Shown here: in pieces, positions 1 through 64,000 of the stretch
How the letters are laid out: every line of letters starts with the position of its first letter
Position numbering within the stretch: position 1 is the stretch's first letter
Origin: a virus
IMG/VR virus record: IMGVR_UViG_3300034284_000578
Span: 44,577-108,576 of that record
Reading direction: 5' to 3' (one strand)
Length of the DNA: 64,000 nucleotides
Position numbers and translations under genes: made by a program
Notes under the pieces: model-generated
Database searches by the model: none
Told to the model about the DNA's origin: nothing
The model's input: the letters and a program-made list of their open reading frames with translations, nothing else

Positions 1-1
1 A

Positions 2-1258
2 AAAGCATCTGAAGCACAATGGGTAGTTCCAAAATTTATAAGAGCAAAAAATTTAAATGAAGAAGATGCTGCTTTACTAATTGGCACCGAACTTTATGTT
101 TTAGATGAAAATGGTTCAAAGACATTTTCTGCTATAATAGAAGATACGTATACATTTTACTATGCAAGTAATCCAATAACCACTTTAAATTTAATAAATG
201 TAACTGGAAATTTAAATAGTTCTAAAGTTTACTATAGCAAAAATGTATTTGGAGTAATAGAGGAATATAGTATTGATTTGTATTCTATGATAATAGATTA
301 CTATCTTTATAAATGCCCGGATTCTTTTGGTTATCCAATATATGATTTTGAAGTTGGAATGATCGTTAATTTGGTTAATTTGGGGACTGCTATTTGGCTA
401 TTGTGTAATGGTGGTGAAACCGTGGAAGCAATAACAGAAGATGGATGCACTCCACTTTATGGAGGAATTATAGATCCAGAAAGAATAGATTTACCTAATC
501 AAAATTTAAAGCACGAAGATTTTGGAGCAGGATTTGAAGCCCAAATTAGTAAAGTGAACGAAAAGGGCGAAATAGAAGAAATACAAATATTAGATCCTGG
601 ATTTAATTGGGGATTAAATGTAAATGGATATGGCACGCAATTTACAGGTAAGCCTAATCCCAAAATTGAAAGTACTGACAGACTTTATGATTGCAGAATA
701 CGTTATGTTACTGGTTATTTGTTTACTGGAACTGGGTTTTATAGAAGTAAAAAATCACTGTTAAGCCAAATGGGCATTCTTCAAGATAATTTTTATTATC
801 AACAAAACTCATATGAAATTGGTTCTAACGTTAATTCTTACAAATTTTCTGACATTTTAAAACAAAATGTACATCCTGCGGGGTATAAGGCATTTTATCG
901 ATATGATGTTTTAGACAATATTATTGAAAAACGCGAATTGACTACTTCTGAGCCGGGATCATTTGAATTGCGTTTTGGTTTTGATGAAGATGGAAATACA
1001 CTTGGTTCTGATGTTTATGAAAATATCATACAGACTGAATTTCAAACCTTTTCCAATTTTGCAAATTTTAAAATTGGTTTAGAACCACCTGAAGTTACTG
1101 ATCTAAATATACTGGAAGAAGAAATTATATACACCACAGATTTAGAAATTTCAACAAATGATATTCCAGAAGATTCTGACGGTATAGAAGATTCTCCGTT
1201 AGTAATTCCAAATGAATTAACTTCACCTCCCAGATCTACAACAAGTCCTATAGAATAA
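2..1258 (+). CDS. Large structural (tail/baseplate) protein, C-terminal part, 5' truncated
   Basis: The reading frame is open from the first bases of the window to a TAA at 1256-1258, so the gene begins upstream; the Met at 278 is internal. The visible 418 residues have no signal peptide or membrane segment. A segment around 768-880 carries the pattern GILQDNFYYQQ...SYEIGS...VHPAGYKAF. I recognise this pattern from C-terminal domains of tail and baseplate structural proteins of large T4-like phages. The last 60 residues are acidic and rich in Pro, Ser and Thr, like a linker or exposed tail. The stop is only 4 nt before the next start, so the two genes are probably translationally coupled. Virion location is inferred from the motif and from the surrounding structural cluster; the exact component is unknown. 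Confidence 0.6.
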   Translation, partial: KASEAQWVVPKFIRAKNLNEEDAALLIGTELYVLDENGSKTFSAIIEDTYTFYYASNPITTLNLINVTGNLNSSKVYYSKNVFGVIEEYSIDLYSMIIDYYLYKCPDSFGYPIYDFEVGMIVNLVNLGTAIWLLCNGGETVEAITEDGCTPLYGGIIDPERIDLPNQNLKHEDFGAGFEAQISKVNEKGEIEEIQILDPGFNWGLNVNGYGTQFTGKPNPKIESTDRLYDCRIRYVTGYLFTGTGFYRSKKSLLSQMGILQDNFYYQQNSYEIGSNVNSYKFSDILKQNVHPAGYKAFYRYDVLDNIIEKRELTTSEPGSFELRFGFDEDGNTLGSDVYENIIQTEFQTFSNFANFKIGLEPPEVTDLNILEEEIIYTTDLEISTNDIPEDSDGIEDSPLVIPNELTSPPRSTTSPIE

Positions 1259-1262
1259 AATT

Positions 1263-4200
1263 ATGCCAAATATTACTACATCAATAACTATTCAGCCCAC
1301 AATAAGCAGTTTGGATTCTTTAATAAATAGTCCGAATAATGCATATAATCAAGCATTGGGATCTTTGCCGGATGTTCCGCCACCCCCACCACCATCAACA
1401 GATGTGGTTATTGAAACCGATACAACAACAGATTTCGTATTCACTACAGACACAACAACAGATTTCGTATTCACTACAGACACAACAACAGATTTCGTAT
1501 TCACTACAGACACAACAACAGATTTCGTATTCACTACAGACACAACAACAGATGTTGTTGTTCCTCCATTGGATACTGATGTATCCGCATTAGACTACAC
1601 TGTTTGGGCAGCAGCATGGCAACGTGATGTAAATGTAAATGCACATTCTGTTGTTCCTATGATTTGGGTTGATCCTATGGGTGGATGGGGAGGACCAGGA
1701 ACTACAGATGTATTTACAGATGATGTGGTAAGTTCAACAAAATATAATCAATTTAAAACAACACTATTAAATGTACCAGAGGGAAGAAGAGTAATACAAC
1801 CAACATTTTGGGCAGCAGTTCCACCAAATTTAAATTGGTCACCTCTTACTTTTATTGATTATTATACTGCTTTGGATGGAACTACTTTTGATGGAAGAAA
1901 TATTTCTTGGACACCATGGCAAGAAAATATTATTGATGATGCAAAAACAAGTTTTAATCAATTTTTGGGTAGATGTAAAGCGGATGGTTTAACTTTTAAT
2001 TATATAACTGATAACACTTATTATGGTGATGGTGGTGCCCCAAGTATATGGAATTTATCAAAACCACCTGTAAGTGATAGAGATGCATACAAGATATACG
2101 TTTCAACCACCGGAAATGATAATTGGACTGGTCTATTCCCATATACTACAGGAACAAATGGACCAGTAAAAACAATTAAAAAGGCATCTGAACTTGCTAG
2201 AAATTATACAGGCAATAAAAACGTTGAAATTCAAATTCGTCAAGGTACATATCGTATGCTTGGCACAGATGCAAATCCTATCTTTTACTTAAATGAATCG
2301 AATAGTGGTAAAGAAGGAAAGTATATAACTTATAGACCATATAAGAATGAAACAGTCGTTATAAGTGGTGCTGAGGAAATAAGCCACAGTGCATTTACTT
2401 TAGTCAACTCTTCAGATTCTAAGTGGAGCAGAATATCGGCAGAAGCAAGAGGAAATGTTTATGTTGCTGATATTTCTGGTTATGATATTGGGCCCGGAAT
2501 TCCTTCCATGTGGAATGGTGGAAATATGGGTGGTGATGTTGGTAATGTCCAAGATATGCCTGCTTTGCCTGAATTGATTTTCAATGGCAAAACAATGACT
2601 GTTGCTAGATGGCCAAATAAAACATCACTCAATAGTAATGGATATACTTTTGGTGAATCTGCTGTAATTTCTTCTGTTGTCAGTAGTGGAACAAGCGGGG
2701 TGTGGTGTGTAGATCCAACTTATCTTGGAAGTAATGTCGATTTGTTAACAGATGGTCCGGCGGACGATGCAAGTTGTTATTGTGGTAGTGGTGCCCCACG
2801 TAATGAAAATTGCTTTCAAAATGCAACATTTACATATTCTTCAGATTATGATTCTGTTATTTCAACGTGGAGTAGTGCTGCAATAAATGATGGGATTTGG
2901 TTACACGGATTCTGGAGATGGGATTGGGCCGATGAAGCATATAAAGTCGTATCCATTAATACTGGTTCTAGAACTATTACTGTAGCATCAAAGAAGTCAC
3001 AATATGCTGTACAAAATTATTCACTTTGCAATCCAACAACTGGAGCATTAGATTCAACAGGAACATATTTATCCAATCCAACACCAAGACGTTGGTTTGC
3101 TCTTAATATTTTAGAAGAATTGGATACACCCGGTGAATATTACATCGATAGAGCCAACAAAAAGTTATATTTTTGGCCAACAGAAGCAATATCTGCTTCT
3201 TCAGAAATACGCATAACACACCGTGCAGTTGCTGGGCCCGGAGCAAAAGACGACGACGAGAATAGTTTTGAAGTTGGTTATCACCCAAACGGTTTCCCAG
3301 ACAGAACATGTTCAAAGTGTTTCCCATATAAAGGTTGGGAGGACACCAATTATGGTTGGTATCAACCCGGCGGCGCTTTGCAATCAAGACATGTTTACAA
3401 CAGCAAAAACACTTTAAAATCTCTATTTAAATTATACAAAACAAAAAATATTATAATTGAGGGATTAACTTTCCGTGATAGTGCTGGTAGTGGAATTGAA
3501 TTAAATCTATGCGAAAATGTAATTGTTCGCAAGTGCAAGATTTTTAACGTTAAAAAGGATGGAATAAATGCTATGGGTGGTAAAAATGTTACCATCGATA
3601 GTTGCACATTATATGATATTGGTAGAACTGCAATAATTAATACTGGCGGAAATAGACAAACTTTAGAACCAGCAAATAAATTGGTAACTAAATGTTCCAT
3701 TAAACGATGGAATAGAAATAAGTACAATTATGCTTCTGCTATAATTTTAAATGGCTGTGGCAACACTGCTTCTTATAATTTAATGTCTGATGGTAGTGCA
3801 GGTATACTGATTTATGGTGCAAATCTAACTGTAGAATATAACCATTTACATAATTTGATTGGAGAAACGGATGATGCTGGAGGAATATATGCAGGCAGAA
3901 ATACATCATTCATCAACAATGTAATCAGATACAATTTCTTTAACAACGTAAAAACTAATCTTCCGGGTGGTTATTATTACAGCAATTCAACAGTTCCGAG
4001 TGGTTGTGTTACTGCTGAAAATAAAAATACAGCAGGAACACACGGTGTTTATTTTGACGATTTAATGTCAAATTGTTCCGTTATTGGAAACGTTTTTTAT
4101 CAAATTGGTGGTGGTGAAGGATGTGCCGTATATTTTAATGGTGGTGTGAAAAACACTGTAAACAATAATCTTTTTATTGATTGTAATCGCGCATATGGTG

Positions 4201-7200
4201 CTGCGGTATCTACAAAAGGTTATTGGAATAATCATTTGAATGCTTCAAGAATAGCGATTGTTAATAATTTAAATTATCCTTGGTATGAAACTGGTGGACC
4301 GCTCGATTCAAATGGTAAAGAAACAAACGTTAGTGGATATAGTCCATACACTTGGTATGGTTCTGGTAATGGAAATACTTCTTGGGCTAATAACTCTTTA
4401 GCGGGAATAATGCCTGTTGTTGATATAACTGCCCCAATATATCAACAAACATGCCCACAATTATCTCAAATGATTTCTGTAAATGCTTCAAAGGTTGCAA
4501 CAATCGTTGAGGATGCTGCACAGTTTAAAAATAACACAAATAACAACGTAATAATTAATACTCCTTCGAATTCCGATAGGCTTGGAATTAACACCATTAG
4601 TGGTGAAACATGGTCGCAAGCAATATATGGAGGGTTTAATGTTGGTTCTGAATTAATAGAAGATACTAACACCGTTATTACTTTTGCTGAAAGAGCAAGT
4701 TTAAATTTCAAATTATCTGCTTCGGATTTGGCAACAATCAGAGCATCGTTGCCAACATTTGAAGATATTCCTTTTGAAAAAATACCAACATTATCTTATG
4801 TACCAGAATCTTATACTCAGCAAACATATTCAAACTGTGCTGTAGATAATAGACATTACACTTGCGAAAGAGATTTTTCAGATCCAGATGCTTTGGAGGC
4901 CATAGTAACTGATAGTAGATTTACAAGTACGGTAAATCCAGTAAATGGTAAAACGCTGTCGCAAGATTTTATGGATCGTTATAATGCTATTATTACTGAA
5001 ACAAATGGCATGGATCGTTCCCTATACACAAATCGAAGTTCCAGTTGGTATGTTTCACCAATAGCAACAGCATATAATGTACTATCTCCTAATTTTGGTT
5101 ACATTGTAGATGTTGGTGAACCATTTAGAATGCAACAGTTTCCGTGGTCCAATTCAAGTACAGATGCTGCAACTAGAGCATGGACTGGTGTGACTTTTGA
5201 TTGGGGAATTTATTATAGAACCACTTTCTTTAAGCAACCTCTTGCGAATAACGGTTATTCGAACGTCAAATATTCTATTGATTATTCTTATGCATTAAAT
5301 GCCGAAGAAGCACAATATGTTCAAGATCAATATGGTGGTTGGCAAGGAGACATAAGAGAAGATTACCCAGACGCTTTGTATACTCCACCATTATATGGTG
5401 AATTGGAAACTGGAATGTTTAATCGTTACACTTATGCAATAAATCCAGAAAATGATGATCAAAAATATTTGATGGGATTTGTGTGGGAAAATCAAGATTT
5501 ACCACAAGGTTATTTGAGATTTACAAGTCCAATTTGGGTTGCATTCTTAAGAGATATGAAACTATTAAGAGGCATAATTAGATCAAATCCAAACGCTTGG
5601 CAAAAATTGACACCTTGGATACCAAGTCCAGATGGTGGTGATATATCTGGTTCTAGAATGAGATATTCTAGAAGTCAAGGAGAAACGGCATTACAATTCT
5701 GGAAAGAAATGATTTTCCATGCTTGCTTACATGGAACACAACATTTTAATTATTGGAATTCTGGAGCCACATCTACAGTTGGTACAACAAATACATTAGA
5801 GTTGCACAATATTTTAGAAGAATGGCGTCAACGAAGCGGAAATAGTAGAGCGCAACCAGTAACAAATAGTAGAATTGCTGTTAATTCTTCTGTTATTATT
5901 AGTGGCGGTAGATTGCTTAGTAGTAACAAGTATCTTTGGAGAGTAACGGCTAAACCATCATCTTCAGTAACACTTAGAGCATACGGCAATTCTCTTGACA
6001 GAACCGACATTCCACAAACAATAACTTTAAATAATAACTCAAGAGGTGCTTGGCTTTTGACTGATAGTTCAGTTCCTCCAACTTATGTTCTTGATGAGGG
6101 TGGACAACAAGAAGATGTTGAATTGAAGTATATCACTTTGATGCGAGCAGATTATCATACTCAAATACACAGAGGTCGCGCCATATTTGGAGGCGCTTCT
6201 CACGACTATGGTAGTGGAATTGGATTTGATCAAAATGGTAAATCTCTCTCGGCTCTTCAATACATTTATAACACAGGTATTACATGGTCAGCTCACTCAG
6301 TTGGTAATTTGAATTGGTATTATGCTGCAAATTATAGATTAGATTCTAATGGAAATGCCATACCTGTCGTAGTTCGGACATCTCCCACAACAACCGTAAC
6401 TCACTGCAATAATGCATGTTATAGTAGTAGTGGTTGCTTCCAAGTACCAGGTATTCCTAGCATAATGTTTGTGAAATATATGTCCGAAACCGGCGAATGG
6501 GGAGCACCAATGCGTCCAAATGATCCATTCCCAAATGGTGCTGGTGGTAGTTTTGAATTTGTAACGGTAAATGGTGTTGTGTTTACAAAACAACCAACAG
6601 ATAGAGGAAAACCACTAGATTATAGTTTTACACATTATGGAAACAGCACCAATTCTTCTGGTATTCCTTATAGTTTCTGGGCAAGAACTCCAGCACAAAA
6701 TGGAAGAAATGATTTGGCATATGATTATACTTGGCAAGGAACAGTACAACTTAGACCTGGTCATGAACATGTCATTGACAGTAATAATTTAACAGTAAAA
6801 TTACGTCAACCTAGCGATGGTGCTCATCCTAAAAATGAACCGGGAAATATATGGAAGTATAAAGGTTTCGTTTTTGCACCAATAAGACAAGATGATGGAT
6901 GTGCTGATCATTTGTTTGTCGATCAATATAAAATGTTGTTAAACCTGTACAAAGCAGAGGAAGAATACAAATATTTTGTAATGAATTTGCCCACAGTACC
7001 TTCTTGCATTGTTCAAAGTGCAACTTGGAAATCTTTAGTTGCAGAAGAATTTGTAAATGGTGTGTTTAAACCAAAAGAAATATTTGTAAACTATGAAGAT
7101 GAATTAGTAGATCAAATTCGTTGTTTAAACATTACTGGCAGAACAGGTCCTAATAATTATGGTAGAATTAATAACCAACCACTAACCAATGAAATATGGG

Positions 7201-10200
7201 AAAGAATAGTTTCTTATATTAAATTGACCAGAAAAATGAATTATCATATTAAATCGGTATTTGGACCACAAGTTAAAATATCGCACTATGATATGTTTAA
7301 TTTACCATACTATCAGGAATGGAAACAGGGTTGGTGGCCAGCAAAAGATGGTCTTATATGGTCGACGGATTATTACACGGATATAGATAATGGTTGTCCA
7401 TTCTGTTCTGAATTGGACATAGATTACCCAGGTGATGTTGCGTATGCTGCTTTACCTTTAGAACAAAAACTAGTTTTTATACGCAAAGCAGTCGAAGCAT
7501 TACAGAGTAAAATATTTAAAATGGGTGCAGCGATTAGTAAAATGTGTCTATTTGAAAACGTAGAAGGACAACCAGATGTTCTTGACTTGAGACAAGAACT
7601 CTCAGAACTATTACCACAAATAGATCCTAATTTGTTTATTATTGAAGGATTAAATCACTATCCAAATTCTGCACATGGTGAAATATGTAATAACGTTCAC
7701 AAATATTATGCTGCAACTCCTAATGGATTTAATGAAGCCGCAGATGTAAATTTCAAAAATAATTCAGAAATAAACAAAAGTAGACAACAATCCATACACC
7801 ACAAAGAACAAGCCAGAGTTGGTATGTTTAATAATCAACGATCTGGTAAATTGTATTCTTGGTTTGTTCAGGGAGTTTGTGGTTCTGATGTGGCGGAAGC
7901 CATGTATGAATATTACAATTCCAATTTGAAAGATAATGCTGGATTTGTAAAATCTTGGACAGATACTAGCTTTGCTGCAACAGAAGTGTCTTCGTTCCCA
8001 TCTACAGAAACAGATCCAAATCATCTTGCTGGAGAAAGAATTTATAAAGTTAAATTTGCACCAAAAAATGCTTTAAGGAGAAGTTTTTTGAAACATATGC
8101 CATGGATTAACATGACAAATGATTTCTTAAATCGTTCTCAAATTGCAACAACAATCAAATATAAAGATGAGGTGATTTGGTCAGATAATAATATTTCCTC
8201 TGTTATAACTACAAATTTAAACGGAATAGCATCAGAACCAAAAGAATATCGCACTGAGGAGTATAACTTAAGACCATGTGCTCAAGGTGAATCACCAGTT
8301 TGTGTTTCAAATTGTCAACCAGGCGAAACACCAACGTTCAGTTGTAGAGATATAGTAGCAAATCCATATATAAAACCAAAACTGATAGAAGATAATTTTA
8401 AACTAAGAAACAATAATTTTGATACATTTAGTTGTAGTTCAGGAACTGCGGTAGTAGGGACCAATAAATCACCAAATTGTGTATCTTATTGCCATGTTGA
8501 TCCTGTTGTTCACGGTGCAGGTTCTACATCATATCCAACAACTAGTCTACTCAAAGCAAGAAGACACATTTATGGATTAGCGGTAGAGTATGCCGGTTAT
8601 GATGATATGGTAGCAATACCTCTTGAAGATTTTCCAAATGACATATATTGGGGTGGTTATCTGGGTGCAAATGGGGGCTTTGATCCATTTATCACCACAC
8701 CTCCTGCAACCGTATCGGCGGCTCAAGCACTTGATCGACCGGGTTGGCCTCATATTAGAGGAAGTGAAACTGCAAAACGAGCACAAGGATTAGGATTAAT
8801 TCTTGCTGCAAGAAAAGATTATTCAATTTACAAATACATTAAAAACCCAACACAAACAAATGTTAGAGATTGGCCACAACCAGCGGCAAACTTTGATGTG
8901 GACAGAAGACCAGGTATTGCTGCTACTATTACTGTATCTGGTGGACCAGGTGCTGAAGTAGTAATGGGCTATAGTGGTACAAACACAAATAGAGCAGAAT
9001 TCTTTAAGAAGTGTTTGGATGGAAGTGGAAATCCAATACCAAATGTTGGTTTCCAAAAACTTATTGATAACTATTTTACATGGAACTATGATAAGGGTGT
9101 TCGTAGATTTATGATTTGGACACCAGGCGGAACTGTATACCACACATATCCAAATGGTGAACGGCCAGCGGTATATACCTCTGCCATCACAAGTTCAATG
9201 GAACGTAGAATTTATGAAATTTATCAAGTCGCACAAGATGGTGTAACTACAGTAATTAATAAAATTGTAAATCCTGCCGAAGCATGTTGGAGAAATATAA
9301 CAACTCCAGTTGATGTATTCCCAACAGATGGACAAGTTAATACTCTTCTAATACCTGCAACTGTAGCAGAAGCAGAAAGTTATCCTCTTTGCTCTGATAC
9401 TGATTGGAATGGAACTTCACCTTGCTTTGATCCTGAAGGTAGAAAAAATGAAGTATTGACTTGTATGGAGCAATGGATTGATTCTCATCCAGACGCAGAT
9501 GTTGGTGTTTATATGGGTTATACAATACCAACCTTAAATGGTGAACCCGAAACTGGAACACCAACAATTATTGGTGATGCTGGTGGTGGTGGTTGGTTGC
9601 AAAATGCAGGAGATGCTGTTTGTTGTGAACCTGAGTGTTCTTTCAGTTTACTTTCAGATGCAAGTAATGGACTTCCTGCTAATAATCAAATCAGAAAACT
9701 GTTAGTAAATGGTAATACAATATATTCTGTAAATGCTGGTTCGGGTGGATTGTCTATATCCACTGATGGTGGTGCAACATATGTGACCAGAACAACAGCC
9801 AATGGTCTTGGAAGTAATACGATTAGTGATATTTTTGTTGTGGGTAATAATGTATATGCTGCAACTAACGGCGGATTATCTATCTCTACTGATGGTGGTC
9901 AAACTTTTATTAACAAAAGTGGTGGTTCTTCGGGTTTGGGGGGCACCAATTCAGCACATGTTGCTAGGATTAGTGGAGTTTTTGTAAAAAATAATACAAT
10001 TTATGCCGCAGTTGCGGGAGTTTCTGGTCCAACAGGAGGACAAACCGGGCTAGGTATTTCAACGGATGGTGGTGCTACTTTTACAATGCGAAATAGGACT
10101 AACAGCGGTTTAGGTGGTGGTAGCAGCGGTTCAGCTTGTAATACAGTATTTGTTGACACCGATAACAAAATTTATGTTGGAACACAGACCGGAGGATTGG

Positions 10201-11933
10201 GGATTTCAACCAATGGTGGCACCACCTTTACAATGAATGATTTTGGTGTCCAACTAGTTGACGTTCAACGTATAAAACAACTTAATAATAAACTTTATGT
10301 TGTTGCAAATAGAATTGGTATTTCTACTGATGGTGGACAAACATTTACCATTATTACACAAACAACTGCTCCGGGAATAATTCCTGGTTCTAATTTTATA
10401 GATTTGACACCAGTAACGAATGATATATTTTATACTAGTACGGGAACTGGTTTATACAAAACTATTAATAATGGACAATCTTTTACTAAAATTGATTTTG
10501 GTTACAATGGCTTATCACCAACATTAAATAGTTCCACAATAGAAATACACAACAATCTACTTTATATTGCTTCGTCGGCCGGTGGAGGAATAAGAGTAGG
10601 AACTAATTGTTTGCCAGCACCTTCTATTAGAGGATGGCAAATTCCAAATCCAGAAAATAATCCGGCACATGCTGCATTCTTACAATCCGAATTACAACCT
10701 TGGATTGATATTGGAATTAATTTCCTTGGAATGGATGTTGGAGTTGGTATGTTTAATTACCAATATGGTGGTGCATTGTCGTTTGGAGCAAATCCAGTAT
10801 CGAGAGAACCAGTTGGTGATTATAAACAATGGTTACAAACAACATTCCCAACCCTAAAAACAATCATTAATGAAGCAATACAACCCGACTGGAAAGCACC
10901 AGTATTGGATGAATTTAATAAACCAGTTGTTGGAAGAACTTATCCAAGAAAAACTCTGTTAAAGACAAATCGTGCAACAGAAGTATGTAAAGGTGTATTG
11001 GTTTCTTCTGAAACTTTGGGTGGAGAGCCTTGGAACACAGTATATACTGACGATTGCTGGCATAACAAAGGAAGAGAAAGATTTAGAAAACTAGATCCTG
11101 CTGGAAAAGATTACCGTACAGCGCAAGATCCTAATAATTTTGTTTATGCGCCAGGTGCATACCAATATTCTGCTTATATGATTCTTCTTAATGGTAATTT
11201 GAATTCATCAGAATGGAATATAGGATTACACAGTAATGCAAATACCATACAAGGTTGGGGTGGCTTAGATCCAAATAAAATGTGGTGTTGGTATAGAAAA
11301 AATACAGAAATTGGTTTATTTGTTGAAACCTTTTATCTGTTAAGTAAAACAATGAGAGATGCATATAGATTACAAAATCCAAATGAAGTGGATGCCGCTG
11401 GAAATAACACATATAATAATCTTTGGCAATTCACTCCAGCATGGCATGATAAAGGAATTTCTACACCTACTCCCACACCAAGTGGTGTTGCGTCTTGGGA
11501 TGGTAGAAATATATTGAGAGATAGTGATACCTACAACAAAGTAAGAAATGAAATGTTTGTCGAAGTTAAAAATTACATAGAAAGAGGATATGTTTATTGG
11601 ACTTCTCTCGGTAAAGATGCATTCCAAGTGCTTAAAGATGTACATTCTGATCTATTGAGTTATGTTGCCGGATTTGAATCCGACGACAATATCTTCCCAG
11701 AAGACGAAATTACAGAAAATCGTGCTACAGTTTTGTCGGACGATGTAAAAAATAATATAATAATTTCTACAGTATCTACAAAAGATAATGAAACCCTGTT
11801 GGCAACAGTAATAAATAATGAGGAAATAATTACAACAGATTTTGGTACAGATACTAGTCCGTTTGGAGATCCAGAATTAGTGGATTTTGAACCCAGCCCA
11901 GGGGAATTTGGTGGTGGTGGATTTGGACCATAA
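1263..11933 (+). CDS. Giant 3556-residue virion adhesin with beta-helix (GH141-like) and Asp-box modules
   Basis: Start chosen at the first ATG after the preceding stop; there is no clear Shine-Dalgarno, so coupling is likely. Visible order: a Pro-rich stretch at residues 38-45, then 10-residue DTTTDFVFTT repeats (about 54-96). Next comes a right-handed parallel beta-helix enzyme-like region (about 274-1000). It has YVSTTGNDNWTG, an IQIRQGTYRM pectate-lyase-type start, an ARWPN motif near 447, LDTPGEYYID near 620 and many N-rich coils. This combination resembles GH141-type beta-helix hydrolases. A long middle region (about 1150-2790) has no family I recognise, but is rich in Trp and Tyr. Six Asp-box motifs, (S/T)xDGGx(T/S)(F/Y)-like, lie at about 2833-3074. 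The C-terminus is Gly-rich. The likely role is host-surface binding and possibly glycan cleavage from the tail. Catalytic activity is inference only. Confidence 0.7.
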   Translation: MPNITTSITIQPTISSLDSLINSPNNAYNQALGSLPDVPPPPPPSTDVVIETDTTTDFVFTTDTTTDFVFTTDTTTDFVFTTDTTTDFVFTTDTTTDVVVPPLDTDVSALDYTVWAAAWQRDVNVNAHSVVPMIWVDPMGGWGGPGTTDVFTDDVVSSTKYNQFKTTLLNVPEGRRVIQPTFWAAVPPNLNWSPLTFIDYYTALDGTTFDGRNISWTPWQENIIDDAKTSFNQFLGRCKADGLTFNYITDNTYYGDGGAPSIWNLSKPPVSDRDAYKIYVSTTGNDNWTGLFPYTTGTNGPVKTIKKASELARNYTGNKNVEIQIRQGTYRMLGTDANPIFYLNESNSGKEGKYITYRPYKNETVVISGAEEISHSAFTLVNSSDSKWSRISAEARGNVYVADISGYDIGPGIPSMWNGGNMGGDVGNVQDMPALPELIFNGKTMTVARWPNKTSLNSNGYTFGESAVISSVVSSGTSGVWCVDPTYLGSNVDLLTDGPADDASCYCGSGAPRNENCFQNATFTYSSDYDSVISTWSSAAINDGIWLHGFWRWDWADEAYKVVSINTGSRTITVASKKSQYAVQNYSLCNPTTGALDSTGTYLSNPTPRRWFALNILEELDTPGEYYIDRANKKLYFWPTEAISASSEIRITHRAVAGPGAKDDDENSFEVGYHPNGFPDRTCSKCFPYKGWEDTNYGWYQPGGALQSRHVYNSKNTLKSLFKLYKTKNIIIEGLTFRDSAGSGIELNLCENVIVRKCKIFNVKKDGINAMGGKNVTIDSCTLYDIGRTAIINTGGNRQTLEPANKLVTKCSIKRWNRNKYNYASAIILNGCGNTASYNLMSDGSAGILIYGANLTVEYNHLHNLIGETDDAGGIYAGRNTSFINNVIRYNFFNNVKTNLPGGYYYSNSTVPSGCVTAENKNTAGTHGVYFDDLMSNCSVIGNVFYQIGGGEGCAVYFNGGVKNTVNNNLFIDCNRAYGAAVSTKGYWNNHLNASRIAIVNNLNYPWYETGGPLDSNGKETNVSGYSPYTWYGSGNGNTSWANNSLAGIMPVVDITAPIYQQTCPQLSQMISVNASKVATIVEDAAQFKNNTNNNVIINTPSNSDRLGINTISGETWSQAIYGGFNVGSELIEDTNTVITFAERASLNFKLSASDLATIRASLPTFEDIPFEKIPTLSYVPESYTQQTYSNCAVDNRHYTCERDFSDPDALEAIVTDSRFTSTVNPVNGKTLSQDFMDRYNAIITETNGMDRSLYTNRSSSWYVSPIATAYNVLSPNFGYIVDVGEPFRMQQFPWSNSSTDAATRAWTGVTFDWGIYYRTTFFKQPLANNGYSNVKYSIDYSYALNAEEAQYVQDQYGGWQGDIREDYPDALYTPPLYGELETGMFNRYTYAINPENDDQKYLMGFVWENQDLPQGYLRFTSPIWVAFLRDMKLLRGIIRSNPNAWQKLTPWIPSPDGGDISGSRMRYSRSQGETALQFWKEMIFHACLHGTQHFNYWNSGATSTVGTTNTLELHNILEEWRQRSGNSRAQPVTNSRIAVNSSVIISGGRLLSSNKYLWRVTAKPSSSVTLRAYGNSLDRTDIPQTITLNNNSRGAWLLTDSSVPPTYVLDEGGQQEDVELKYITLMRADYHTQIHRGRAIFGGASHDYGSGIGFDQNGKSLSALQYIYNTGITWSAHSVGNLNWYYAANYRLDSNGNAIPVVVRTSPTTTVTHCNNACYSSSGCFQVPGIPSIMFVKYMSETGEWGAPMRPNDPFPNGAGGSFEFVTVNGVVFTKQPTDRGKPLDYSFTHYGNSTNSSGIPYSFWARTPAQNGRNDLAYDYTWQGTVQLRPGHEHVIDSNNLTVKLRQPSDGAHPKNEPGNIWKYKGFVFAPIRQDDGCADHLFVDQYKMLLNLYKAEEEYKYFVMNLPTVPSCIVQSATWKSLVAEEFVNGVFKPKEIFVNYEDELVDQIRCLNITGRTGPNNYGRINNQPLTNEIWERIVSYIKLTRKMNYHIKSVFGPQVKISHYDMFNLPYYQEWKQGWWPAKDGLIWSTDYYTDIDNGCPFCSELDIDYPGDVAYAALPLEQKLVFIRKAVEALQSKIFKMGAAISKMCLFENVEGQPDVLDLRQELSELLPQIDPNLFIIEGLNHYPNSAHGEICNNVHKYYAATPNGFNEAADVNFKNNSEINKSRQQSIHHKEQARVGMFNNQRSGKLYSWFVQGVCGSDVAEAMYEYYNSNLKDNAGFVKSWTDTSFAATEVSSFPSTETDPNHLAGERIYKVKFAPKNALRRSFLKHMPWINMTNDFLNRSQIATTIKYKDEVIWSDNNISSVITTNLNGIASEPKEYRTEEYNLRPCAQGESPVCVSNCQPGETPTFSCRDIVANPYIKPKLIEDNFKLRNNNFDTFSCSSGTAVVGTNKSPNCVSYCHVDPVVHGAGSTSYPTTSLLKARRHIYGLAVEYAGYDDMVAIPLEDFPNDIYWGGYLGANGGFDPFITTPPATVSAAQALDRPGWPHIRGSETAKRAQGLGLILAARKDYSIYKYIKNPTQTNVRDWPQPAANFDVDRRPGIAATITVSGGPGAEVVMGYSGTNTNRAEFFKKCLDGSGNPIPNVGFQKLIDNYFTWNYDKGVRRFMIWTPGGTVYHTYPNGERPAVYTSAITSSMERRIYEIYQVAQDGVTTVINKIVNPAEACWRNITTPVDVFPTDGQVNTLLIPATVAEAESYPLCSDTDWNGTSPCFDPEGRKNEVLTCMEQWIDSHPDADVGVYMGYTIPTLNGEPETGTPTIIGDAGGGGWLQNAGDAVCCEPECSFSLLSDASNGLPANNQIRKLLVNGNTIYSVNAGSGGLSISTDGGATYVTRTTANGLGSNTISDIFVVGNNVYAATNGGLSISTDGGQTFINKSGGSSGLGGTNSAHVARISGVFVKNNTIYAAVAGVSGPTGGQTGLGISTDGGATFTMRNRTNSGLGGGSSGSACNTVFVDTDNKIYVGTQTGGLGISTNGGTTFTMNDFGVQLVDVQRIKQLNNKLYVVANRIGISTDGGQTFTIITQTTAPGIIPGSNFIDLTPVTNDIFYTSTGTGLYKTINNGQSFTKIDFGYNGLSPTLNSSTIEIHNNLLYIASSAGGGIRVGTNCLPAPSIRGWQIPNPENNPAHAAFLQSELQPWIDIGINFLGMDVGVGMFNYQYGGALSFGANPVSREPVGDYKQWLQTTFPTLKTIINEAIQPDWKAPVLDEFNKPVVGRTYPRKTLLKTNRATEVCKGVLVSSETLGGEPWNTVYTDDCWHNKGRERFRKLDPAGKDYRTAQDPNNFVYAPGAYQYSAYMILLNGNLNSSEWNIGLHSNANTIQGWGGLDPNKMWCWYRKNTEIGLFVETFYLLSKTMRDAYRLQNPNEVDAAGNNTYNNLWQFTPAWHDKGISTPTPTPSGVASWDGRNILRDSDTYNKVRNEMFVEVKNYIERGYVYWTSLGKDAFQVLKDVHSDLLSYVAGFESDDNIFPEDEITENRATVLSDDVKNNIIISTVSTKDNETLLATVINNEEIITTDFGTDTSPFGDPELVDFEPSPGEFGGGGFGP
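1422..1553 (+). repeat. In-frame 30-bp tandem repeat in the giant adhesin gene
   Basis: Four identical 30-bp units start at 1422, 1452, 1482 and 1512, followed by a 12-nt partial unit from 1542. Each unit encodes the ten residues DTTTDFVFTT in the adhesin frame. Because 30 is a multiple of three, gain or loss of a unit changes only the length of a Thr/Asp-rich linker. The identical copies suggest recent slippage or recombination. Confidence 0.95.
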
Positions 11934-11948
11934 TTAAAGGAACTATAA

Positions 11949-14426
11949 ATGGCAACATTCAGACAAAGAGGTAGAGAAAATAATGCAAAGGTGTTCATTA
12001 GTGATTTTGAAACTAAAACAAATAACACTTATTTTATTTCAATTGGCAATGCTGTAACAAGTCCAGTTGCCTCGGTTACACGAGCAGCAGATACCATGCA
12101 AGCAGATCAAAATGCATGGAACAATATGTTCTTTATGAACCAAATTTTCCGTTCAGATTTATCTCTAATGATAAAAAAGATAGATTGGATTTCCGGAACC
12201 AGATACGAGGCATTTGACAAAAATAAAAATCAATATGAATTGAACGAAAAGTTTTACGCATATAATTCTGAAAACAATAGTGTGTATCTTTGTTTAGCAA
12301 GTCCCGAAAATGAAAACAGTGTAAGCACCTATCCACCAACAACTCAAGGTTTAAACCCAGAAGTTAAACCCGATGGATATACTTGGAAATTTTTGTATCA
12401 AGTTCGAGAAGAGAATCTAGAAAAATTTGATTATCCCGGATTTCTACCAATAGAAAATGTAGGTGTTGAATTATATACAGACGAAAGAGTTTTACAACAA
12501 AATGTCGAGGTAAACACGGTAAAGGGTGCAATTGAATCGATTGATGTGGTTCAACAAGGTACTTCTTTCCCAGAAATAGTAAATAATAATTTTGTCTCGA
12601 ATTTGTATTATGGTTATGCTACAGAAGATACTGTTGAGGGGGATGATATTCATACAGAATATTATTTTGACGCAGATCTTGAAGGAAGAACAGAACTTTC
12701 AAGAGTTGCCAATTTTTATGATAATAACTATATAATACATTTTAAAAATGGTTACACTGCATTAATAGAAGAAACAGAAACAGTTACAAATCCCACATCG
12801 GGCAATCCTGCTATCAGATTTAAAATATGTAATCTATTGTACGATTTAGGTTCATTTTCAGGTGATATTGAATTTATAATACCACCACTAAACGAACCAT
12901 TTTGTATTATTCCTTATATAAGAGTAATTGGTAATGGTTCGGATGCGGTAGCAATACCTGTATTTGATCTTGATAAGAAAATTACAAGAGTAGATTTAAT
13001 CTATAATGGAAAAAACTATACTTATGCTGAAGCAAAGTTTTTAGTAAATTCCACTACAATTTTAAGCCCAGTTTTGGGATTAAATGGATTGACATCCAAT
13101 ATAGTAAAACTTCTTGGTGCAAAACATGTAATGATATCCAAGAAAATTAAACCAATTACTACATTATCACAATCAGATCCAATACTATATTCTTCTGTAG
13201 AAAATACAGGAGTTGTATATAGCGGAGATCAGTATCTAGATGTTGTTTCTGAAAATACATATTACACTCAATTTTGTTTAATTAAAAATCCTAAGATTTT
13301 AAATATCAACACCAATTTACAAGAAATTGCCGGTTCGACTATTTCCGAAATACGAGAAATGGTAATAGAATCCATAGATCCCAAAGTAACTATAGTTGTT
13401 GGTACTCCACTTAATCCATATACAAATAGTACAAACTTTTTTGAAGTAGATGACATAATTGTTCGGGGACCAGATTCTAGACCAGATCAATTTCAAGCAA
13501 AAATAACAAATGTTTCTGTAAGTGGAATCAGTACGACTGTAGAGTGCGATTTAATTAATGGTGCATTTGAAACATATTCTGGTTATAGAATAAAAAACAA
13601 TAAAAATACCTCTACAGATTTTTCCGATGATGAGTTTTTTCAATTTTTAGATTGTGAAGAAAATTGTTCAAATTCCATTTATGCAACCTATACCAATGTT
13701 TTTAATCCCACAGACTTTTCTTCGGATGATGCGCTTTTTGGGACAAGCAGTTATAAAAGTGCAGAAATATACCCACCCTTAAGTGGATATGTTTTTGTTA
13801 ATCCTGTATATCCAAATAGAGCAAAAGTAAAAGTAAAAGATGCCGAACTTGGTTTCTTGCCGGCAAGATATGTAGATGGGGAATTTGTGCCTGGTGAAAC
13901 TATAATTGGATTAAAAGATGTATTGGGTGTACCAACCATCACGGCAAAAGGTTCTCTAGTATCAATTAGTGAACCCACAGAAATATTGTCGGAAACCTCA
14001 TTTGGTTATGCTTATATTTTAAAATGTACCGTCAATCGTCCGGGTGCAGACACTATATACGATTTAGTTAATGAAGATGGTGTTTCTTTAGAAACTAATA
14101 CCATTATAAAACAACCAAGCACTGGTGCTATTGGAAAAATAATTAGAGTGGGATTACCAACAGGCACGGATGGTTCCAGCACTGTATATCTTTATGTTAA
14201 CAATTATAACGATAAATCTTTTTATGCTTCTTCATCAATACTACAAACAATTAATGATTTATACGATCCAACAACTGCTGAAAATATGAATATTTACGTT
14301 CAGGAAGTTATTTTTAATCCAAGACTTGTTCCATACTCTGGTGATTTGTTATATATAAATGATGCAGGTCCTGTGCAAAGACGAGTAGAAAATTCTGAAA
14401 TAATAAAACTTTTAATAGAGTTCTGA
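11949..14426 (+). CDS. 8: Baseplate wedge protein, gp8-like (enlarged)
   Basis: The N-terminal 160 residues follow the T4 gp8 plan: NTYFISIG near residue 26, an AWNNMFFMNQI segment, DWxSGTRYEAFD, VYLCLASPEN, and then PDGYTWKFLYQV. These match gp8 positions such as FITFG, DWGDTRY, YRCLD and DGYVWEYLFEI. T4 gp8 has 334 residues and forms a dimer in each baseplate wedge; this protein has 825, so about 500 residues are added C-terminally, mostly beta-rich. The ATG is preceded by AAGGA at 11937-11941, spacing 7. A TATAAATG sequence overlaps the start and is one base off the late promoter, but it is too close to the ATG to be a good call. The gp8 assignment rests on the N-terminal part only. Confidence 0.6.
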   Translation: MATFRQRGRENNAKVFISDFETKTNNTYFISIGNAVTSPVASVTRAADTMQADQNAWNNMFFMNQIFRSDLSLMIKKIDWISGTRYEAFDKNKNQYELNEKFYAYNSENNSVYLCLASPENENSVSTYPPTTQGLNPEVKPDGYTWKFLYQVREENLEKFDYPGFLPIENVGVELYTDERVLQQNVEVNTVKGAIESIDVVQQGTSFPEIVNNNFVSNLYYGYATEDTVEGDDIHTEYYFDADLEGRTELSRVANFYDNNYIIHFKNGYTALIEETETVTNPTSGNPAIRFKICNLLYDLGSFSGDIEFIIPPLNEPFCIIPYIRVIGNGSDAVAIPVFDLDKKITRVDLIYNGKNYTYAEAKFLVNSTTILSPVLGLNGLTSNIVKLLGAKHVMISKKIKPITTLSQSDPILYSSVENTGVVYSGDQYLDVVSENTYYTQFCLIKNPKILNINTNLQEIAGSTISEIREMVIESIDPKVTIVVGTPLNPYTNSTNFFEVDDIIVRGPDSRPDQFQAKITNVSVSGISTTVECDLINGAFETYSGYRIKNNKNTSTDFSDDEFFQFLDCEENCSNSIYATYTNVFNPTDFSSDDALFGTSSYKSAEIYPPLSGYVFVNPVYPNRAKVKVKDAELGFLPARYVDGEFVPGETIIGLKDVLGVPTITAKGSLVSISEPTEILSETSFGYAYILKCTVNRPGADTIYDLVNEDGVSLETNTIIKQPSTGAIGKIIRVGLPTGTDGSSTVYLYVNNYNDKSFYASSSILQTINDLYDPTTAENMNIYVQEVIFNPRLVPYSGDLLYINDAGPVQRRVENSEIIKLLIEF

Positions 14427-14433
14427 GGAAAAT

Positions 14434-16368
14434 ATGACTTTTAAGAATCCAGATTTTAGTTCAAATTCACCATATTATGATGATTTTGAGGAAGCAAAGA
14501 ACTTTCTAAAAATACTTTTTAAGCCTGGATATGCAGTTCAAGCCAGAGAACTGACACAACTGCAAACTATTTTGCAATCTCAAGTTGCAAAATTTGCTGA
14601 TCATATTTTTCAAGATGGTAGTCAAGTTTTTGGTGGTAAAATACAAATTGTTAATACACCTTATGTTCGTTTAGAAAAATATACACAATCCACCATAGGT
14701 GCTACGACAAATTTAGCAAACGATTATTTAACAAATCTTCCTACCAATTTATTAAAAGTTTATAGCAAATCTGGAACAACATTTACCGAATTAGCAACAG
14801 TAAAAATATCGTATTTTGAACCATCCGGTTATTCTGCTGCTGATGATTATGCTGTTGCATTTTATAATGTAATTTCTATTGCAGAAACTCAAAACGGTAC
14901 ATTTGATATGCAACGGGAATATTACATTGGTTCTTCCACTGCTGGACCATTTGTAAAAGTTATAAATCCAACACAACAAACAACAACACCAGTTCAATAT
15001 ACAGTTGAACCATTCGGAAATGGTTACTTAGTAACTGTGGATGATGGTATTTTTTACATAGATGGTTATTTTGTAACTACACAAAAACAAACAATATCTC
15101 TATTTAAAAAATCTTCTCAGTATGAATCTGATTTTAGTATTGACACCGGATTAACATATAACTGGGCAAGTCAAGGTGTCAGATTATTTAATAAACCATC
15201 ACACAGAATTGGTTATACTATAAATCGTCAAATTGTTACTGCTACAGAAGATAGTACTCTAAATGATCCAGCGCGAGGATTTTATAATTACAATGCACCG
15301 GGTGCCGATAGATACAAAATTTCTCTAGAACTTACTCAAATTGAATATCGTTCTGGTATTGTAGATATTGATAATTATGTTACAACCGATTTCATCCAAA
15401 TTTTAAGAACAACAAATGGTGTAGTAGATTACATCAAAGATAAATCTTCTTATTCGCAGATTTTAGATTTATTTGCAAAAAGAACTCAAGACGAATCTGG
15501 TTCTTATACAGTTAAACCATTCATTGCTGAAGTAAAAAATCATTTAAGAAAAGATAGATATGTTTTAACAGTTAGCAATGATTCAATTACAAGTATGTTT
15601 CCGGCTACATCTTTTAGACCAGCAATAGATGGTTATGTGTGGGCGGGTTCTGCTGCATTTAATCCATATACTTCACCTTCATTAGCAAATGAACCATTTG
15701 TTATTGCAAAAATTGTGGATGTCATTGGTGATTATGATGCAAGTTTAGCAACACCAAAATCATTAAAAATTGTGGTCGAATTGCAAAATGCAAATAAATT
15801 TGCATTTGGACCTGCTTCGTATTTCTTAAAAAATACAAGCACTGGTGCCATAACTGGATTTAATATAAGTGGTGTTGAATTACAAATAGATTCTAAAGGA
15901 ACCTATTCCTTATCAGATGTGCCTGTTGGTGATCCAACTAAGATGACAATTACAATGCAACCCGGAAAGGCATATGTTTATGGTTATAATTATGAAACAT
16001 TTGCACCAAGAAGCGTTGATTATGTTATAAATGGGAATCAAACAGATATAAAGGTAGTTACTGGTCAAAATGTAGAATTTGAAGTTGGAAATTATGTTAA
16101 AGGTGTATTTGTACCAAGAATAACAACAAATACTATAAATTATGAACAAATGCCTTCTTTGGATTTGGTTGATGTTGATACAAATACATTTTTGATTTAT
16201 CCTGCAAATACAACTACAGCAGAAAGAAGAATATATGCATGGGCCCCATTCCTTGGAGCAAGTGAAGATATACAAGGTGACATGATTGATATGGTGTATT
16301 TAACCGATAGTGAAGGATTAGATGGTGCGAGATTTCCACACGAAAGCGTAATCTTTGTGGCCGAATAA
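14434..16368 (+). CDS. DUF4815-type tail structural protein, N-terminal half
   Basis: The opening residues contain SPYYDDFEEAKNF, then LFKPGYAVQARELTQLQTIL and FADHIFQDGSQVFGGK. This is the characteristic start of the DUF4815 family found in tail or fibre proteins of T4-like marine phages. The protein then runs through beta-rich sequence to a stop at 16366-16368, giving 644 residues. The next gene carries the other signature blocks of the family, so the family's usual single chain seems to be split here into two. SD GAGGA at 14425-14429 overlaps the stop codon of the gp8-like gene, spacing 4. Role: virion component, probably attached to the baseplate; precise position unknown. Confidence 0.6.
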   Translation: MTFKNPDFSSNSPYYDDFEEAKNFLKILFKPGYAVQARELTQLQTILQSQVAKFADHIFQDGSQVFGGKIQIVNTPYVRLEKYTQSTIGATTNLANDYLTNLPTNLLKVYSKSGTTFTELATVKISYFEPSGYSAADDYAVAFYNVISIAETQNGTFDMQREYYIGSSTAGPFVKVINPTQQTTTPVQYTVEPFGNGYLVTVDDGIFYIDGYFVTTQKQTISLFKKSSQYESDFSIDTGLTYNWASQGVRLFNKPSHRIGYTINRQIVTATEDSTLNDPARGFYNYNAPGADRYKISLELTQIEYRSGIVDIDNYVTTDFIQILRTTNGVVDYIKDKSSYSQILDLFAKRTQDESGSYTVKPFIAEVKNHLRKDRYVLTVSNDSITSMFPATSFRPAIDGYVWAGSAAFNPYTSPSLANEPFVIAKIVDVIGDYDASLATPKSLKIVVELQNANKFAFGPASYFLKNTSTGAITGFNISGVELQIDSKGTYSLSDVPVGDPTKMTITMQPGKAYVYGYNYETFAPRSVDYVINGNQTDIKVVTGQNVEFEVGNYVKGVFVPRITTNTINYEQMPSLDLVDVDTNTFLIYPANTTTAERRIYAWAPFLGASEDIQGDMIDMVYLTDSEGLDGARFPHESVIFVAE

Positions 16369-16380
16369 TTAACGGATACA

Positions 16381-16388
16381 CATAAATA
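16381..16388 (+). promoter_or_regulatory. Putative late promoter CATAAATA
   Basis: Seven of eight bases match the T4 late -10 element TATAAATA. It is in the 36-nt gap between the two DUF4815-related genes, 16 nt before the next ATG, and followed by AAAAGGG as ribosome binding site. Confidence 0.5.
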
Positions 16389-16404
16389 AGATAAAAGGGT
16401 AAAA

Positions 16405-19400
16405 ATGGCATTAACAACAGAAACAGATAACGGTTATAAGAATGGTTTGTCAAACGAACTCATGAGAGTTTCGGGTGAAACTAGTCAAGCAACATACACT
16501 GCGAGTTGTTTTTCTGACAAGGTTCCCGATGTCATTAGAATTAACTTTTTAGATCCATTTAGAGGGAACTTTAGAACTGCTTACGATCCAACCCGAACAA
16601 ATCTGGATGAAAGTTTAGATGGACAAAGAGGGTTTCGTGAAGAAATATTTTTAGAAGCAACAAGTCAAGGTAATTATGATATTTTAAAACATTTTAGAGT
16701 TAAACAAATTGACGGTTTAACTGGTAATGTTGTAGCAGAAGGTATTCCTTTAAGATGGGTTCCACCATCAGCAGATGGAAGAGGTGGAACGTTATTCATA
16801 AAGGTACTATATCAAGATTTACCAAATCCTACAACTTTTAATCAAGCAAATGGTGTAATATATTGTGACGCAATTGATCAATTTACATATGGTGGGAAAA
16901 CATATAGTGGTAATCCAATATCCGTTGGTACTACAATTAAATCTATACAAACAGTTTCTAACGTTTATAAACTAACAAGCGTTGAGGCTTATAATAGTGC
17001 CCCATCCACTCTACCTTGCGTTGGTGGTACAGAAGGTGTAATTACTTTGGGTAAAGGAATATATCAAAGCGGTCAAAGAGTAGTTTTGAAAGAATTATTA
17101 GCCGCAAATGGTTCTCCATGTACTAGTAGTTTTTCAGGTACGGGTGTAGTAATATCATCCACAATTGATACACTATCACAAAAAGTTTCGGTTTTCGTGG
17201 AGTTTGATCAACCACTAAACGATACTGCTGGAGAGAACGGCAATTGTTCGAATTGTACAAATACATCTGAAAGACTAGTTCTCTGCACAGGAGATGCTTC
17301 TGGTAGTTGCTTATCATCATGTTGCATATATTCTATCGATAACGTTAGAAAAATAAGTACACCAGAGTGTGGTACTGTACAAAAAATATATTTTTCGGAT
17401 GAGATTGCAGAAACCGGAGAATTTGTGCCTGGTAGAGAACTCTATCAATGGAAATATGAAAATTGTGGAAACCATCCCGGTAATGCGGCATTTTATACCA
17501 CAAAACAAGCAGATGCTCAATCTAAAATTGTCGGTGAATATTTAAATTGGGATACGGCGACTAAAGTTCTTTATGTTCTTTGTCCAAATTCTATAATGCA
17601 AATTAAGTACGGAAACGTATATCAATTAACAGAAACAGGAACTTTATTGTCTAGAGGTAGTGGTATATCTCCAACCAGTAAATTTGAAAGAAGAACAGGT
17701 TCATTTGTAAATCTGAGAAATACCACAGAAACACCAACCTATATTTCTGGTAGAGAATATCAACAAGTTTGGGACAGTACATCAGGAGGAGAGTTACTGG
17801 TTCAAACATTGACCAGTACTTCAACTTCATATAATACAAACTATGAATATGTAATTGGTGAAACTGTATTGCAAGCACTTACTGAAGATTTTGATGGTAA
17901 TGTTGTTGGTTATGCTGCTGGTACTGTTGTAGATTGGCAACCAAATACAACGGCTCTCGATAGTGTTCCAAGTATATTAACTATTAAAAGAAAGAAAATT
18001 GGTACAGAAAATCCTTTATTCATTGATACAAATGATCCATTAATTCCAGCCACAACAGAACTTGCTCGTTTTAGATTTGGTACAAATCTTGCACCAACCA
18101 CTACAGGTACACTATTAAAAAATACAAAAAGAAATATTCTTCCTTTGCGTGTGTTTGAAACAGTAAATACCACAGGAAATATAGCAACAGACTGGTATGA
18201 TTTTAGTTCTGAAAATGTTGTTCAGAACTCCACAACAACTGAACTAACTGATACTGTTGTCGTTGCTTCTATAGGAACGATTGCTAAAGGATCATCAATA
18301 GGTTCTACCAGAATAAAGGCAATAAAATTAAATGCAGGAAATGTTTACGATATTTCGTTGATGAATACAAATATATTCTATAATGAGCCTGTTTCATTTA
18401 AAGATGTAACTCAAATTGGTAAATCAAATATTTTAACAAATACTACTGGTGTGTCATATAGTTCAATTGAACCAGTTATAGAAGTACAACAAGACTATAT
18501 TAGTGGTGAATATGTAACTAGAATATTTAATCCTACCTCAGATAAACAAATAATACCATTACCAGCAGGCGATGTAATTGAAAATGTAACGTCTGGATCT
18601 GGTAATTTTGGTTCTACTTTATTAACAATACAACAAATTTTTGATGTAAATTTCCCATCAAATAGTGCAGAAGTTTTCATTGAAGGTAATATTAATGGTG
18701 CAGAATTTCCTAGTACATTTTCCACAACATATTCATTTGCAATAGATCAACTTGGTAATAGTTTAAATTTGGTTAAATATAACAATTTAGCAGCTGCTAA
18801 TGCTGAACCTTCAGACAACAATACACTGTATTATGATGTAATTGTAGCAGATGATGCAAATGTTGGTATAAAATTTAAGAAAAAATCAACAAGTACTGTT
18901 ACTAGTATTATCTTTGGTTCTGAAGTAAAGTGTTCTGCATCAAATGTTATAAAGGAAAAACGACAAAAAACATTTAATGCTACAACTTATTTGACGTACA
19001 ATACGTCTGGGCCATTTAAAGATAAATGGACTGCGATTATTCCCATTACAGGCGCTATTGATGTTTATAAATTAAATTCTGTTTTTGGTGTTTCCGGAAC
19101 ATCTTCACTTACAATAATTACAAACAATGTAAAAGATTGGTTCGGTATTTCAAAGGAAACAGACGATTATTTGTATAAACCAAGTATTTTAGTTCTAAAC
19201 GGAAACGGTGTCACAACAAATACAAATACTGATCCAAATCAAGGACCAATAACACCAACTGTACCAACTTTTGGTTTATTTGAGCGAGAAGGACTAACCG
19301 AAAATTATAGAGTAAAAATTAGAGTTAATGGTCTTGGATATGAAGGACCAACAGGTGGGGGAATTGTAGTCAGAGAATCTTATAAAGATACTAATGGTAA

Positions 19401-22284
19401 TCTTTTAAGTGTTAAAAATATTCCGTATTATGTCTCCAAAGTGGATGGAGAACAATATCATAGTACTGCATTTATAGATTGCAGAGGCACTTTAGTTGAT
19501 GATATTGTTTTCAATAAATTTGTAATATTACCACAATCATCTACAATTGGTACTACTCTTGGTGTGTATGCGCCCAGATATGATATTTTGTACATTAATA
19601 AAAATGGTTCATTTAAAGTTGCTTATGGAACTGCATCGTTTAATCCATCATATCCAGAATTGCCAGAAGATGGAATGATTCTCTATAAGATAAAGAAACC
19701 AAGTTATGTTTTTGATAATCAAGCACTAACTTTACAATATACAGACAATAGACGCTATACAATGCGCGACATTGGAAAATTGGAAAAGAGAGTACAACAA
19801 TTAGAAGTATATTCTGCCTTGTCCTTGTTGGAAAAAGACGCAGATTCACTTTTAGTTGAAGATGTTAATGGTAATAACAGATTTAAAAATGGTATAATTG
19901 TAGATCCATTTGAAAACCACAAAATTGGTGAAGTTTCTCACGTAGATTATAATGTTGCCGTAGATCCTACAGAAACTTGTCTACGTCCAAAAGCACAAAC
20001 AGAAAATTTAAAATTGTCATATGTGACTCCTACAGAGTCTGCAAAATTTATTGAGGTTTTAAATACTAAAACTGGCGTGACCGGAAATGTAAGTAATCCT
20101 TCAATATCAACTGGATTGTTTATGCTTCCATTTACTGAAACGGCATTCGTCGTTCAACCACAAGCAACTCGTGCAATGTCAGTTACTCCATTTGAAACAT
20201 TAAACCTTGAAGGTACTGTTCGTCTTTCTCCAAGAGAAGATGACTGGGTAGATACTGAAACTAGACCAGATTTGAATGTAAATCTTGCTGGAGAAAATGA
20301 TATATGGGAAGATATTTTGGATGAACTAAATTCATCTGAAGATGGTCCTTTTGCTTTGAACTTTGGTAATTGGTCTGAATTAAGTAGACAAACTACTTCA
20401 AACACAACAACCAATACAACAAGAAGAGGAAGAAGAAGAACAACAACTAGAACTACAACTACCAATTCAACAATAAGAGAAGAAAGAAATATTACTGGAG
20501 AACAACTGCGAACCGGAACTGAACAAGTTTCTTTGGGTGATCGGGTTGTGGATGTTTCTTTCATTCCTTATATGAGAGGTAGAAGAATTAAAATAGTAAT
20601 TACTGGTTTGAAAACCAATGCTAGACTATATCCGTTCTTTGACGGTGTTGATGTTTCACAATATTGCTATTTGTATAATACTTTGGGTGCTTTAGATACA
20701 GATCTAGCACAAGTTTCTTTGACCGAAGCGAATAAATTTACAAATACCAATAGTGGGTTTAAGAAATCTTCCGCACAAGGAAATGCTTTTATAATTTTTG
20801 ATATGCCAACTGGTACTTTTAGAACTGGTGATAGAAAATTTACAATTTCAGATAACCAAAATAATGATTTTTCAAGAGCAACTACGTTTGCAACCGGAAC
20901 ATATTCCGCATCTGGTCTTTCTCAAGTAAGAGAAACAACAAAAGCAACAATTAGAACTTTTGAAACTGAAACAATTAATATAACAGAAGAAAGAGTAAGA
21001 TCTGAAACGGCTGTAAATGTTCAAACAACAACTGTTCGTGTAGATCCTTTGGCACAAACATTTACAATAAATCCAGAACTCTATCCAAATGGAATATTTT
21101 TAAGTAGCATTGATGTTTTCTTTGCAAGAAAACCCGATAATTCTACAAACATTCCAGTAAAGGTAGAAGTAAGACCAACTGTAAATGCATTCCCAGATGC
21201 ATATAAAATTTATCCCGGTGGTATCTCTATACTTCACCCAAGTCAAGTTAATGTTTCAGATACACCATCTGCTAACAATTCCGCAACAGCAACAAGATTT
21301 AATTTTGAAACTCCGGTATATCTTGAACCGGGTGAGCATTGCTTTATTGTAAGGTCAACAACAGATGAATATGAAATTTATGTTGCAGAAATAGGTCAAA
21401 CATTAGTTAATAGTACACAAAGAGTAACAGAACAACCATATGTTGGTGTTTTCTTCAGTTCTTCAAATGCAACTACTTGGTTGCCACAACCAGCAATGGA
21501 TATGATGATGGTACTCAATAAGTGTGAATTTACCCCAAATCAAACATATACTTTTGCATGTAAAACAAATGTTGCCGGAAAAGATGTAAAATATGAGTTA
21601 TTGAATCTAAATAATGCTTATCAAGAATTTGATGTTTCAAAACTTTTCTGGAGAATAAGTGATAATAATACATTAAATGGAACATATTCTCCAATTAATG
21701 CAAATGAAAACGTTAAATACACCTCCACAAAAACATTACTAGATGGTGAATCTTTATACTTCAAGGCAACAGCATTAACTACAAGTAAAGATGTTTGCCC
21801 AATTGTTAACACCGAAAGAATGAGTGCATTCTTGGTAAAGAATTTGATAGAAAATAACAGCTCCACACAAACCAATGGAGAATTGAATCCATATGCAAAT
21901 GATTTTGGTGATATAAAGAGAACTAGATATATTACAAAAATAGTAACTCTTGAAGAAGGATTTGAATCTACTGGATTTAAATTAATACTATCTGTAAATA
22001 AGCCTGTTGGTACAAAAATAAAAGCATTCTTAAAGTATCAACCAGCAGAACAAACAAAAACATTCCACGAAAATCCATATGTTGAACTTGTTCCTGATAT
22101 GGGTTCTTCAGCATTTGATAGTTTCTTTACAAGAACAGAAGAAGAATATGTCGATGTTCAATTTGCTTTACCAGTAGACTCTTCTTCGCCATATAATAAA
22201 TTTGCTATAAAACTGTGTTTGTTTAGTGATAATCCTGCGTTTGTACCAAAAATACAAGATTTAAGAGGAATTGCTGTTCTATGA
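16405..22284 (+). CDS. 1959-residue tail structural protein with DUF4815-type C-terminal blocks
   Basis: The N-terminal half is beta-rich with several Cys clusters (for example CSNCTNTSERLVLC near residue 284) and no family I recognise. From about residue 1105 it carries the block RYTMRDIGKLEKRVQQLE, a short coiled coil, followed by LLEKDADSLLV and DPFENHKIGEVSHVDYN. Farther on comes DPLAQTF near 1550 with FARKPDNSTNIPVKVEVRP. These blocks are typical of the C-terminal part of T4-like tail proteins whose N-terminus is the DUF4815 domain found here in the preceding gene. A low-complexity Thr/Arg stretch lies at about 1330-1355. SD AAAAGGG precedes the ATG, and a CATAAATA late-type promoter lies just upstream. 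Likely a long fibre or baseplate attachment component. Confidence 0.6.
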   Translation: MALTTETDNGYKNGLSNELMRVSGETSQATYTASCFSDKVPDVIRINFLDPFRGNFRTAYDPTRTNLDESLDGQRGFREEIFLEATSQGNYDILKHFRVKQIDGLTGNVVAEGIPLRWVPPSADGRGGTLFIKVLYQDLPNPTTFNQANGVIYCDAIDQFTYGGKTYSGNPISVGTTIKSIQTVSNVYKLTSVEAYNSAPSTLPCVGGTEGVITLGKGIYQSGQRVVLKELLAANGSPCTSSFSGTGVVISSTIDTLSQKVSVFVEFDQPLNDTAGENGNCSNCTNTSERLVLCTGDASGSCLSSCCIYSIDNVRKISTPECGTVQKIYFSDEIAETGEFVPGRELYQWKYENCGNHPGNAAFYTTKQADAQSKIVGEYLNWDTATKVLYVLCPNSIMQIKYGNVYQLTETGTLLSRGSGISPTSKFERRTGSFVNLRNTTETPTYISGREYQQVWDSTSGGELLVQTLTSTSTSYNTNYEYVIGETVLQALTEDFDGNVVGYAAGTVVDWQPNTTALDSVPSILTIKRKKIGTENPLFIDTNDPLIPATTELARFRFGTNLAPTTTGTLLKNTKRNILPLRVFETVNTTGNIATDWYDFSSENVVQNSTTTELTDTVVVASIGTIAKGSSIGSTRIKAIKLNAGNVYDISLMNTNIFYNEPVSFKDVTQIGKSNILTNTTGVSYSSIEPVIEVQQDYISGEYVTRIFNPTSDKQIIPLPAGDVIENVTSGSGNFGSTLLTIQQIFDVNFPSNSAEVFIEGNINGAEFPSTFSTTYSFAIDQLGNSLNLVKYNNLAAANAEPSDNNTLYYDVIVADDANVGIKFKKKSTSTVTSIIFGSEVKCSASNVIKEKRQKTFNATTYLTYNTSGPFKDKWTAIIPITGAIDVYKLNSVFGVSGTSSLTIITNNVKDWFGISKETDDYLYKPSILVLNGNGVTTNTNTDPNQGPITPTVPTFGLFEREGLTENYRVKIRVNGLGYEGPTGGGIVVRESYKDTNGNLLSVKNIPYYVSKVDGEQYHSTAFIDCRGTLVDDIVFNKFVILPQSSTIGTTLGVYAPRYDILYINKNGSFKVAYGTASFNPSYPELPEDGMILYKIKKPSYVFDNQALTLQYTDNRRYTMRDIGKLEKRVQQLEVYSALSLLEKDADSLLVEDVNGNNRFKNGIIVDPFENHKIGEVSHVDYNVAVDPTETCLRPKAQTENLKLSYVTPTESAKFIEVLNTKTGVTGNVSNPSISTGLFMLPFTETAFVVQPQATRAMSVTPFETLNLEGTVRLSPREDDWVDTETRPDLNVNLAGENDIWEDILDELNSSEDGPFALNFGNWSELSRQTTSNTTTNTTRRGRRRTTTRTTTTNSTIREERNITGEQLRTGTEQVSLGDRVVDVSFIPYMRGRRIKIVITGLKTNARLYPFFDGVDVSQYCYLYNTLGALDTDLAQVSLTEANKFTNTNSGFKKSSAQGNAFIIFDMPTGTFRTGDRKFTISDNQNNDFSRATTFATGTYSASGLSQVRETTKATIRTFETETINITEERVRSETAVNVQTTTVRVDPLAQTFTINPELYPNGIFLSSIDVFFARKPDNSTNIPVKVEVRPTVNAFPDAYKIYPGGISILHPSQVNVSDTPSANNSATATRFNFETPVYLEPGEHCFIVRSTTDEYEIYVAEIGQTLVNSTQRVTEQPYVGVFFSSSNATTWLPQPAMDMMMVLNKCEFTPNQTYTFACKTNVAGKDVKYELLNLNNAYQEFDVSKLFWRISDNNTLNGTYSPINANENVKYTSTKTLLDGESLYFKATALTTSKDVCPIVNTERMSAFLVKNLIENNSSTQTNGELNPYANDFGDIKRTRYITKIVTLEEGFESTGFKLILSVNKPVGTKIKAFLKYQPAEQTKTFHENPYVELVPDMGSSAFDSFFTRTEEEYVDVQFALPVDSSSPYNKFAIKLCLFSDNPAFVPKIQDLRGIAVL

Positions 22285-22478
22285 GCGAAATACCAATAAC
22301 TGGTAGAGACGATCTAAAGAGAGATCGTAAAACTGGAGCAGTTTTATCATGTGATCGAAATAAACTAATGGAAGCAAAAAGAATTAAGCGAGAAAACGAT
22401 AGATATATAACATTAGAAAAAAGAGTTAGAGAATTAGAAAATATAATTCAATCATTACTAAAAGGCAATAACAAATGA
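22281..22478 (+). CDS. Small charged coiled-coil protein (65 aa)
   Basis: Starts in an ATGA overlap with the stop of the 1959-residue gene and ends in an ATGA overlap with the next fibre gene. This tight fit supports it as a real, coupled gene. Residues 30-60 are rich in Lys, Arg and Glu with heptad-like spacing (YITLEKRVRELENIIQSLL), predicting a coiled coil. Sandwiched between two very large virion proteins, it could be a small fibre chaperone, linker or trimerisation partner; nothing in the sequence decides between these. No family recognised. Confidence 0.6.
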   Translation: MSEIPITGRDDLKRDRKTGAVLSCDRNKLMEAKRIKRENDRYITLEKRVRELENIIQSLLKGNNK

Positions 22479-25400
22479 GTGCATTCAGAGAACCAGTATT
22501 TGATTTAGATACACTAACAAATTCAGATACAGTAATCACTTGGTTGAATCGCACAAACCAATTAATTAATGGTTTGAATTCTTTATATGTGGTTGATATC
22601 TTTGATGGTGATGGTATATGCACTACTCGCGCTGATGGTATTGTTACCATTAACATTGATCCTGGTCCGGGTATTGGGTTCACTGTTGGGAATGAATTAA
22701 CAATAAAATTTAATGGAGTAACTGAACTTACTAGTGCTTCTACCGTTTCTCCAACTCTTGGGACGGACTATGCTTTAATTGAAAGATCTGGAAGTCTTCT
22801 AAAGGTAAAATTGGATTCTCTTTTACCACCAACACTAAAGCACACTCACACATTTGAACAAAGTTTAAATATTCAAGGACAACAATTAACTTTAGCATCT
22901 TCTCAATCTGTAATAGGAAGTAGTGCAAATAATTGGTTTGCCATTCTTAAAGCAAATGGAAATAGCATAGGTGAATCATCAAATGCTTATATAAAATTTG
23001 GTGGATTTAATAACAGTTGGTTCGTTGGCACTAATTTTACATTTGAAAATAACTATGGAATATTTTCAAATTATGTGACAGAATCAAATACTCAAGCAAA
23101 TTTTAATTTCTGCACACAAGATTTGCCGGGTTCAAATCTTTCTACAAACGATGACGATCTTTCTGTAAGCATATTGTCTTTAAATTTTAACGTAGGTGCA
23201 GCACCAACAGATTGGAAGTATGGTGCTATTGGTGAAACTGCAACAACAACTTGGCCAGCAACTTGGAAATTAAAATTTGCAGAATCTCTTGCAGGATTTT
23301 ACTTCTATGATGCAGATTCTACTGATTTAGATCAACCAATTTTGACTTTGCAAAAGTTGGGTGCTTATGACAATTTAGTTAATATTAATGGTAAAATTTA
23401 TATTACCGACATAGAAAATTCTTCACAATTTATTTCTTCTCCATCTGGAGCAAATAAAGTAGTTTTAACTGGTTCTGATGGACAAGTAAATAAAAAGTTT
23501 ACAAACAGAATAGTCACTACAGATTATGTGTCTTTGTCTGAAGGTGATATCGTATATGTTGGAACAATTACAGACGGAGATATAACTTATGCAAAAGCAC
23601 AAGCATCACCAGCAGGAAACTATGACATAGTTGGTATAGTTGAATCTGTAATAGGTGGTCAAGCCACAATAGTTTTAAATGGTGAATTTGAGTTTAATTC
23701 AATAACAAGTCTTGAACCAGGCATTAAATATTACCTTTCCCAAAGCACTGCTGGTGATTTCGTGGAGGAAGGAACATACAGTTCTGGAATAATTAAACCC
23801 GTATTTGTTGCAATTTCGGATAAAAAAGGTGTTTTGATTACATCGTTTACTCCCGAAAATGCAAATATAGATCAAATTACTATTTTCAATAGTTCCGATT
23901 CTAGCACAGAGAGTTTGGAGATTGATGAACCAAATTATAATTTGACTCTCGTTGGTGGTCAAAATATTAAACTTGACATCAATACAGATAATGAAATTGA
24001 AATTCGCGTAGAAGGTTTGGCTGGTGCACAAGACACATTTAAGATCATACAAGTAAATGGTGTGGGTTCTGATGGAGATGGACAAGTAGTTTCAGCAAAT
24101 CCAGATGACGTTATATCGTTTACTAGTAGCACACTTAAAATAGAAGCAAATAATACAACTAAAACTATTAATTTTGAAGGGCAAAACAGTTTTAGCAGCG
24201 TAATCTTTACAGATGCAGATTCTGCTATTACATATACCGCCGAAGTACCTTCAGATACATTACAATTTATTGCAGGACCCGGAATAACATTTACACACAA
24301 TACAGATGATTCTATTATCATAACAGCATCTGTTACTGGTGGTGTTGCTACAAGTAATATCAACTATGATGCAAGATACCAAGTATTGGCAAGCGGAAAT
24401 ACAACAACTGCTTCAACTGTAAGTTTATTGGGTAGTGGAACTGGTTCATTCGTATCTAATTTGGGTGCCAGTTATGATGATGTTTCTCTAGCATTAGAGC
24501 CTGCAAAAACAATAACATATACCACTAGTGGAATATACACTTACGATTCTTCGAGTTATGATGTTGACTCCGGAGGATTCTGGCCAACAGATACGCTTGG
24601 TAAATATCTACCCTCGGAACTTGCTGGTTTCGTTGTTGGTAGAATAACACCAAGTGCAAATAGTACATCAGTGTTCCCCTCTTCTTCGATACAAAGACTG
24701 GGAAGAAACGCATTACGTTTCTTGATGGGTATTGCTCCAACAGGATATATTGACAATATAAGCAGTGTATACAGCAAATGGACAATAGATGGTGGTTCTA
24801 ATTACATTACCGCAGCTGATAAAAATGGTGCAATTTTCTTTGAAGCAGGAACTGGAATTTCTTTATCAAATCCAGGCTCTCCAAATAGAATAGTAATAAC
24901 AAATACTGGAGTTGCACAAAACGCATTTGCTAAGGTAAACATTAAGAATAAAAATGGTACTACTTTAGATAGTTTTGACGCAAATACTTCTAGTGATAAC
25001 TTTACATTAAAATCTGGTCAATTTATATCAATAACATCAGACACAAATAATGATACTGCTATTTTTGATTTAAATATATCAGACGATTATGTGTTGCTTG
25101 GAAATCCCGGAACAACAGATGGAATGAGCGCAATTTCAGTTTCCTCTAACTCTTTTGTTGGAAGAGTTGGCAGTGGACCAATTGAAGCAATAACAAATTC
25201 AGATTTGGCATGGACAACAGGGGCTGGAACTTCTACAGCACCATCTTTACAAATGCCATATTTTGGTTTAATTGAAGTTGGTACTGGTGGTTCTCCTACT
25301 TATTTAAATGCACTAGGGGCAAACAAAGGAAAACTTACATTTAGTGCTGGTACAAATATTAGTTTTACCGCAAATGACGCAACAAATACTATAACTATAA

Positions 25401-27079
25401 ATTCACTTGGAGGTTCAACTCAACCAACACCAACTATACGTCAAATTATTGTTGGTACTGGAGGAGTCAACACTGTTGATGCTAATTTAACTTCTTTAGC
25501 ATTCAAAACTGGTGCTGGTTTAACTGCTACTGGTACTTACGATTCAACAGCAAAAGAATTAACTGTAAATTATGCTTTATCTCCTATAGGACCAAATTCA
25601 ATTTTAGCAAATGCTACATCCCTTGGCGCTGTACCATCCACAATAACAATAAGTCCAAATACTTTCTTAGGACGCGCATCATCGGGCGATATGCAGGCAA
25701 TTCCTGTTAGTGGAGCAGGAACAACAGTTAGAAGTATGTTGGGTATAAGTTGGTTTAATAATATTGGTACACAAAATTTCTCAGAACCAAGTCCAAATTT
25801 AAGTACTGCGGTGGCAACAAATGGTGAAACTTTGTTGTTTAGAAACACGGATGGAACCGCAACTTTAACAACTACAGCAGTTTCTGGTACAAAAACTATA
25901 GGAATATCTACAAAAACTCTTCTTTTTACTGATGCAACCCCAAGATTTGCATCAGCAAGTACTCTTATGAGTGCAACTTCTTTTGGTACAGAAGTATATT
26001 ACGGTAATCTGACATCAGGCTTAGGCTCAACAACAACAAAACAAAATTATTATTATCTTGAATATTTTAATGCTAAACCAGGCGGTGAACAAACTGATAT
26101 TCTTTCCAAAGAATATAGATTTAATGCAATAGGTAATTTTGATGATGACAATACAATAGAAATAACTTCAGCATTAGCCGGAAGAACTGCAATATCCTAT
26201 GTCTTCAATAATGCAGTAACTGAAATTGTGTATACTGATGCTTATACACTAAATGTTAAAACTTACAATAGTTCGAGTGCTTTACAAAATGGGACATTTA
26301 CTGCTTTAGCAAGTAACATTACATTGAATTCTGAAAATGACATAGCATTTTCTGGTTCTGGTCGGAGTGTGACTCTAAACTCTAAACAAATTAGATCTAC
26401 TTCTAATATTGTTGACATAGGAACATCAGGCGCATACGCAAAACTCCGTTCTGTAAATTTTACAGGGACAGCAACCGAAGACCTTCTTTTTATAGCAGAT
26501 GAAGTGTTTGTATTATCATTTCAACCATTTTCTGGTACTGAAACCGCCGGGTTATATTTTCAAGATACCGCCCCAACAGTGAAAATATTTGGATCACCGG
26601 ATTCTGGCACCAATAAAATTACATTTGATATTAATATTGATTTTGGTGTTGTTGCGGGTACAACTAGAACTATTAATTTTGCAAATGCAACGGTTACAGG
26701 ATTGTCTGTAAGCACCCACTCTGATACACATAGATGGGCGCAAGATGAATTGTTTGATAGTAACGGTGGTAGCGCGGCCGCAGATGCAATTCAAGCATGG
26801 GAAGTTGGTGCTGTTGCAAGAGGTAAACCAGTCCTCCTAAATACCATTGCAATAGCAAATACAGATGGTAAGTATAATTTTGATTTGAATGCAGTGGCAA
26901 CAAAAGATCTATTATACAGTGGTACGACTACATATAATACCACAAACTATTCTGTAACAATTACAGATCCAAATAGAGGACCACTGTATTTGGTAGTACC
27001 AAATGGCACAGATCCAACTGCTGGCGGGGCACCTATTGGACCACCCGGACAAATTATCTTTGTAAGAAAGCAACCTTAA
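22475..27079 (+). CDS. Tail fibre-like protein (1534 aa)
   Basis: ATGA overlap with the 65-residue gene fixes the start. The chain is beta-rich and low in charge. Loops of the form AGxGI(T/S)(F/L)...(I/V)xIT recur (AGPGITFTHN near 605, AGTGISLSNP near 790, AGTNISFTAN near 960). Such repeats are typical of trimeric phage fibre shafts. An N-terminal region from residue 1 to about 150 is distinct and could be the attachment domain. The C-terminus ends with GPPGQIIFVRKQP, which may be part of a tip or a cleaved or folding domain. No chaperone-like autoprotease motif is visible. Fibre function is inferred from composition, repeats and position. Confidence 0.6.
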   Translation: MSAFREPVFDLDTLTNSDTVITWLNRTNQLINGLNSLYVVDIFDGDGICTTRADGIVTINIDPGPGIGFTVGNELTIKFNGVTELTSASTVSPTLGTDYALIERSGSLLKVKLDSLLPPTLKHTHTFEQSLNIQGQQLTLASSQSVIGSSANNWFAILKANGNSIGESSNAYIKFGGFNNSWFVGTNFTFENNYGIFSNYVTESNTQANFNFCTQDLPGSNLSTNDDDLSVSILSLNFNVGAAPTDWKYGAIGETATTTWPATWKLKFAESLAGFYFYDADSTDLDQPILTLQKLGAYDNLVNINGKIYITDIENSSQFISSPSGANKVVLTGSDGQVNKKFTNRIVTTDYVSLSEGDIVYVGTITDGDITYAKAQASPAGNYDIVGIVESVIGGQATIVLNGEFEFNSITSLEPGIKYYLSQSTAGDFVEEGTYSSGIIKPVFVAISDKKGVLITSFTPENANIDQITIFNSSDSSTESLEIDEPNYNLTLVGGQNIKLDINTDNEIEIRVEGLAGAQDTFKIIQVNGVGSDGDGQVVSANPDDVISFTSSTLKIEANNTTKTINFEGQNSFSSVIFTDADSAITYTAEVPSDTLQFIAGPGITFTHNTDDSIIITASVTGGVATSNINYDARYQVLASGNTTTASTVSLLGSGTGSFVSNLGASYDDVSLALEPAKTITYTTSGIYTYDSSSYDVDSGGFWPTDTLGKYLPSELAGFVVGRITPSANSTSVFPSSSIQRLGRNALRFLMGIAPTGYIDNISSVYSKWTIDGGSNYITAADKNGAIFFEAGTGISLSNPGSPNRIVITNTGVAQNAFAKVNIKNKNGTTLDSFDANTSSDNFTLKSGQFISITSDTNNDTAIFDLNISDDYVLLGNPGTTDGMSAISVSSNSFVGRVGSGPIEAITNSDLAWTTGAGTSTAPSLQMPYFGLIEVGTGGSPTYLNALGANKGKLTFSAGTNISFTANDATNTITINSLGGSTQPTPTIRQIIVGTGGVNTVDANLTSLAFKTGAGLTATGTYDSTAKELTVNYALSPIGPNSILANATSLGAVPSTITISPNTFLGRASSGDMQAIPVSGAGTTVRSMLGISWFNNIGTQNFSEPSPNLSTAVATNGETLLFRNTDGTATLTTTAVSGTKTIGISTKTLLFTDATPRFASASTLMSATSFGTEVYYGNLTSGLGSTTTKQNYYYLEYFNAKPGGEQTDILSKEYRFNAIGNFDDDNTIEITSALAGRTAISYVFNNAVTEIVYTDAYTLNVKTYNSSSALQNGTFTALASNITLNSENDIAFSGSGRSVTLNSKQIRSTSNIVDIGTSGAYAKLRSVNFTGTATEDLLFIADEVFVLSFQPFSGTETAGLYFQDTAPTVKIFGSPDSGTNKITFDINIDFGVVAGTTRTINFANATVTGLSVSTHSDTHRWAQDELFDSNGGSAAADAIQAWEVGAVARGKPVLLNTIAIANTDGKYNFDLNAVATKDLLYSGTTTYNTTNYSVTITDPNRGPLYLVVPNGTDPTAGGAPIGPPGQIIFVRKQP

Positions 27080-27081
27080 TT

Positions 27082-29664
27082 ATGTTTGTTAGAGATAACT
27101 CAAATAACCCAAGAGAAATTTCTAGAATTTTTGTACGTGATGCTTCTGGAACTCCACAAGAAATTTCTAAAATTTATGTTAGAGATGCAAGTGGTGTACC
27201 AAAGTTAGTATTTGATAATACCGTAACCACTGTGCCTTCATTGTGTAGTGATTGTGATGTTGGTTATGTTTATTATTATAATACAGGCATTTCAACAACA
27301 GCGAGTGTTGTTACTAGTAACATCAATGTTACTACAAAAACACGGCTGCTTCAGATCGCGCCAACAATTACATGTTCTGGAAATTTGACGATTTCAACCG
27401 GAGCAAGACCAGCCCTAAATCCAATTAGAACTTTAGATAAAACTTATTGGAAAAAAACATCACTATCCTATAATTATATTAAAACATATTTAGAAAATAA
27501 TAATATAGAAACAAACGAAGATTTAGCTTCTTCAATATATTTTCAAACTCTTGAACAATCTTTATTGTGTAATTCTTCAACTTGTTTTTGTAATTGGTTT
27601 GATAGTACATTTATTGGGCCTATTCTTTCCCAAACATCATCGTCCACGCAACCAATTTTTGGATATGCCGGTGACGTAACCAATGCGTTTTGGACAGCAT
27701 TACAAGATGGATATGCTCCATTAATAAATTATCCCATATTACCCGGATTCATATTAATAGATTATAAGACTTCTAATTTTAAAAGCACAATAGTTTCTCG
27801 CATAAGCAGACCGAGATATAAATGGACAGATCATGGCAGAACTGTGACTGTTTTAGATGACGATGGTATTGAAGAAGAAACATATATACCCACCGGCGCC
27901 TACGATCAAAGATATGCTCCCGGAGGTACGTGCTTAACCGGTTCAGCTCAAGTTGCTGCAACTAGAGACAGTTCAATATATCCATACTATGATCGTTTTG
28001 TACTACTTGATGTAGATTTAAGTACAATAGGAAATTTTAATTCAGTTGGTGGAAATAGATCTTATCTAGATTTACCATGCGGACAAGAATATTGTGTTAC
28101 TTTATTTGATCAAGAATTTTATAGAACATGGGCCCACGGGACATGTTGGAATTTTGGTAACGGCGGTACACAAGAATTTATATGGGCAATAGGAAATAAT
28201 AATAATTTTCCAGCAACTGTAAGTTGTGCTAATTCTGGATCATATGGAGCACCTTGGACAAATACACAAATTTCACTTGGTACATTAGGAACAACATCCG
28301 GGTTTGGTGGGGATTGTGCGGTTTTCGTTGATAGAGATCAAATAACCATAGATGGTGTTGGACAATATTATAACCCATATTCATATTTGTTAATTGCTGA
28401 CAATTCTGCAACAGATCGAACAATTCCAGTTTTGACTGCGGCAAGTGATTTACAGGATTGCTGCACTAACTGTTTCTATGGTCCTGTGACTGATGACACA
28501 ACAACAGAAGATATGTGTCGTGAAATATACCAAATACCACCAATTAATACACAAAATCCTAATGGTGCTAATTTAAAATTTTTTGAAGATGTTAGTACAC
28601 TCATTGCGCTTAATACGGAAAACGAAAACCAAACTGCAAGCGCAAAGGTTAGATTTACTTTGCCATTATATTTGACTTTACCGGAATTCGATACTCTTAT
28701 TGTAAAATTAAAAAATCTAACAGATACTCAACTTGACGATTTTATTAATGGTGGAGATTTTAATTACAATGGAACACAATCAATAAAAGACTTAGTTGGT
28801 GTAACTTTGTCTGGAAAAGATTTAGTTTTATGGAAAGCACTGTGCGATATACTTGGTTTTAATTTATTTACAAGAGATCCATTAAATACGGGTGGAATAC
28901 CACTATCTTCACATAGTTTTCAATATGAAGAAAATCGTTGGCCTGTTACAGTCAGTGGTTCGTGCATTCCGGCATCAGTCCCCTATCAACGGGGTCCTCT
29001 AAGCTCAGGATTTAGTGGTTCTCAACAATTAATTGGTATTACGACCGCAACAAATGCTGCTGCTCTGGGTCAATTTCCAATACTGAAATGGAACATTTTT
29101 GGATTTCCAACTACTGATACAACACACTATGTTGTTTTTGAAATGATAGCAAGTGGAAATAGATGTATATCTGCTGCAATAAATTTAAATACTATTCGAA
29201 ATAATAATAGAAATTTAAGAGCAGCACTAAAAGGAATAACATTACAACCTGTAAATTTTGCATGTGAAAATCTTAAAAAATCTAAAGTTCCAATTAGTGG
29301 TAGTTCTTCGTTAGAGCCAAAAACTTATAAATTTGCTCACCCTGTTTTTATTGATTCACTCGTAAGAAGCAACAATTTAAATATATCTATTTACGATAAT
29401 TTTAAATCAAATGTGACACCTCCGGGATTAACAATTGATCAGGGGGGTACAGAATCTGGATCGTGGTCTACACTTTCTGGAACCACCTCTAATGAGTTTA
29501 AATATAAATTTTTGGTATTTGCAAGATCTACAGATTTAACAAATACCGCCCCAATTGCCCACTATTCATGTTTGATGCTTAGGCCGTTTACAACTTATAA
29601 AGCATTTTTAGATAAATATTACCCACTAGAAAAGTTTACAACAACTGATGGTATTCCAGATTGA
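27082..29664 (+). CDS. Virion protein with N-terminal FVRDxSG repeats (860 aa)
   Basis: ATG lies 2 nt after the preceding stop. The first 45 residues are three copies of a 15-residue unit (pattern FVRDxSGxPxEISxI). The unit is short and charged, so it may be an adaptor that docks to another fibre. The rest is rich in Cys, Trp and Tyr (for example CCTNCFYG near 460) and has no family I recognise. The TGA stop at 29662-29664 overlaps the -35 box of a strong sigma70-type promoter, so this gene ends a transcription unit in a structural sense. The composition and location indicate a tail fibre, tip or accessory virion protein. Confidence 0.55.
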   Translation: MFVRDNSNNPREISRIFVRDASGTPQEISKIYVRDASGVPKLVFDNTVTTVPSLCSDCDVGYVYYYNTGISTTASVVTSNINVTTKTRLLQIAPTITCSGNLTISTGARPALNPIRTLDKTYWKKTSLSYNYIKTYLENNNIETNEDLASSIYFQTLEQSLLCNSSTCFCNWFDSTFIGPILSQTSSSTQPIFGYAGDVTNAFWTALQDGYAPLINYPILPGFILIDYKTSNFKSTIVSRISRPRYKWTDHGRTVTVLDDDGIEEETYIPTGAYDQRYAPGGTCLTGSAQVAATRDSSIYPYYDRFVLLDVDLSTIGNFNSVGGNRSYLDLPCGQEYCVTLFDQEFYRTWAHGTCWNFGNGGTQEFIWAIGNNNNFPATVSCANSGSYGAPWTNTQISLGTLGTTSGFGGDCAVFVDRDQITIDGVGQYYNPYSYLLIADNSATDRTIPVLTAASDLQDCCTNCFYGPVTDDTTTEDMCREIYQIPPINTQNPNGANLKFFEDVSTLIALNTENENQTASAKVRFTLPLYLTLPEFDTLIVKLKNLTDTQLDDFINGGDFNYNGTQSIKDLVGVTLSGKDLVLWKALCDILGFNLFTRDPLNTGGIPLSSHSFQYEENRWPVTVSGSCIPASVPYQRGPLSSGFSGSQQLIGITTATNAAALGQFPILKWNIFGFPTTDTTHYVVFEMIASGNRCISAAINLNTIRNNNRNLRAALKGITLQPVNFACENLKKSKVPISGSSSLEPKTYKFAHPVFIDSLVRSNNLNISIYDNFKSNVTPPGLTIDQGGTESGSWSTLSGTTSNEFKYKFLVFARSTDLTNTAPIAHYSCLMLRPFTTYKAFLDKYYPLEKFTTTDGIPD

Positions 29665-29689
29665 CATTTATTTTTATTGACTATATAAT
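29661..29689 (+). promoter_or_regulatory. Consensus sigma70 promoter (TTGACA-17-TATAAT)
   Basis: TTGACA at 29661-29666 and TATAAT at 29684-29689 are both perfect, with the optimal 17-bp spacer. It lies in the short gap before the 115-residue gene (ATG 29716). It would be read by unmodified host RNA polymerase, so it marks an early transcription start placed directly ahead of the late morphogenesis cluster. Confidence 0.8.
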
Positions 29690-29715
29690 GTACCTGACTT
29701 TATAAAGGAGAAATT

Positions 29716-30063
29716 ATGAAAGTTCGATTGATTGATATTTATAGTTCTGTATCTGTTTTAAACAAATTAATTGAAGAACCACTTCCAACAAAGATTTCAT
29801 TTAAATTAATGAAACTGTTAAACGTATTGAACGCAGAAGTTAAGTTAGTAGAAGATCAAAGATTAAAGTTGGTAAAGCAATACGCATCAGATGGTACGGT
29901 TGTTTCTGAAGAAAATAAAGAACTATTTTTGAAAGAATTTAGTGAGTTTTTGAACGAAGAAGTAGATGTCTCATGGGAACCAATTGAAGTAGATACGTTG
30001 GGCGATAACATGAAACTTTCGGTTGCAGATTTAGCAAAAATTCAATATTTGTTTAAAGATTAA
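29716..30063 (+). CDS. Small conserved phage protein, DUF1617-like (115 aa)
   Basis: SD AAAGGAG at 29704-29710, spacing 5, supports the ATG. The sequence is helical and charged: VRLIDIYSSVSVLNKL at the start, then PLPTKISFKLMKLLNVLNAEV, and a C-terminal LSVADLAKIQYLF. The plan resembles DUF1617-type small proteins seen in many tailed phages, whose function is unknown; I recall this family rather than having searched it. It has its own perfect sigma70-type promoter and is followed by a 12-bp hairpin with a short T run, so it may be made early and independently of the structural genes around it. An early protein in this location could be regulatory or anti-host, but that is speculation. Confidence 0.6.
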   Translation: MKVRLIDIYSSVSVLNKLIEEPLPTKISFKLMKLLNVLNAEVKLVEDQRLKLVKQYASDGTVVSEENKELFLKEFSEFLNEEVDVSWEPIEVDTLGDNMKLSVADLAKIQYLFKD

Positions 30064-30086
30064 GTAAACAACATTTACAAAAAAGG

Positions 30087-30128
30087 ATCTCCTTGGTTTT
30101 ATAAATAATGTAGAACCAAGGAGATTTT
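30087..30128 (+). promoter_or_regulatory. RBS-sequestering hairpin upstream of gp13
   Basis: ATCTCCTTGGTT at 30087-30098 pairs perfectly with AACCAAGGAGAT at 30114-30125, a 12-bp stem with a 15-nt loop. The right arm contains the gp13 Shine-Dalgarno AAGGAG (30118-30123). The loop holds the late promoter TATAAATA. In RNA coming from upstream, the ribosome site is paired; RNA started at the late promoter lacks the left arm. The stem is followed by TTTAC, so weak terminator activity is also possible. Confidence 0.75.
30100..30107 (+). promoter_or_regulatory. Late promoter TATAAATA (gp13)
   Basis: Exact T4-type late promoter. With the usual start 6-7 nt past the last A, transcription begins at about 30113, the first base before the right arm of the hairpin. 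Confidence 0.85.
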
Positions 30129-30132
30129 ACAT

Positions 30133-30957
30133 ATGGCAAAACCTTCAACAAGGGAACAACTTAAAGATTATTGTCTAAGACGACTCGGTTATCCTGTTGT
30201 ACAAATCAACGTGGATGATTCGCAAATAGAGGATCGTGTAGACGATGCTTTACAGTTTTTTGCCGAATACCATTTTGATGGTGTAGAGAGAGTTTATTTA
30301 AGAAAACAAGTCACTCAGCAAGACATAGAGCGGGGTTATATAGATTTAACCCAACCAACTTTGGCTGCAACTGACGATGGTATAGAAATTAAAGCAGCAC
30401 CCGCATTAGACCCAGATGGTAATTCAATAATTAGTGTAATTCGTTGCTTTCAATTATTTGATACTTTGGGTGGTTTGGGTATGTTTGATGCAAAGTATCA
30501 AATCGCTTTAAATGACTTATACGGGTTAAGAACCAACACATATGGTGACTCGTTAATTGGGTATAACATAACAAGAAGTCATATGCAAATGCTTCAGGAT
30601 ATGTTGACCCCCGAGAAGATGATTGAGTTTAGCCGTGTCACAAACAGAATTTATGTGGAAACAAATTGGTCAGAAAAAATGACTAAGGGTGATTACTTGG
30701 TATTTGAGGCATATAAAATTCTTGATCCTTCGTTGTATCCAGAAATCTATAATGATCGTTTATTAAAGATGTACTTGACTGCTTTAATTAAGCAACAATG
30801 GGGATTGAATTTATCGAAGTTTAGCGGTATGAGTTTACCGGGTGGTGTTTCATTTAATGGTGCTAATATGGCATCTGAAGCAAAATCAGAAGTTGAAAAA
30901 ATAGAAAACGAAATTCAAGCCAAATACGAACTCCCACCACAAGGATTTATAGGATAA
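30133..30957 (+). CDS. 13: Neck protein gp13
   Basis: The N-terminus STREQLKDYCLRRLGYPVVQINVDDSQIEDRVDDALQFF is the standard opening of gp13 neck proteins in T4-like marine phages, here 274 residues (T4 gp13 has 309). Gp13 and gp14 close the portal after DNA packaging and provide the docking surface for the tail. It is followed at once by gp14, with one base between the stop and the next ATG. The ATG has AAGGAG at 30118-30123, spacing 9. That site is inside a 12-bp hairpin, so translation should depend on which promoter made the RNA. The call is secure from sequence pattern and gene order. Confidence 0.85.
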   Translation: MAKPSTREQLKDYCLRRLGYPVVQINVDDSQIEDRVDDALQFFAEYHFDGVERVYLRKQVTQQDIERGYIDLTQPTLAATDDGIEIKAAPALDPDGNSIISVIRCFQLFDTLGGLGMFDAKYQIALNDLYGLRTNTYGDSLIGYNITRSHMQMLQDMLTPEKMIEFSRVTNRIYVETNWSEKMTKGDYLVFEAYKILDPSLYPEIYNDRLLKMYLTALIKQQWGLNLSKFSGMSLPGGVSFNGANMASEAKSEVEKIENEIQAKYELPPQGFIG

Positions 30958-30958
30958 A

Positions 30959-31675
30959 ATGGCTTTAAATCCACACTTTAATAATTACGCCTATAAGCCC
31001 CAACAAGATCTCATGGAAGATCTTATTGAGGAGTCCATTAAAATTAATGGAATAAATGTCTATTACATTCCTCGTAGATTTGCAAATTTAGATCAGTTGT
31101 TTGGTGAAGATTCTACTTCTTATTTTAAAGATGCAATTCAAATAGAAATGTTTATGGACAACTACTCTGGGTTTTCTGGAGAGCGCGAAATTATTTCAAA
31201 GTTTGGTTTAGAAATAAGAGATACATTAAGTTTAGTTGTTTCGAAAAGAAGATTCCAAAGAGAAGCAGCAAAATTTGAAGTAATGGCAGATCGTCCAGTT
31301 CAAATAAGCAATCCAATGGAAGGTGATTTAATTTTTCATCCATTCTCAAAGGGATTATTTGAAATTAAATATGTAGATAACAAAGAAGTATTTTATCAAT
31401 TTGGAAAACTATACACATATAAATTAGAATGCGAACTCTTCAAGTACTCTTACGAAAACTTGAATACTGGTATATCCGAAATAGATTCAATACAAACAAA
31501 TTTGACGCAAACTGTTACACAACAAATGGATTATAATTCCGATGGAATCGTAGACGAGACCATCACATCTATTCAAGATACAAAACAACAAAGCGATAAT
31601 GATATACTACAATCTGGTACAAGAGATTTGATTGACTTTACTGAAATTGATCCATTCTCGGAGAATAAGTATTAA
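30959..31675 (+). CDS. 14: Neck protein gp14
   Basis: 238 residues opening with LNPHFNNY and then EDLIEESIKINGINVYYIPR, DQLFGEDSTSYF, IEMFMDNYSGFSGE and SKFGLEIRDTLSLVVSKRRF. This is the conserved gp14 plan of T4-like phages (T4 256 residues). It completes the head-to-tail connector together with gp13. The ATG follows the gp13 stop by one base and its own stop overlaps the gp15 start (TAATG), so 13-14-15 are translated as a coupled set. The C-terminal 50 residues are more polar and less conserved in appearance. Confidence 0.85.
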   Translation: MALNPHFNNYAYKPQQDLMEDLIEESIKINGINVYYIPRRFANLDQLFGEDSTSYFKDAIQIEMFMDNYSGFSGEREIISKFGLEIRDTLSLVVSKRRFQREAAKFEVMADRPVQISNPMEGDLIFHPFSKGLFEIKYVDNKEVFYQFGKLYTYKLECELFKYSYENLNTGISEIDSIQTNLTQTVTQQMDYNSDGIVDETITSIQDTKQQSDNDILQSGTRDLIDFTEIDPFSENKY

Positions 31676-32343
31676 TGTTTACTACTTTCTATCATGGTAT
31701 TACAAAAAAGATAACAGCGGCTTTTGGTACGCTGTTTAATAACATTTACATAGAACGTGGTTCTGGGAATACTTATAAGAAAATAAAAGTTCCATTAACA
31801 TATGCTCCAAAAGAAAGAATGATGGAGCGTTTAAATTTGGAATTAGATGATCCTGTTGCATATGCAACTGCGCTTGGAATACCAAGAATGTCATTTATGA
31901 TGACAGGATTGGAATATGATACGGAAAGAAAACTGAATAGTTTAACAAAAAGACGCGCAGAAAAGGTACAAACAAATGGTGATGTTATCATTAATTATCA
32001 CTTTAACGAAGTACCATATAAACTAGCATTTTCTTTATTCATTTATAGTCGCACTATGGATGATGGTTTAAAAATTATTGAACAAATATTTCCATTCTTT
32101 ACACCTGAATTTACAATAACAATTAAACCAAGTGTATTGAGTGATGGTTATGAAAAATTAGATATTCCTATTACATTGGTTAGCACCAATACCGATCAAC
32201 AATTTGAAGGATCGTTTAAAGACGACAATCAAAGAACCATTATATTTGAATTGCAATTTACTGCTAGAACTTATTACTATGGACCAGTAAAAGAAGCAGG
32301 ACTTATCAAAACTATCGACGTTAATCTTTTCAATTTGGATTAA
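31675..32343 (+). CDS. 15: Tail completion / sheath terminator gp15
   Basis: 222 residues. The pattern FYHGITKKITAAFGTLFNNI, then VPLTYAPKERMM, LAFSLFIYSRTMDDGLKIIEQIFPFFTPEF and near the end YYYGPVKEAGLIKTI follows T4 gp15 (VPITYASKEHFM, YELSIFTR, QIVEQILPYFQPHF). Gp15 forms the hexamer that caps the tail tube and sheath and binds the neck. The protein is about 50 residues shorter than T4 gp15 and lacks its Pro-rich C-terminal tail. TAATG overlap with gp14 fixes the start. Confidence 0.85.
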   Translation: MFTTFYHGITKKITAAFGTLFNNIYIERGSGNTYKKIKVPLTYAPKERMMERLNLELDDPVAYATALGIPRMSFMMTGLEYDTERKLNSLTKRRAEKVQTNGDVIINYHFNEVPYKLAFSLFIYSRTMDDGLKIIEQIFPFFTPEFTITIKPSVLSDGYEKLDIPITLVSTNTDQQFEGSFKDDNQRTIIFELQFTARTYYYGPVKEAGLIKTIDVNLFNLD

Positions 32344-32344
32344 T

Positions 32345-32512
32345 ATGGCAAAGAAATTAGTAAACATTCATATAGAACCAGTAGTATATTTAAAGGACAC
32401 CAATGATGATTATGTCCTAGATACTAATGGCGATAAAATTGAATTAAAGTCTGGAGTACAAGTAGTTCCAAGTGATGACTACGATATAAAAGAAACAATC
32501 ACAGAATATTAA
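32345..32512 (+). CDS. Small hypothetical protein (55 aa) between gp15 and gp16
   Basis: ATG follows the gp15 stop by one base; the frame runs for 55 codons to TAA at 32510-32512. The product begins MAKKLVNIHIEPVVYLKD, contains the repeat-like pair DTNDDYVLDTNGDKIE, and is acidic at the C-terminus. The close packing between gp15 and gp16 and the sensible amino-acid composition support it as a real gene. No family recognised; a role in tail completion or packaging would be a guess from location only. Confidence 0.6.
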   Translation: MAKKLVNIHIEPVVYLKDTNDDYVLDTNGDKIELKSGVQVVPSDDYDIKETITEY

Positions 32513-32522
32513 TGGATACATT

Positions 32523-32978
32523 ATGTCATTTGATGAACTGGAAAAACAATTTAATATAGAACCAACCCCGCAACCAGAAGTCCCACAATTACGCAAAGCA
32601 ACAGAAATTACTGTTCAAAAGGACGATCTGGATAAAGATTATCTCACGGTAAGAGATAATTTAAAAGAACTAATAAACAAAGGTACATCTGCTATAGATG
32701 GTATTCTGAATTTAGCATCGGAAACAGAACAACCAAGAGCATATGAAGTTCTTGCACAATTAATTAAAACTGTTGCTGAGACGAATAAAGATCTGTTGGA
32801 TATGCACAACAAAATGAAGGTCATTAAGGGAGAACCTCAAGCCAATACTCCCAATTCTGTAACAACCAACAACTCCATATTTGTTGGTAGCACAGCAGAT
32901 CTTCAAAAACTGCTCCGTGGAAAAATAAAAGAAATTGAGAAGTTAGAAAATAATGGCGATATTATAGATGCAGAATAA
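32523..32978 (+). CDS. 16: Terminase small subunit gp16
   Basis: 151 residues (T4 gp16 has 164). The middle, DYLTVRDNLKELINKGTSAIDGILNLASETEQPRAYEVLAQLIKTV, is the helical core of T4-type small terminases, which form the ring that selects DNA and stimulates the gp17 ATPase. An acidic/Pro-rich N-terminus and a charged C-terminus flank it, as usual. The gene overlaps the gp17 start by 11 nt, as expected for translational coupling of the two terminase subunits. Confidence 0.85.
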   Translation: MSFDELEKQFNIEPTPQPEVPQLRKATEITVQKDDLDKDYLTVRDNLKELINKGTSAIDGILNLASETEQPRAYEVLAQLIKTVAETNKDLLDMHNKMKVIKGEPQANTPNSVTTNNSIFVGSTADLQKLLRGKIKEIEKLENNGDIIDAE

Positions 32979-34590
32979 AGAAAAAACATATCTTGGAAAT
33001 CCAAATCTTAAGCGAGCAAATGTAAACGTTTCTTTTACTCCCGAACAAGTAGAAGAATATGTTAAATGCTCTCAAGATCCGATTTACTTTATTAAAAACT
33101 ATGTCAAGATTGTAAGTCTGGACAAAGGACTTATCAATTTTAATATGTTTGATTTCCAAGAATTGTTTGTTGAAACTATTAATGAAAATAGATTCACAAT
33201 AGGCAAAATGCCTCGTCAGTGTGGTAAGTCAACTACTCTGGTTGCTTATATTCTTTGGTATATTCTTTTTAATCCTACCAGTAATGTTGCTATTCTTGCG
33301 AATAAACAAACTGTAGCAAAGTTGCACATGGATAGATTGAAGGTTGCATACGAATACCTCCCAAAGTGGCTGCAACAAGGTATTAAAGAATGGAATAAAA
33401 TGAGCATAGAACTGGAAAACGGTTCTAAAATTATTGCTGCTGCTACCTCTGCTTCTGCTATCCGTGGTGGATCTTTTAATCTCATCATGTTGGACGAGTT
33501 TGCTCACGTTCCCGAAAACATTGCAAATGATTTCTATACCTCTGTGTTTCCAACAATTACTTCTGGTAAGAGTACCAAATTAGTAATAATTTCCACACCA
33601 AATGGTTTGAATTTATTCTATAAGATTTGGGTAGATTCTGCGGAACACCGAAACGACTTTAAGAATGTAGAAATTCATTGGAGTCAAGTACCGGGTAGAG
33701 ATCAGGCTTGGCGGGAACAAGAAATCCGCAACTTGGGTTCTGAAGACAAGTTCCGAACAGAACACGAATGCGATTTCATTGGTTCTACAAATACACTTAT
33801 TAGTGCAAATAAATTAAAGACTTTGGTATTCCGCAATCCAATTTATAAAAATGACGATGGATTGAAAGTTTATGAAAAACCAAAAGAGAAGCATAGTTAT
33901 TTGACTTTGGTTGATACCTCTAGAGGACAAGGATTAGACTATAGTGCATTTTGTGTACTTGATATAACTGAGATGCCCTATAAGGTTGTTGCTGTGTTTA
34001 AAAATAACATGATTTCTCCTATGGTATATCCCAATATTATTATGAATACTTCTAGGGAATACAATGAAGCATTTATTTTAGTAGAAATTAATGATATTGG
34101 CGGACAAGTTGCTGATATTTTGTATAAAGAATTGGAATATGAAAATGTTCTAATATCTTCGGTACGGGGAAGAAAGGGTCAGACTTTAGATGGTGGGTTT
34201 GGTAATTCGGATACCCAGTTGGGTGTACGCACCACAAAGGTTGTAAAGCGTCTAGGATGCTCCGTATTGAAGAGTATGATAGAGAGCGACAAACTGATAC
34301 TAAACGATATCGATATCATGCGGGAACTTGTTACCTTTATTTCAAAAAATAATTCATATGAAGCAGATACTGGCAGCAATGACGATCTGATCATGTGCTT
34401 GGTTCTTTTTGGTTGGTTGAGTACACAAACTTATTTTAAAGATTTGACAGATTTGGATATAAGAAAGACTCTATTTCAAAAGCAAATTGATGCGATTGAG
34501 GAAGAAATTATGCCTTTTGGTTTCCTAAGTAACGTGGATTATGGGGATGATGATGGGTTTGGTGGTGAATTTGGCAATACTATTTTGTAA
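32968..34590 (+). CDS. 17: Terminase large subunit gp17
   Basis: 540 residues. The ATPase domain has a Walker A of the T4 type, RQCGKST at 83-89, a Walker B with LIMLDE ending at D176/E177, and the coupling motif STPNGLN at 209-215. The C-terminal RuvC-like nuclease domain starts with TLVDTSRGQGLDYSAF, giving candidate metal ligands D316 and D324, with a later NDIGG at about residue 374 and a final D-rich region. The protein pumps DNA through the gp20 portal and cuts the concatemer. It is about 70 residues shorter than T4 gp17. After the stop there are 89 nt without a gene before gp18. Confidence 0.95.
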   Translation: MQNKEKTYLGNPNLKRANVNVSFTPEQVEEYVKCSQDPIYFIKNYVKIVSLDKGLINFNMFDFQELFVETINENRFTIGKMPRQCGKSTTLVAYILWYILFNPTSNVAILANKQTVAKLHMDRLKVAYEYLPKWLQQGIKEWNKMSIELENGSKIIAAATSASAIRGGSFNLIMLDEFAHVPENIANDFYTSVFPTITSGKSTKLVIISTPNGLNLFYKIWVDSAEHRNDFKNVEIHWSQVPGRDQAWREQEIRNLGSEDKFRTEHECDFIGSTNTLISANKLKTLVFRNPIYKNDDGLKVYEKPKEKHSYLTLVDTSRGQGLDYSAFCVLDITEMPYKVVAVFKNNMISPMVYPNIIMNTSREYNEAFILVEINDIGGQVADILYKELEYENVLISSVRGRKGQTLDGGFGNSDTQLGVRTTKVVKRLGCSVLKSMIESDKLILNDIDIMRELVTFISKNNSYEADTGSNDDLIMCLVLFGWLSTQTYFKDLTDLDIRKTLFQKQIDAIEEEIMPFGFLSNVDYGDDDGFGGEFGNTIL

Positions 34591-34679
34591 AAATCGAAAC
34601 ACCATAAAATTATACATATTCCTAGCAAATAGTATTTTCTAATTATAGAAATAACACACGGCGTCTAGAAGGAGAAACA

Positions 34680-36506
34680 ATGGCAATTCAAATTAGCCCA
34701 GGCGTAAATGTAACAGAAAAAGATGTCACACTTTTGGTGCCAGCAATCGCCACCACACCAGCAGGTATGATTGGCTTGTTCCAATGGGGACCAGGCAACG
34801 AACCAGTGACAATTACGAGCGAAAAAGAACTTTCAGAAGTATTTTATAAGCCAGCAAAAGCATCAGGCGTAATGACCGATGCCACCAAATACAACAGGTG
34901 GTGGTGGTCTGCTGCCAATTTCTTGTCTTACGGTAACAATATTAAAATTGTAAGATTTATTAACGATAGTGCTGGTTCATTTACCGCAACCTCAGGAACT
35001 GCTGCGGTTGCAGGACATAATCTTTGCGGATTGACATCATTTAGAGCATATACCCCAGTAGTTGGAAATGGATTCTGGGGAGCAAAGTATCCAGGCGAAC
35101 TCGGCAACAGCATCAAGGTAGTTGTTTTAGATTACTATGCTGCTGAAACATATGATGCCGATACAGACGGAAACGCCAATCAATATATCGACTACATTGG
35201 TAATTTTGATGGTTTGCCAGGAACATCCCCTTGGGCAGAAACAGTAACCGGAGCAGAAATTAAAGACGAGATTCACGTTCTTGTAATTGATGCTGATGGT
35301 AAAATTTCTGGTACTGCTGGTACAATTCTTGAAAAATTTGCATACCTTTCAAAGGCATCAAACGCAGTAAATCAAAACGGAACAACTAATTATTATAAAG
35401 ATGTTATTAACAATGAATCAAAGTATGTTTGGTCATTATATCATTTAGATAACGCAAGTGCTGCAAATAATTCATCAAATGTAAGTGCATTTGGTGCTGT
35501 AAGTTCCACTGGTACTACACCGTGGGGAACCGCCGTAACAACTACTACATCCGCCTTTAAAGTAGTTAAAACTGGTGAAAATCTTGTTGTTACTATGCTC
35601 TACGGTGGATTGGTTGGAAATACACCAAATGATAACGATATCGCAGAAGCATTTAACACATACATGGGTGATCCAGAAATTATCGATGTTTCAATGTTCA
35701 TTACCGGACCACTTGGTAAAACAGCGGCTTATCGTGTAACAGAAATAGCAGAAACAAGAAAAGATGTTGTGGCATTCGTGTCCCCAACACCAACAAATGG
35801 TTTCAATCAAACACCAAGTGCATATTTGAATGACATCATCACATTTAGAACAAATGGAGATTCCACTTCATACGGTGTAGCCGATACTGGTTACAAATTG
35901 CAATACGACAATTATAACGACGAATATGTTTATATTCCTCTAAATGCAGATATTGCAGGATTGTGCGCTCGTACAGACACAACAAACGATCCTTGGTTCT
36001 CTCCAGCCGGATTAAACCGTGGTGGAATTAACAGAGTAATCAAACTTCCTTTCAATCCAAATCAAGCACAACGCGATGATTTGTATAAGATTGGAATGAA
36101 TCCTGTAGTTTCATTCCCCGGAATTGGTCCTGTTCTTTACGGAGACAAGACTCTCTTAAGTAGACCATCTGCCTTTGACAGAATCAATGTTCGCAGATTG
36201 TTCATAATTCTTGAGAAATCAATTGCAACTGCCGCCAAGTTCCAACTCTTTGAATTCAACGATGAGTTTACAAGAGCACAATTTGTAAACTTGGTAACTC
36301 CATTCCTCAGAAATGTTCTTGGAAGAAGAGGTATCACCGATTTCCGTGTAGTTTGTGATGAAACAAACAATACAGCACAAGTAATCGACTCAAACAACTT
36401 TGTAGCAGATATCTATATCAAACCAAACAAATCAATCAACTTCATTCAACTCAACTTCATTGCTACACCAACTGGTTTGAGCTTTGAAGAGGTCGTTGGA
36501 GCCTAA
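34680..36506 (+). CDS. 18: Tail sheath protein gp18
   Basis: 608 residues (T4 659). The N-terminus ISPGVNVTEKDVT followed by AGMIGLFQWGPGNEPVTI is diagnostic of contractile sheath proteins, and the conserved C-terminal part includes FLRNVLGRRGITDFRVVCDETNN and ADIYIKPNKSINFIQLNF. It polymerises around the gp19 tube and contracts during injection. The ATG has GAAGGAG upstream. The 89-nt leader contains TATAGAAATA, which is not a clean late promoter, so the transcript may come from farther upstream. Confidence 0.95.
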   Translation: MAIQISPGVNVTEKDVTLLVPAIATTPAGMIGLFQWGPGNEPVTITSEKELSEVFYKPAKASGVMTDATKYNRWWWSAANFLSYGNNIKIVRFINDSAGSFTATSGTAAVAGHNLCGLTSFRAYTPVVGNGFWGAKYPGELGNSIKVVVLDYYAAETYDADTDGNANQYIDYIGNFDGLPGTSPWAETVTGAEIKDEIHVLVIDADGKISGTAGTILEKFAYLSKASNAVNQNGTTNYYKDVINNESKYVWSLYHLDNASAANNSSNVSAFGAVSSTGTTPWGTAVTTTTSAFKVVKTGENLVVTMLYGGLVGNTPNDNDIAEAFNTYMGDPEIIDVSMFITGPLGKTAAYRVTEIAETRKDVVAFVSPTPTNGFNQTPSAYLNDIITFRTNGDSTSYGVADTGYKLQYDNYNDEYVYIPLNADIAGLCARTDTTNDPWFSPAGLNRGGINRVIKLPFNPNQAQRDDLYKIGMNPVVSFPGIGPVLYGDKTLLSRPSAFDRINVRRLFIILEKSIATAAKFQLFEFNDEFTRAQFVNLVTPFLRNVLGRRGITDFRVVCDETNNTAQVIDSNNFVADIYIKPNKSINFIQLNFIATPTGLSFEEVVGA

Positions 36507-36524
36507 TCGAAGAGGGAGCAATAA

Positions 36525-37070
36525 ATGGACATTAGCAAGTTTACATCTAAATTCGATGGCGGAGCAAGATCAAATCTGTTCCAATTCAGAGTCAGTAATT
36601 TACCATCAGGCATTCCTGCTTTCAATGCGGACGATCAAATCATCCACGTTAAAAGCATTCAATTGCCAGAAACAACAGTTGGTGAAATTCCTGTAAATCA
36701 CATGGGAAGAATTTACAAATTCCCAGGCGATAGAGTTTATAATGACGTATCACTTACTATCTTGAGTGATGGTAGTGATATGCGCGTAAGACATTTCTTC
36801 GAAGCATGGAACCATGTTTGGAATCGTCATTTTGCAAACGTAGGATTGTTGCCAAATGCTGAAAACTTGAACGCTGTAGTTGAATTAATTCAATTGGATC
36901 GCGGTCACAACCCAATCAGAACATATAAACTACAAAAAGCATGGTGCAGTGATGTCTCTGCCGTAGATTTGTCACACGACAACAATGACGCTTTAGTTGA
37001 ATTTACAGTAACATTGAAGTACCACTTCTTCGAAGTAGACGGTAAGAACGGTCTTCACTTAAGACGTTAA
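36525..37070 (+). CDS. 19: Tail tube protein gp19
   Basis: 181 residues (T4 163). Conserved blocks include NLFQFRVSNLP, IHVKSIQLPETTVGEIPVNHMGR, YKFPGDRVYNDVSLTIL and RHFFEAWNHVWNRH, which define the T4 tail tube family. The protein stacks in rings to form the DNA conduit inside the gp18 sheath. SD GAGGGAG, spacing 6, supports the start. It lies directly between sheath and portal, as in T4. The last codons contain a small palindrome, GTCTTCACTTAAGAC, at 37051-37065. Confidence 0.95.
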   Translation: MDISKFTSKFDGGARSNLFQFRVSNLPSGIPAFNADDQIIHVKSIQLPETTVGEIPVNHMGRIYKFPGDRVYNDVSLTILSDGSDMRVRHFFEAWNHVWNRHFANVGLLPNAENLNAVVELIQLDRGHNPIRTYKLQKAWCSDVSAVDLSHDNNDALVEFTVTLKYHFFEVDGKNGLHLRR

Positions 37071-37101
37071 CCTACCTATATACTCGTGAAGGAGTTTTAT
37101 A

Positions 37102-38739
37102 ATGGCATTTGATATATTCGGTTTTACTTTTGGTAGAACTAAAGAGCAACAACAATCTGTTCCCTCAGTAATTCCCCCGGCTATGGACGATGGCGCATCC
37201 TTCGTCCAAGCCGGTGGTTTTCAAGGTTGGTATGTAGATCTTGATGGTACTGTCAAGTCTGATGTAGATTTGGTTAAAAAGTATCGTGAAATGAGTCTCC
37301 ATGCTGAAGTTGAAATGGGCATAGAAGATATTGTGAATGAAGTAATAACAGAAGATGCTTCCGGTACATTTATTAAATTAAATATAGACAAAGTAGATTC
37401 TAGTATTATTCCAGAAGAAGTTAAAAAAGTTTTATATGACGAATTTAAACACATTTTATTCTTATTGGATTTCAATAGAAAGTGTTATGAGATTGTTCGT
37501 CGCTGGTATATTGATGGTAGGTTATATTACCACATTATTCTGGAAGATGATCCACGACAAGGAATAAAAGAAGTACGACAAGTAGATCCTCTTAGAATTA
37601 AAAAAGTAAGAGAAATAAAGAAAAAACAAAAAGTAAATGGTGTTGATGTTATTGATGGTGTAGAAGAATATTATTTGTACACCGTTCAAGAAAGATTTAA
37701 CATGTATGATACCACTCAAGGTATCAAGTTATCTCCCGACTCCATTAATTACTGCCACTCAGGTTTATTTGATTACGGCACAAAAAGAGTAGTAAGTTAT
37801 CTTCATAAAGCAATTAAACCATTGAACCAATTAAGAATGGTCGAAGATGCTACCGTAATTTATCGTTGGTCAAGAGCACCAGAGCGTAGAATATTCTATA
37901 TCGACGTTGGTTCTTTGCCAAAAAATAAAGCAGAGCAGTATCTGAGAGACATCATGTTGCGTTATCGCAATAAGATTACATACGATGCCGGTACTGGCGA
38001 AATCCGCGACGACAGAAAACACTTGAGTATGTTGGAAGATTATTGGCTCCCCCGTCGTGAAGGTGGTAAGGGAACAGAAATTCAAACACTATCCGGTGGT
38101 CAAAATCTAGGCGAAATGGAAGATGTAAAATACTTCCAAAAGAAACTGTTTAGAAGTTTGAATATACCCATGTCACGTTTAGAAGCGGACAATGGATTTA
38201 ACATGGGTAGAGCAGCAGATATTAGCAGAGACGAATTAAAGTTTGCTAAATTTATTTCTCGCCTTCGCTCTCGGTTCTCAGAGTTGTTCTTAAACTTTAT
38301 GAGAACTCAATTGATTGCAAAAGGAATAGTAGATATTGACGAATGGAATAAGATTTGTCAATATATCCGATTTGACTATTCTACAGATTCAATGTTCTTA
38401 GAATCTAAGCAATCTGAAGTGCTAAAAGACAGAATGGCAATTTTGAGAGAAGTTTCCGATTATTCTGGTAAGTATTTCTCGGAAGAATGGATTAGAAAGA
38501 ATATTCTTCATCAAACAGACGAAGACATTCAATTGATTGATTCTCAAATTGAACAAGAAAAAATGATACAAGAACAAAAGCAAATGGAAGAACAAATGCG
38601 CGCCGAGCAATTGGCAGCACAAACTATGGGTGTTCCTGGCGGTGCGCCTGGAGCGGGAGCATCCGCACCAAGTCAACCAACAGCAGTTGCACCACAGCAA
38701 TCAACGGGAGTAGATTACGATGCCAGCAGCCTTTTATGA
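37102..38739 (+). CDS. 20: Portal protein gp20
   Basis: 545 residues (T4 524). Recognisable portal blocks: AGGFQGWYVDLDGTVKSDVDLVKKYREMS, ASGTFIKLNID, DFNRKCYEIVRRWYIDGRLYYH, YRWSRAPERRIFYIDVGSLPKNKAEQYLRDIM and FRSLNIPMSRLEADNGFNMGRA. It forms the dodecameric ring at the head vertex, nucleates head assembly and is the packaging channel. SD GAAGGAG is present. The C-terminal 60 residues are Gln-rich, then Pro/Ala/Gly-rich. They overlap the next gene by 20 nt. Confidence 0.95.
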   Translation: MAFDIFGFTFGRTKEQQQSVPSVIPPAMDDGASFVQAGGFQGWYVDLDGTVKSDVDLVKKYREMSLHAEVEMGIEDIVNEVITEDASGTFIKLNIDKVDSSIIPEEVKKVLYDEFKHILFLLDFNRKCYEIVRRWYIDGRLYYHIILEDDPRQGIKEVRQVDPLRIKKVREIKKKQKVNGVDVIDGVEEYYLYTVQERFNMYDTTQGIKLSPDSINYCHSGLFDYGTKRVVSYLHKAIKPLNQLRMVEDATVIYRWSRAPERRIFYIDVGSLPKNKAEQYLRDIMLRYRNKITYDAGTGEIRDDRKHLSMLEDYWLPRREGGKGTEIQTLSGGQNLGEMEDVKYFQKKLFRSLNIPMSRLEADNGFNMGRAADISRDELKFAKFISRLRSRFSELFLNFMRTQLIAKGIVDIDEWNKICQYIRFDYSTDSMFLESKQSEVLKDRMAILREVSDYSGKYFSEEWIRKNILHQTDEDIQLIDSQIEQEKMIQEQKQMEEQMRAEQLAAQTMGVPGGAPGAGASAPSQPTAVAPQQSTGVDYDASSLL

Positions 38740-39319
38740 ATTTAATATAGAACAAGGTTCTGATTTTATAACATCAGTAAAGGCGATGAAACCCGGCGGT
38801 GGTATTTTTCGCTTTATTCCAAAAGCAAATCAAACTGTTTGGACTGGTACAACTTTAAACATTGATGTGCCTGAAGAAATTAAGTTGTTTAAATCAACAG
38901 AATCTGCTGCATTCGGTTGGATGAAAGGTATACCATCTAGTACATTTTTGACGGTAAGAAGTAAAGTAAAAGATAATAAAGGTGTTTTACAAATACAAGG
39001 AACTAGAGTCTATACATTTAATGGTTCTACCAAAAGAATAACAACTACTAGTTTTAGTCCAGAGGCCTCAACCAAAGAACTAATAGAATTTACATTAGTT
39101 CCAGACAATACCGAATATAATTTAACTATGAGAATGCCTGCTGGCACAACCTGTGGAACAAATGGTAACGCACCAACAGGAACAACATGTTACAGTGGAA
39201 AATATCTTTATGATATTGAACTGGAATATAAAATTGGAGATGAGGGAGAAACACCAACCCCATTTGTTATTCGTTTATTGCAAGGAAGAATGACATTTAA
39301 TCCTAACGTAACCACGTAA
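38720..39319 (+). CDS. Hypothetical virion-associated protein (199 aa)
   Basis: Starts inside the last 20 nt of the portal gene and ends 1 nt before the next ATG. The N-terminus has YEFNIEQGSDF, a motif that recurs in a similar form (YDLHAEFGVDY) at the start of the 126-residue protein at 60034. Both are beta-rich. Small proteins of this kind often sit beside fibre or head-decoration proteins in T4-like marine phages. Here the partner would be the collagen-like protein encoded just downstream. No catalytic motif or membrane segment. Function unknown; a chaperone or adaptor for the neighbouring protein is the best guess. Confidence 0.6.
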   Translation: MPAAFYEFNIEQGSDFITSVKAMKPGGGIFRFIPKANQTVWTGTTLNIDVPEEIKLFKSTESAAFGWMKGIPSSTFLTVRSKVKDNKGVLQIQGTRVYTFNGSTKRITTTSFSPEASTKELIEFTLVPDNTEYNLTMRMPAGTTCGTNGNAPTGTTCYSGKYLYDIELEYKIGDEGETPTPFVIRLLQGRMTFNPNVTT

Positions 39320-39320
39320 A

Positions 39321-41639
39321 ATGGCAACTAATTTTAAGATATACGTCAGTAATTTTCCACAAAAGACCGCCTATAGAAGAGGCGCAACTATAGACGTATA
39401 CCAAATAAATAAAATCATTTACACCCAAGCACAAGAAATAGATAATTTAAACTTAGCAGGTGAATTGTATGAAGATGCTATAGGAATTAAAGGAGATTCT
39501 TGTACTAGTGGTTTAATTGGTTGCGATGAAGCATTCGTAGCACCAAATCCAAATGAATGTAGTGGTGGAGAAAGAGGACCAGCAGGACCAGCAGGTCCAC
39601 AAGGACCTGCCGGCCCAACAGGACCCCAAGGACCTGCTGGTGGTGGTGCTAGAATATTTTGCGGTTATCTTCAAGGACCACCAGCACCACCGGCTGGAGA
39701 AATTTCAATTGAATGTTTAAAAAGCGCAACTGGTTATGTTGTAAATAAAAATGGTGCAGCACTTGGTGGTACAAATCCATTTAGTCCCGGTTCTGGATCT
39801 AATTTAAATAATTTTCAACATAACTTTGGTACTACTGGTGGAACTCAGTATGTCATAGGGACTAATGGTAGTCCAGTACAAGGAAATAATTGTAGTAGCC
39901 CTTCTCCCGCACAAGATAGATTAGATGAATTTTTTGATCCACCAAAATATATTCACACTCCGGTATTTAAAGGTTCAAATGTTAATGAAACTTGTTATTC
40001 ATCAACTCAATGGACATTTGGTGAATATTTAAACGCATTTGGTCAAGGATCAGCAGAACTTGGTAGTGGTTTGAGTAATTTTTGTCGAAATGGGGCAAAT
40101 GCAGCAAACAATAGTGCATCTGGATTAATATTCGTCCCAACACAATCAATATACGGTGGTGGTAACGCTACTAGAATGGAAGATTGGTGGGAAATATTAA
40201 AGGGAGCAGATGGTAACGGTGGTAATGGACTATATGACTCATTAGTAGACAATAATCCAGATTGTGGTCCAGAAGGACCATCATCATCACCACCAATAGC
40301 AGATCAGGGTGGTGTATTAAATAGTCAATGCACTGAAACCGGTGGAACTCCTCCTTCTTCTACACCATTAGAGGGAAATGACAATCCCTGCAATGGTGGA
40401 TGCAATAATCCTATTGCAAATTGTTCAGAGTTAACAGATGGTGATATTTTTATCGACGCAACTAACGGAGTAATGTATTTCTACTCAGGGGGAGCGTGGT
40501 CAAGTTCCGGTGTCCCTTTAGGGGGTGAGTCTGCTTGCGATGGACAAGCAGACGGAGGACCAGATTTTACATCAGCAGATGAGTGCCCACAAATAACTTG
40601 TTTTTGCCCACCGTGTGAAGAATGTCCAGATCCATGTCCAGATCCATGCACCGGATGCACCAGTGGTTGTATAACAAATCAATGCTGTCCAGATGGTGAA
40701 CCTAGTTTAATACTTTGCGGTCCGCCAAATACAGGGGGTTGTCCACCTGGACAATGCCCGAGACCAGATGGATGCGGTTCGTGCGGAAGTTGTGATGGAA
40801 GCACCAATCAATTCAATAGTGCTATGGTATTTCCAGATGAAATGATTACAGAAAATGCTAGTGTTTTAAATACACTACTAAACACTTTAAATGCAAGTAA
40901 TCTTGACTATTATGTTTCTGGAACTATGGCACTGGAAGCATACTTAAATGGAAGTGGATTCCCTGGCAAACAAAGAATGGGTGATTTTGATTTTGTTATT
41001 GATAGAAAAGATCTTAAAACATTTAATAATTTAGTTCAAGATAATTTTTATTTAGATATTATTACTGTAGAGGCACCATTCATGTCAAGAGATGATGCAA
41101 TGCCTCAGTTGTCCTTGATAAGTAAAACTAATAATTACGCTCCTTATTTTGATCCCATAACTATACCTGTTATTTTATCGGGTTCTGAAGAAATATGGTC
41201 AGGAGTAACTATTCCTAAACCAAGTGAATTTGGACAAAAAAGTTTTAAAACTATAAATTATGGAGGAAAAAGAAACTTATCATTTAAGTGTATTCCTCTA
41301 TACTATCCTATATTACAAAAAGTAAGAGCTGGCCGTCCAAAAGATATAATAGACTTAAAGGTTTTATATTTTGCTGGTTTAATAACTGAAGATGTTTTAT
41401 CTGAATTTACTCCAACTGATTTGGAAAAATACAACGAAATAGTATCTTACTTTGGAGATGGTTCTAATGCTGCATTTTTTGCAAGAAAAAACTACACTAT
41501 TGATCAATTACAAAATTTGGCTAATAATTACAATAATTTTAAATATGCACCAGCATTTAAAAAGAAATGGACATGGGTTCCAGCATATGGTGGATGGGTA
41601 GACCCAGAGGACATAATAACGCCCGGTTCCGGTTCTTAA
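39321..41639 (+). CDS. Collagen-like, Cys-rich protein with nucleotidyltransferase-like C-terminal domain
   Basis: 772 residues in three visible parts. Residues 83-108 are a collagen-like run of about eight Gly-X-Y triplets with mainly GPA and GPQ. Residues 422-491 hold 17 cysteines in 70 residues. From about 505 to the end is a domain that resembles MNT/AbiEii-type nucleotidyltransferases: S533-G534-T535-x-A-L, then R552-M-G-D555-F-D557-F with the paired acidic residues of that fold. A basic patch K667-x-R669...R672-P-K674-D675-x-x-D678-L follows. No kinase or polymerase motif is seen. The gene lies between the portal and the scaffold genes, so a head or virion location is likely. Enzymatic activity is inference; the domain may be a structural relic. 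Confidence 0.6.
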   Translation: MATNFKIYVSNFPQKTAYRRGATIDVYQINKIIYTQAQEIDNLNLAGELYEDAIGIKGDSCTSGLIGCDEAFVAPNPNECSGGERGPAGPAGPQGPAGPTGPQGPAGGGARIFCGYLQGPPAPPAGEISIECLKSATGYVVNKNGAALGGTNPFSPGSGSNLNNFQHNFGTTGGTQYVIGTNGSPVQGNNCSSPSPAQDRLDEFFDPPKYIHTPVFKGSNVNETCYSSTQWTFGEYLNAFGQGSAELGSGLSNFCRNGANAANNSASGLIFVPTQSIYGGGNATRMEDWWEILKGADGNGGNGLYDSLVDNNPDCGPEGPSSSPPIADQGGVLNSQCTETGGTPPSSTPLEGNDNPCNGGCNNPIANCSELTDGDIFIDATNGVMYFYSGGAWSSSGVPLGGESACDGQADGGPDFTSADECPQITCFCPPCEECPDPCPDPCTGCTSGCITNQCCPDGEPSLILCGPPNTGGCPPGQCPRPDGCGSCGSCDGSTNQFNSAMVFPDEMITENASVLNTLLNTLNASNLDYYVSGTMALEAYLNGSGFPGKQRMGDFDFVIDRKDLKTFNNLVQDNFYLDIITVEAPFMSRDDAMPQLSLISKTNNYAPYFDPITIPVILSGSEEIWSGVTIPKPSEFGQKSFKTINYGGKRNLSFKCIPLYYPILQKVRAGRPKDIIDLKVLYFAGLITEDVLSEFTPTDLEKYNEIVSYFGDGSNAAFFARKNYTIDQLQNLANNYNNFKYAPAFKKKWTWVPAYGGWVDPEDIITPGSGS

Positions 41640-41656
41640 ACTTAAATAAACTAAAG

Positions 41657-41664
41657 TATAAATA
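41657..41664 (+). promoter_or_regulatory. Late promoter TATAAATA (scaffold/protease genes)
   Basis: Exact T4-type late promoter in the gap after the collagen-like gene, 20 nt before the next ATG. Gives a late transcript for the head assembly genes. Confidence 0.85.
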
Positions 41665-41684
41665 ATGAAAAGAGGATTATACCG

Positions 41685-41960
41685 ATGTCTACAGAAAAAA
41701 TTATAGATTCTTTATTTGATAACAACTTGGAGCAATTCCGCAAGCAAGTCCATGCTGCTTTATTTGTAAAAACCGGAGAATATATGAACTCCGCAAAACA
41801 AGTAGTCGCTGGCGCCATGATGAATCCTCCAGAAGAAGTACAAGAGGAAAAAAAGAAACTATCTAAAGAGCAATTAGCAGCAGTAAGAGCACCACATGAT
41901 AAAATTACCCGTGGAGACATTATTGCTCTTGCTCAAAAGAACGCAAAGAAAAAGGGGTAA
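41685..41960 (+). CDS. Prohead core protein, gp67/gp68-position (91 aa)
   Basis: 91 residues, highly charged and helical: an N-terminal SLFDNNLEQFRKQVHAALF, a middle rich in Glu and Lys (EEVQEEKKKLSKEQ), and a basic C-terminus. It occupies the place of T4 genes 67/68 between portal gene 20 and protease gene 21. Those genes encode small inner-core proteins of the prohead, which are cleaved by gp21 during maturation. The role is assigned from position and composition rather than from clear sequence identity. SD AAAGAGGA precedes the ATG, and an exact TATAAATA promoter lies 20 nt upstream. Confidence 0.65.
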   Translation: MSTEKIIDSLFDNNLEQFRKQVHAALFVKTGEYMNSAKQVVAGAMMNPPEEVQEEKKKLSKEQLAAVRAPHDKITRGDIIALAQKNAKKKG

Positions 41961-41965
41961 TATAG

Positions 41966-42613
41966 ATGAAACTTATTACTGAAACAAGACAACAAGACAT
42001 TCAATATGTTTCTGAAGCCGCAGAGGGTGGTAAGAAGTCTTACTTCATTCGTGGTGTTTTCGCAGAGTCCAATAAAGTAAACAAGAATCAACGATTTTAC
42101 GAAGGACCAGTCATGGAGATGGCTGTACAAACATACAATGATACCTTTGTAAAAAATAGTCGCGCTTTGGGTGAACTTGGACATCCAGAAGGACCAACTG
42201 TTAATTTAGAAAGAGTATGCCACATGATCAAAGATCTTCATGTGGAGGGTAGTCAAGTAATGGGTAATGCAAAGATCATGGACACCCCATATGGTAGAAT
42301 TGTACAAAACCTTATTGATGAAGGTGCTAAACTTGGAGTGTCTACCCGTGGTATGGGTTCATTGGCTGAGCGCAATGGAGTCAATTATGTGCAAAAAGAC
42401 TTCATGCTTGCCGCTGTCGATGTAGTTGCAGATCCCTCTGCACCAAACGCATTCGTAGACGGCATCATGGAAGGTAAAGAATGGGTTTGGGACAATGGTG
42501 TTTTCAAACCAACAATCATTGAGAATTACAAAAAACAAATTGAAAAAGCAGGATCAAGAAACTTGGAAGAAGCCAAATTGAAAGTATTCCGCGATTTCTT
42601 ATCTAAATTGTGA
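41966..42613 (+). CDS. 21: Prohead protease gp21
   Basis: 215 residues (T4 212). The family pattern is clear: RGVFAESNKVNKNQRFYE, then ALGELGHPEGPTVNLERVCH, with His73 as catalytic candidate, and LGVSTRGMGSL with Ser126 as nucleophile candidate. This serine protease matures the prohead by cleaving core and capsid proteins after (I/L)xE-type sites, and then digests itself. The gene starts 5 nt after the preceding stop with AAAGGGG as ribosome site. The C-terminal 40 residues are charged and probably form the part removed by self-cleavage. Confidence 0.95.
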   Translation: MKLITETRQQDIQYVSEAAEGGKKSYFIRGVFAESNKVNKNQRFYEGPVMEMAVQTYNDTFVKNSRALGELGHPEGPTVNLERVCHMIKDLHVEGSQVMGNAKIMDTPYGRIVQNLIDEGAKLGVSTRGMGSLAERNGVNYVQKDFMLAAVDVVADPSAPNAFVDGIMEGKEWVWDNGVFKPTIIENYKKQIEKAGSRNLEEAKLKVFRDFLSKL

Positions 42614-42617
42614 AATA

Positions 42618-42625
42618 TATAAATA
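42618..42625 (+). promoter_or_regulatory. Late promoter TATAAATA (gp22)
   Basis: Exact late promoter in the 42-nt gap between gp21 and gp22. AAGGAG follows at 42641-42646 before the ATG at 42656. Confidence 0.85.
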
Positions 42626-42655
42626 ACTGAGCGACAAATCAAGGAGATTTAACAA

Positions 42656-43870
42656 ATGGACCCCAAGAAAATTGCAGAAGAAATCGTAAAAGATTTATTC
42701 GATACATATGAACTCGTCGAAGAAAAAGAAGAAAAGGACGAGGAAGAAGAAGGCGAAGAAGAAGAAGAAGCCGGTGAGGAAGAAGAAGGCGAAGAAGAAG
42801 CCGGTGAGGAAGAAGAAGGCGAAGAAGAAGGTGAAGAAGAGGCAGAAGACAAGGCTCCAGTTGCTAAAGCAGTTGGTAATGCCATGAAGGGTTCTGCTAC
42901 TACATCTGCTGCCGCTTCAATCTCCCTTAAAGGTCAATTACCACAACCAACAAAAGGTTCTGGACATGTCCACGATGCCTTGGGTGGTGGTGTAAAGGAT
43001 GCACATGGCGGTGGTGAGCAAATCATCCAACCAACAGGTGGAAATCCCGGTGCATTGGCTGCATCTCTCAACATGAAGCCATCATTCACTTCTCCACAAG
43101 CACCACAAATGACCAGTGAGCAATTAGCCTCTGATATTACAGCAATCTTTGGTTCACAAGAACTATCTGAAGATTTTGTAAAGAATGCTGCTTCAATTTA
43201 TGAAGCCGCAGTTGCTTCAAAGGTTGAAACAATTGCAGAAGCATTAGTCGAACAATTTGAAGAAAAGTTGGTAGAAGAAGTAGAAACTGTAAAGTCTGCT
43301 TTGGTAGAACAACTTGATAATTATTTGGCTTATGTTGTCCAAGAATGGGCAAAAGAAAATGCAGTTGCCATTGAAAATGGTTTAAGAACAGAAATTGCAG
43401 AAGACTTCATCAATGGTTTGAAGAATCTTTTTGCGGAATCTTATGTTGAAATTCCAGAAGAAAAAGTAAATCTGTTTGATGAACTTTCGGAAGCGGTCGA
43501 AACTCTTGAAGGTAGAATAAACGAAGAGATTGAAAAGAACGTAGTTCTCAATCAAGAAATTAGTTTACTAACCGCTCAAAGAGTATTTGCTGAAGAAACA
43601 AGAGGATTGACTGTTCTTCAAGCAGAAAAAGCAAGAGAGATTGCAGAAAATCTCGAATACTCTGGAGAAGAAGATTTCCGCAGTAAAGTAAAGACCTTGG
43701 TTGAAGGTGTTGTTTCTGGAGCCAAAAAGGTTGCACCAAAGAATGTTCAAAAGGTAAATGAACAAATTACACTTTTGGAACAAGCAACTGAAGATGAGCC
43801 AGAGCAAGAAACACTCTCTCCACTCATGGAACTTTATTCAAACACAATTAACAGAACACTAAAATCTTAA
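42656..43870 (+). CDS. 22: Prohead scaffold core protein gp22
   Basis: 404 residues (T4 269). The C-terminal half follows T4 gp22: YVVQEWAKENAVAIENGL, IAEDFINGLKNLFAESYVEIPEE, then a long coiled coil from VNLFDELSEAVETLE to SLLTAQRVFAEETRGL. The protein forms the inner scaffold of the prohead and is degraded by gp21. Unlike T4, an extreme acidic stretch, almost only Glu with Gly and Ala, occupies residues 20-65 and is followed by a Gly/Pro-rich linker; together they account for much of the extra length. A strong net negative charge could help clear the cleaved scaffold from the head or keep DNA out during assembly; this is inference. Confidence 0.9.
   Translation: MDPKKIAEEIVKDLFDTYELVEEKEEKDEEEEGEEEEEAGEEEEGEEEAGEEEEGEEEGEEEAEDKAPVAKAVGNAMKGSATTSAAASISLKGQLPQPTKGSGHVHDALGGGVKDAHGGGEQIIQPTGGNPGALAASLNMKPSFTSPQAPQMTSEQLASDITAIFGSQELSEDFVKNAASIYEAAVASKVETIAEALVEQFEEKLVEEVETVKSALVEQLDNYLAYVVQEWAKENAVAIENGLRTEIAEDFINGLKNLFAESYVEIPEEKVNLFDELSEAVETLEGRINEEIEKNVVLNQEISLLTAQRVFAEETRGLTVLQAEKAREIAENLEYSGEEDFRSKVKTLVEGVVSGAKKVAPKNVQKVNEQITLLEQATEDEPEQETLSPLMELYSNTINRTLKS
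42770..42829 (+). repeat. Two 30-bp tandem copies in the acidic region of gp22
   Basis: Two adjacent 30-bp units (42770-42799, 42800-42829) encode AGEEEEGEEE twice. The surrounding GAA/GAG runs continue the same character. A likely product of replication slippage, in frame. Confidence 0.85.
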
Positions 43871-43887
43871 TTCAAAAATTGAGAAAT

Positions 43888-43895
43888 TATAAATA
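43888..43895 (+). promoter_or_regulatory. Late promoter TATAAATA (gp23)
   Basis: Exact late promoter in the gap between gp22 and gp23, 35 nt before the ATG. AAAGGAG follows at 43915-43921. Confidence 0.9.
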
Positions 43896-43930
43896 AACTC
43901 AGACAAAAAGGTTTAAAGGAGCAAAGAAAA

Positions 43931-45394
43931 ATGGACCCTAATCGTCAAATGATCACAGAATCTGCCCGCAAAAAGTGGCAACCAATCCTTGAGCACAAGG
44001 CATTGCCAGAAATCAAGGACAGTTATAAAAAGACTGTAACAACAATCCTCTTGGAGAACCAAGAGCGCGCACTCCGCGAATCATACCAAGGTATTGCCGG
44101 TACAGGACTCGGTAACATTGGTGGGTTTGAAGCCGGTGCAACCTCAACAACTGGTACTGGTATCGATTCATTCGATCCAATCATGATCAGTTTGGTTCGT
44201 CGCGCTATGCCAAATTTGATGGCTTACGACATCGCTGGTGTTCAACCAATGAACGGCCCAACCGGCTTGATCTTCGCAATGAAGACAAAGTATCAAAACG
44301 CTGGTACAGGAACAATTGGTGCCCGCGCTGGTAATGCCAGTGAAGCACTGTTCAAGGAAGCCAACACAAGTTGGTCCGGTGAAACTGGTGCTGCTGGTGA
44401 CATGGGAGATATCTTCCAAGATGACGCCGGTTCAACCGATGGACGCTTCGAAGCCGGTCGTGGATTTGCCACATCTAAGGGTGAAAAACTCGGAGATGGT
44501 ACAAATAACTTTAACGAAATGTCTTTCACAATCGAAAAGACAGCCGTTACAGCCAAGACTCGCGCCCTCAAGGCAGAGTACACAACAGAACTCGCTCAAG
44601 ACCTCAAGGCCGTTCACGGACTTGACGCTGAGACAGAGTTGGCTAACATCCTCTCAACCGAAATCATGTTTGAAATCAACCGCGAGTTGGTTCGTCAAAT
44701 CTATGATGTCGCTAAGTTGGGTTGCCAACAAGCCGACCTCGCCGGTAAGGCTTCAGGTGGTGGTTTGAATGGTGCCGCAGGTGGTGGTACATATAACCTC
44801 GAACTCGACTCCGATGGTCGTTGGAGTGCTGAAAAGTTCCGTGGTTTGACCTTCCAAATCGAGCGCGAGTGCAACGTAGTAGGTGCTGAGACTCGTCGTG
44901 GTAAGGGTAACTTTATCATCACAAGTCCAGACGTTGCTGCTGCCCTCAGTATGAGTGGTTTGCTCGACTTCTCTCCAGCCTTCAGTGGTGCTCTTAACAC
45001 AGACGTTAATGGCAACACCTTCGCTGGTACACTCCACGGTGGACGTATCAAGGTTTACATTGATCCATATTCAATGCCAACCCACACAGAAACCTTCTCA
45101 CCAATCAATTTCGTATGCGTAGGATATAAGGGAACAAGTCCATACGACGCTGGTCTCTTCTACTGCCCATACGTTCCATTGCAAATGGTAAGAGCCGTTG
45201 ATACAGGTACATTCCAACCAAAGATTGGTTTCAAGACCCGTTATGGTATGGTAAGTAACCCATACGTTCTCAATGCAAGCAGTCTCCCAGACGCTGAAAC
45301 ATTGACACGTAGACGTAATCAATACTACCGCATCTTCCGCGTAGATAACCTACACGGTAACGACGCCACATACAACCCAACAACCGCTAACTAA
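43931..45394 (+). CDS. 23: Major capsid protein gp23
   Basis: 487 residues (T4 521). Typical gp23 blocks include FDPIMISLVRRAMPNLMAYDI, GVQPMNGPTGLIFAMKTKY, LKAEYTTELAQDLKAVHGLDAETELANILSTEI, EINRELVRQIYDVA and NFVCVGYKGTSPYDAGLFYCPYVPL. It forms the hexamers of the head shell. The N-terminal propeptide is usually removed by gp21 at an (I/L)xE site; ITE, ILE and LPE occur at 8-10, 19-21 and 25-27, but I cannot say which is used. Codon use stands apart from all neighbours: C-ending codons and CGC/CGT arginine are preferred and GC rises to about half in sampled stretches. Late promoter and AAAGGAG upstream; terminator downstream. Confidence 0.97.
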   Translation: MDPNRQMITESARKKWQPILEHKALPEIKDSYKKTVTTILLENQERALRESYQGIAGTGLGNIGGFEAGATSTTGTGIDSFDPIMISLVRRAMPNLMAYDIAGVQPMNGPTGLIFAMKTKYQNAGTGTIGARAGNASEALFKEANTSWSGETGAAGDMGDIFQDDAGSTDGRFEAGRGFATSKGEKLGDGTNNFNEMSFTIEKTAVTAKTRALKAEYTTELAQDLKAVHGLDAETELANILSTEIMFEINRELVRQIYDVAKLGCQQADLAGKASGGGLNGAAGGGTYNLELDSDGRWSAEKFRGLTFQIERECNVVGAETRRGKGNFIITSPDVAAALSMSGLLDFSPAFSGALNTDVNGNTFAGTLHGGRIKVYIDPYSMPTHTETFSPINFVCVGYKGTSPYDAGLFYCPYVPLQMVRAVDTGTFQPKIGFKTRYGMVSNPYVLNASSLPDAETLTRRRNQYYRIFRVDNLHGNDATYNPTTAN

Positions 45395-45419
45395 TATTAG
45401 CGCGTAAACCAACGAGTAG

Positions 45420-45449
45420 AGGGTTCCGAAAGGAACCCTTTATTCTTTT
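45420..45449 (+). terminator. Intrinsic terminator after gp23
   Basis: AGGGTTCC (45420-45427), a GAAA tetraloop, GGAACCCT (45432-45439), then a T-rich tail TTATTCTTTT. A perfect 8-bp stem with a GNRA loop and U-rich tract: the strongest terminator in the window, placed right behind the most highly expressed structural gene. Confidence 0.95.
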
Positions 45450-45461
45450 ATAGATACTATT

Positions 45462-45989
45462 ATGAGCAATCTAATTACAAACGCAATACAAAGACAGCCA
45501 AAGTCGATCAACCCAATGCAGTTGAACGAATATAAAATGGTATTGCATAGAACTCCTCATATAGTTTATTTCTGTCAGTCAATCAACCTACCCGGTATCC
45601 AATCTAGTCCTATATCGCAGCCTAGTCCCTTTGCCACCGATATAAAGAGGACTCCAGGCAAGGTAACGCATGATGATTTAAATGTTAAATTCATTGTAAA
45701 TGAAGATATGTCTAATTGGCTGGAATTGTATAATTGGTTGAGAACGATAACTCCAATCGATACATTCAATAATCAAGTTCAAGAAACACAAAGATTTTCT
45801 GATATTTCAATAATAGTAATGAACAGCAAGTCTTTAGGTTTATTGCATTTCACATATAGAGATTGTTTTCCTTTGGCAATATCTGGATTAGATCTAGACA
45901 GTACTGTTAGTGATATTAATCCTGCGATTGCTGGAGTAACATTTGCATACAGCGGGTTTACAGTAGAAACCCTCAGACAGAACATTTAA
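45462..45989 (+). CDS. Tail-tube-like / tail completion protein
   Basis: 175 residues. The pattern LHRTPHIVYFCQSINLPGIQ, then QPSPFATDIKRTPGKV, LNVKFIVNEDMSNWLELYNWLR and near the end FAYSGFTVETL resembles the tail-tube fold family (gp19, and the tube-like baseplate proteins gp48/gp54). In marine T4-like phages a protein at this place, between gene 23 and uvsY, is often called gp3, tail completion; I cannot confirm that by sequence. No Shine-Dalgarno is visible. TATAGATA at 45449-45456, one base off the late element, lies only 5 nt before the ATG, so a nearly leaderless late transcript is possible. The gp23 terminator separates it from upstream transcription. Confidence 0.6.
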   Translation: MSNLITNAIQRQPKSINPMQLNEYKMVLHRTPHIVYFCQSINLPGIQSSPISQPSPFATDIKRTPGKVTHDDLNVKFIVNEDMSNWLELYNWLRTITPIDTFNNQVQETQRFSDISIIVMNSKSLGLLHFTYRDCFPLAISGLDLDSTVSDINPAIAGVTFAYSGFTVETLRQNI

Positions 45990-46017
45990 TTGCTTTTTAC
46001 TTGATGTGTGATATACT
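45990..46017 (+). promoter_or_regulatory. Middle-type promoter upstream of uvsY
   Basis: TATACT at 46012-46017 with an extended -10 TGA just before it. TTGCTT at 45990-45995 (16-bp spacer) reads both as a weak -35 and as a T4 MotA-type box AATTGCTTTT near -30. It lies in the gap before the uvsY ATG at 46034. Confidence 0.6.
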
Positions 46018-46033
46018 CCCAATAGGAGATTTT

Positions 46034-46471
46034 ATGCTATTTGATGATATTAAAAAGATGGCGGATGTTGATTTGAAGTTCAATGAATCTGAACTGGATA
46101 CGGAGTCTCTACGCATTCCCCAGTTACATGGTAAATATTTAAATATGCTGTACGATGAGAAACTTGTACTACGCAAATGGAAAAATGAACTCGGTCAACT
46201 TTTAAAACTAAAATGGGAATACTACACTGGCAAAATGTCAGAGGAACAACTAAAGGAACTCAATTGGGAGCCATTTCAGTTGCGTATTCTAAAACAAGAT
46301 GTTGAATTGTACATGGAATCTGATGCAGATCTAAATCAAAAAAGAGATAGAGTATTTGTACAAGAAGAAAAAGTAAACTACTTAGAATCAATTATCAAAA
46401 TGATTTCTAATCGTCAATACCACATACGAGACGCCATTACTTGGCGTAAGTTCATAAATGGAGAATCATAA
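46034..46471 (+). CDS. uvsY: Recombination mediator UvsY
   Basis: 145 residues (T4 137). Helical throughout; key blocks YLNMLYDEKLVLRKWKNEL, KWEYYTGKMSEEQL, LRILKQDVELYMESDADLN and ISNRQYHIRDAITWRKFING match UvsY. It loads the UvsX recombinase on gp32-covered single-stranded DNA. An in-frame TTG at 46001 and an ATG at 46004 lie upstream, inside the promoter's -10 region. The ATG at 46034 has AGGAG at 46024-46028, spacing 5, and gives the family length, so it is preferred. The gene is followed by uvsW, as in T4. Confidence 0.9.
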   Translation: MLFDDIKKMADVDLKFNESELDTESLRIPQLHGKYLNMLYDEKLVLRKWKNELGQLLKLKWEYYTGKMSEEQLKELNWEPFQLRILKQDVELYMESDADLNQKRDRVFVQEEKVNYLESIIKMISNRQYHIRDAITWRKFINGES

Positions 46472-46472
46472 T

Positions 46473-46491
46473 TGTCCTAAATAATAGGACA
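46473..46491 (+). promoter_or_regulatory. Hairpin covering the uvsW start
   Basis: TGTCCTA (46473-46479) pairs with TAGGACA (46485-46491) around an AATAA loop. The right arm contains AGGA and the A of the uvsW ATG. CCTAAATA in the left arm and loop matches six of eight bases of the late promoter. Confidence 0.55.
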
Positions 46492-47966
46492 TGAGTGATT
46501 TAATAATTGAACCAGTTGATTCTGTTTATATCAAGGTAAAGTGTGAAAAAGGATATGCTAAAGAACTTTCCGATTTTTTCACGTTCAAAGTACCTGGTCA
46601 TAAATTCATGCCTGCGTTTAGGAATAAAATGTGGGATGGACAGATCAAACTATACAATATCTACAAGCAAGAAATCTACGCCGGATTGGAAGATTATGTT
46701 ATCCAATTTGCGAAAGATAGATCGTATAACATTGAGAGACGCGAAACTCCAAAGAAAAATTCGATTACTCCTGATGAAGTCGTAAAGTTTGCAAAACTTT
46801 TAAATATCCCATTCAATCTTCACGATCACCAAGTAGAAGGCATCTGTCATGCAATTAACAATGATAGATGTCTTTTGCTTTCTCCAACTGGTTCCGGAAA
46901 GAGTCTTATCATTTATACTTTGGTAAGATACTATCTTGATAGAATCAGTCCTAAAAAGAAAATACTAATCATTGTTCCAACTATTTCATTAGTTACACAA
47001 ATGTATTCCGATTTCTTTGAATATTCAAAAACATCCGAATGGAAACTGCGGAAGTATTGCCACAAGATACATGGTGGGGAAGAAAAAGAAACAGACAAGC
47101 AAATAGTAATCTCAACTTGGCAAAGCATTTATAAGATGCCAAAAACTTACTTCGACGAATTCGAAGTAGTAATAGGCGACGAATGCCATTTGTTTAAATC
47201 AAAATCACTAACAGCGATAATGACCAAACTTACAGGTTGTCCTTATCGCATCGGTACAACTGGTACTTTGGATGGAACATTCACCCATAAACTAGTAATA
47301 GAAGGACTGTTTGGAAGAGTCCACAAAGTCACCAGTACAAAAGAGTTGATGGATAAGGAACTATTATCCAAATTAAATATTGATTGTATTGTTTTAAATT
47401 ATCCACCAGAAGTAAAACAAAGTTGTAAGAAATTCAAATACGCAGAAGAAATTGACTGGTTGGTGCAAAATCAAAAGCGAAACGAATTCATTTGTAATTT
47501 GGCAGAAAGTTTAAAGGGAAATACTCTAATACTATTTCAGTTTGTAGAAAAACATGGAAAGGTATTGTACGACATTTTACAAAAGATGAACAATAAAAAA
47601 GTATTCTTTGTGCATGGTGGTACTGAAGCAGATGACAGAGAAATGATAAGAAAAATTGTAGAGAAGGAAGAAAACGCCATTATTGTAGCATCATACGGTA
47701 CATTCAGTACAGGTATATCCATTAAACGACTACATAATATTGTATTCTCATCTCCATCTAAGAGTAGAATACGGGTGTTACAAAGTATTGGAAGACAACT
47801 TAGAAAATCGGAATTTAAAGAAAAAGCAAAGTTGTATGATATAGCGGATGATTTGTCTTGGAAGTCTCATCAAAATCACACGCTTAGACATTTTGGTGAA
47901 AGACTTAAAATATATGAACACGAAAAGTTTGATTTTCGTAAAATAGTAATATCGATAGAGGAGTAA
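46491..47966 (+). CDS. uvsW: RNA-DNA and recombination helicase UvsW
   Basis: 491 residues (T4 503). The N-terminal domain is typical (FFTFKVPGHKFMPAFRNKMWDGQIKLYN), followed by a superfamily 2 helicase: SPTGSGKS at 131-138, the Asp-Glu box as DECH at 230-233, GTTGTLDGT as motif III, and QSIGRQLRKS as motif VI. UvsW unwinds R-loops and branched recombination intermediates and in T4 turns off origin-dependent replication late in infection. The only ribosome site is a weak AGGA adjacent to the ATG, and both are in a small hairpin, so expression is probably controlled at the RNA level. Confidence 0.93.
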   Translation: MSDLIIEPVDSVYIKVKCEKGYAKELSDFFTFKVPGHKFMPAFRNKMWDGQIKLYNIYKQEIYAGLEDYVIQFAKDRSYNIERRETPKKNSITPDEVVKFAKLLNIPFNLHDHQVEGICHAINNDRCLLLSPTGSGKSLIIYTLVRYYLDRISPKKKILIIVPTISLVTQMYSDFFEYSKTSEWKLRKYCHKIHGGEEKETDKQIVISTWQSIYKMPKTYFDEFEVVIGDECHLFKSKSLTAIMTKLTGCPYRIGTTGTLDGTFTHKLVIEGLFGRVHKVTSTKELMDKELLSKLNIDCIVLNYPPEVKQSCKKFKYAEEIDWLVQNQKRNEFICNLAESLKGNTLILFQFVEKHGKVLYDILQKMNNKKVFFVHGGTEADDREMIRKIVEKEENAIIVASYGTFSTGISIKRLHNIVFSSPSKSRIRVLQSIGRQLRKSEFKEKAKLYDIADDLSWKSHQNHTLRHFGERLKIYEHEKFDFRKIVISIEE

Positions 47967-47968
47967 AT

Positions 47969-48601
47969 ATGGATTCAGAGTATAAAGTGCTAAAACTAAC
48001 AAACGGTGATAGCGTTATTACGGAAATAAGTTCTACTTCCGAAAAATCAATATTTCTCCATAGACCTATGGCATTTAAGACAGTAATGATGATGGATGAG
48101 AATATGAATTCTACCGAAGTTCTTTTATTAAAGAATTGGGCAGAGTATTCAGCCGATACTGATATAGAAGTACCATTAAACTCTATTATGACATCATGGA
48201 AACCCGATGTTCTATTATTAAATTGTTATGAGATGGAAAAGATAAAACAAGACGCTCCGGAGATATACAAACTTTTAAAATCAAAGGATAAAAGTTTGCC
48301 TCCAGTAAATCCAAACATAATGCCAATGCTGCCTGGAATGCCCGGTTTAATTCCACCCACTCCCAAAAACATTCCAAATAATATGGCAAATTTTAATTTA
48401 AATTTACCAATGGATGTTGCTAAACAATTGATTGAATTTTTAGAGGCGCAGGGTATAGATTTAATTGGACCGGACTTTTCAGATAATGAATTACCCGAAG
48501 AGATGTCTGATGAAGAAATGATAGATGACTTATCAGAAGATCAGGGTTTTGGGAATAATTTAGACGATTGGTCTTCCGATCCCCAAGACTACCTCAAGTA
48601 A
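47969..48601 (+). CDS. Hypothetical protein (210 aa), LSm-like N-terminus
   Basis: The N-terminus YKVLKLTNGDSVITEISSTSEKSIFLHRPMAF has the NGDxVI(T/A) beta-strand pattern of small Sm/LSm-like domains that are common in T4-like marine phages. The middle is Pro-rich (NPNIMPMLPGMPGLIPPTP), and the C-terminal 50 residues are strongly acidic. GAGGAG precedes the ATG, overlapping the end of uvsW. Position between uvsW and the gp55 gene suggests a role in nucleic-acid metabolism, for example RNA or DNA binding, but no catalytic motif is present and function is unknown. Confidence 0.6.
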   Translation: MDSEYKVLKLTNGDSVITEISSTSEKSIFLHRPMAFKTVMMMDENMNSTEVLLLKNWAEYSADTDIEVPLNSIMTSWKPDVLLLNCYEMEKIKQDAPEIYKLLKSKDKSLPPVNPNIMPMLPGMPGLIPPTPKNIPNNMANFNLNLPMDVAKQLIEFLEAQGIDLIGPDFSDNELPEEMSDEEMIDDLSEDQGFGNNLDDWSSDPQDYLK

Positions 48602-48682
48602 TATATTGCAGGGCCCGGTATCCACCGGCACTGAGAATTATAAGGGGTTTCGCAAATCTGTCAAGACAAAAATATAGGAAAT

Positions 48683-48716
48683 CGCTTGCTTTATGCGAGC
48701 GTTGTAGTATCATACT
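48683..48716 (+). promoter_or_regulatory. Middle-type promoter and hairpin upstream of gp55
   Basis: In the 132-nt gap before gp55, TTGCTTTA at 48686-48693 matches the core of the T4 MotA box. TAGTAT (48705-48710) or CATACT (48711-48716) would be the -10. The same bases form a hairpin, CGCTTGC (48683-48689) with GCGAGCG (48695-48701), with one G-T pair. The rest of the gap shows nothing else; I looked for a tRNA and found none. Confidence 0.45.
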
Positions 48717-48733
48717 CACAAGCGGAGAACATT

Positions 48734-49330
48734 ATGAAAAAGAACAAAAAGAAAAAGAAGAAGCAAGAAGAAGTTATAGAAGAGCCTCTTCCTGAAGAAG
48801 TAATTGAAGAAATTCAAAAGAAATCACATTACATCAACAATAAAATGTTTTTTGATGAAATGGTTGAATGGAAAACAAAAGTAAACGAATCAAAAGAGGT
48901 TGGAGATCCCATACCACCAGTAACTCCGTATATTGGTCAATGTTTTATGGAAATTGCTGAAAATTTGGCAAAGAAACCAAACTTTATGAATTATCCATTT
49001 AAAGACGATATGATTGGTGATGGGGTTGAAAATTGTTTGATGTATTGCTCAAACTTTGATCCCACCAAATCGAATAATCCCTTTTCTTACTTTACCCAAA
49101 TAATTTACTATGCGTTCTTGCGTAGAATTCAAAAAGAGAAGAAACAAACATTAATTAAATACAAATACCTAAAGTCTTTGGATACAAAAGGTGATTTATC
49201 TGAATACTTAAAGCATATGGGTATAAGTGAAGACGAAGAAAATTATTTAAAAACATTAGATGAAGAGACACCCAAAAAGCCAAAGAATAAAAAGAAAAAT
49301 CGCAAGAGTCTAATAATGGAGGATGAATGA
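48734..49330 (+). CDS. 55: Late-transcription sigma factor gp55
   Basis: 198 residues (T4 185). After a Lys-rich N-terminus, FFDEMVEWKTKV, EIAENLAKKPNFMNYPFKDDMIGDGVENCLMYCSNFDPTKSNNPFSYFTQIIYYAFLRRIQKEKKQTLIKYKYL reproduce the gp55 plan (T4: [48 protein letters not shown]). Gp55 replaces sigma70 on host polymerase for TATAAATA promoters and needs the gp45 clamp. The frame is open upstream to 48686, but the ATG at 48734 has GCGGAG in place and a good length. Overlaps gp47 start (ATGA). Confidence 0.92.
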   Translation: MKKNKKKKKKQEEVIEEPLPEEVIEEIQKKSHYINNKMFFDEMVEWKTKVNESKEVGDPIPPVTPYIGQCFMEIAENLAKKPNFMNYPFKDDMIGDGVENCLMYCSNFDPTKSNNPFSYFTQIIYYAFLRRIQKEKKQTLIKYKYLKSLDTKGDLSEYLKHMGISEDEENYLKTLDEETPKKPKNKKKNRKSLIMEDE

Positions 49331-50376
49331 AAATAGCATTTTTGGCTGATACTCATTTTGGTGCTAGAAATGATGCTCCATTATTTTTAGATCACTTTTT
49401 AGACTTTTTTGAAAATCAATTCTTCCCGTATTTGGAAGAACACAATATTAAGACAATAATTCACTTGGGTGATCTAATGGATCGCCGCAAGTTTGTTAAT
49501 TTTCATACACTAAATCAAGTTCGCAAGAGGTTTATAGACAAATTAAAAAATGGCAACTACGAAATGCATTGTATTGCGGGCAATCATGATACCTATTTTA
49601 GAAATACTAATGATGTTAACTCTCTTCGAGAATTGTTTGACGGAGACTTCAAGATATACGATTTTTTACCAGCAAAGGTAAACTTTAGTGGAGTTGATTT
49701 TGTATTTGTTCCGTGGTTAAATAAAGCAAACAGTGAACAATCTTTAGAGTTCATTAAAAATACCTCTGCTGATTTTGTTCTTGGTCATTTTGAATTTGTG
49801 GGATATCAAGTTCTCCGTGGGGTAAAGCACGAAGAAGGAACCGATCCATCTTTGTTCTCCAAGTTTGAACACGTTTATTCGGGACACTTCCATTGTAAGC
49901 AAACAGATAAGAATATCTCATATCTTGGCACACCTTACCAAATAACATTTGGTGATGTTAATGAACGCAAAGGTTTTCATGTGTTTGACACAGATACCCG
50001 CGTTATGGAATTCATCCCAAATAAAAACCGAATGTTCTATGTTCTTCGTTATAATGATAAAGACGAAGATCCTATGAAAATTGATTTTACAGAATATAAG
50101 AACAAGTTTGTAAAAATTATTGTAGAAACAAAAACTAAACCATACATTTTTGATAGATTTATGGATAGTCTTTATGGTGCTCAAGTAGCAAACTTAACGG
50201 TTGCGGAAGAGCAAAACAATGATATACTTTCGGTTGATAAAGTTGATGCATCATTGGATACGGTATCCATCATCAATAATGAAATTGATGGGATGCAAGA
50301 AGTTCAGAATAAAGAAAAACTTAAGAAGATTATTCATGAACTTTATTTAGAGAGCCTTTCTTCACAAGAAACATGA
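49327..50376 (+). CDS. 47: Recombination nuclease subunit gp47 (Mre11/SbcD-like)
   Basis: 349 residues (T4 339). Metallophosphoesterase motifs are complete: DTH at 8-10, GDLMDRR at 48-54, GNHD at 85-88, then LGHFEF near 155 and SGHFHCKQ near 185. With gp46 it forms the nuclease complex that resects DNA ends for recombination-dependent replication and degrades host DNA. Starts in an ATGA overlap with gp55 and ends in an ATGA overlap with the next gene. Confidence 0.95.
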   Translation: MKIAFLADTHFGARNDAPLFLDHFLDFFENQFFPYLEEHNIKTIIHLGDLMDRRKFVNFHTLNQVRKRFIDKLKNGNYEMHCIAGNHDTYFRNTNDVNSLRELFDGDFKIYDFLPAKVNFSGVDFVFVPWLNKANSEQSLEFIKNTSADFVLGHFEFVGYQVLRGVKHEEGTDPSLFSKFEHVYSGHFHCKQTDKNISYLGTPYQITFGDVNERKGFHVFDTDTRVMEFIPNKNRMFYVLRYNDKDEDPMKIDFTEYKNKFVKIIVETKTKPYIFDRFMDSLYGAQVANLTVAEEQNNDILSVDKVDASLDTVSIINNEIDGMQEVQNKEKLKKIIHELYLESLSSQET

Positions 50377-50936
50377 ATATTTTTGTATTAGATAACAATC
50401 CACGAATCGCCGCGCAAATGATGTGCGATAAGCATGTAGTTAAAATGATTCTAGAATCTTGTCAATTGATGTCTACTGCCCATCATGTTTTGGATGGTAA
50501 TGAGATTACAAGAACCACAAAGAACGGAAGAAAGTTTAAGACATGGGAAGTAAATAAGCCAGGATTTACTTTTTTGCGTTGCACTATGATAAACCACCCA
50601 TGCACCATATGGACTCGCGCAAGCGCAGAATCATATTACTGGTTGTGGGAACATACTCACGAAATGTTAAAAGTGTATCAAGCACGGTATAACAAAATTC
50701 ATTGTTATGACAATATGATTCAATATAGTTTGGCACATTGTCCGAAAAATATACCAAATAATACAATGCCACCATTTGCTCAAGCGATGCCGGATCAATA
50801 CAAAAATTCTGATGCGGTTCGGGCATATCGTGATTATTACATTCACGAAAAGTCTAGATTTGCAAAATGGAAAACAGGAAATGCACCATCTTGGTATACG
50901 GAAGGTGTGAGCAGCATAAATACTGTACAAACATGA
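50373..50936 (+). CDS. Conserved phage protein with DxNPxxAAxxxCDKHxxKM motif (187 aa)
   Basis: 187 residues opening MNIFVLDNNPRIAAQMMCDKHVVKMILE, followed by CQLMSTAHHVL, a basic loop, then NHPCTIWTRASAESYYWLWEH and a C-terminal RAYRDYYIHEKSRFAKWKTG. I recognise this as a widespread phage protein of unknown function. The conserved Cys, His and Asp residues in CDKH and HHVL look like an active or metal-binding site. ATGA overlaps at both ends place it in the gp47-gp46 operon, so a part in DNA metabolism is plausible. Some databases label relatives as glycosylase-like; I cannot support that here. Confidence 0.65.
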   Translation: MNIFVLDNNPRIAAQMMCDKHVVKMILESCQLMSTAHHVLDGNEITRTTKNGRKFKTWEVNKPGFTFLRCTMINHPCTIWTRASAESYYWLWEHTHEMLKVYQARYNKIHCYDNMIQYSLAHCPKNIPNNTMPPFAQAMPDQYKNSDAVRAYRDYYIHEKSRFAKWKTGNAPSWYTEGVSSINTVQT

Positions 50937-51367
50937 TTACAATAGTAGAAAATATAATTACAGTAGATACAGAAGAAGAAACCAAAATGGTTGAATTGTT
51001 TTTGGAAGAAAACCATTTTGATTTTGATTTATTGTGTAATAATTTTTTAATATACGATCCGGTTGACGAGTTACTTGAAGAATTTATGGATTCTTCTTTG
51101 GATATTTTGCTTGACGAAGGCGTTGCACAGCGTAAAATTGTAGTCAGAAACGGAAAAAGAAAAGTTATCTTTAGATGCAAGCCCGGTGAAAAGAAAATAG
51201 GAAGACGTTGCGCTCGTAGAAAGAGTTCCGAGTTGGCAAAAATGCGTCGGCGCGCCAGACGGGCTGCTAGAAAATCAAAGAGTAAAAGAGGTCGTGCATT
51301 AAGAAAGAGAAGAATTTCTTTGCGTAGAAGAAAGACTCTTGGTGGTGCTAAGAAGCACAAGCATTAA
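50933..51367 (+). CDS. Acidic/basic two-part protein between gp47 and gp46 (144 aa)
   Basis: Start taken as the ATG in the ATGA overlap with the preceding stop, although the frame is open upstream to 50867. The first 70 residues are acidic (TEEETKMVELFLEE, DPVDELLEEFMD). Then comes RKIVVRNGKRKVIFRCKPGEKKIGRRC, and the last 55 residues are almost only Arg, Lys, Ala and Ser. Such a tail must bind nucleic acid. The segment KRKVIFRCKPGEKKIGRRC recurs in hypothetical proteins of T4-like marine phages, as far as I recall. Function unknown; possibly DNA-binding partner of the 46/47 nuclease or an internal DNA-condensing protein. Confidence 0.65.
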   Translation: MITIVENIITVDTEEETKMVELFLEENHFDFDLLCNNFLIYDPVDELLEEFMDSSLDILLDEGVAQRKIVVRNGKRKVIFRCKPGEKKIGRRCARRKSSELAKMRRRARRAARKSKSKRGRALRKRRISLRRRKTLGGAKKHKH

Positions 51368-51369
51368 TT

Positions 51370-53073
51370 ATGATTACATTTACTAAGATTCGTTGGAAGA
51401 ATTTCCTTTCAACTGGAAATAGTTTCACAGAATTAAATCTTACAAAAAACAAATCCACCCTAATCAGTGGTGAAAATGGTGCAGGAAAGACAACCTTTCT
51501 TGATGCTATTTCATTTGTATTGTTTGGAAAACCATATAGAAATATTAATATTCCACAACTTGCAAATAGCATCAATCAAAAAGATTGTAGGGTAGAAATT
51601 GAATTTACTATTGGAAGTTCAGAATATAAAATTATTCGTGGTTTAGCCCCAAAGATTTTTGAAATTTATAAGGATGGAAATCTTTTAAATCAAGATTCCA
51701 AATCCAAAGATTATCAAAAAATGCTTGAAGAGCAGATTCTTAAGATGAATCATAAGTCTTTTTGTCAGGTTGTAATTCTTGGCAGCACAAACTATGTTCC
51801 ATTTATGCGTTTAGCCGCAGCAGAGAGAAGATCAATTGTAGAATATCTTTTGGATATTGATGTGTTTTCTGTAATGAATACTCTGCTCAAAGCAAAGGTA
51901 TCTACTGCAAAAGACGGAATTAAAGATATTGAACACCGTCTTGCTATCCTAATGGAGCGCGCCAAAGCACAAAAGAATCACATTAAGGTTCTTCAAGAAA
52001 AGAGCAAGGAATCGAAGGATAAGATCCTAGTAGAAATAGATACAAACCAAAATACTATTTCCGATCTACAAAAAGATATTGAAAAACTATCACAAGCAAT
52101 AGATAATCTGTCTGGTCAAACTAGTACTGGTGATGAAGATGAATTCGGTAAAGTTTCATATCAAATATCTCATTTAAATGAGCAGATTGCTAAACTGAAC
52201 AAAGAGATTACATATTACCAAAAAAACAAAGAATGTACTCTTTGTAAGCAAAAACTTTCAGAGGAACACAAGAGCGGAATTGTGAGTGGTCTAGAAGCAA
52301 GCAAATCTGAACTCGGATCTAAAGTTGAAGAACTAAACAAAATAATTGCTGAACTTCAAGTGGGAATTGAAAATGATCGCAAGATCGGTAAACAAATTCT
52401 TGCACTCGAAAAAGAAGTAGCAGAAAAGAATAATACTATCTCTGCCTGCAATCAGTTTATTTCTAAGTTGCAAAAAGAAATGAATAAAGATGATTCTGTT
52501 GACTTTACAGCAGAAGATGCAAAACTAAATTCAATAGTAGAAGAGGGAAAGAAGGAAACAGAACTCCGTCAGGAGATGTCTGACGATCTTCATTACTATT
52601 CTATTGCTGCTCTGCTTCTCAAGGACACCGGAATCAAAAGCAAAATCATCAAGCATTATCTTCCAATTATGAATAAGGTAATCAATGGTTATCTTGGTAA
52701 GATGGATTTCTTTGTACAGTTTGAACTGAGTGAATCTTTTGAAGAAACAATCAAGAGTCGTTACCGCGATATCTTCACTTATGATAGTTTTAGTGAGGGA
52801 GAAAAGCGCAAGATTGACTTGGCTCTATTGTTCGCCTGGCGTTACATTGCACAATTAAAGAATTCTCTCAACTGCAATCTATTGATCTTTGATGAAGTTA
52901 TGGATGGTAGTCTTGACGATTCTGCCACAGAAGCATTCTTGAATATTCTAAAGGGTTTGGATAAGGGGACGAATGTTTATGTAATTTCCCACAAGTCCAA
53001 AGAAATTCTTCAAGACAAGTTCCAAGATCATATTGTATTTGTAAAAAGAAACAATTTTAGCAAGATACTATGA
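51370..53073 (+). CDS. 46: Recombination nuclease subunit gp46 (Rad50/SbcC-like)
   Basis: 567 residues (T4 560). Walker A GENGAGKTT at 34-42, a long coiled coil interrupted by the zinc hook C289-T-L-C292, an ABC signature region SFSEGEKRKIDLALLFAW, and a Walker B LLIFDEVMDGSLD near 505. The ATPase works with gp47 to open and resect DNA ends. Starts 2 nt after the preceding stop, and the stop overlaps the acetyltransferase start (ATGA). Confidence 0.95.
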   Translation: MITFTKIRWKNFLSTGNSFTELNLTKNKSTLISGENGAGKTTFLDAISFVLFGKPYRNINIPQLANSINQKDCRVEIEFTIGSSEYKIIRGLAPKIFEIYKDGNLLNQDSKSKDYQKMLEEQILKMNHKSFCQVVILGSTNYVPFMRLAAAERRSIVEYLLDIDVFSVMNTLLKAKVSTAKDGIKDIEHRLAILMERAKAQKNHIKVLQEKSKESKDKILVEIDTNQNTISDLQKDIEKLSQAIDNLSGQTSTGDEDEFGKVSYQISHLNEQIAKLNKEITYYQKNKECTLCKQKLSEEHKSGIVSGLEASKSELGSKVEELNKIIAELQVGIENDRKIGKQILALEKEVAEKNNTISACNQFISKLQKEMNKDDSVDFTAEDAKLNSIVEEGKKETELRQEMSDDLHYYSIAALLLKDTGIKSKIIKHYLPIMNKVINGYLGKMDFFVQFELSESFEETIKSRYRDIFTYDSFSEGEKRKIDLALLFAWRYIAQLKNSLNCNLLIFDEVMDGSLDDSATEAFLNILKGLDKGTNVYVISHKSKEILQDKFQDHIVFVKRNNFSKIL

Positions 53074-53522
53074 ATCTGGCAACAATAGACAATTTAAAAG
53101 AAGTCATGGGGATATTCAAGCAACACAAAGAATATTTTCCCCATATACGCCAAGATTATATTACCCGGAAAATAGTTGCAAAAAATACTATATTCGAAGA
53201 TAATGTTGTAATCACCTTTAGCCTATATAAAAAGGATGTCAAGTTGGGTAACTTGACCGTTCCAAAGGGTCAAACAATGCTGCATCAGATTGCAGCAGGG
53301 ACACAAGGTAACGGAAGCGCATCTAAAGTTTTGAATCAATTTTTACAATATGCAGGAACCGATGTATGGCTATCAGTCAGAGCAAACAACGAAAGAGCAA
53401 TAAAGTTCTACCTGAAGCACGGGTTTCAGGAAGTGGGAACAATATCGTGGATGGGCGGGAAACTGCCGGGAGTGATTTACAGGTGGGAAAGAAACCCTTT
53501 TACGAGCGTAATGACCACGTAA
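53070..53522 (+). CDS. GNAT-family N-acetyltransferase (150 aa)
   Basis: 150 residues. The GNAT core is visible: LGNLTVPKGQTMLHQIAAG as the beta4/pyrophosphate loop region with the unusual AGTQGNGSASKVLNQFL motif A, then VRANNERAIKFYLKHGFQEVGTI as motif B. This would transfer an acetyl group from acetyl-CoA; the substrate is unknown. ATGA overlap with gp46 makes it part of the recombination operon. Its final 40 nt overlap the downstream methyltransferase frame in the -1 register, where a slippery heptamer C CCT TTT occurs (53495-53501). A -1 shift there would fuse the acetyltransferase to the methyltransferase. Confidence 0.7.
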   Translation: MNLATIDNLKEVMGIFKQHKEYFPHIRQDYITRKIVAKNTIFEDNVVITFSLYKKDVKLGNLTVPKGQTMLHQIAAGTQGNGSASKVLNQFLQYAGTDVWLSVRANNERAIKFYLKHGFQEVGTISWMGGKLPGVIYRWERNPFTSVMTT

Positions 53523-55069
53523 TTAATAATCTAGATGTAAATGTTTACTTTGAGGATCTACTTGCAATGACTCCAAAGGAGTTTGAGCAATGGGTAATCA
53601 AGATGCGTAAAGCAATTCTGGATTCATGGGACACATATGGTTGTCCCCCAAGAACAGGAAAAGACGAGCAAGATATAATTGATCAGTTTAATCAACTGGG
53701 ACAATATCCTGTTCATGAATTTACACATTCAGATGAACTATCTAATGTTCCTGATGATGTAATTGTAAATAAATCTCGCATCGGTGTAGAAGTAGATCAG
53801 TGGTTCTCAAATATGTTTAAGACGAGAATCAATTATTCTGCGAACGATACGGGATATTCCATTTACGATATGTTTGCTGACGATAAGTATTTGCCACGAA
53901 TGATTCGCGGCACTATGCGTCATTTGCGTCGTGACTCTTTCTATAAGCATGCCTTATCCACAATCAAGCACGATAAAAAATATTCTGTAGTAGATGTAGC
54001 ATCTGGTGATGAATGGATGGAAGCATTTTTTAATAGTTCATCCGTATTTACTGGTTACGATTTTATGCTAGAGCAAGTTGCTCCACGGGAAGGTGCTAGT
54101 AGTAGTTACTTCCAACTTGAGCAGTCTAACATTCTTCAACTGACAAAAGAGCAGTTTGAAAAGTGGAAACCCAAGATGGCATATCGGCATTATTCTACAT
54201 TCGATCATGAGAATTTACCAGACGATCAATTATATGCCATTCGTCTGTACAAGAAGGGTGAAAGAGTTTTCCCCGCCGGTTTTGCTTCTTTCCGTATTGG
54301 TTATATTCAACCCGCAGTCAACTTTCCACCAATGACTGCTAAGTATTTGTATGAGAGATTTACAGAACACTGCAAGGATCAAGATCGTATTGTAATTTAC
54401 GATCCATCTAGTGGATGGGGTGGTAGAATTCTAGGAGCAATGTCTATCCGCGATGACAGGAATGTACACTATGTTGGAACTGATCCTAATCCCGAAAATT
54501 GGCAATGTGATGGTCACTCTTCTAAGTACCATGCTATTGCAGATTTTTATAATACAAAAACATATAGAGCGAATCCCTTCTTTTCTTCAACTAATACTTG
54601 CGATCTATATCAGCTTGGCTCTGAAGTCATTTCTGAGAACACCAACTTCCAACAATACAAAGGCAAAGTAGATTTGGTATTTACTTCACCACCGTATTTT
54701 AACAGAGAAGCATATTCTGAAGATGAGAATCAATCATATAAGAAATTTTCTTCATATGATTCTTGGCGAGATGGGTTTTTAAGACCAACACTAGAAACCT
54801 GTGTTTCTTATTTAAAGAATGATAGGTATCTTTTATGGAATATTGCTGACTTATTGGTAAGTGGTGATTACCTTCCATTAGAAGAAGATTCTAGAAAAAT
54901 ACTAGAGTCTTTGGGTATGGAATACAAATTTACATTAAAGATGGCACTGGAAAACATGCCCGGTCAAAATCGTGTGGGTGAAGATGGTTTACCAAAGTGT
55001 AAAAATTATTGTAAGGTTAATGGTAGATTTCACAAATACGAACCAGTATTTGTTTTCTATAAACCTTGA
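53483..55069 (+). CDS. DNA methyltransferase (TSPPY class)
   Basis: Chosen start is GTG at 53483 with GGGAG at 53468-53472; this gives 528 codons. An in-frame ATG at 53366 would overlap the acetyltransferase by 157 nt and code for sequence with no plausible domain. Methyltransferase motifs: motif I DPSSGWGGR with the following EN-type loop, and motif IV TSPPYF at about residue 401-406. The TSPPY form is typical of N4-cytosine or N6-adenine methylases. A long N-terminal region (about 300 residues) is of unknown function and could carry target recognition. It probably modifies phage DNA against host restriction. Whether the true product starts at the GTG or is made by frameshifting from the acetyltransferase is open. 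Confidence 0.75.
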   Translation: MGKKPFYERNDHVINNLDVNVYFEDLLAMTPKEFEQWVIKMRKAILDSWDTYGCPPRTGKDEQDIIDQFNQLGQYPVHEFTHSDELSNVPDDVIVNKSRIGVEVDQWFSNMFKTRINYSANDTGYSIYDMFADDKYLPRMIRGTMRHLRRDSFYKHALSTIKHDKKYSVVDVASGDEWMEAFFNSSSVFTGYDFMLEQVAPREGASSSYFQLEQSNILQLTKEQFEKWKPKMAYRHYSTFDHENLPDDQLYAIRLYKKGERVFPAGFASFRIGYIQPAVNFPPMTAKYLYERFTEHCKDQDRIVIYDPSSGWGGRILGAMSIRDDRNVHYVGTDPNPENWQCDGHSSKYHAIADFYNTKTYRANPFFSSTNTCDLYQLGSEVISENTNFQQYKGKVDLVFTSPPYFNREAYSEDENQSYKKFSSYDSWRDGFLRPTLETCVSYLKNDRYLLWNIADLLVSGDYLPLEEDSRKILESLGMEYKFTLKMALENMPGQNRVGEDGLPKCKNYCKVNGRFHKYEPVFVFYKP

Positions 55070-55093
55070 CAACGCAGCAATGCCTGATACACT
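55066..55093 (+). promoter_or_regulatory. Sigma70-type promoter upstream of the 384-aa gene
   Basis: TTGACA at 55066-55071 overlaps the methyltransferase stop, and TACACT at 55088-55093 is a four-of-six -10 with 16-bp spacing. The predicted start at about 55100 falls on the next ATG (55101), suggesting a leaderless or nearly leaderless mRNA. Confidence 0.6.
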
Positions 55094-55100
55094 ATAACCC

Positions 55101-56255
55101 ATGAGCAAGAAACGCTACAAGTCCATCGGTAGGGGTGATACTGTTGAATCTGTATTACTTGGTGGTGAGCCAAACATTGCCGCCATGAAGATTACAGACG
55201 ATAGTGAACTCATTTGGCAAATTCAAAAGGCTTTGAATTGGTATAATTATAATTGGTCTGAAAAGGACTATCGCAAAGCCACACTAGAATATTTGAAGAA
55301 AAACAAATACAGCAAAAGCGATCAGGAGAAGGTGGAAAATGCATCAACCGTAAGTTTTGACTTTCGGTGTGTTGGTGCATATTGTCGCGTTTCTAACAAT
55401 GGCGTGGCACTACCTGAAGCAAAGAAGAAACTAGTTCAAACTCATATTGATAATTTGATCAAAGAGGGATCTAAAGTTCAATATTTGGCACCAGTTGCGG
55501 ATAAACCAAAAGTTTCAATTCAAGACAGAATTAATGAACAAGTTTCTGAATATATCTGCGAACTTGAAATTCGTGTAGATGAATTGGTTAATTATTTAAC
55601 AAAACCAACATCAAATAAATTTCAATTTGAAATAACAGAATGGATTCGTAAAAAGGATGTAAAGTCCATGCAAGCGCAAATGATTGCGGATTCTTTTAAA
55701 CCAAGAATTAAAGAATTGGAAGAAGCCATTTCTGGTAAAGATGAAGATTTAAAGCAAGCATATTCTTGGATCAGTAAGCCAAAACTTAAAAAGTACTTAG
55801 AATTCCATCAAGACATGGTTGTGCAATTACAAGCACAAGCGCAATTTGCAAAGAAGATTCGCAAACCAAGAAAGAAGAAAAAGAAGAAGCCAGAGCAATT
55901 AATTGCAAAATTAAAGTATCAGAAGGAATGCACTGAGTTTAATTTGAATTCAGTTGATCCTAGAGAAATTATTGGTGCAAAGAAATTAGTTGCATTCAAC
56001 ACAAAATATCGTACACTTACTGTGTACGACGCATCTCCTTTGGTTGATGGTTTTACAATCAAAGGAACTACACTAATTGGTTTTGATGAGGGTTCTTCAA
56101 AAACAAAGAAACTTCGTGATCCTAAAAGTGTACTCTCGCGCATGATTGGTGGCGTTCGTGCCATTAATAATGCATGGGAAACTGTTAAAACAAAAGAATC
56201 TGTCCCGAATGGCAGATTTAACGAAAATACCGTAATTATACAGGTAATTAAATGA
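55101..56255 (+). CDS. Conserved hypothetical protein of T4-like marine phages (384 aa)
   Basis: Opens MSKKRYKSIGRGDTVESVLLGGEPN, a signature I recall from hypothetical proteins of marine T4-like phages. The middle has charged helices and a very basic segment KKIRKPRKKKKKKPEQ near 255-270. The C-terminal third (from DPREIIGAKKLVAFNTKYRTLTVYD) is globular with beta strands. Nothing catalytic is visible; the basic segment suggests nucleic-acid contact. It is preceded by a sigma70-type promoter with almost no leader, and no Shine-Dalgarno is seen. It ends in an ATGA overlap with RNase H, so the two are translated together. Function unknown. Confidence 0.7.
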   Translation: MSKKRYKSIGRGDTVESVLLGGEPNIAAMKITDDSELIWQIQKALNWYNYNWSEKDYRKATLEYLKKNKYSKSDQEKVENASTVSFDFRCVGAYCRVSNNGVALPEAKKKLVQTHIDNLIKEGSKVQYLAPVADKPKVSIQDRINEQVSEYICELEIRVDELVNYLTKPTSNKFQFEITEWIRKKDVKSMQAQMIADSFKPRIKELEEAISGKDEDLKQAYSWISKPKLKKYLEFHQDMVVQLQAQAQFAKKIRKPRKKKKKKPEQLIAKLKYQKECTEFNLNSVDPREIIGAKKLVAFNTKYRTLTVYDASPLVDGFTIKGTTLIGFDEGSSKTKKLRDPKSVLSRMIGGVRAINNAWETVKTKESVPNGRFNENTVIIQVIK

Positions 56256-57088
56256 TTCTAATTGACAATACACAAATCATACTTTCATCTATCTTTTCTC
56301 AATATAATTCACCGGATCAGTTAGATGAAGATATGATTCGACATATTACTTTAAACACATATCGTTACTATCGAAATAGATTCCATCAGGAGTATGGTGA
56401 ACTTGTAATTTGTCAAGACGCCGGTAATTATTGGCGTAAAGATATTTTTCCGCTCTACAAGCACAATCGGAAAAAGACTCAAGCAAAGGATGAATTTTAT
56501 TGGAAGCAAGTTTTTGAAACTCTTACTAAGATTCGTAATGAAGTTGCGGAAAATATGCCATACCGTACAATGCGAATTGAACGGTGTGAAGCCGATGATA
56601 TTATTGCCACTTTGTCTAAGCACTATCACACACAGGAAAAGATTTTGATTGTTTCCGGTGATAAAGATTTCAAGCAATTGATGCGATATCCAAATATTGT
56701 TCAATATAGCCCAAATCAAAAGGGATTTATTACATGTGAATCCCCGGATAAGTTTTTGTTTGAACACATCGTGCGTGGAGATTCGGGAGATGGTATTCCC
56801 AATATTCTCTCGGATGATGATGTTTTTGCTGTAGACGGCAAGAGACAAAAACCACTATCTTCTAAGAAGTTGGACACTTGGTCTAGCACAGGTAATGTGC
56901 CAAACGATCTACAAAGTAACTGGAACCGCAACCAAATGTTGGTAGATCTGTCCTACATACCTCAAGAGTATGAGCAGGCAATTCTTGCGGAATACAACAA
57001 ACCAATTACAGTAGATCGCAGCAAGATTTTTAATTATTTTGTTGAAAAAGGTTTGAAGAATCTTATGAATGACATTCAAGATTTTTAA
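56252..57088 (+). CDS. rnh: RNase H / 5' flap nuclease (T4 Rnh type)
   Basis: 278 residues (T4 305). Metal-binding acidic residues of the FEN/PIN-like nuclease are seen in order: MILIDNTQ (Asp5), LVICQDAGNYWRKDIFPLYKHNRK, ERCEADDIIATL, IVSGDKDFKQL and HIVRGDSGDGIPN. The enzyme removes RNA primers and 5' flaps of Okazaki fragments. It lies just upstream of the clamp and clamp-loader genes; the ATGA overlap with the preceding gene fixes the start. Confidence 0.9.
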   Translation: MILIDNTQIILSSIFSQYNSPDQLDEDMIRHITLNTYRYYRNRFHQEYGELVICQDAGNYWRKDIFPLYKHNRKKTQAKDEFYWKQVFETLTKIRNEVAENMPYRTMRIERCEADDIIATLSKHYHTQEKILIVSGDKDFKQLMRYPNIVQYSPNQKGFITCESPDKFLFEHIVRGDSGDGIPNILSDDDVFAVDGKRQKPLSSKKLDTWSSTGNVPNDLQSNWNRNQMLVDLSYIPQEYEQAILAEYNKPITVDRSKIFNYFVEKGLKNLMNDIQDF

Positions 57089-57100
57089 TGGAGATTGATT

Positions 57101-57577
57101 ATGGAAACCCCAGATGAAAACATACTTCGTCAGCAAGCAATGGCGAATCAAAGAAATATTATGCATAAAGCCGCTTCATTTGCTAAATCAATGGCATCTC
57201 GCGGCGTTACTAATAAAAAAGTAATACCAGAAACAAAAACATTACGACAATTGAGTTGTCATGGTGATGATAATCTCATTCCGTGTTCAAATAGAAAAGA
57301 AAGTGATAAATTTCCAAACTCATTCTATTGTGGTGCTTGTGGGTGTGGAGATAAGCAAGGAACTCAATTGATAGATTTGACTGTGGATGGTAAAGAAAAC
57401 TATGGCAAACTCGACTATCCTAAGGTTTGGTGTCCTTTGGACATGCCAGGATTTCAACCATACAAGCCATCAAGTCAAGAACCTATTGAAATGCAAAATA
57501 GTCGCAAAAAAGAAATTGAAAATCGTATGAGTGTCGAGTATATTACAGAGAAGTCTAAAGGAGAATCTATACAATGA
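57101..57577 (+). CDS. Zinc-ribbon-like hypothetical protein (158 aa)
   Basis: ATG at 57101 has GGAGA at 57090-57094; a TTG six bases earlier is less likely. Residues 50-90 contain SCHGDDNLIPCS followed by FYCGACGCGD and later VWCPLDMPGF: five or six cysteines in CxxC-like spacing, suggesting a zinc or iron site. The N-terminus is helical and basic; the C-terminus is charged. It overlaps the clamp gene start (ATGA), so it is co-translated with the replication proteins. Function unknown; a small replication accessory or redox-type metal protein are both possible. Confidence 0.65.
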   Translation: METPDENILRQQAMANQRNIMHKAASFAKSMASRGVTNKKVIPETKTLRQLSCHGDDNLIPCSNRKESDKFPNSFYCGACGCGDKQGTQLIDLTVDGKENYGKLDYPKVWCPLDMPGFQPYKPSSQEPIEMQNSRKKEIENRMSVEYITEKSKGESIQ

Positions 57578-58257
57578 CTACAGCAACTACAATTAAACTC
57601 TCAAAGAAAACTCTTGATATCCTCAAGAACTATGCATCAATTAATTCCAACATTCTAGTAAATCCGGGTAATGTTATCACCACGATTTCCCCAGTAAAGA
57701 ATGTTCTAGCAGAAGCAACTGTAGACGAAACATTCGATACTCAGTTTGGTGTTTGGGATCTTAACAAGTTCCTTGGAACTGTGAGTTTGTTTACTGATCC
57801 TGAATTTGAATTCCACCAAAAGTATGTGGTTATTTCTGGTTCAAATGGTTCTTCTGTTAAGTATTTTTATTGTGAACCAAAGTTGTTGACCACACCCACA
57901 AAGAAGATTCAAATGCCTGCTGGTGTGGTAAACTTCAAGTTAACCCAAAAGAACTTTACAGAACTGCAAAAGGCAGCATCTGTTCTGCAACTTCCTGATA
58001 TTGCCGTGCGGTCTAATGATGGTAGAATGGAACTTGTTGCGCTCGACAAGAACGACGACACCTCAAATAGTTATTCGGTCGATTTGGGTGATACCGATGC
58101 AGACTTTGAATTCTACTTTAAGGTAGAAAATCTAAAGTTGATCTATGGTGATTACAATGTAGAAATCACAGAAAAGGTTGTTAGTAAGTTTACTCACGAA
58201 ACAATGAATCTATCGTATTGGATTGCACTAGAACCGGATTCAAAGTACAACGGATAA
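57574..58257 (+). CDS. 45: Sliding clamp gp45
   Basis: 227 residues (T4 228). The pattern LSKKTLDILKNYASINSNILVNPGNVITTISPVKNVLAEATVDETFDTQFGVWDLNKFLGTVSLF is a textbook gp45 N-terminus; the C-terminus ends in NLSYWIALEPDSKY. It forms a trimeric ring that tethers DNA polymerase and also activates gp55-dependent late transcription, linking replication to the TATAAATA promoters found in this window. ATGA overlap with the preceding gene. Confidence 0.95.
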   Translation: MTTATTIKLSKKTLDILKNYASINSNILVNPGNVITTISPVKNVLAEATVDETFDTQFGVWDLNKFLGTVSLFTDPEFEFHQKYVVISGSNGSSVKYFYCEPKLLTTPTKKIQMPAGVVNFKLTQKNFTELQKAASVLQLPDIAVRSNDGRMELVALDKNDDTSNSYSVDLGDTDADFEFYFKVENLKLIYGDYNVEITEKVVSKFTHETMNLSYWIALEPDSKYNG

Positions 58258-58260
58258 TAT

Positions 58261-59208
58261 ATGGAAACAAACAATGATACATTCTTGTGGGTGGAAAAAT
58301 ACCGTCCGCAGAAAGTTGATGATTGTGTTCTTCCCGATAGTCTAAAGAAGACTTTCAAGGAAATGGTTGGTTCTGGAGAACTCCAGAACCTTCTCCTTTC
58401 TGGGGGACCAGGTTGTGGCAAAACAACTGTTGCAAAGGCTCTATGTAATGAACTTGACATGGAGTGGATTATTATCAACTGCTCTGAAGATGGAAACATT
58501 GACACTCTGCGTACAAAGATCCGCAACTTTGCCAGCACCGTGTCTTTGACAGGAAACCGCAAAGCAGTGATCCTAGATGAGTTTGATTATTCAAATCCAC
58601 AGTCAACTCAACCTGCTCTCCGAGGATTTATCGAAGAGTTTGCAGATAATTGCCGATTCATTTTGACTTGCAACTTTAAGAATCGAGTGATTGAACCTCT
58701 GCATTCTAGATGCACATGCATTGATTTTAAGTTTACCCCGAAGGACAAGATGAAACTTGGTCCATTCATCTTGGATCGTTTGAAGTTCATTCTGGACAAA
58801 GAAAAGGTAAAGTATGATGAGAAGGTTCTTGTTAAACTCATCATGCGTCATGCGCCAGATCTACGCAGACTTTTGAACGAGTTGCAGCGTTATTCTGTTT
58901 CCGGTGAAATTGATGTTGGTATTCTTAAGGAAGTCGGAGATCTTAATATTGATGATCTAACCGATGCAATGAAGAAGAAAAACTTTCCTGCTGTTCGAAA
59001 GTGGGTTGTTGCAAACTTAGACAACGATCAATCTCAAGTGTTCCGTAAGTTGTATGAGGGATTGCAGGATACAATGGAACCCGAAAGCATTCCTACTTTT
59101 GTATTGATTATTTCCGAATATCAGTATAAGTCTGCATTTGTTGCCGATCAAGAAATCAATATGACTGCTTGTTTGGTGCAAGTGATGATGGAGTGCAACT
59201 TCAAATGA
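58261..59208 (+). CDS. 44: Clamp loader large subunit gp44
   Basis: 315 residues (T4 319). AAA+ ATPase: WVEKYRPQKVDDCVLP at the start, Walker A GGPGCGKTT at 48-56, Walker B VILDEF ending at D106/E107, sensor 1 FILTCNFKNRV near 133-143, and the SRC motif at 149-151. Four gp44 and one gp62 open and load the gp45 ring. Starts 3 nt after the gp45 stop; ends in an ATGA overlap with gp62. Confidence 0.95.
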   Translation: METNNDTFLWVEKYRPQKVDDCVLPDSLKKTFKEMVGSGELQNLLLSGGPGCGKTTVAKALCNELDMEWIIINCSEDGNIDTLRTKIRNFASTVSLTGNRKAVILDEFDYSNPQSTQPALRGFIEEFADNCRFILTCNFKNRVIEPLHSRCTCIDFKFTPKDKMKLGPFILDRLKFILDKEKVKYDEKVLVKLIMRHAPDLRRLLNELQRYSVSGEIDVGILKEVGDLNIDDLTDAMKKKNFPAVRKWVVANLDNDQSQVFRKLYEGLQDTMEPESIPTFVLIISEYQYKSAFVADQEINMTACLVQVMMECNFK

Positions 59209-59579
59209 AACTTACAGATTGGTTAAATTCCATCAATATTACCAAAAAGAATATTTTGGAAGATCCTTTACTGGAAAAGGAATATTCTCCGTATATTATT
59301 AACCGATCTTTATCGTATTTTCCGGATACTCTGTTTCATGCAAATGAAATGAATCAGAAGCATCTGTTACCCAAGAAACTACAATACGACTATTTGCGTA
59401 TGGTAGTCCGTAAGCGTAAGCGGTTTTCTAAATGGGATAAGAAGGATCATAGTGACGATCTGGAATTGATTAAGCAATACTACAATTATTCTACAAAAAA
59501 AGCATTAGAGGTTTTGCCTCTGTTGACAAAAGAACATATTGCATATATACGCAACCTTACTGGCGGGGTTAGAAAGTAA
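59205..59579 (+). CDS. 62: Clamp loader small subunit gp62
   Basis: Start taken as the ATG in the ATGA overlap with gp44, although the frame is open from 59169. 124 residues, shorter than T4 gp62 (187). NRSLSYFPDTLFHANEMN and LQYDYLRMVVRKRKRFSKWDK match T4 VENALSQFPECMPAVYAMN and [20 protein letters not shown]. Non-ATPase subunit of the clamp loader. The shortened C-terminus lacks the last third of T4 gp62, a difference also common in marine relatives as far as I recall. Confidence 0.85.
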   Translation: MKLTDWLNSINITKKNILEDPLLEKEYSPYIINRSLSYFPDTLFHANEMNQKHLLPKKLQYDYLRMVVRKRKRFSKWDKKDHSDDLELIKQYYNYSTKKALEVLPLLTKEHIAYIRNLTGGVRK

Positions 59580-59593
59580 TAATTATACATATT

Positions 59594-59637
59594 AGGAGAA
59601 GTTTACTAATATGGATTATTATTATGGAACAGAATAG
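59594..59637 (+). promoter_or_regulatory. Possible upstream ORF over the regA start
   Basis: AGGAG at 59594-59598 is followed by ATG at 59611 opening an 8-codon frame (MDYYYGTE) that stops at 59635-59637. The regA ATG at 59624 lies inside it in another frame, 25 nt from the only ribosome site. This would fit termination-reinitiation of regA. Confidence 0.4.
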
Positions 59638-60034
59638 TATTGAAATCAATTCGCTGCTGGAAGTGCAACTTAAGGATTCTGAATCCTTTTTAAAAATTAA
59701 AGAAACATTGACAAGAATTGGCGTTTCTTCCAAAAAAGAGAAGAAATTGTACCAATCCTGTCATATTTTACATAAAAGAAGTAAATATTACATTGTGCAT
59801 TTTAAAGAATTATTTCTTCTGGATGGATTAAGTTCTGACATAGATGAAACCGATATCGGTAGAAGAAATACGATTGCAAAGTTATTAGAGGAATGGAATT
59901 TATTAACCGTTGTTGATAAGGAAAAATTAAACAGCATTTTGACTCCTTTAAATCAAATAAAGATAATTCCATTTAAGGAAAAGACCGAATGGGAACTTTG
60001 CCCTAAATATCATATCGGAAAGGGTAAAAAATAA
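59624..60034 (+). CDS. regA: Translational repressor RegA
   Basis: 136 residues (T4 122). ESFLKIKETLTRIGVSSKKEKKLYQSCHILHKRSKYYIVHFKELFLLDG is nearly the T4 RegA sequence with the same spacing, and the end ISFKQKHEWKLVPKYTIG of T4 appears as IPFKEKTEWELCPKYHIG. RegA binds the translation start regions of many early phage mRNAs, including its own in T4, and represses them. The ATG has no close Shine-Dalgarno; the only AGGAG lies 25 nt upstream in front of a possible 8-codon ORF. It follows gp62, as in T4, but gene 43 (DNA polymerase) does not follow. Confidence 0.93.
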   Translation: MEQNSIEINSLLEVQLKDSESFLKIKETLTRIGVSSKKEKKLYQSCHILHKRSKYYIVHFKELFLLDGLSSDIDETDIGRRNTIAKLLEEWNLLTVVDKEKLNSILTPLNQIKIIPFKEKTEWELCPKYHIGKGKK

Positions 60035-60414
60035 TGGACGCAGGAATATACGACTTACATGCAGAATTTGGTGTTGATTATTCTGTAGAATTTGAATACA
60101 CTCAAAACGATGGAACTGCCATAAATTTAGGACAGGGTGAGTTGTCTTTTTATGTTAAAAAATCAATTCTACCTTATGATACCTTATTTGAAGTTCATTC
60201 AAATGGTGCTATCGTTGAAGGAGTTCTTCCATTCCCATCCTCTGAGTCTGGTTATGGTACAATTACCGTGTCAAATGGTGTTGCTACCCTACAAATAACC
60301 GCAGAAACTATGGATCAACTCCAACCTACTACCTATTTTTATACTCTAGTTAGACACTTAAATGGTGTAGAAACTATGCTCTTGAAGGGTAAATTTGTCG
60401 TGGAGGCAGCATGA
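60034..60414 (+). CDS. Small beta-rich fibre-module protein (126 aa)
   Basis: TAATG overlap with regA. Begins MDAGIYDLHAEFGVDYSVEFEYTQNDG, then beta strands, ending FYTLVRHLNGVETMLLKGKFVVEAA. The opening resembles that of the 199-residue protein at 38720 (YEFNIEQGSDF), and also recalls the N-terminal domain of baseplate upper proteins of other tailed phages. First gene of the second fibre module, so probably a virion adaptor. Overlaps the next small ORF (ATGA). Confidence 0.6.
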   Translation: MDAGIYDLHAEFGVDYSVEFEYTQNDGTAINLGQGELSFYVKKSILPYDTLFEVHSNGAIVEGVLPFPSSESGYGTITVSNGVATLQITAETMDQLQPTTYFYTLVRHLNGVETMLLKGKFVVEAA

Positions 60415-60530
60415 GAAAATTAGTAGTGACTGAAACCCAAAGAAGCAAGGCCACACATAAAAGAGGTACTATAAATAGAGTAGTAATAAAGAAAGCATCT
60501 ACAAAGACTACAACTATTTTAGTACCATAA
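60411..60530 (+). CDS. Small basic hypothetical protein (39 aa)
   Basis: ATG in the ATGA overlap with the preceding stop; 39 codons to TAA at 60528-60530, which overlaps the next ATG (TAATG). The product, MRKLVVTETQRSKATHKRGT and so on, is rich in Lys, Arg and Thr. Perfect coupling at both ends supports translation, but the internal TATAAATA late promoter raises the alternative that the stretch is mainly regulatory. No family recognised. Confidence 0.5.
   Translation: MRKLVVTETQRSKATHKRGTINRVVIKKASTKTTTILVP
60470..60477 (+). promoter_or_regulatory. Late promoter TATAAATA (second fibre module)
   Basis: Exact T4-type late promoter inside the 39-codon ORF, 53 nt before the next fibre-module ATG (60530). 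It would switch the fibre genes on late although they follow regA in the early/middle cluster. Confidence 0.75.
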
Positions 60531-60763
60531 TGGCAAAAAAGATCTACTACTACGATAAAAGAGCAAATGCCGCTGTTACCGAGTTAACATCGTTAGTTGT
60601 ACCTGTTGCTGAACCAACACTCACGACTATTCAAGGTTGGTTGCAACATCCTATGGGAGAATTGGCACCAAGTTCTATATTGACGGTGGATAGTGCAGGT
60701 AAATTAGATATTCTAAAAGTAGATGTTATTGAATTTGCGACTCTTGATGGTGGGGAATTTTAA
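60530..60763 (+). CDS. Small fibre-module protein ending in DGGEF (77 aa)
   Basis: 77 residues with TAATG overlaps on both sides. MAKKIYYYDKRANAAVTELTS at the start, then beta-type sequence, ending VIEFATLDGGEF. The C-terminal DGG-x-aromatic end is shared with the next two proteins, which suggests a common assembly or docking signal. No other family feature. Likely a small virion or fibre-associated component under the late promoter at 60470. Confidence 0.6.
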   Translation: MAKKIYYYDKRANAAVTELTSLVVPVAEPTLTTIQGWLQHPMGELAPSSILTVDSAGKLDILKVDVIEFATLDGGEF

Positions 60764-61233
60764 TGTCCGATGTGACGATTAAAATTAAACGTTCGCTTAC
60801 ACCCGGAAACGTACCAGCCGATCTAGAGTTGGGTGAGTTGGCTATAAATATCCCCGATAAAAAAATATATATCGGTGATAATTCTACCGATGGTAACGCA
60901 TTAATAATTGATGGACTGGCAAGCGGTGGTGGAACAATATATACCGCTGGTTCCGGTATTAATATAACGGGAACTGTAATAAGATTAGATCCTGCTATCT
61001 TTACAACATCAACAAACACTTTGAATATACTAGCGAACACCGTAAATTTTACAGGTGGTTCACCAAGTCTAACCGGAGTTTCTTCCATAACGTCACAGGG
61101 AGGAAACCTATATATTACAGGCAATCTGATTGTATCGGGTTATATTGAAACGGATACAGGAATCCGAGGCAACACCGATGTAACAGAGGAATATCTGGGT
61201 TATGGAATGGTATTAGATGGCGGATCATACTAA
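60763..61233 (+). CDS. Short tail-fibre-like protein, Mtd-type N-terminus (156 aa)
   Basis: The first 45 residues, VTIKIKRSLTPGNVPADLELGELAINIPDKKIYIGDN, resemble the N-terminal attachment domain of phage tropism and fibre proteins (KxKR...GELAxN...KxYxGD). Then a Gly-rich linker, beta repeats (AGSGINITGTVI), and an end GMVLDGGSY. The next gene has the same N-terminal pattern and C-terminal DGG end, so these are related adaptors or fibres of different lengths. TAATG overlap fixes the start. Confidence 0.65.
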   Translation: MSDVTIKIKRSLTPGNVPADLELGELAINIPDKKIYIGDNSTDGNALIIDGLASGGGTIYTAGSGINITGTVIRLDPAIFTTSTNTLNILANTVNFTGGSPSLTGVSSITSQGGNLYITGNLIVSGYIETDTGIRGNTDVTEEYLGYGMVLDGGSY

Positions 61234-61245
61234 CGAGGAAAATAA

Positions 61246-63732
61246 ATGGCAACTATTAAGATTAAACGTGGTACATCAGATCCAACAGCAACACAAGTAA
61301 CAAATGCTGGTGAATTGGCAGCAAATACAACCACACCAAAGATTTGGTTAAAGACTGCTGATGATAGCAGCACAACTCCAATTTGGGTTGGTGCTCAAAT
61401 CGAAGCATCGCCTGGTGACTGGACATCTGCGGTTAAACTCGCAACACAAAGTGCAGTCAATACCACCTTTATGCCAAAGGCGGGTGGTACATTTACTGGT
61501 GCTGTAAGTTTTGGTCAAGGATCGACTGCTCCCGGTGAAATTCGTCTTCTAGAAGATACAGATGATGGTTCAAATTATAGTGCGTTCAGGGGATCTGCAA
61601 GATCGGCAAATATTACTTATGTAATGCCTACAACTGATCCTACTGCTGGACAAGTTTTATCTGCTGGTGCTCCTTCTTCAAACGTTTCTACTTTATCTTG
61701 GATTGATTCTGGTAGTGCAAGCACAATTGCTGTAACTGATGATGATGCAACAACAACTTTGTATCCAATGTTTTCCACAGTTACAAGTGGAAGCACGACA
61801 ACAAAAATAGACTCTGATGGTATGACGTATAATGCTTCGACAGATTCATTGACAATACCAGGCGACTTGGCTGTAAATGGTGCCGACATCACCACAACTG
61901 CAACTGGCACAGCAACTGTGTTCAATACTAATGCCACAACAGTCAACATGGCTGGTGCTGCAACAACCGCAACAATTGGTTACACTGGCACAGCATCATC
62001 CACAACCAACATCTCAAATGGTGCGGTGGGTAGTTCAAATACAAAAACTCTTAATCTTGGGGCGGGCGGGGGCTTAGGGACCGTAAACGTAAACATAGGT
62101 TCGGAATCTGCAGGAACTACCACTATAAACAGTTCGACTTTAGCCGGAAATTTCGCAAATAGTACGCAAAATGTATTTAATACCAACCATACAGTAGTAA
62201 ATGCATTTGGAGCAGCAACTACTCTTACAATGGGAGCAACAAGTGGCGCAACAACCAGTATTCGTGGTGGCACATTAGTCGGAAATACAACAACACAAAA
62301 CGTATTTAATGCTACAGCGACAACAGTAAATGCATTCGGTGCCGGTACAACTGTATCAATCGGTGCTACTACTGGTACTACCACGGTTAGAAATGATTTG
62401 AACATTGCTTCTGGAAAAGTATACCAAATAAATGCAACTTCAATATTGAGTGCTACGACTTTGGGTTCCAGTGTAGTAAGTTCATCTTTAACATCAGTAG
62501 GAACAATTGCAACTGGTGTATGGGAAGCAACAGATGTAGGAGTTGCTCACGGTGGTACGGGTACGTCCGATGGTAGTATCACAGGTACTGGTGCTTTAAC
62601 ATTTACCGCTGGCGGAACAAACACAAACGTAAACTTGGTTCCAAATGGAAACGGTACAGTTGATGTTGGATCTAAGAGAATTACTAATCTTGCAACACCC
62701 TCATCATCTACGGATGCTGCCACACGCGGATATGTTGATAGTGTCGCGCAAGGTTTGCACTTTCACGCAACTGCAAAAGGAGCAACAACTGCAACTTTGG
62801 CATCTCTGTCTGGTGCAACAGTAAGTTATAGCGGAGGAACTCAAGCAATAACTTGGACAGGTGGAACTGCATTAACAAGTACATTTACTGATGGTGTTTC
62901 TTTTACTGCGAGTACAACAGAATCTTCCGCTAGTAGAATTCTTGTAAAAAATGAAGGAGATGTTGGTGGATTAGGTGCAGCATATAACGGAATTTATTAT
63001 GTGTATGGTGCCAGAGAATTGAGAAGATCTGTAGACGCAAATACAGCAGCAGAATATATCGGTGGTGATTTCATCTTCATTTTAGAAGGAACAACATATA
63101 ACAACACAGGTTGGGTGCAAACAGAAGTTATCACTACATTGGACACAGATTCCATTCTGTGGGATCAATTCTCCGGTGCTGGTACATTTATTGCCGATGA
63201 AGTTACTTTAACCAAAAGTGGAGATACATTTAGTATCAAGAGCACATATATTGGACAATCTAGCATAACTACTCTTGGTACAATCGGAACAGGTACATGG
63301 CAAGGTACAGTAATTGGTTTGACTTATGGTGGTACAGGTAAAGCACTAACAGCCAGTGCCGGTGGTATCGTCTATACTGACGCAGATAGCATGGAAGTTC
63401 TTGCTGCCGGTACATCTGGTTATGTGCTAACTTCAGGTGGATCTGGTGCGCCATCGTGGACAAATGCAACAGACGCAAATACTACATCTGCTATCGTACA
63501 GCGAGATGGTTCTGGTAATTTTAGTGCAGGAACAATTACTGCCAGTTTAACTGGTACAGCATCAAATGCTTCAGCAGTAACTATGGCAAGTGAAACCTCA
63601 GATACTACTTGCTTCTTGGCTTTCGTAAATACGGCATCTGCATCAAATCAAGCGTTAAAGTATAATTCGTCATTAGCATATAACGCATCTACGAACTATT
63701 TGGAAGCCAATATTGATGGTGGAACTTATTAA
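61246..63732 (+). CDS. Tail fibre protein (828 aa)
   Basis: N-terminus ATIKIKRGTSDPTATQVTNAGELAANTTTPKIW shares the attachment pattern of the preceding protein. The body is Thr/Ala/Gly-rich with a repeated unit of the type FNxxxTTVNAFGAxTTxxxG between about residues 225 and 380, a shaft-like beta-spiral. Later come VAHGGTGT, RITNLATPSSSTDAATRGYVDS (a common fibre motif near residue 480) and further beta repeats, ending ANIDGGTY. SD GAGGA precedes the ATG. It probably is a host-binding fibre; receptor unknown. Confidence 0.75.
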   Translation: MATIKIKRGTSDPTATQVTNAGELAANTTTPKIWLKTADDSSTTPIWVGAQIEASPGDWTSAVKLATQSAVNTTFMPKAGGTFTGAVSFGQGSTAPGEIRLLEDTDDGSNYSAFRGSARSANITYVMPTTDPTAGQVLSAGAPSSNVSTLSWIDSGSASTIAVTDDDATTTLYPMFSTVTSGSTTTKIDSDGMTYNASTDSLTIPGDLAVNGADITTTATGTATVFNTNATTVNMAGAATTATIGYTGTASSTTNISNGAVGSSNTKTLNLGAGGGLGTVNVNIGSESAGTTTINSSTLAGNFANSTQNVFNTNHTVVNAFGAATTLTMGATSGATTSIRGGTLVGNTTTQNVFNATATTVNAFGAGTTVSIGATTGTTTVRNDLNIASGKVYQINATSILSATTLGSSVVSSSLTSVGTIATGVWEATDVGVAHGGTGTSDGSITGTGALTFTAGGTNTNVNLVPNGNGTVDVGSKRITNLATPSSSTDAATRGYVDSVAQGLHFHATAKGATTATLASLSGATVSYSGGTQAITWTGGTALTSTFTDGVSFTASTTESSASRILVKNEGDVGGLGAAYNGIYYVYGARELRRSVDANTAAEYIGGDFIFILEGTTYNNTGWVQTEVITTLDTDSILWDQFSGAGTFIADEVTLTKSGDTFSIKSTYIGQSSITTLGTIGTGTWQGTVIGLTYGGTGKALTASAGGIVYTDADSMEVLAAGTSGYVLTSGGSGAPSWTNATDANTTSAIVQRDGSGNFSAGTITASLTGTASNASAVTMASETSDTTCFLAFVNTASASNQALKYNSSLAYNASTNYLEANIDGGTY

Positions 63733-63751
63733 TAAATGAAAGAGATATATT

Positions 63752-64000
63752 ATGTCAGAAGTGAATTATAATGAAACAGTCGTAATTCCATTCCTTCAGA
63801 AGAAGTTCCAAGAACTTGTAAACAACAATTTAGTTCTTGAAGTTAATTTGATGGTGGAACAGAATAAAAACAAAGACCTAACAGAAAAATTTAATAACAC
63901 CACTCAGAACTTTGCTTTAGAAATTTCTAAGCGAGATGATTTAATTTCCGAATATAAAGGAAAGTATAATCAATTACAATCTGAATCGCCAATAATTGGT
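63752..64000 (+). CDS. Coiled-coil protein, 3' truncated by window end
   Basis: ATG at 63752, 19 nt after the fibre stop, opens a frame that is still open at 64000 (83 codons). MSEVNYNETVVIPFLQKKFQELVNNN followed by heptad-like, charged sequence (VEQNKNKDLTEKFNN, EISKRDDLISEYKGKYNQLQ) predicts a coiled coil. AAAGAG upstream is a weak ribosome site. Position after a fibre gene suggests a fibre accessory or a new module; the rest is outside the window. Confidence 0.6.
   Translation, partial: MSEVNYNETVVIPFLQKKFQELVNNNLVLEVNLMVEQNKNKDLTEKFNNTTQNFALEISKRDDLISEYKGKYNQLQSESPIIG

Follow-up and report, generated by a model that had tools for sequence, protein, structure and literature searches.

The locus described here raises the question of whether a phage can carry, inside one of its own giant proteins, a glycan-cutting enzyme of a type otherwise confined almost wholly to secreted bacterial enzymes, and what such an enzyme would do there. 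The window (the whole stretch of DNA analysed, 64,000 nucleotides) corresponds to bases 44577 to 108576 of a 108.6-kb viral record with T4-like myovirus genes for tail sheath, portal, major head protein, terminase and baseplate-wedge proteins. The portal and capsid showed no more than 53–54% identity to their counterparts in Pelagibacter, Methylophilales and cyanobacterial phages, so this is probably a T4-like phage from water, of a group that is likely aquatic and without a close relative in the phage collection. A search for psbA as a host indicator found none in the viral record.

The enzyme-like region lies in a 3556-aa open reading frame (ORF) that is flanked upstream by a baseplate-wedge gene (window 2–1258), whose counterpart in locus L016 matches several baseplate-wedge families, and on the other side by a phrog_438 baseplate-wedge gene. 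The location in a giant protein, as the sequence-only reading had it, was borne out, and the gene of this protein belongs to the baseplate cluster. In addition, residues 1–57 were 44–53% identical among the giant proteins of the window, L011 and L016 (alignment A6). From this gene order and the shared N-terminal segment we infer that the giant protein sits on the virion, with residues 1–57 as its proposed anchor. The corresponding features are as follows.

1263–11933, plus strand: giant modular protein of 3556 aa between baseplate-wedge genes, a proposed tail or baseplate adhesin with the module
1263–1433, plus strand: N-terminal segment (residues 1–57), proposed virion anchor, common to the L011 and L016 giant proteins

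Close to its N-terminus, the giant protein has tandem TTDTTTDFVF repeats (window 1416–1580), with a copy number that differs between L005 and the window, and the L011 giant protein also has a similar TTD-rich stretch.

The enzyme module had been placed at about residues 274 to 1000. Its existence was confirmed, with an in-frame start at 2082 or 2088, but its end lies further downstream. Conservation with bacterial proteins was still detected at the C-terminal residues F1166, P1170 and I1174, and the match to other phage proteins spans residues 259–1187, so the module runs to about residue 1175–1187 (nt 4787–4823). The motifs quoted earlier were all found in frame (YVSTTGNDNWTG at residues 279–290, ARWPN at 448–452, LDTPGEYYID at 620–629 and EGLTFRDSAGSGIELNLC at 733–750). 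The turn described as DSGK-like is present too, but the window has NSGK there, and the bacterial relatives have DSGT. The module could be divided into the following parts.

2088–4787, plus strand: GH141-like beta-helix enzyme module (residues 276–1175), supported by structure model, fold searches, bacterial relatives and alignments
2088–2387, plus strand: first segment of the module, upstream of the insertion (residues 276–375), with YVSTTGNDNWTG and VVISG
2388–3227, plus strand: inserted domain (residues 376–655), putative counterpart of the GH141 beta-sandwich insertion, with ARWPN and LDTPGEYYIDR; GH141_M below cut-off
3231–3401, plus strand: phage-only loop of low confidence (residues 657–713), absent from the bacterial relatives
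3420–4223, plus strand: principal coils of the beta-helix, where the catalytic groove is predicted (residues 720–987); Pfam Beta_helix at 724–797, pLDDT mostly 85–98

The Pfam Beta_helix profile scored above its cut-off, with 33.8 bits on the whole protein and 40.7 on the module alone, whereas GH141_M (PF21231) gave 15.6–17.8 bits and did not reach its cut-off of 27. When the region was searched alone with phmmer, a solved beta-helix protein (9rx2) was recovered at 9e-16; this match and the full-length bacterial relatives described below (E to 5e-71) indicate that the homology is not due to chance. The dN/dS values of the module, 0.13 against L003 and 0.17 against L005, revealed purifying selection; in the comparison with L003, they were 0.32 in the propeller region and 0.25 in block C. 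In L005, the giant ORF is broken by an in-frame TGA at about 10628–10630 (equivalent in the window to a point near 4359), right after the beta-helix coils, yielding ORFs of 1032 and 2496 aa, of which the downstream part still showed a dN/dS of 0.25. The interruption may reflect a genuine split, a break of recent date or an error in the sequencing.

An AlphaFold2 model of the module, built with 47 aligned sequences (module position + 267 = ORF residue), showed a right-handed beta-helix with an inserted domain, with a mean pLDDT of 72 and a pTM of 0.81. The coils and much of the insertion were above 80 and the core coils above 85, while values below 50 were concentrated in loops at module positions 213–246, 390–446 and 728–782. 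In Foldseek, the top PDB match was BT_1002 (5mqp, 6e-21), and the second family was represented by the GH120 beta-xylosidase XylC (3vst, 2e-10). The VIA alignment with BT_1002 reached a Z of 36.2 over 499 residues (rmsd 2.9 Å), and the entries after it had Z values of 29.8 or less over about 270–370 residues. Its ranges (7–916 of the model against 18–618 of the BT_1002 chain) cover the insertion, although they are ranges only and the insertion is partly below pLDDT 50. The proposed GH141-like plan, with a predicted inserted domain, was recovered by structure prediction and fold comparison, which also predicted a groove and put BT_1002 ahead of the PL6-type beta-helices. Among the predicted viral structures of BFVD, no close match was found: the best E-value was 3e-7 with a TM of at most 0.25, and the match with the best coverage had a TMt of 0.50.

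The PL6 lyases and the mannuronan epimerases belong to the same fold class, with Z values of 25–30, and a PL6 enzyme (6qps) was also matched weakly by profile (5e-6), so it might be asked if the groove performs some other carbohydrate chemistry, as a lyase or epimerase of the PL6 or AlgE type. We consider this very improbable, as those matches span just about 300–370 residues, and the longer match, together with the pair of aspartates described next, points specifically to the hydrolase BT_1002.

In BT_1002, catalysis is assigned to D523 as the putative nucleophile and to D564 as the putative acid/base (PMC10154630); D540 and D577 of Xyn141E correspond to them (PMC10154630, PMC5593877). Profile A4, covering the catalytic coils, did not align to BT_1002, so the residues were mapped through the GH141 locus L105. 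In the alignment, 5mqp carries the motifs YDVAGVYTLG and YTDEGSS, whose aspartates count to chain positions 528 and 569; their spacing of 41 is the one required, and it suggests that the chain numbering runs 5 ahead of the published one throughout. L105 has SDGGGIYTLG and GIYHDEG at the catalytic places, and in alignment A5 these share columns with D871 (DDAGGIYAG) and D932 (GVYFDD) of the window; both L105 and a second GH141 locus, L108, hold the Asp pair in these columns.

3873–3875, plus strand: D871, putative nucleophile, equivalent to BT_1002 D523; conserved in 47 of 47 sequences, mapped via L105 to 5mqp
4056–4058, plus strand: D932, putative general acid/base, equivalent to BT_1002 D564; conserved in 47 of 47 sequences, mapped via L105 to 5mqp

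Not only this pair but also E858, N860, N891 and N943 were invariant in all the 47 aligned phage and bacterial relatives, and the local pLDDT was about 88 at both aspartates. The expected acidic residues of the groove were thus present and missing from none of the relatives aligned. Between the two acids (about residues 899–925) lies an insertion of some 20 residues, partly of low confidence, that only the phages have. Either this insertion or the long loop before the main coils could change or block substrate access. Such phage-specific loops near the groove, in a protein otherwise built from probable binding modules (FN3, RCC1, propeller), would be compatible with a module that has kept the fold of the enzyme and acts as a lectin-like glycan-binding arm with no useful hydrolysis. 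However, every one of the five phage types retains the catalytic acids and the E and N residues around them, none of which a pure binder would need, and this makes the alternative unlikely.

The closest known system is family GH141, which includes its founding enzyme BT_1002 (5mqp, an alpha-L-fucosidase acting on RG-II), the xylanase Xyn141E and the Wf141 endo-fucanases. The window module shares with them the right-handed beta-helix, a predicted domain inserted after its first part, the equivalent of the D523/D564 pair, an N-terminal YVST-G-D motif and the PGE(Y/W)Y(I/L)D end of the insertion. It differs in that it lies within a 3556-aa phage protein instead of being a secreted enzyme, in two additional loops, one of about 57 residues and one of about 20, and in an identity of only about 24% to the Pfam-positive GH141 loci, with GH141_M below the cut-off. 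The GH120 enzyme XylC also has a beta-helix with an inserted domain, as a weaker match than GH141. The catalytic pair of XylC is Asp/Glu.

A search of bacterial genomes with an alignment as query revealed at least 544 related stretches among at least 590 examined, unlike the search with a single sequence, which found nothing in these genomes. Among the best 80 of these stretches, many were nearly full-length (E to 5e-71), and they came chiefly from Lentisphaerae, Kiritimatiellae, Planctomycetes and Verrucomicrobia, with some from Paenibacillus, Bacteroidota and others. These proteins (L017–L096) are homologous to the window module along its full length, and the bacterial set has the same Asp pair; a protein of solved structure, 9rx2 ("parallel beta-helix repeat protein"), was matched by profile at 8e-73. 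Unlike the window module, most of the bacterial members are stand-alone proteins, many with signal-like N-termini. In the members checked, GH141_M scored at most 25.4 bits, again below 27, in contrast to 41.1 for L105 and 40.3 for L108. By sequence, then, the module is assigned to a sister clade of GH141: the label GH141-like stands, and strict membership in the family does not. To our knowledge, no activity has been measured for this bacterial clade.

On the phage side, six module sequences of five types were found, most types being only about 40–45% identical to the window module. No PHROG matched the module, and the GenBank phages gave no near DNA match and a single tblastn match, MT835657. 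This entry (L109, MT835657.1, "Bacteriophage sp.") was discarded as a phage relative, since it is actually a mislabelled bacterial polysaccharide-utilisation cluster with SusD, GH95, two alpha-L-fucosidase, two sulfatase and GH20 genes. The literature combining GH141 and phage contained nothing relevant, and no previous description of a virion protein with a module of GH141 type came to light for phages.

In the trees, the phage modules formed one fully supported group, so that a single capture, or one common ancestor, is enough to explain them. Quick trees placed this group next to a subgroup of Lentisphaerae, Kiritimatiellae, Planctomycetes and Verrucomicrobia (SH-aLRT 98–99), nested inside the bacteria. 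Such nesting was not retained, because a constrained tree with all the bacteria on one side was equally good (AU test, p 0.71), which leaves the donor and the direction of the transfer unproven. A bacterial source is nonetheless favoured by the wide spread of the module in bacteria and its absence from PHROGs and GenBank phages, and the long stem of the phage clade (1.4 changes per column) argues against a recent event. Of the transfer from a bacterium suggested earlier, the distribution supports the bacterial source, and the tree leaves donor and direction unsupported; an old transfer from bacteria, of unproven direction, is plausible.

Pairwise comparison of the giant proteins showed that the module of the window and of L003–L005 separates the two halves of a carrier domain. 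In the window, these halves and a further region of repeats are located as follows.

1584–2087, plus strand: carrier domain, N-terminal half, ahead of the inserted module (residues 108–275); both halves have homologues in L011 and L016
4788–6752, plus strand: C-terminal half of the carrier domain, block B (residues about 1176–1830), with homology to L011, L016 and L120
9645–10562, plus strand: propeller-like repeats of BNR type (GLSISTDGGATY type; residues about 2795–3100), inserted where block C gives way to block D; L016 and L006 lack them

The propeller-like repeats scored 47 bits with NCBIfam NF045728, below its cut-off of 175. In L119 and L120, the carrier domain is present without the beta-helix, and that of L120 runs continuously across the insertion site of the window, with about 15 bridging residues. 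The module of L016 occupies the same site as in the window, in a protein with an N-terminal esterase-like SASA domain and with RCC1 repeats elsewhere; in L006 and L011 it is found further downstream, between blocks B and C, and in L011 the site that holds the module in the window is taken by RCC1 repeats. L012 encodes a different protein, in which the module lies behind a row of FN3-like repeats and ahead of RCC1 repeats. A module that turns up at such varied positions, with RCC1, FN3, propeller or esterase-like neighbours, is a movable unit. Since beta-helices are rigid stalks in many tail proteins, the module could also be regarded as a mere spacer or structural stalk of the fibre; yet a spacer would not need to retain the catalytic pair, and related adhesins lose or relocate the module, which renders this explanation hardly credible.

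Several other observations were made on these proteins. The SASA-like carbohydrate esterase domain of L016 (8291–9970), at the N-terminus of a 3976-aa giant protein, has a GESNAGG motif and a Pfam score of 20.1 bits (E 0.0005), under the cut-off of 24.8. The related adhesin without beta-helix of L120 (3522–9647, 2041 aa) has a central region that resembles toroid-type polysaccharide lyases by eye, where Pfam found nothing. The L012 adhesin has two neighbours (16017–18305, 18372–20930): one is tailspike-like (phrog_14558, phrog_13768), and the other contains long runs of collagen-like GPQGPQG repeats. Upstream there are, by eye, genes for sugar-nucleotide and sialic-acid-type synthesis. A TIM barrel was considered for the carrier domain but not retained: the AlphaFold model of the uninterrupted L012 copy had a pLDDT of 36, and no fold is claimed for it.

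As to the substrate, GH141 includes fucosidases and endo-fucanases (PMC12786026) as well as a xylanase (PMC5593877). The bacterial relative L031 lies in a cluster with sulfatases and GH95-type genes. These activities, together with the gene content of the L031 and MT835657 clusters, offer a lead to a fucose-containing or sulphated glycan as a possible substrate. The "algal-type" glycans proposed at first were not favoured over a glycan of the host envelope or slime.

Phage tailspike depolymerases (HK620, Sf6, CBA120 TSP2, Klebsiella K1 lyase 7w1c) are virion-borne beta-helix enzymes that cut surface glycans, as is proposed for the window protein. Known ones are trimeric. No sequence similarity between them and the window module was found, and in structure Sf6 and CBA120 TSP2 matched it less well than BT_1002 did, with a Z of about 25 across some 300 residues. 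With the tailspikes ranking well below BT_1002 and no PHROG match, the view that the module is nearer to bacterial enzymes than to known tailspikes was upheld.

Altogether, we favour, with a probability of roughly two in three (0.68), a virion-borne, catalytically competent GH141-like glycosidase that cuts a glycan of the host surface or slime; it probably serves the phage to breach the sugar coat around its host. In the mechanism proposed, the N-terminus would fix the giant modular adhesin to the baseplate, so displaying the hydrolase on the particle, and the adjoining modules would bind glycan. A host-surface or slime glycan would lie in the beta-helix groove, to be hydrolysed there by the D871/D932 pair, and its cleavage would clear a path for the particle, or anchor it, during adsorption, as in other virion-borne depolymerases. 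In favour of this reading are the predicted fold, the conserved catalytic pair, the purifying selection, the mobility of the module, the baseplate gene context, the SASA-like domain that accompanies the module in L016, and the sulfatase, GH95 and alpha-L-fucosidase genes near bacterial relatives in two clusters. A broader and rather doubtful proposal is that an aquatic T4-like phage lineage builds its adhesins from several exchangeable enzymes: a GH141-like hydrolase captured from bacteria, a domain of acetylesterase type and binding modules would move between insertion sites of a conserved carrier, and the virion would thereby bear a set of enzymes for fucosylated or sulphated host glycans.

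In conclusion, a GH141-like hydrolase would represent a new catalytic type among the depolymerases borne on virions. It occurs in a group of environmental T4-like phages for which little is known of the interaction with the host surface, and the enzyme module can be seen relocating among related giant adhesins. As D871 and D932 are named, their mutation would test the role of the module directly, and, if active, the module would provide a new reagent for complex aquatic glycans.

Follow-up and report, generated by a model that had tools for sequence, protein, structure and literature searches.

Introduction

Nucleotidyltransferases (NTases) related to the abortive-infection toxin AbiEii carry the motifs hG[G/S]x9-13DhD (x15 in AbiEii), an arginine in motif II, K..R and +DxxD, and mutations in each of the AbiEii motifs abolish toxicity (PMC3985639). 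In MenT1 the key residues are R37, T39, D41xD43, K137, R146, D149 and D152; some activity is left in the T39A mutant (PMC11375011). In the MntA/HepT pair, MntA is reported to be an MNT-domain enzyme that AMP-modifies a protein, and this NTase is the antitoxin that stands beside a HEPN toxin (PMC7641770). The uncharacterised bacterial NTases of DUF6036 (PF19502) and DUF2204 (PF09970) share GxxA...DxD followed by K-x4-RPKDxxDL. In polymorphic toxin systems, C-terminal domains recombine behind a constant N-terminal part (PMC3482391).

How does the present locus compare with these systems? The window, a stretch of 64,000 nucleotides that belongs to a 108.6-kb virus record, contains a single intact gene in which a collagen-like protein ends in an NTase-fold domain (table 1). 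The domain has the DUF6036/DUF2204 motifs in the same order, and it is to these NTases that its profile similarity is best; the members that we read are, however, bacterial and without a collagen part, and they are only 16–26% identical to the domain, which carries extra sequence ahead of D-x-D and forms part of a collagen-like phage protein. MenT1 and AbiEii (DUF1814) toxins provide the best fold match and have equivalents of the R, D-x-D, K, R and +DxxD residues, but the domain, attached as it is to a putative structural protein, has neither an AbiEii profile match nor an antitoxin gene. Unlike MntA, it has no HEPN partner that we could see. With collagen-like phage fibre proteins it shares a Gly-X-Y segment and tail-fibre PHROG matches, which fall within residues ~46–163, yet the gene lies between portal and prohead protease and its product terminates in an NTase-fold cassette. 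The resemblance to polymorphic toxins is an analogy only: here the context is that of phage structural genes and no immunity gene was seen.

Table 1. Features of the locus, in window coordinates.
Feature	Position	Strand	Basis or remark
Collagen-like protein, 772 aa, with C-terminal NTase-fold domain	39321..41639	+	open reading frame and neighbourhood
N-terminal segment, residues 1–55	39321..39485	+	alignment and profile search
Collagen-like Gly-X-Y segment, residues ~83–107	39567..39641	+	sequence; matches to collagen-bearing tail-fibre PHROGs
Cys-rich spacer, residues 431–500, 14 Cys	40611..40820	+	
NTase-fold domain, residues 505–715	40833..41465	+	motifs, profiles, hhalign, guided model
C-terminal extension, residues 716–772	41466..41636	+	relatives: five copies only
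199-aa gene, phrog_1084 (weak)	38720..39319	+	between portal and collagen-like gene
Cassette block replaced in L008	40634..41642	.	~96% identity on left side, 94% on right
Block near-identical to L001	40822..41830	.	~97–100% identity inside mostly 60–88% flanks

Results

Gene organization

The genes around the collagen-like gene follow the T4-type order: sheath, tube, portal, 199-aa gene, collagen-like gene, prohead-like, protease, scaffold-like, major capsid. Upstream is a T4-type portal (phrog_213, E 8e-194), then the 199-aa gene; downstream come a small prohead-like protein (weak match to phrog_1064, E 0.003), a gp21-like protease and a scaffold-like gene and, further on, the major capsid protein (phrog_138, E 2e-140). 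Neighbours without a profile match of their own were named from gene order and from similarity to annotated relatives. Among named phages the portal is most similar to those of Kyanoviridae, for example Pelagibacter phage Mosig (~53% identity), and in three named relatives the portal–protease interval holds only small genes.

A first-pass annotation, made from the letters alone, had placed the gene in a head-gene cluster between portal and scaffold and had read its product as an NTase-like domain fused to a collagen-like, Cys-rich N-terminal part. The position and the fusion are confirmed, and the NTase fold is well supported. It had also remarked that no antitoxin-like partner lies beside the gene, and indeed neither an AbiEi- or MenA-type antitoxin nor a HEPN or other candidate is evident among its neighbours, which are the portal-adjacent gene and the prohead genes.

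Residues 1–55 are common to all variants of the collagen-like protein (window, L004, L008 and L010), and this segment is probably an anchor. The position of the gene, the collagen repeats and the fibre-like region together suggest a virion protein.

Residues of the active site

Which residues of an NTase site does the domain retain? The motifs proposed at the first pass (SGTxAL, an R-x-x-D-x-D element and R(P)KDxxDL) are found at the residues then given, as S533-G-T-M-A-L538, R552-M-G-D555-F-D557-F and R672-P-K-D-I-I-D678-L679. The site comprises G534-T535, R552, D555-F-D557, K667, R672 and K674-D675-x-x-D678. Four motifs of the same order and spacing arose in 9 out of 200,000 shuffles of the domain; the motif set is more than chance.

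The hG[G/S]...D-h-D feature is present as G534-T535 x19 D555-F-D557, in register with the NTase columns, but it deviates in having Thr where the motif has Gly or Ser and a spacing of 19 from G-T to D-x-D instead of 9–15. Motifs III and IV are represented by K667 x4 R672 and by K674-D675-I-I-D678. In terms of MenT1 the equivalents are R552, (M553), D555xD557, K667, R672, D675 and D678, Met553 sitting where the R-x-T-x-D-x-D loop of DUF1814 has Ser or Thr (T39 of MenT1). NTases have a third carboxylate on one of the later strands; the alignment gives no unambiguous candidate for it. All five known copies retain the motif residues within the stretches that their fragments cover, which is weak evidence because the copies are at least 95% identical. 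The domain appears to keep the residues that bind nucleotide and metal, and catalytic activity is on balance plausible. It may nevertheless be inactive, since M553 replaces T39, the distance between G-T and D-x-D is long and the third carboxylate is unclear.

Fold of the C-terminal domain

Is the domain an NTase? Searched with the domain, the curated libraries Pfam, PHROGs, NCBIfam and PADLOC and the sequences of the PDB returned chance matches only; in Pfam there was no match to DUF6036 at E <= 10 and none to AbiEii/DUF1814 (PF08843) above the curated cut-off. A tblastn search of phages and plasmids gave nothing real, its weak match in Mosig (E 4) lying elsewhere in that genome, and scans of viral sequences with pieces of the domain retrieved the same contigs again and no others. 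The sole match over 379 bacterial genomes, L160, was judged to be chance because its frame encodes no NTase-like protein.

The pattern KhxAxRPKDxxDL, which includes the third motif of the first-pass annotation, was then scanned as DNA through 85,000 bacterial and archaeal genomes. It yielded 32 in-frame open reading frames, 17 of which have G[GSAD]xA...DxD 82–105 residues upstream. Eight of these 17 were tested, and every one matched an NTase family of Pfam (DUF6036, DUF2204, NTP_transf_5 or AbiEii), although L105 did so only weakly (E 0.007). A profile built on the 17 matches the domain at E 4e-7, a value that is partly circular. Independent of the motifs is a profile of DUF6036 and AbiEii members sampled through Pfam from other genomes. 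Among 6,413 sequences, consisting of the domain, its reverse, 2,000 shuffles and 4,411 open reading frames of phage contigs, this profile ranked the domain first (E 0.001). So did a profile of the DUF6036 sample (E 0.009), while the AbiEii sample, applied to the same sequences, did not match it. When residues 19–198 of the domain were aligned by hhalign with the combined DUF6036 and AbiEii family, the probability was 55%, against at most 1.3% in 60 column shuffles, and GT, DxD and K..R.KDxxD all lined up.

An AF2 model was guided by 18 NTase rows fetched with the pattern, of which 17 are bacterial and the other comes from a viral contig. It scored pLDDT 77 and pTM 0.77 but is not fully independent, since the homologous rows steered it. 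The five near-identical copies alone gave pLDDT 37, an unusable model. The seven best PDB matches of the guided model are chains of MenT1, TM1012 and JHP933 (prob 1.00). Next come CCA-adding enzyme, ANT(2'') and LnuA; LicD/FKRP structures are among the weaker matches.

We conclude that residues ~505–715 very probably adopt an NTase fold of the broad DUF6036/AbiEii-MenT kind. Of the checks suggested at the first pass, structure prediction, guided though it was by NTase rows, agreed with the proposed fold; in the HMM comparison the curated family models stayed silent and the sampled profile placed the domain first. The earlier label, 'MNT/AbiEii-type', is right in kind and too narrow as to AbiEii; the Pfam AbiEii model and the AbiEii-only profile find no match, and Met553 and the spacing of 19 depart from that family. 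Membership of DUF1814, or the name 'AbiEii toxin', is not supported. Pfam, PHROGs, NCBIfam and PADLOC all miss the domain, which thereby extends the NTases by a divergent group. Beyond the five copies no relatives of the C-terminal extension were found. On another viral contig (L193:3818-4345) lies the gene of an NTase whose motifs read GGFAMQAYG..DVD and KMVAGRPKDDHDL and whose protein has a further N-terminal part.

Replacement of the cassette

What stands at this place in close relatives? L008, a 94.8-kb record, is 96% identical to the window over 36001–40633 and 94% over 41643–45526, with unrelated DNA between. The window's block of 1,009 bp encodes the NTase domain together with the greater part of the Cys-rich spacer; that of L008, 1,218 bp, encodes another Cys-rich tail and includes a DUF6734 gene that overlaps it (PF20508, E 8e-38). 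The right border falls 3 bp past the stop codon. The N-terminal collagen-like part is present in L008 without the NTase domain, of which the whole L008 record has no copy, and the window's record has no match to DUF6734.

The DUF6734 arrangement, likewise lacking the NTase domain, recurs in L203, L204, L206 and L205 (whose DUF6734 is 70% identical); L203, L204 and L206 are probably one viral population, since their sequence statistics are identical. The DUF6734 genes that overlap the end of the collagen-like gene lie at L008:7538-8536, L203:5001-5999 and L205:4986-5993. In L010 the arrangement is a third one. The two cassettes occur together in none of the sampled contigs, a small-sample statement because some contigs are fragments and only five have the NTase domain. 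In L203, L204 and L206 the 199-aa and collagen-like genes are replaced together (window 38886–40633): identity to L203 is there ~70% where alignable, although the phages are otherwise ~96.5% identical. The exchange hotspot is therefore wider than the NTase cassette.

We conclude that the C-terminus of the collagen-like protein is an exchangeable cassette. This is the new result, and a more interesting one than the NTase reading itself; because the window and L008 are near-isogenic natural alleles, the cassette question is directly testable. The DUF6734 protein contains HIDGDVVF, reminiscent of the DxD of glycosyltransferases, and its gene might be an alternative modifying module, though part of the case for this is a DGD motif identified by eye.

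Recent movement and variation

The NTase block has moved between phage lineages recently, since it is 97–100% identical between the window and L001, phages whose flanks are mostly 60–88% identical (table 1). The last bin of the block is 91% identical in L001, and L002 and L003 have the same right border.

Over 40812–41636 the five copies (window and L001–L004) differ at 15 sites, 14 of them nonsynonymous and none at codon position 3. By a rough estimate made by hand, 14 out of 15 is near the neutral expectation (P about 0.1); the absence of changes at position 3 has a probability of about 0.002 if all positions change equally. The pattern is unusual, but 15 changes are too small a number to establish positive selection or to decide the mechanism. 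The lack of variable sites at position 3 prompted us to consider a diversity-generating retroelement, which was rejected: the changes are not confined to adenine, and a local repeat search found no template repeat in 38000–43000.

Discussion

What might the cassette do? Our tentative preference, held with somewhat less than even confidence, is for a fibre-type protein with a swappable NTase-fold cassette that transfers nucleotides late in infection. In a structural protein of a T4-like phage the N-terminal segment would be followed by a collagen triple helix, then by a fibre-like region and the Cys-rich spacer, and the C-terminus would be an interchangeable cassette, here a domain akin to the DUF6036 and AbiEii/MenT enzymes, in related phages a different tail with the overlapping DUF6734 gene. 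If active, the domain would work inside the infected cell, because that is where NTPs are available, and its location in a head-gene operon suggests late synthesis. It would transfer a nucleotide to its own fibre or to a nearby component of virion or envelope. The fibre is perhaps the nearest substrate, since the module is fused to it in one allele and encoded by a separate overlapping gene in the other. Phages would exchange such modifying modules through recombination. If this is true, phages have a new way to arm or vary a part of the virion: an NTase-fold domain is fused to a collagen-like protein and exchanged, as a block, for another gene. A more elaborate version seems to us unlikely: the head operon of T4-like phages would be a hotspot that equips a collagen-like virion fibre with exchangeable modifying modules, the NTase domain or, in the other allele, a DUF6734 enzyme; each module would modify its own fibre, here by nucleotidylylation, and the choice of module would be under diversifying selection.

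Standing as it does at the C-terminus of a collagen-like, Cys-rich protein, the domain could instead be a pseudoenzyme, an NTase fold that serves as a receptor- or glycan-binding fibre tip, transfers no nucleotide and alters host recognition when swapped. Exchange between lineages, the predominance of nonsynonymous sites with none at position 3, the scarcity of NTPs outside cells and the want of an evident third carboxylate and loop Thr all fit such a tip. However, the domain has equivalents of all nucleotide-site residues found essential in DUF1814 work, receptor-binding fibres are not usually encoded in the portal–protease slot, the type B cassette has a separate gene besides the fibre tip, and the 15 changes, as noted, cannot carry a claim of positive selection. 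We regard the pseudoenzyme as doubtful. T4-like heads do deliver an enzyme, the ADP-ribosyltransferase Alt, and a domain whose nearest solved folds are MenT1, TM1012 and JHP933, and whose K..R.KDxxD is common to DUF1814, could be made late or delivered by the virion to modify host RNA or protein as the MenT or AbiEii toxins do. But the antitoxin-like partner and the AbiEii profile match are missing, the gene sits among structural genes, and fusion to 500 residues of collagen-like and Cys-rich protein is ill-suited to injection; we take a host-directed effector to be quite unlikely.

A further reading is that host surface glycans are modified, by LicD/FKRP-like chemistry or by sugar activation, so that superinfection is blocked; DUF6734 would then be the counterpart that resembles a glycosyltransferase. 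In related pelagimyophages, glycosyltransferases have been proposed to alter host LPS (PMC7029224), and both the LicD/FKRP fold matches and the DxD-like motif of DUF6734 lend this some colour. Yet motifs III and IV are of the DUF6036/AbiEii kind and not of LicD, such chemistry needs no fusion to a structural protein, and DUF6734 would be a glycosyltransferase by likeness of motif. We consider it very unlikely.

Other genes of the portal–protease slot

An NTase profile matched none of the other slot genes of related phages. Collagen-like proteins recur in the slot, since L087:214-1530 and L029:3160-4440, which lie there in other T4-like contigs, have strong Pfam Collagen matches. In two further T4-like contigs the slot is occupied by genes for periplasmic-type solute-binding proteins (L060:1881-2846 and L063:3956-4996), with matches to TctC (E 3e-37) and SBP_bac_3 (E 8e-15).
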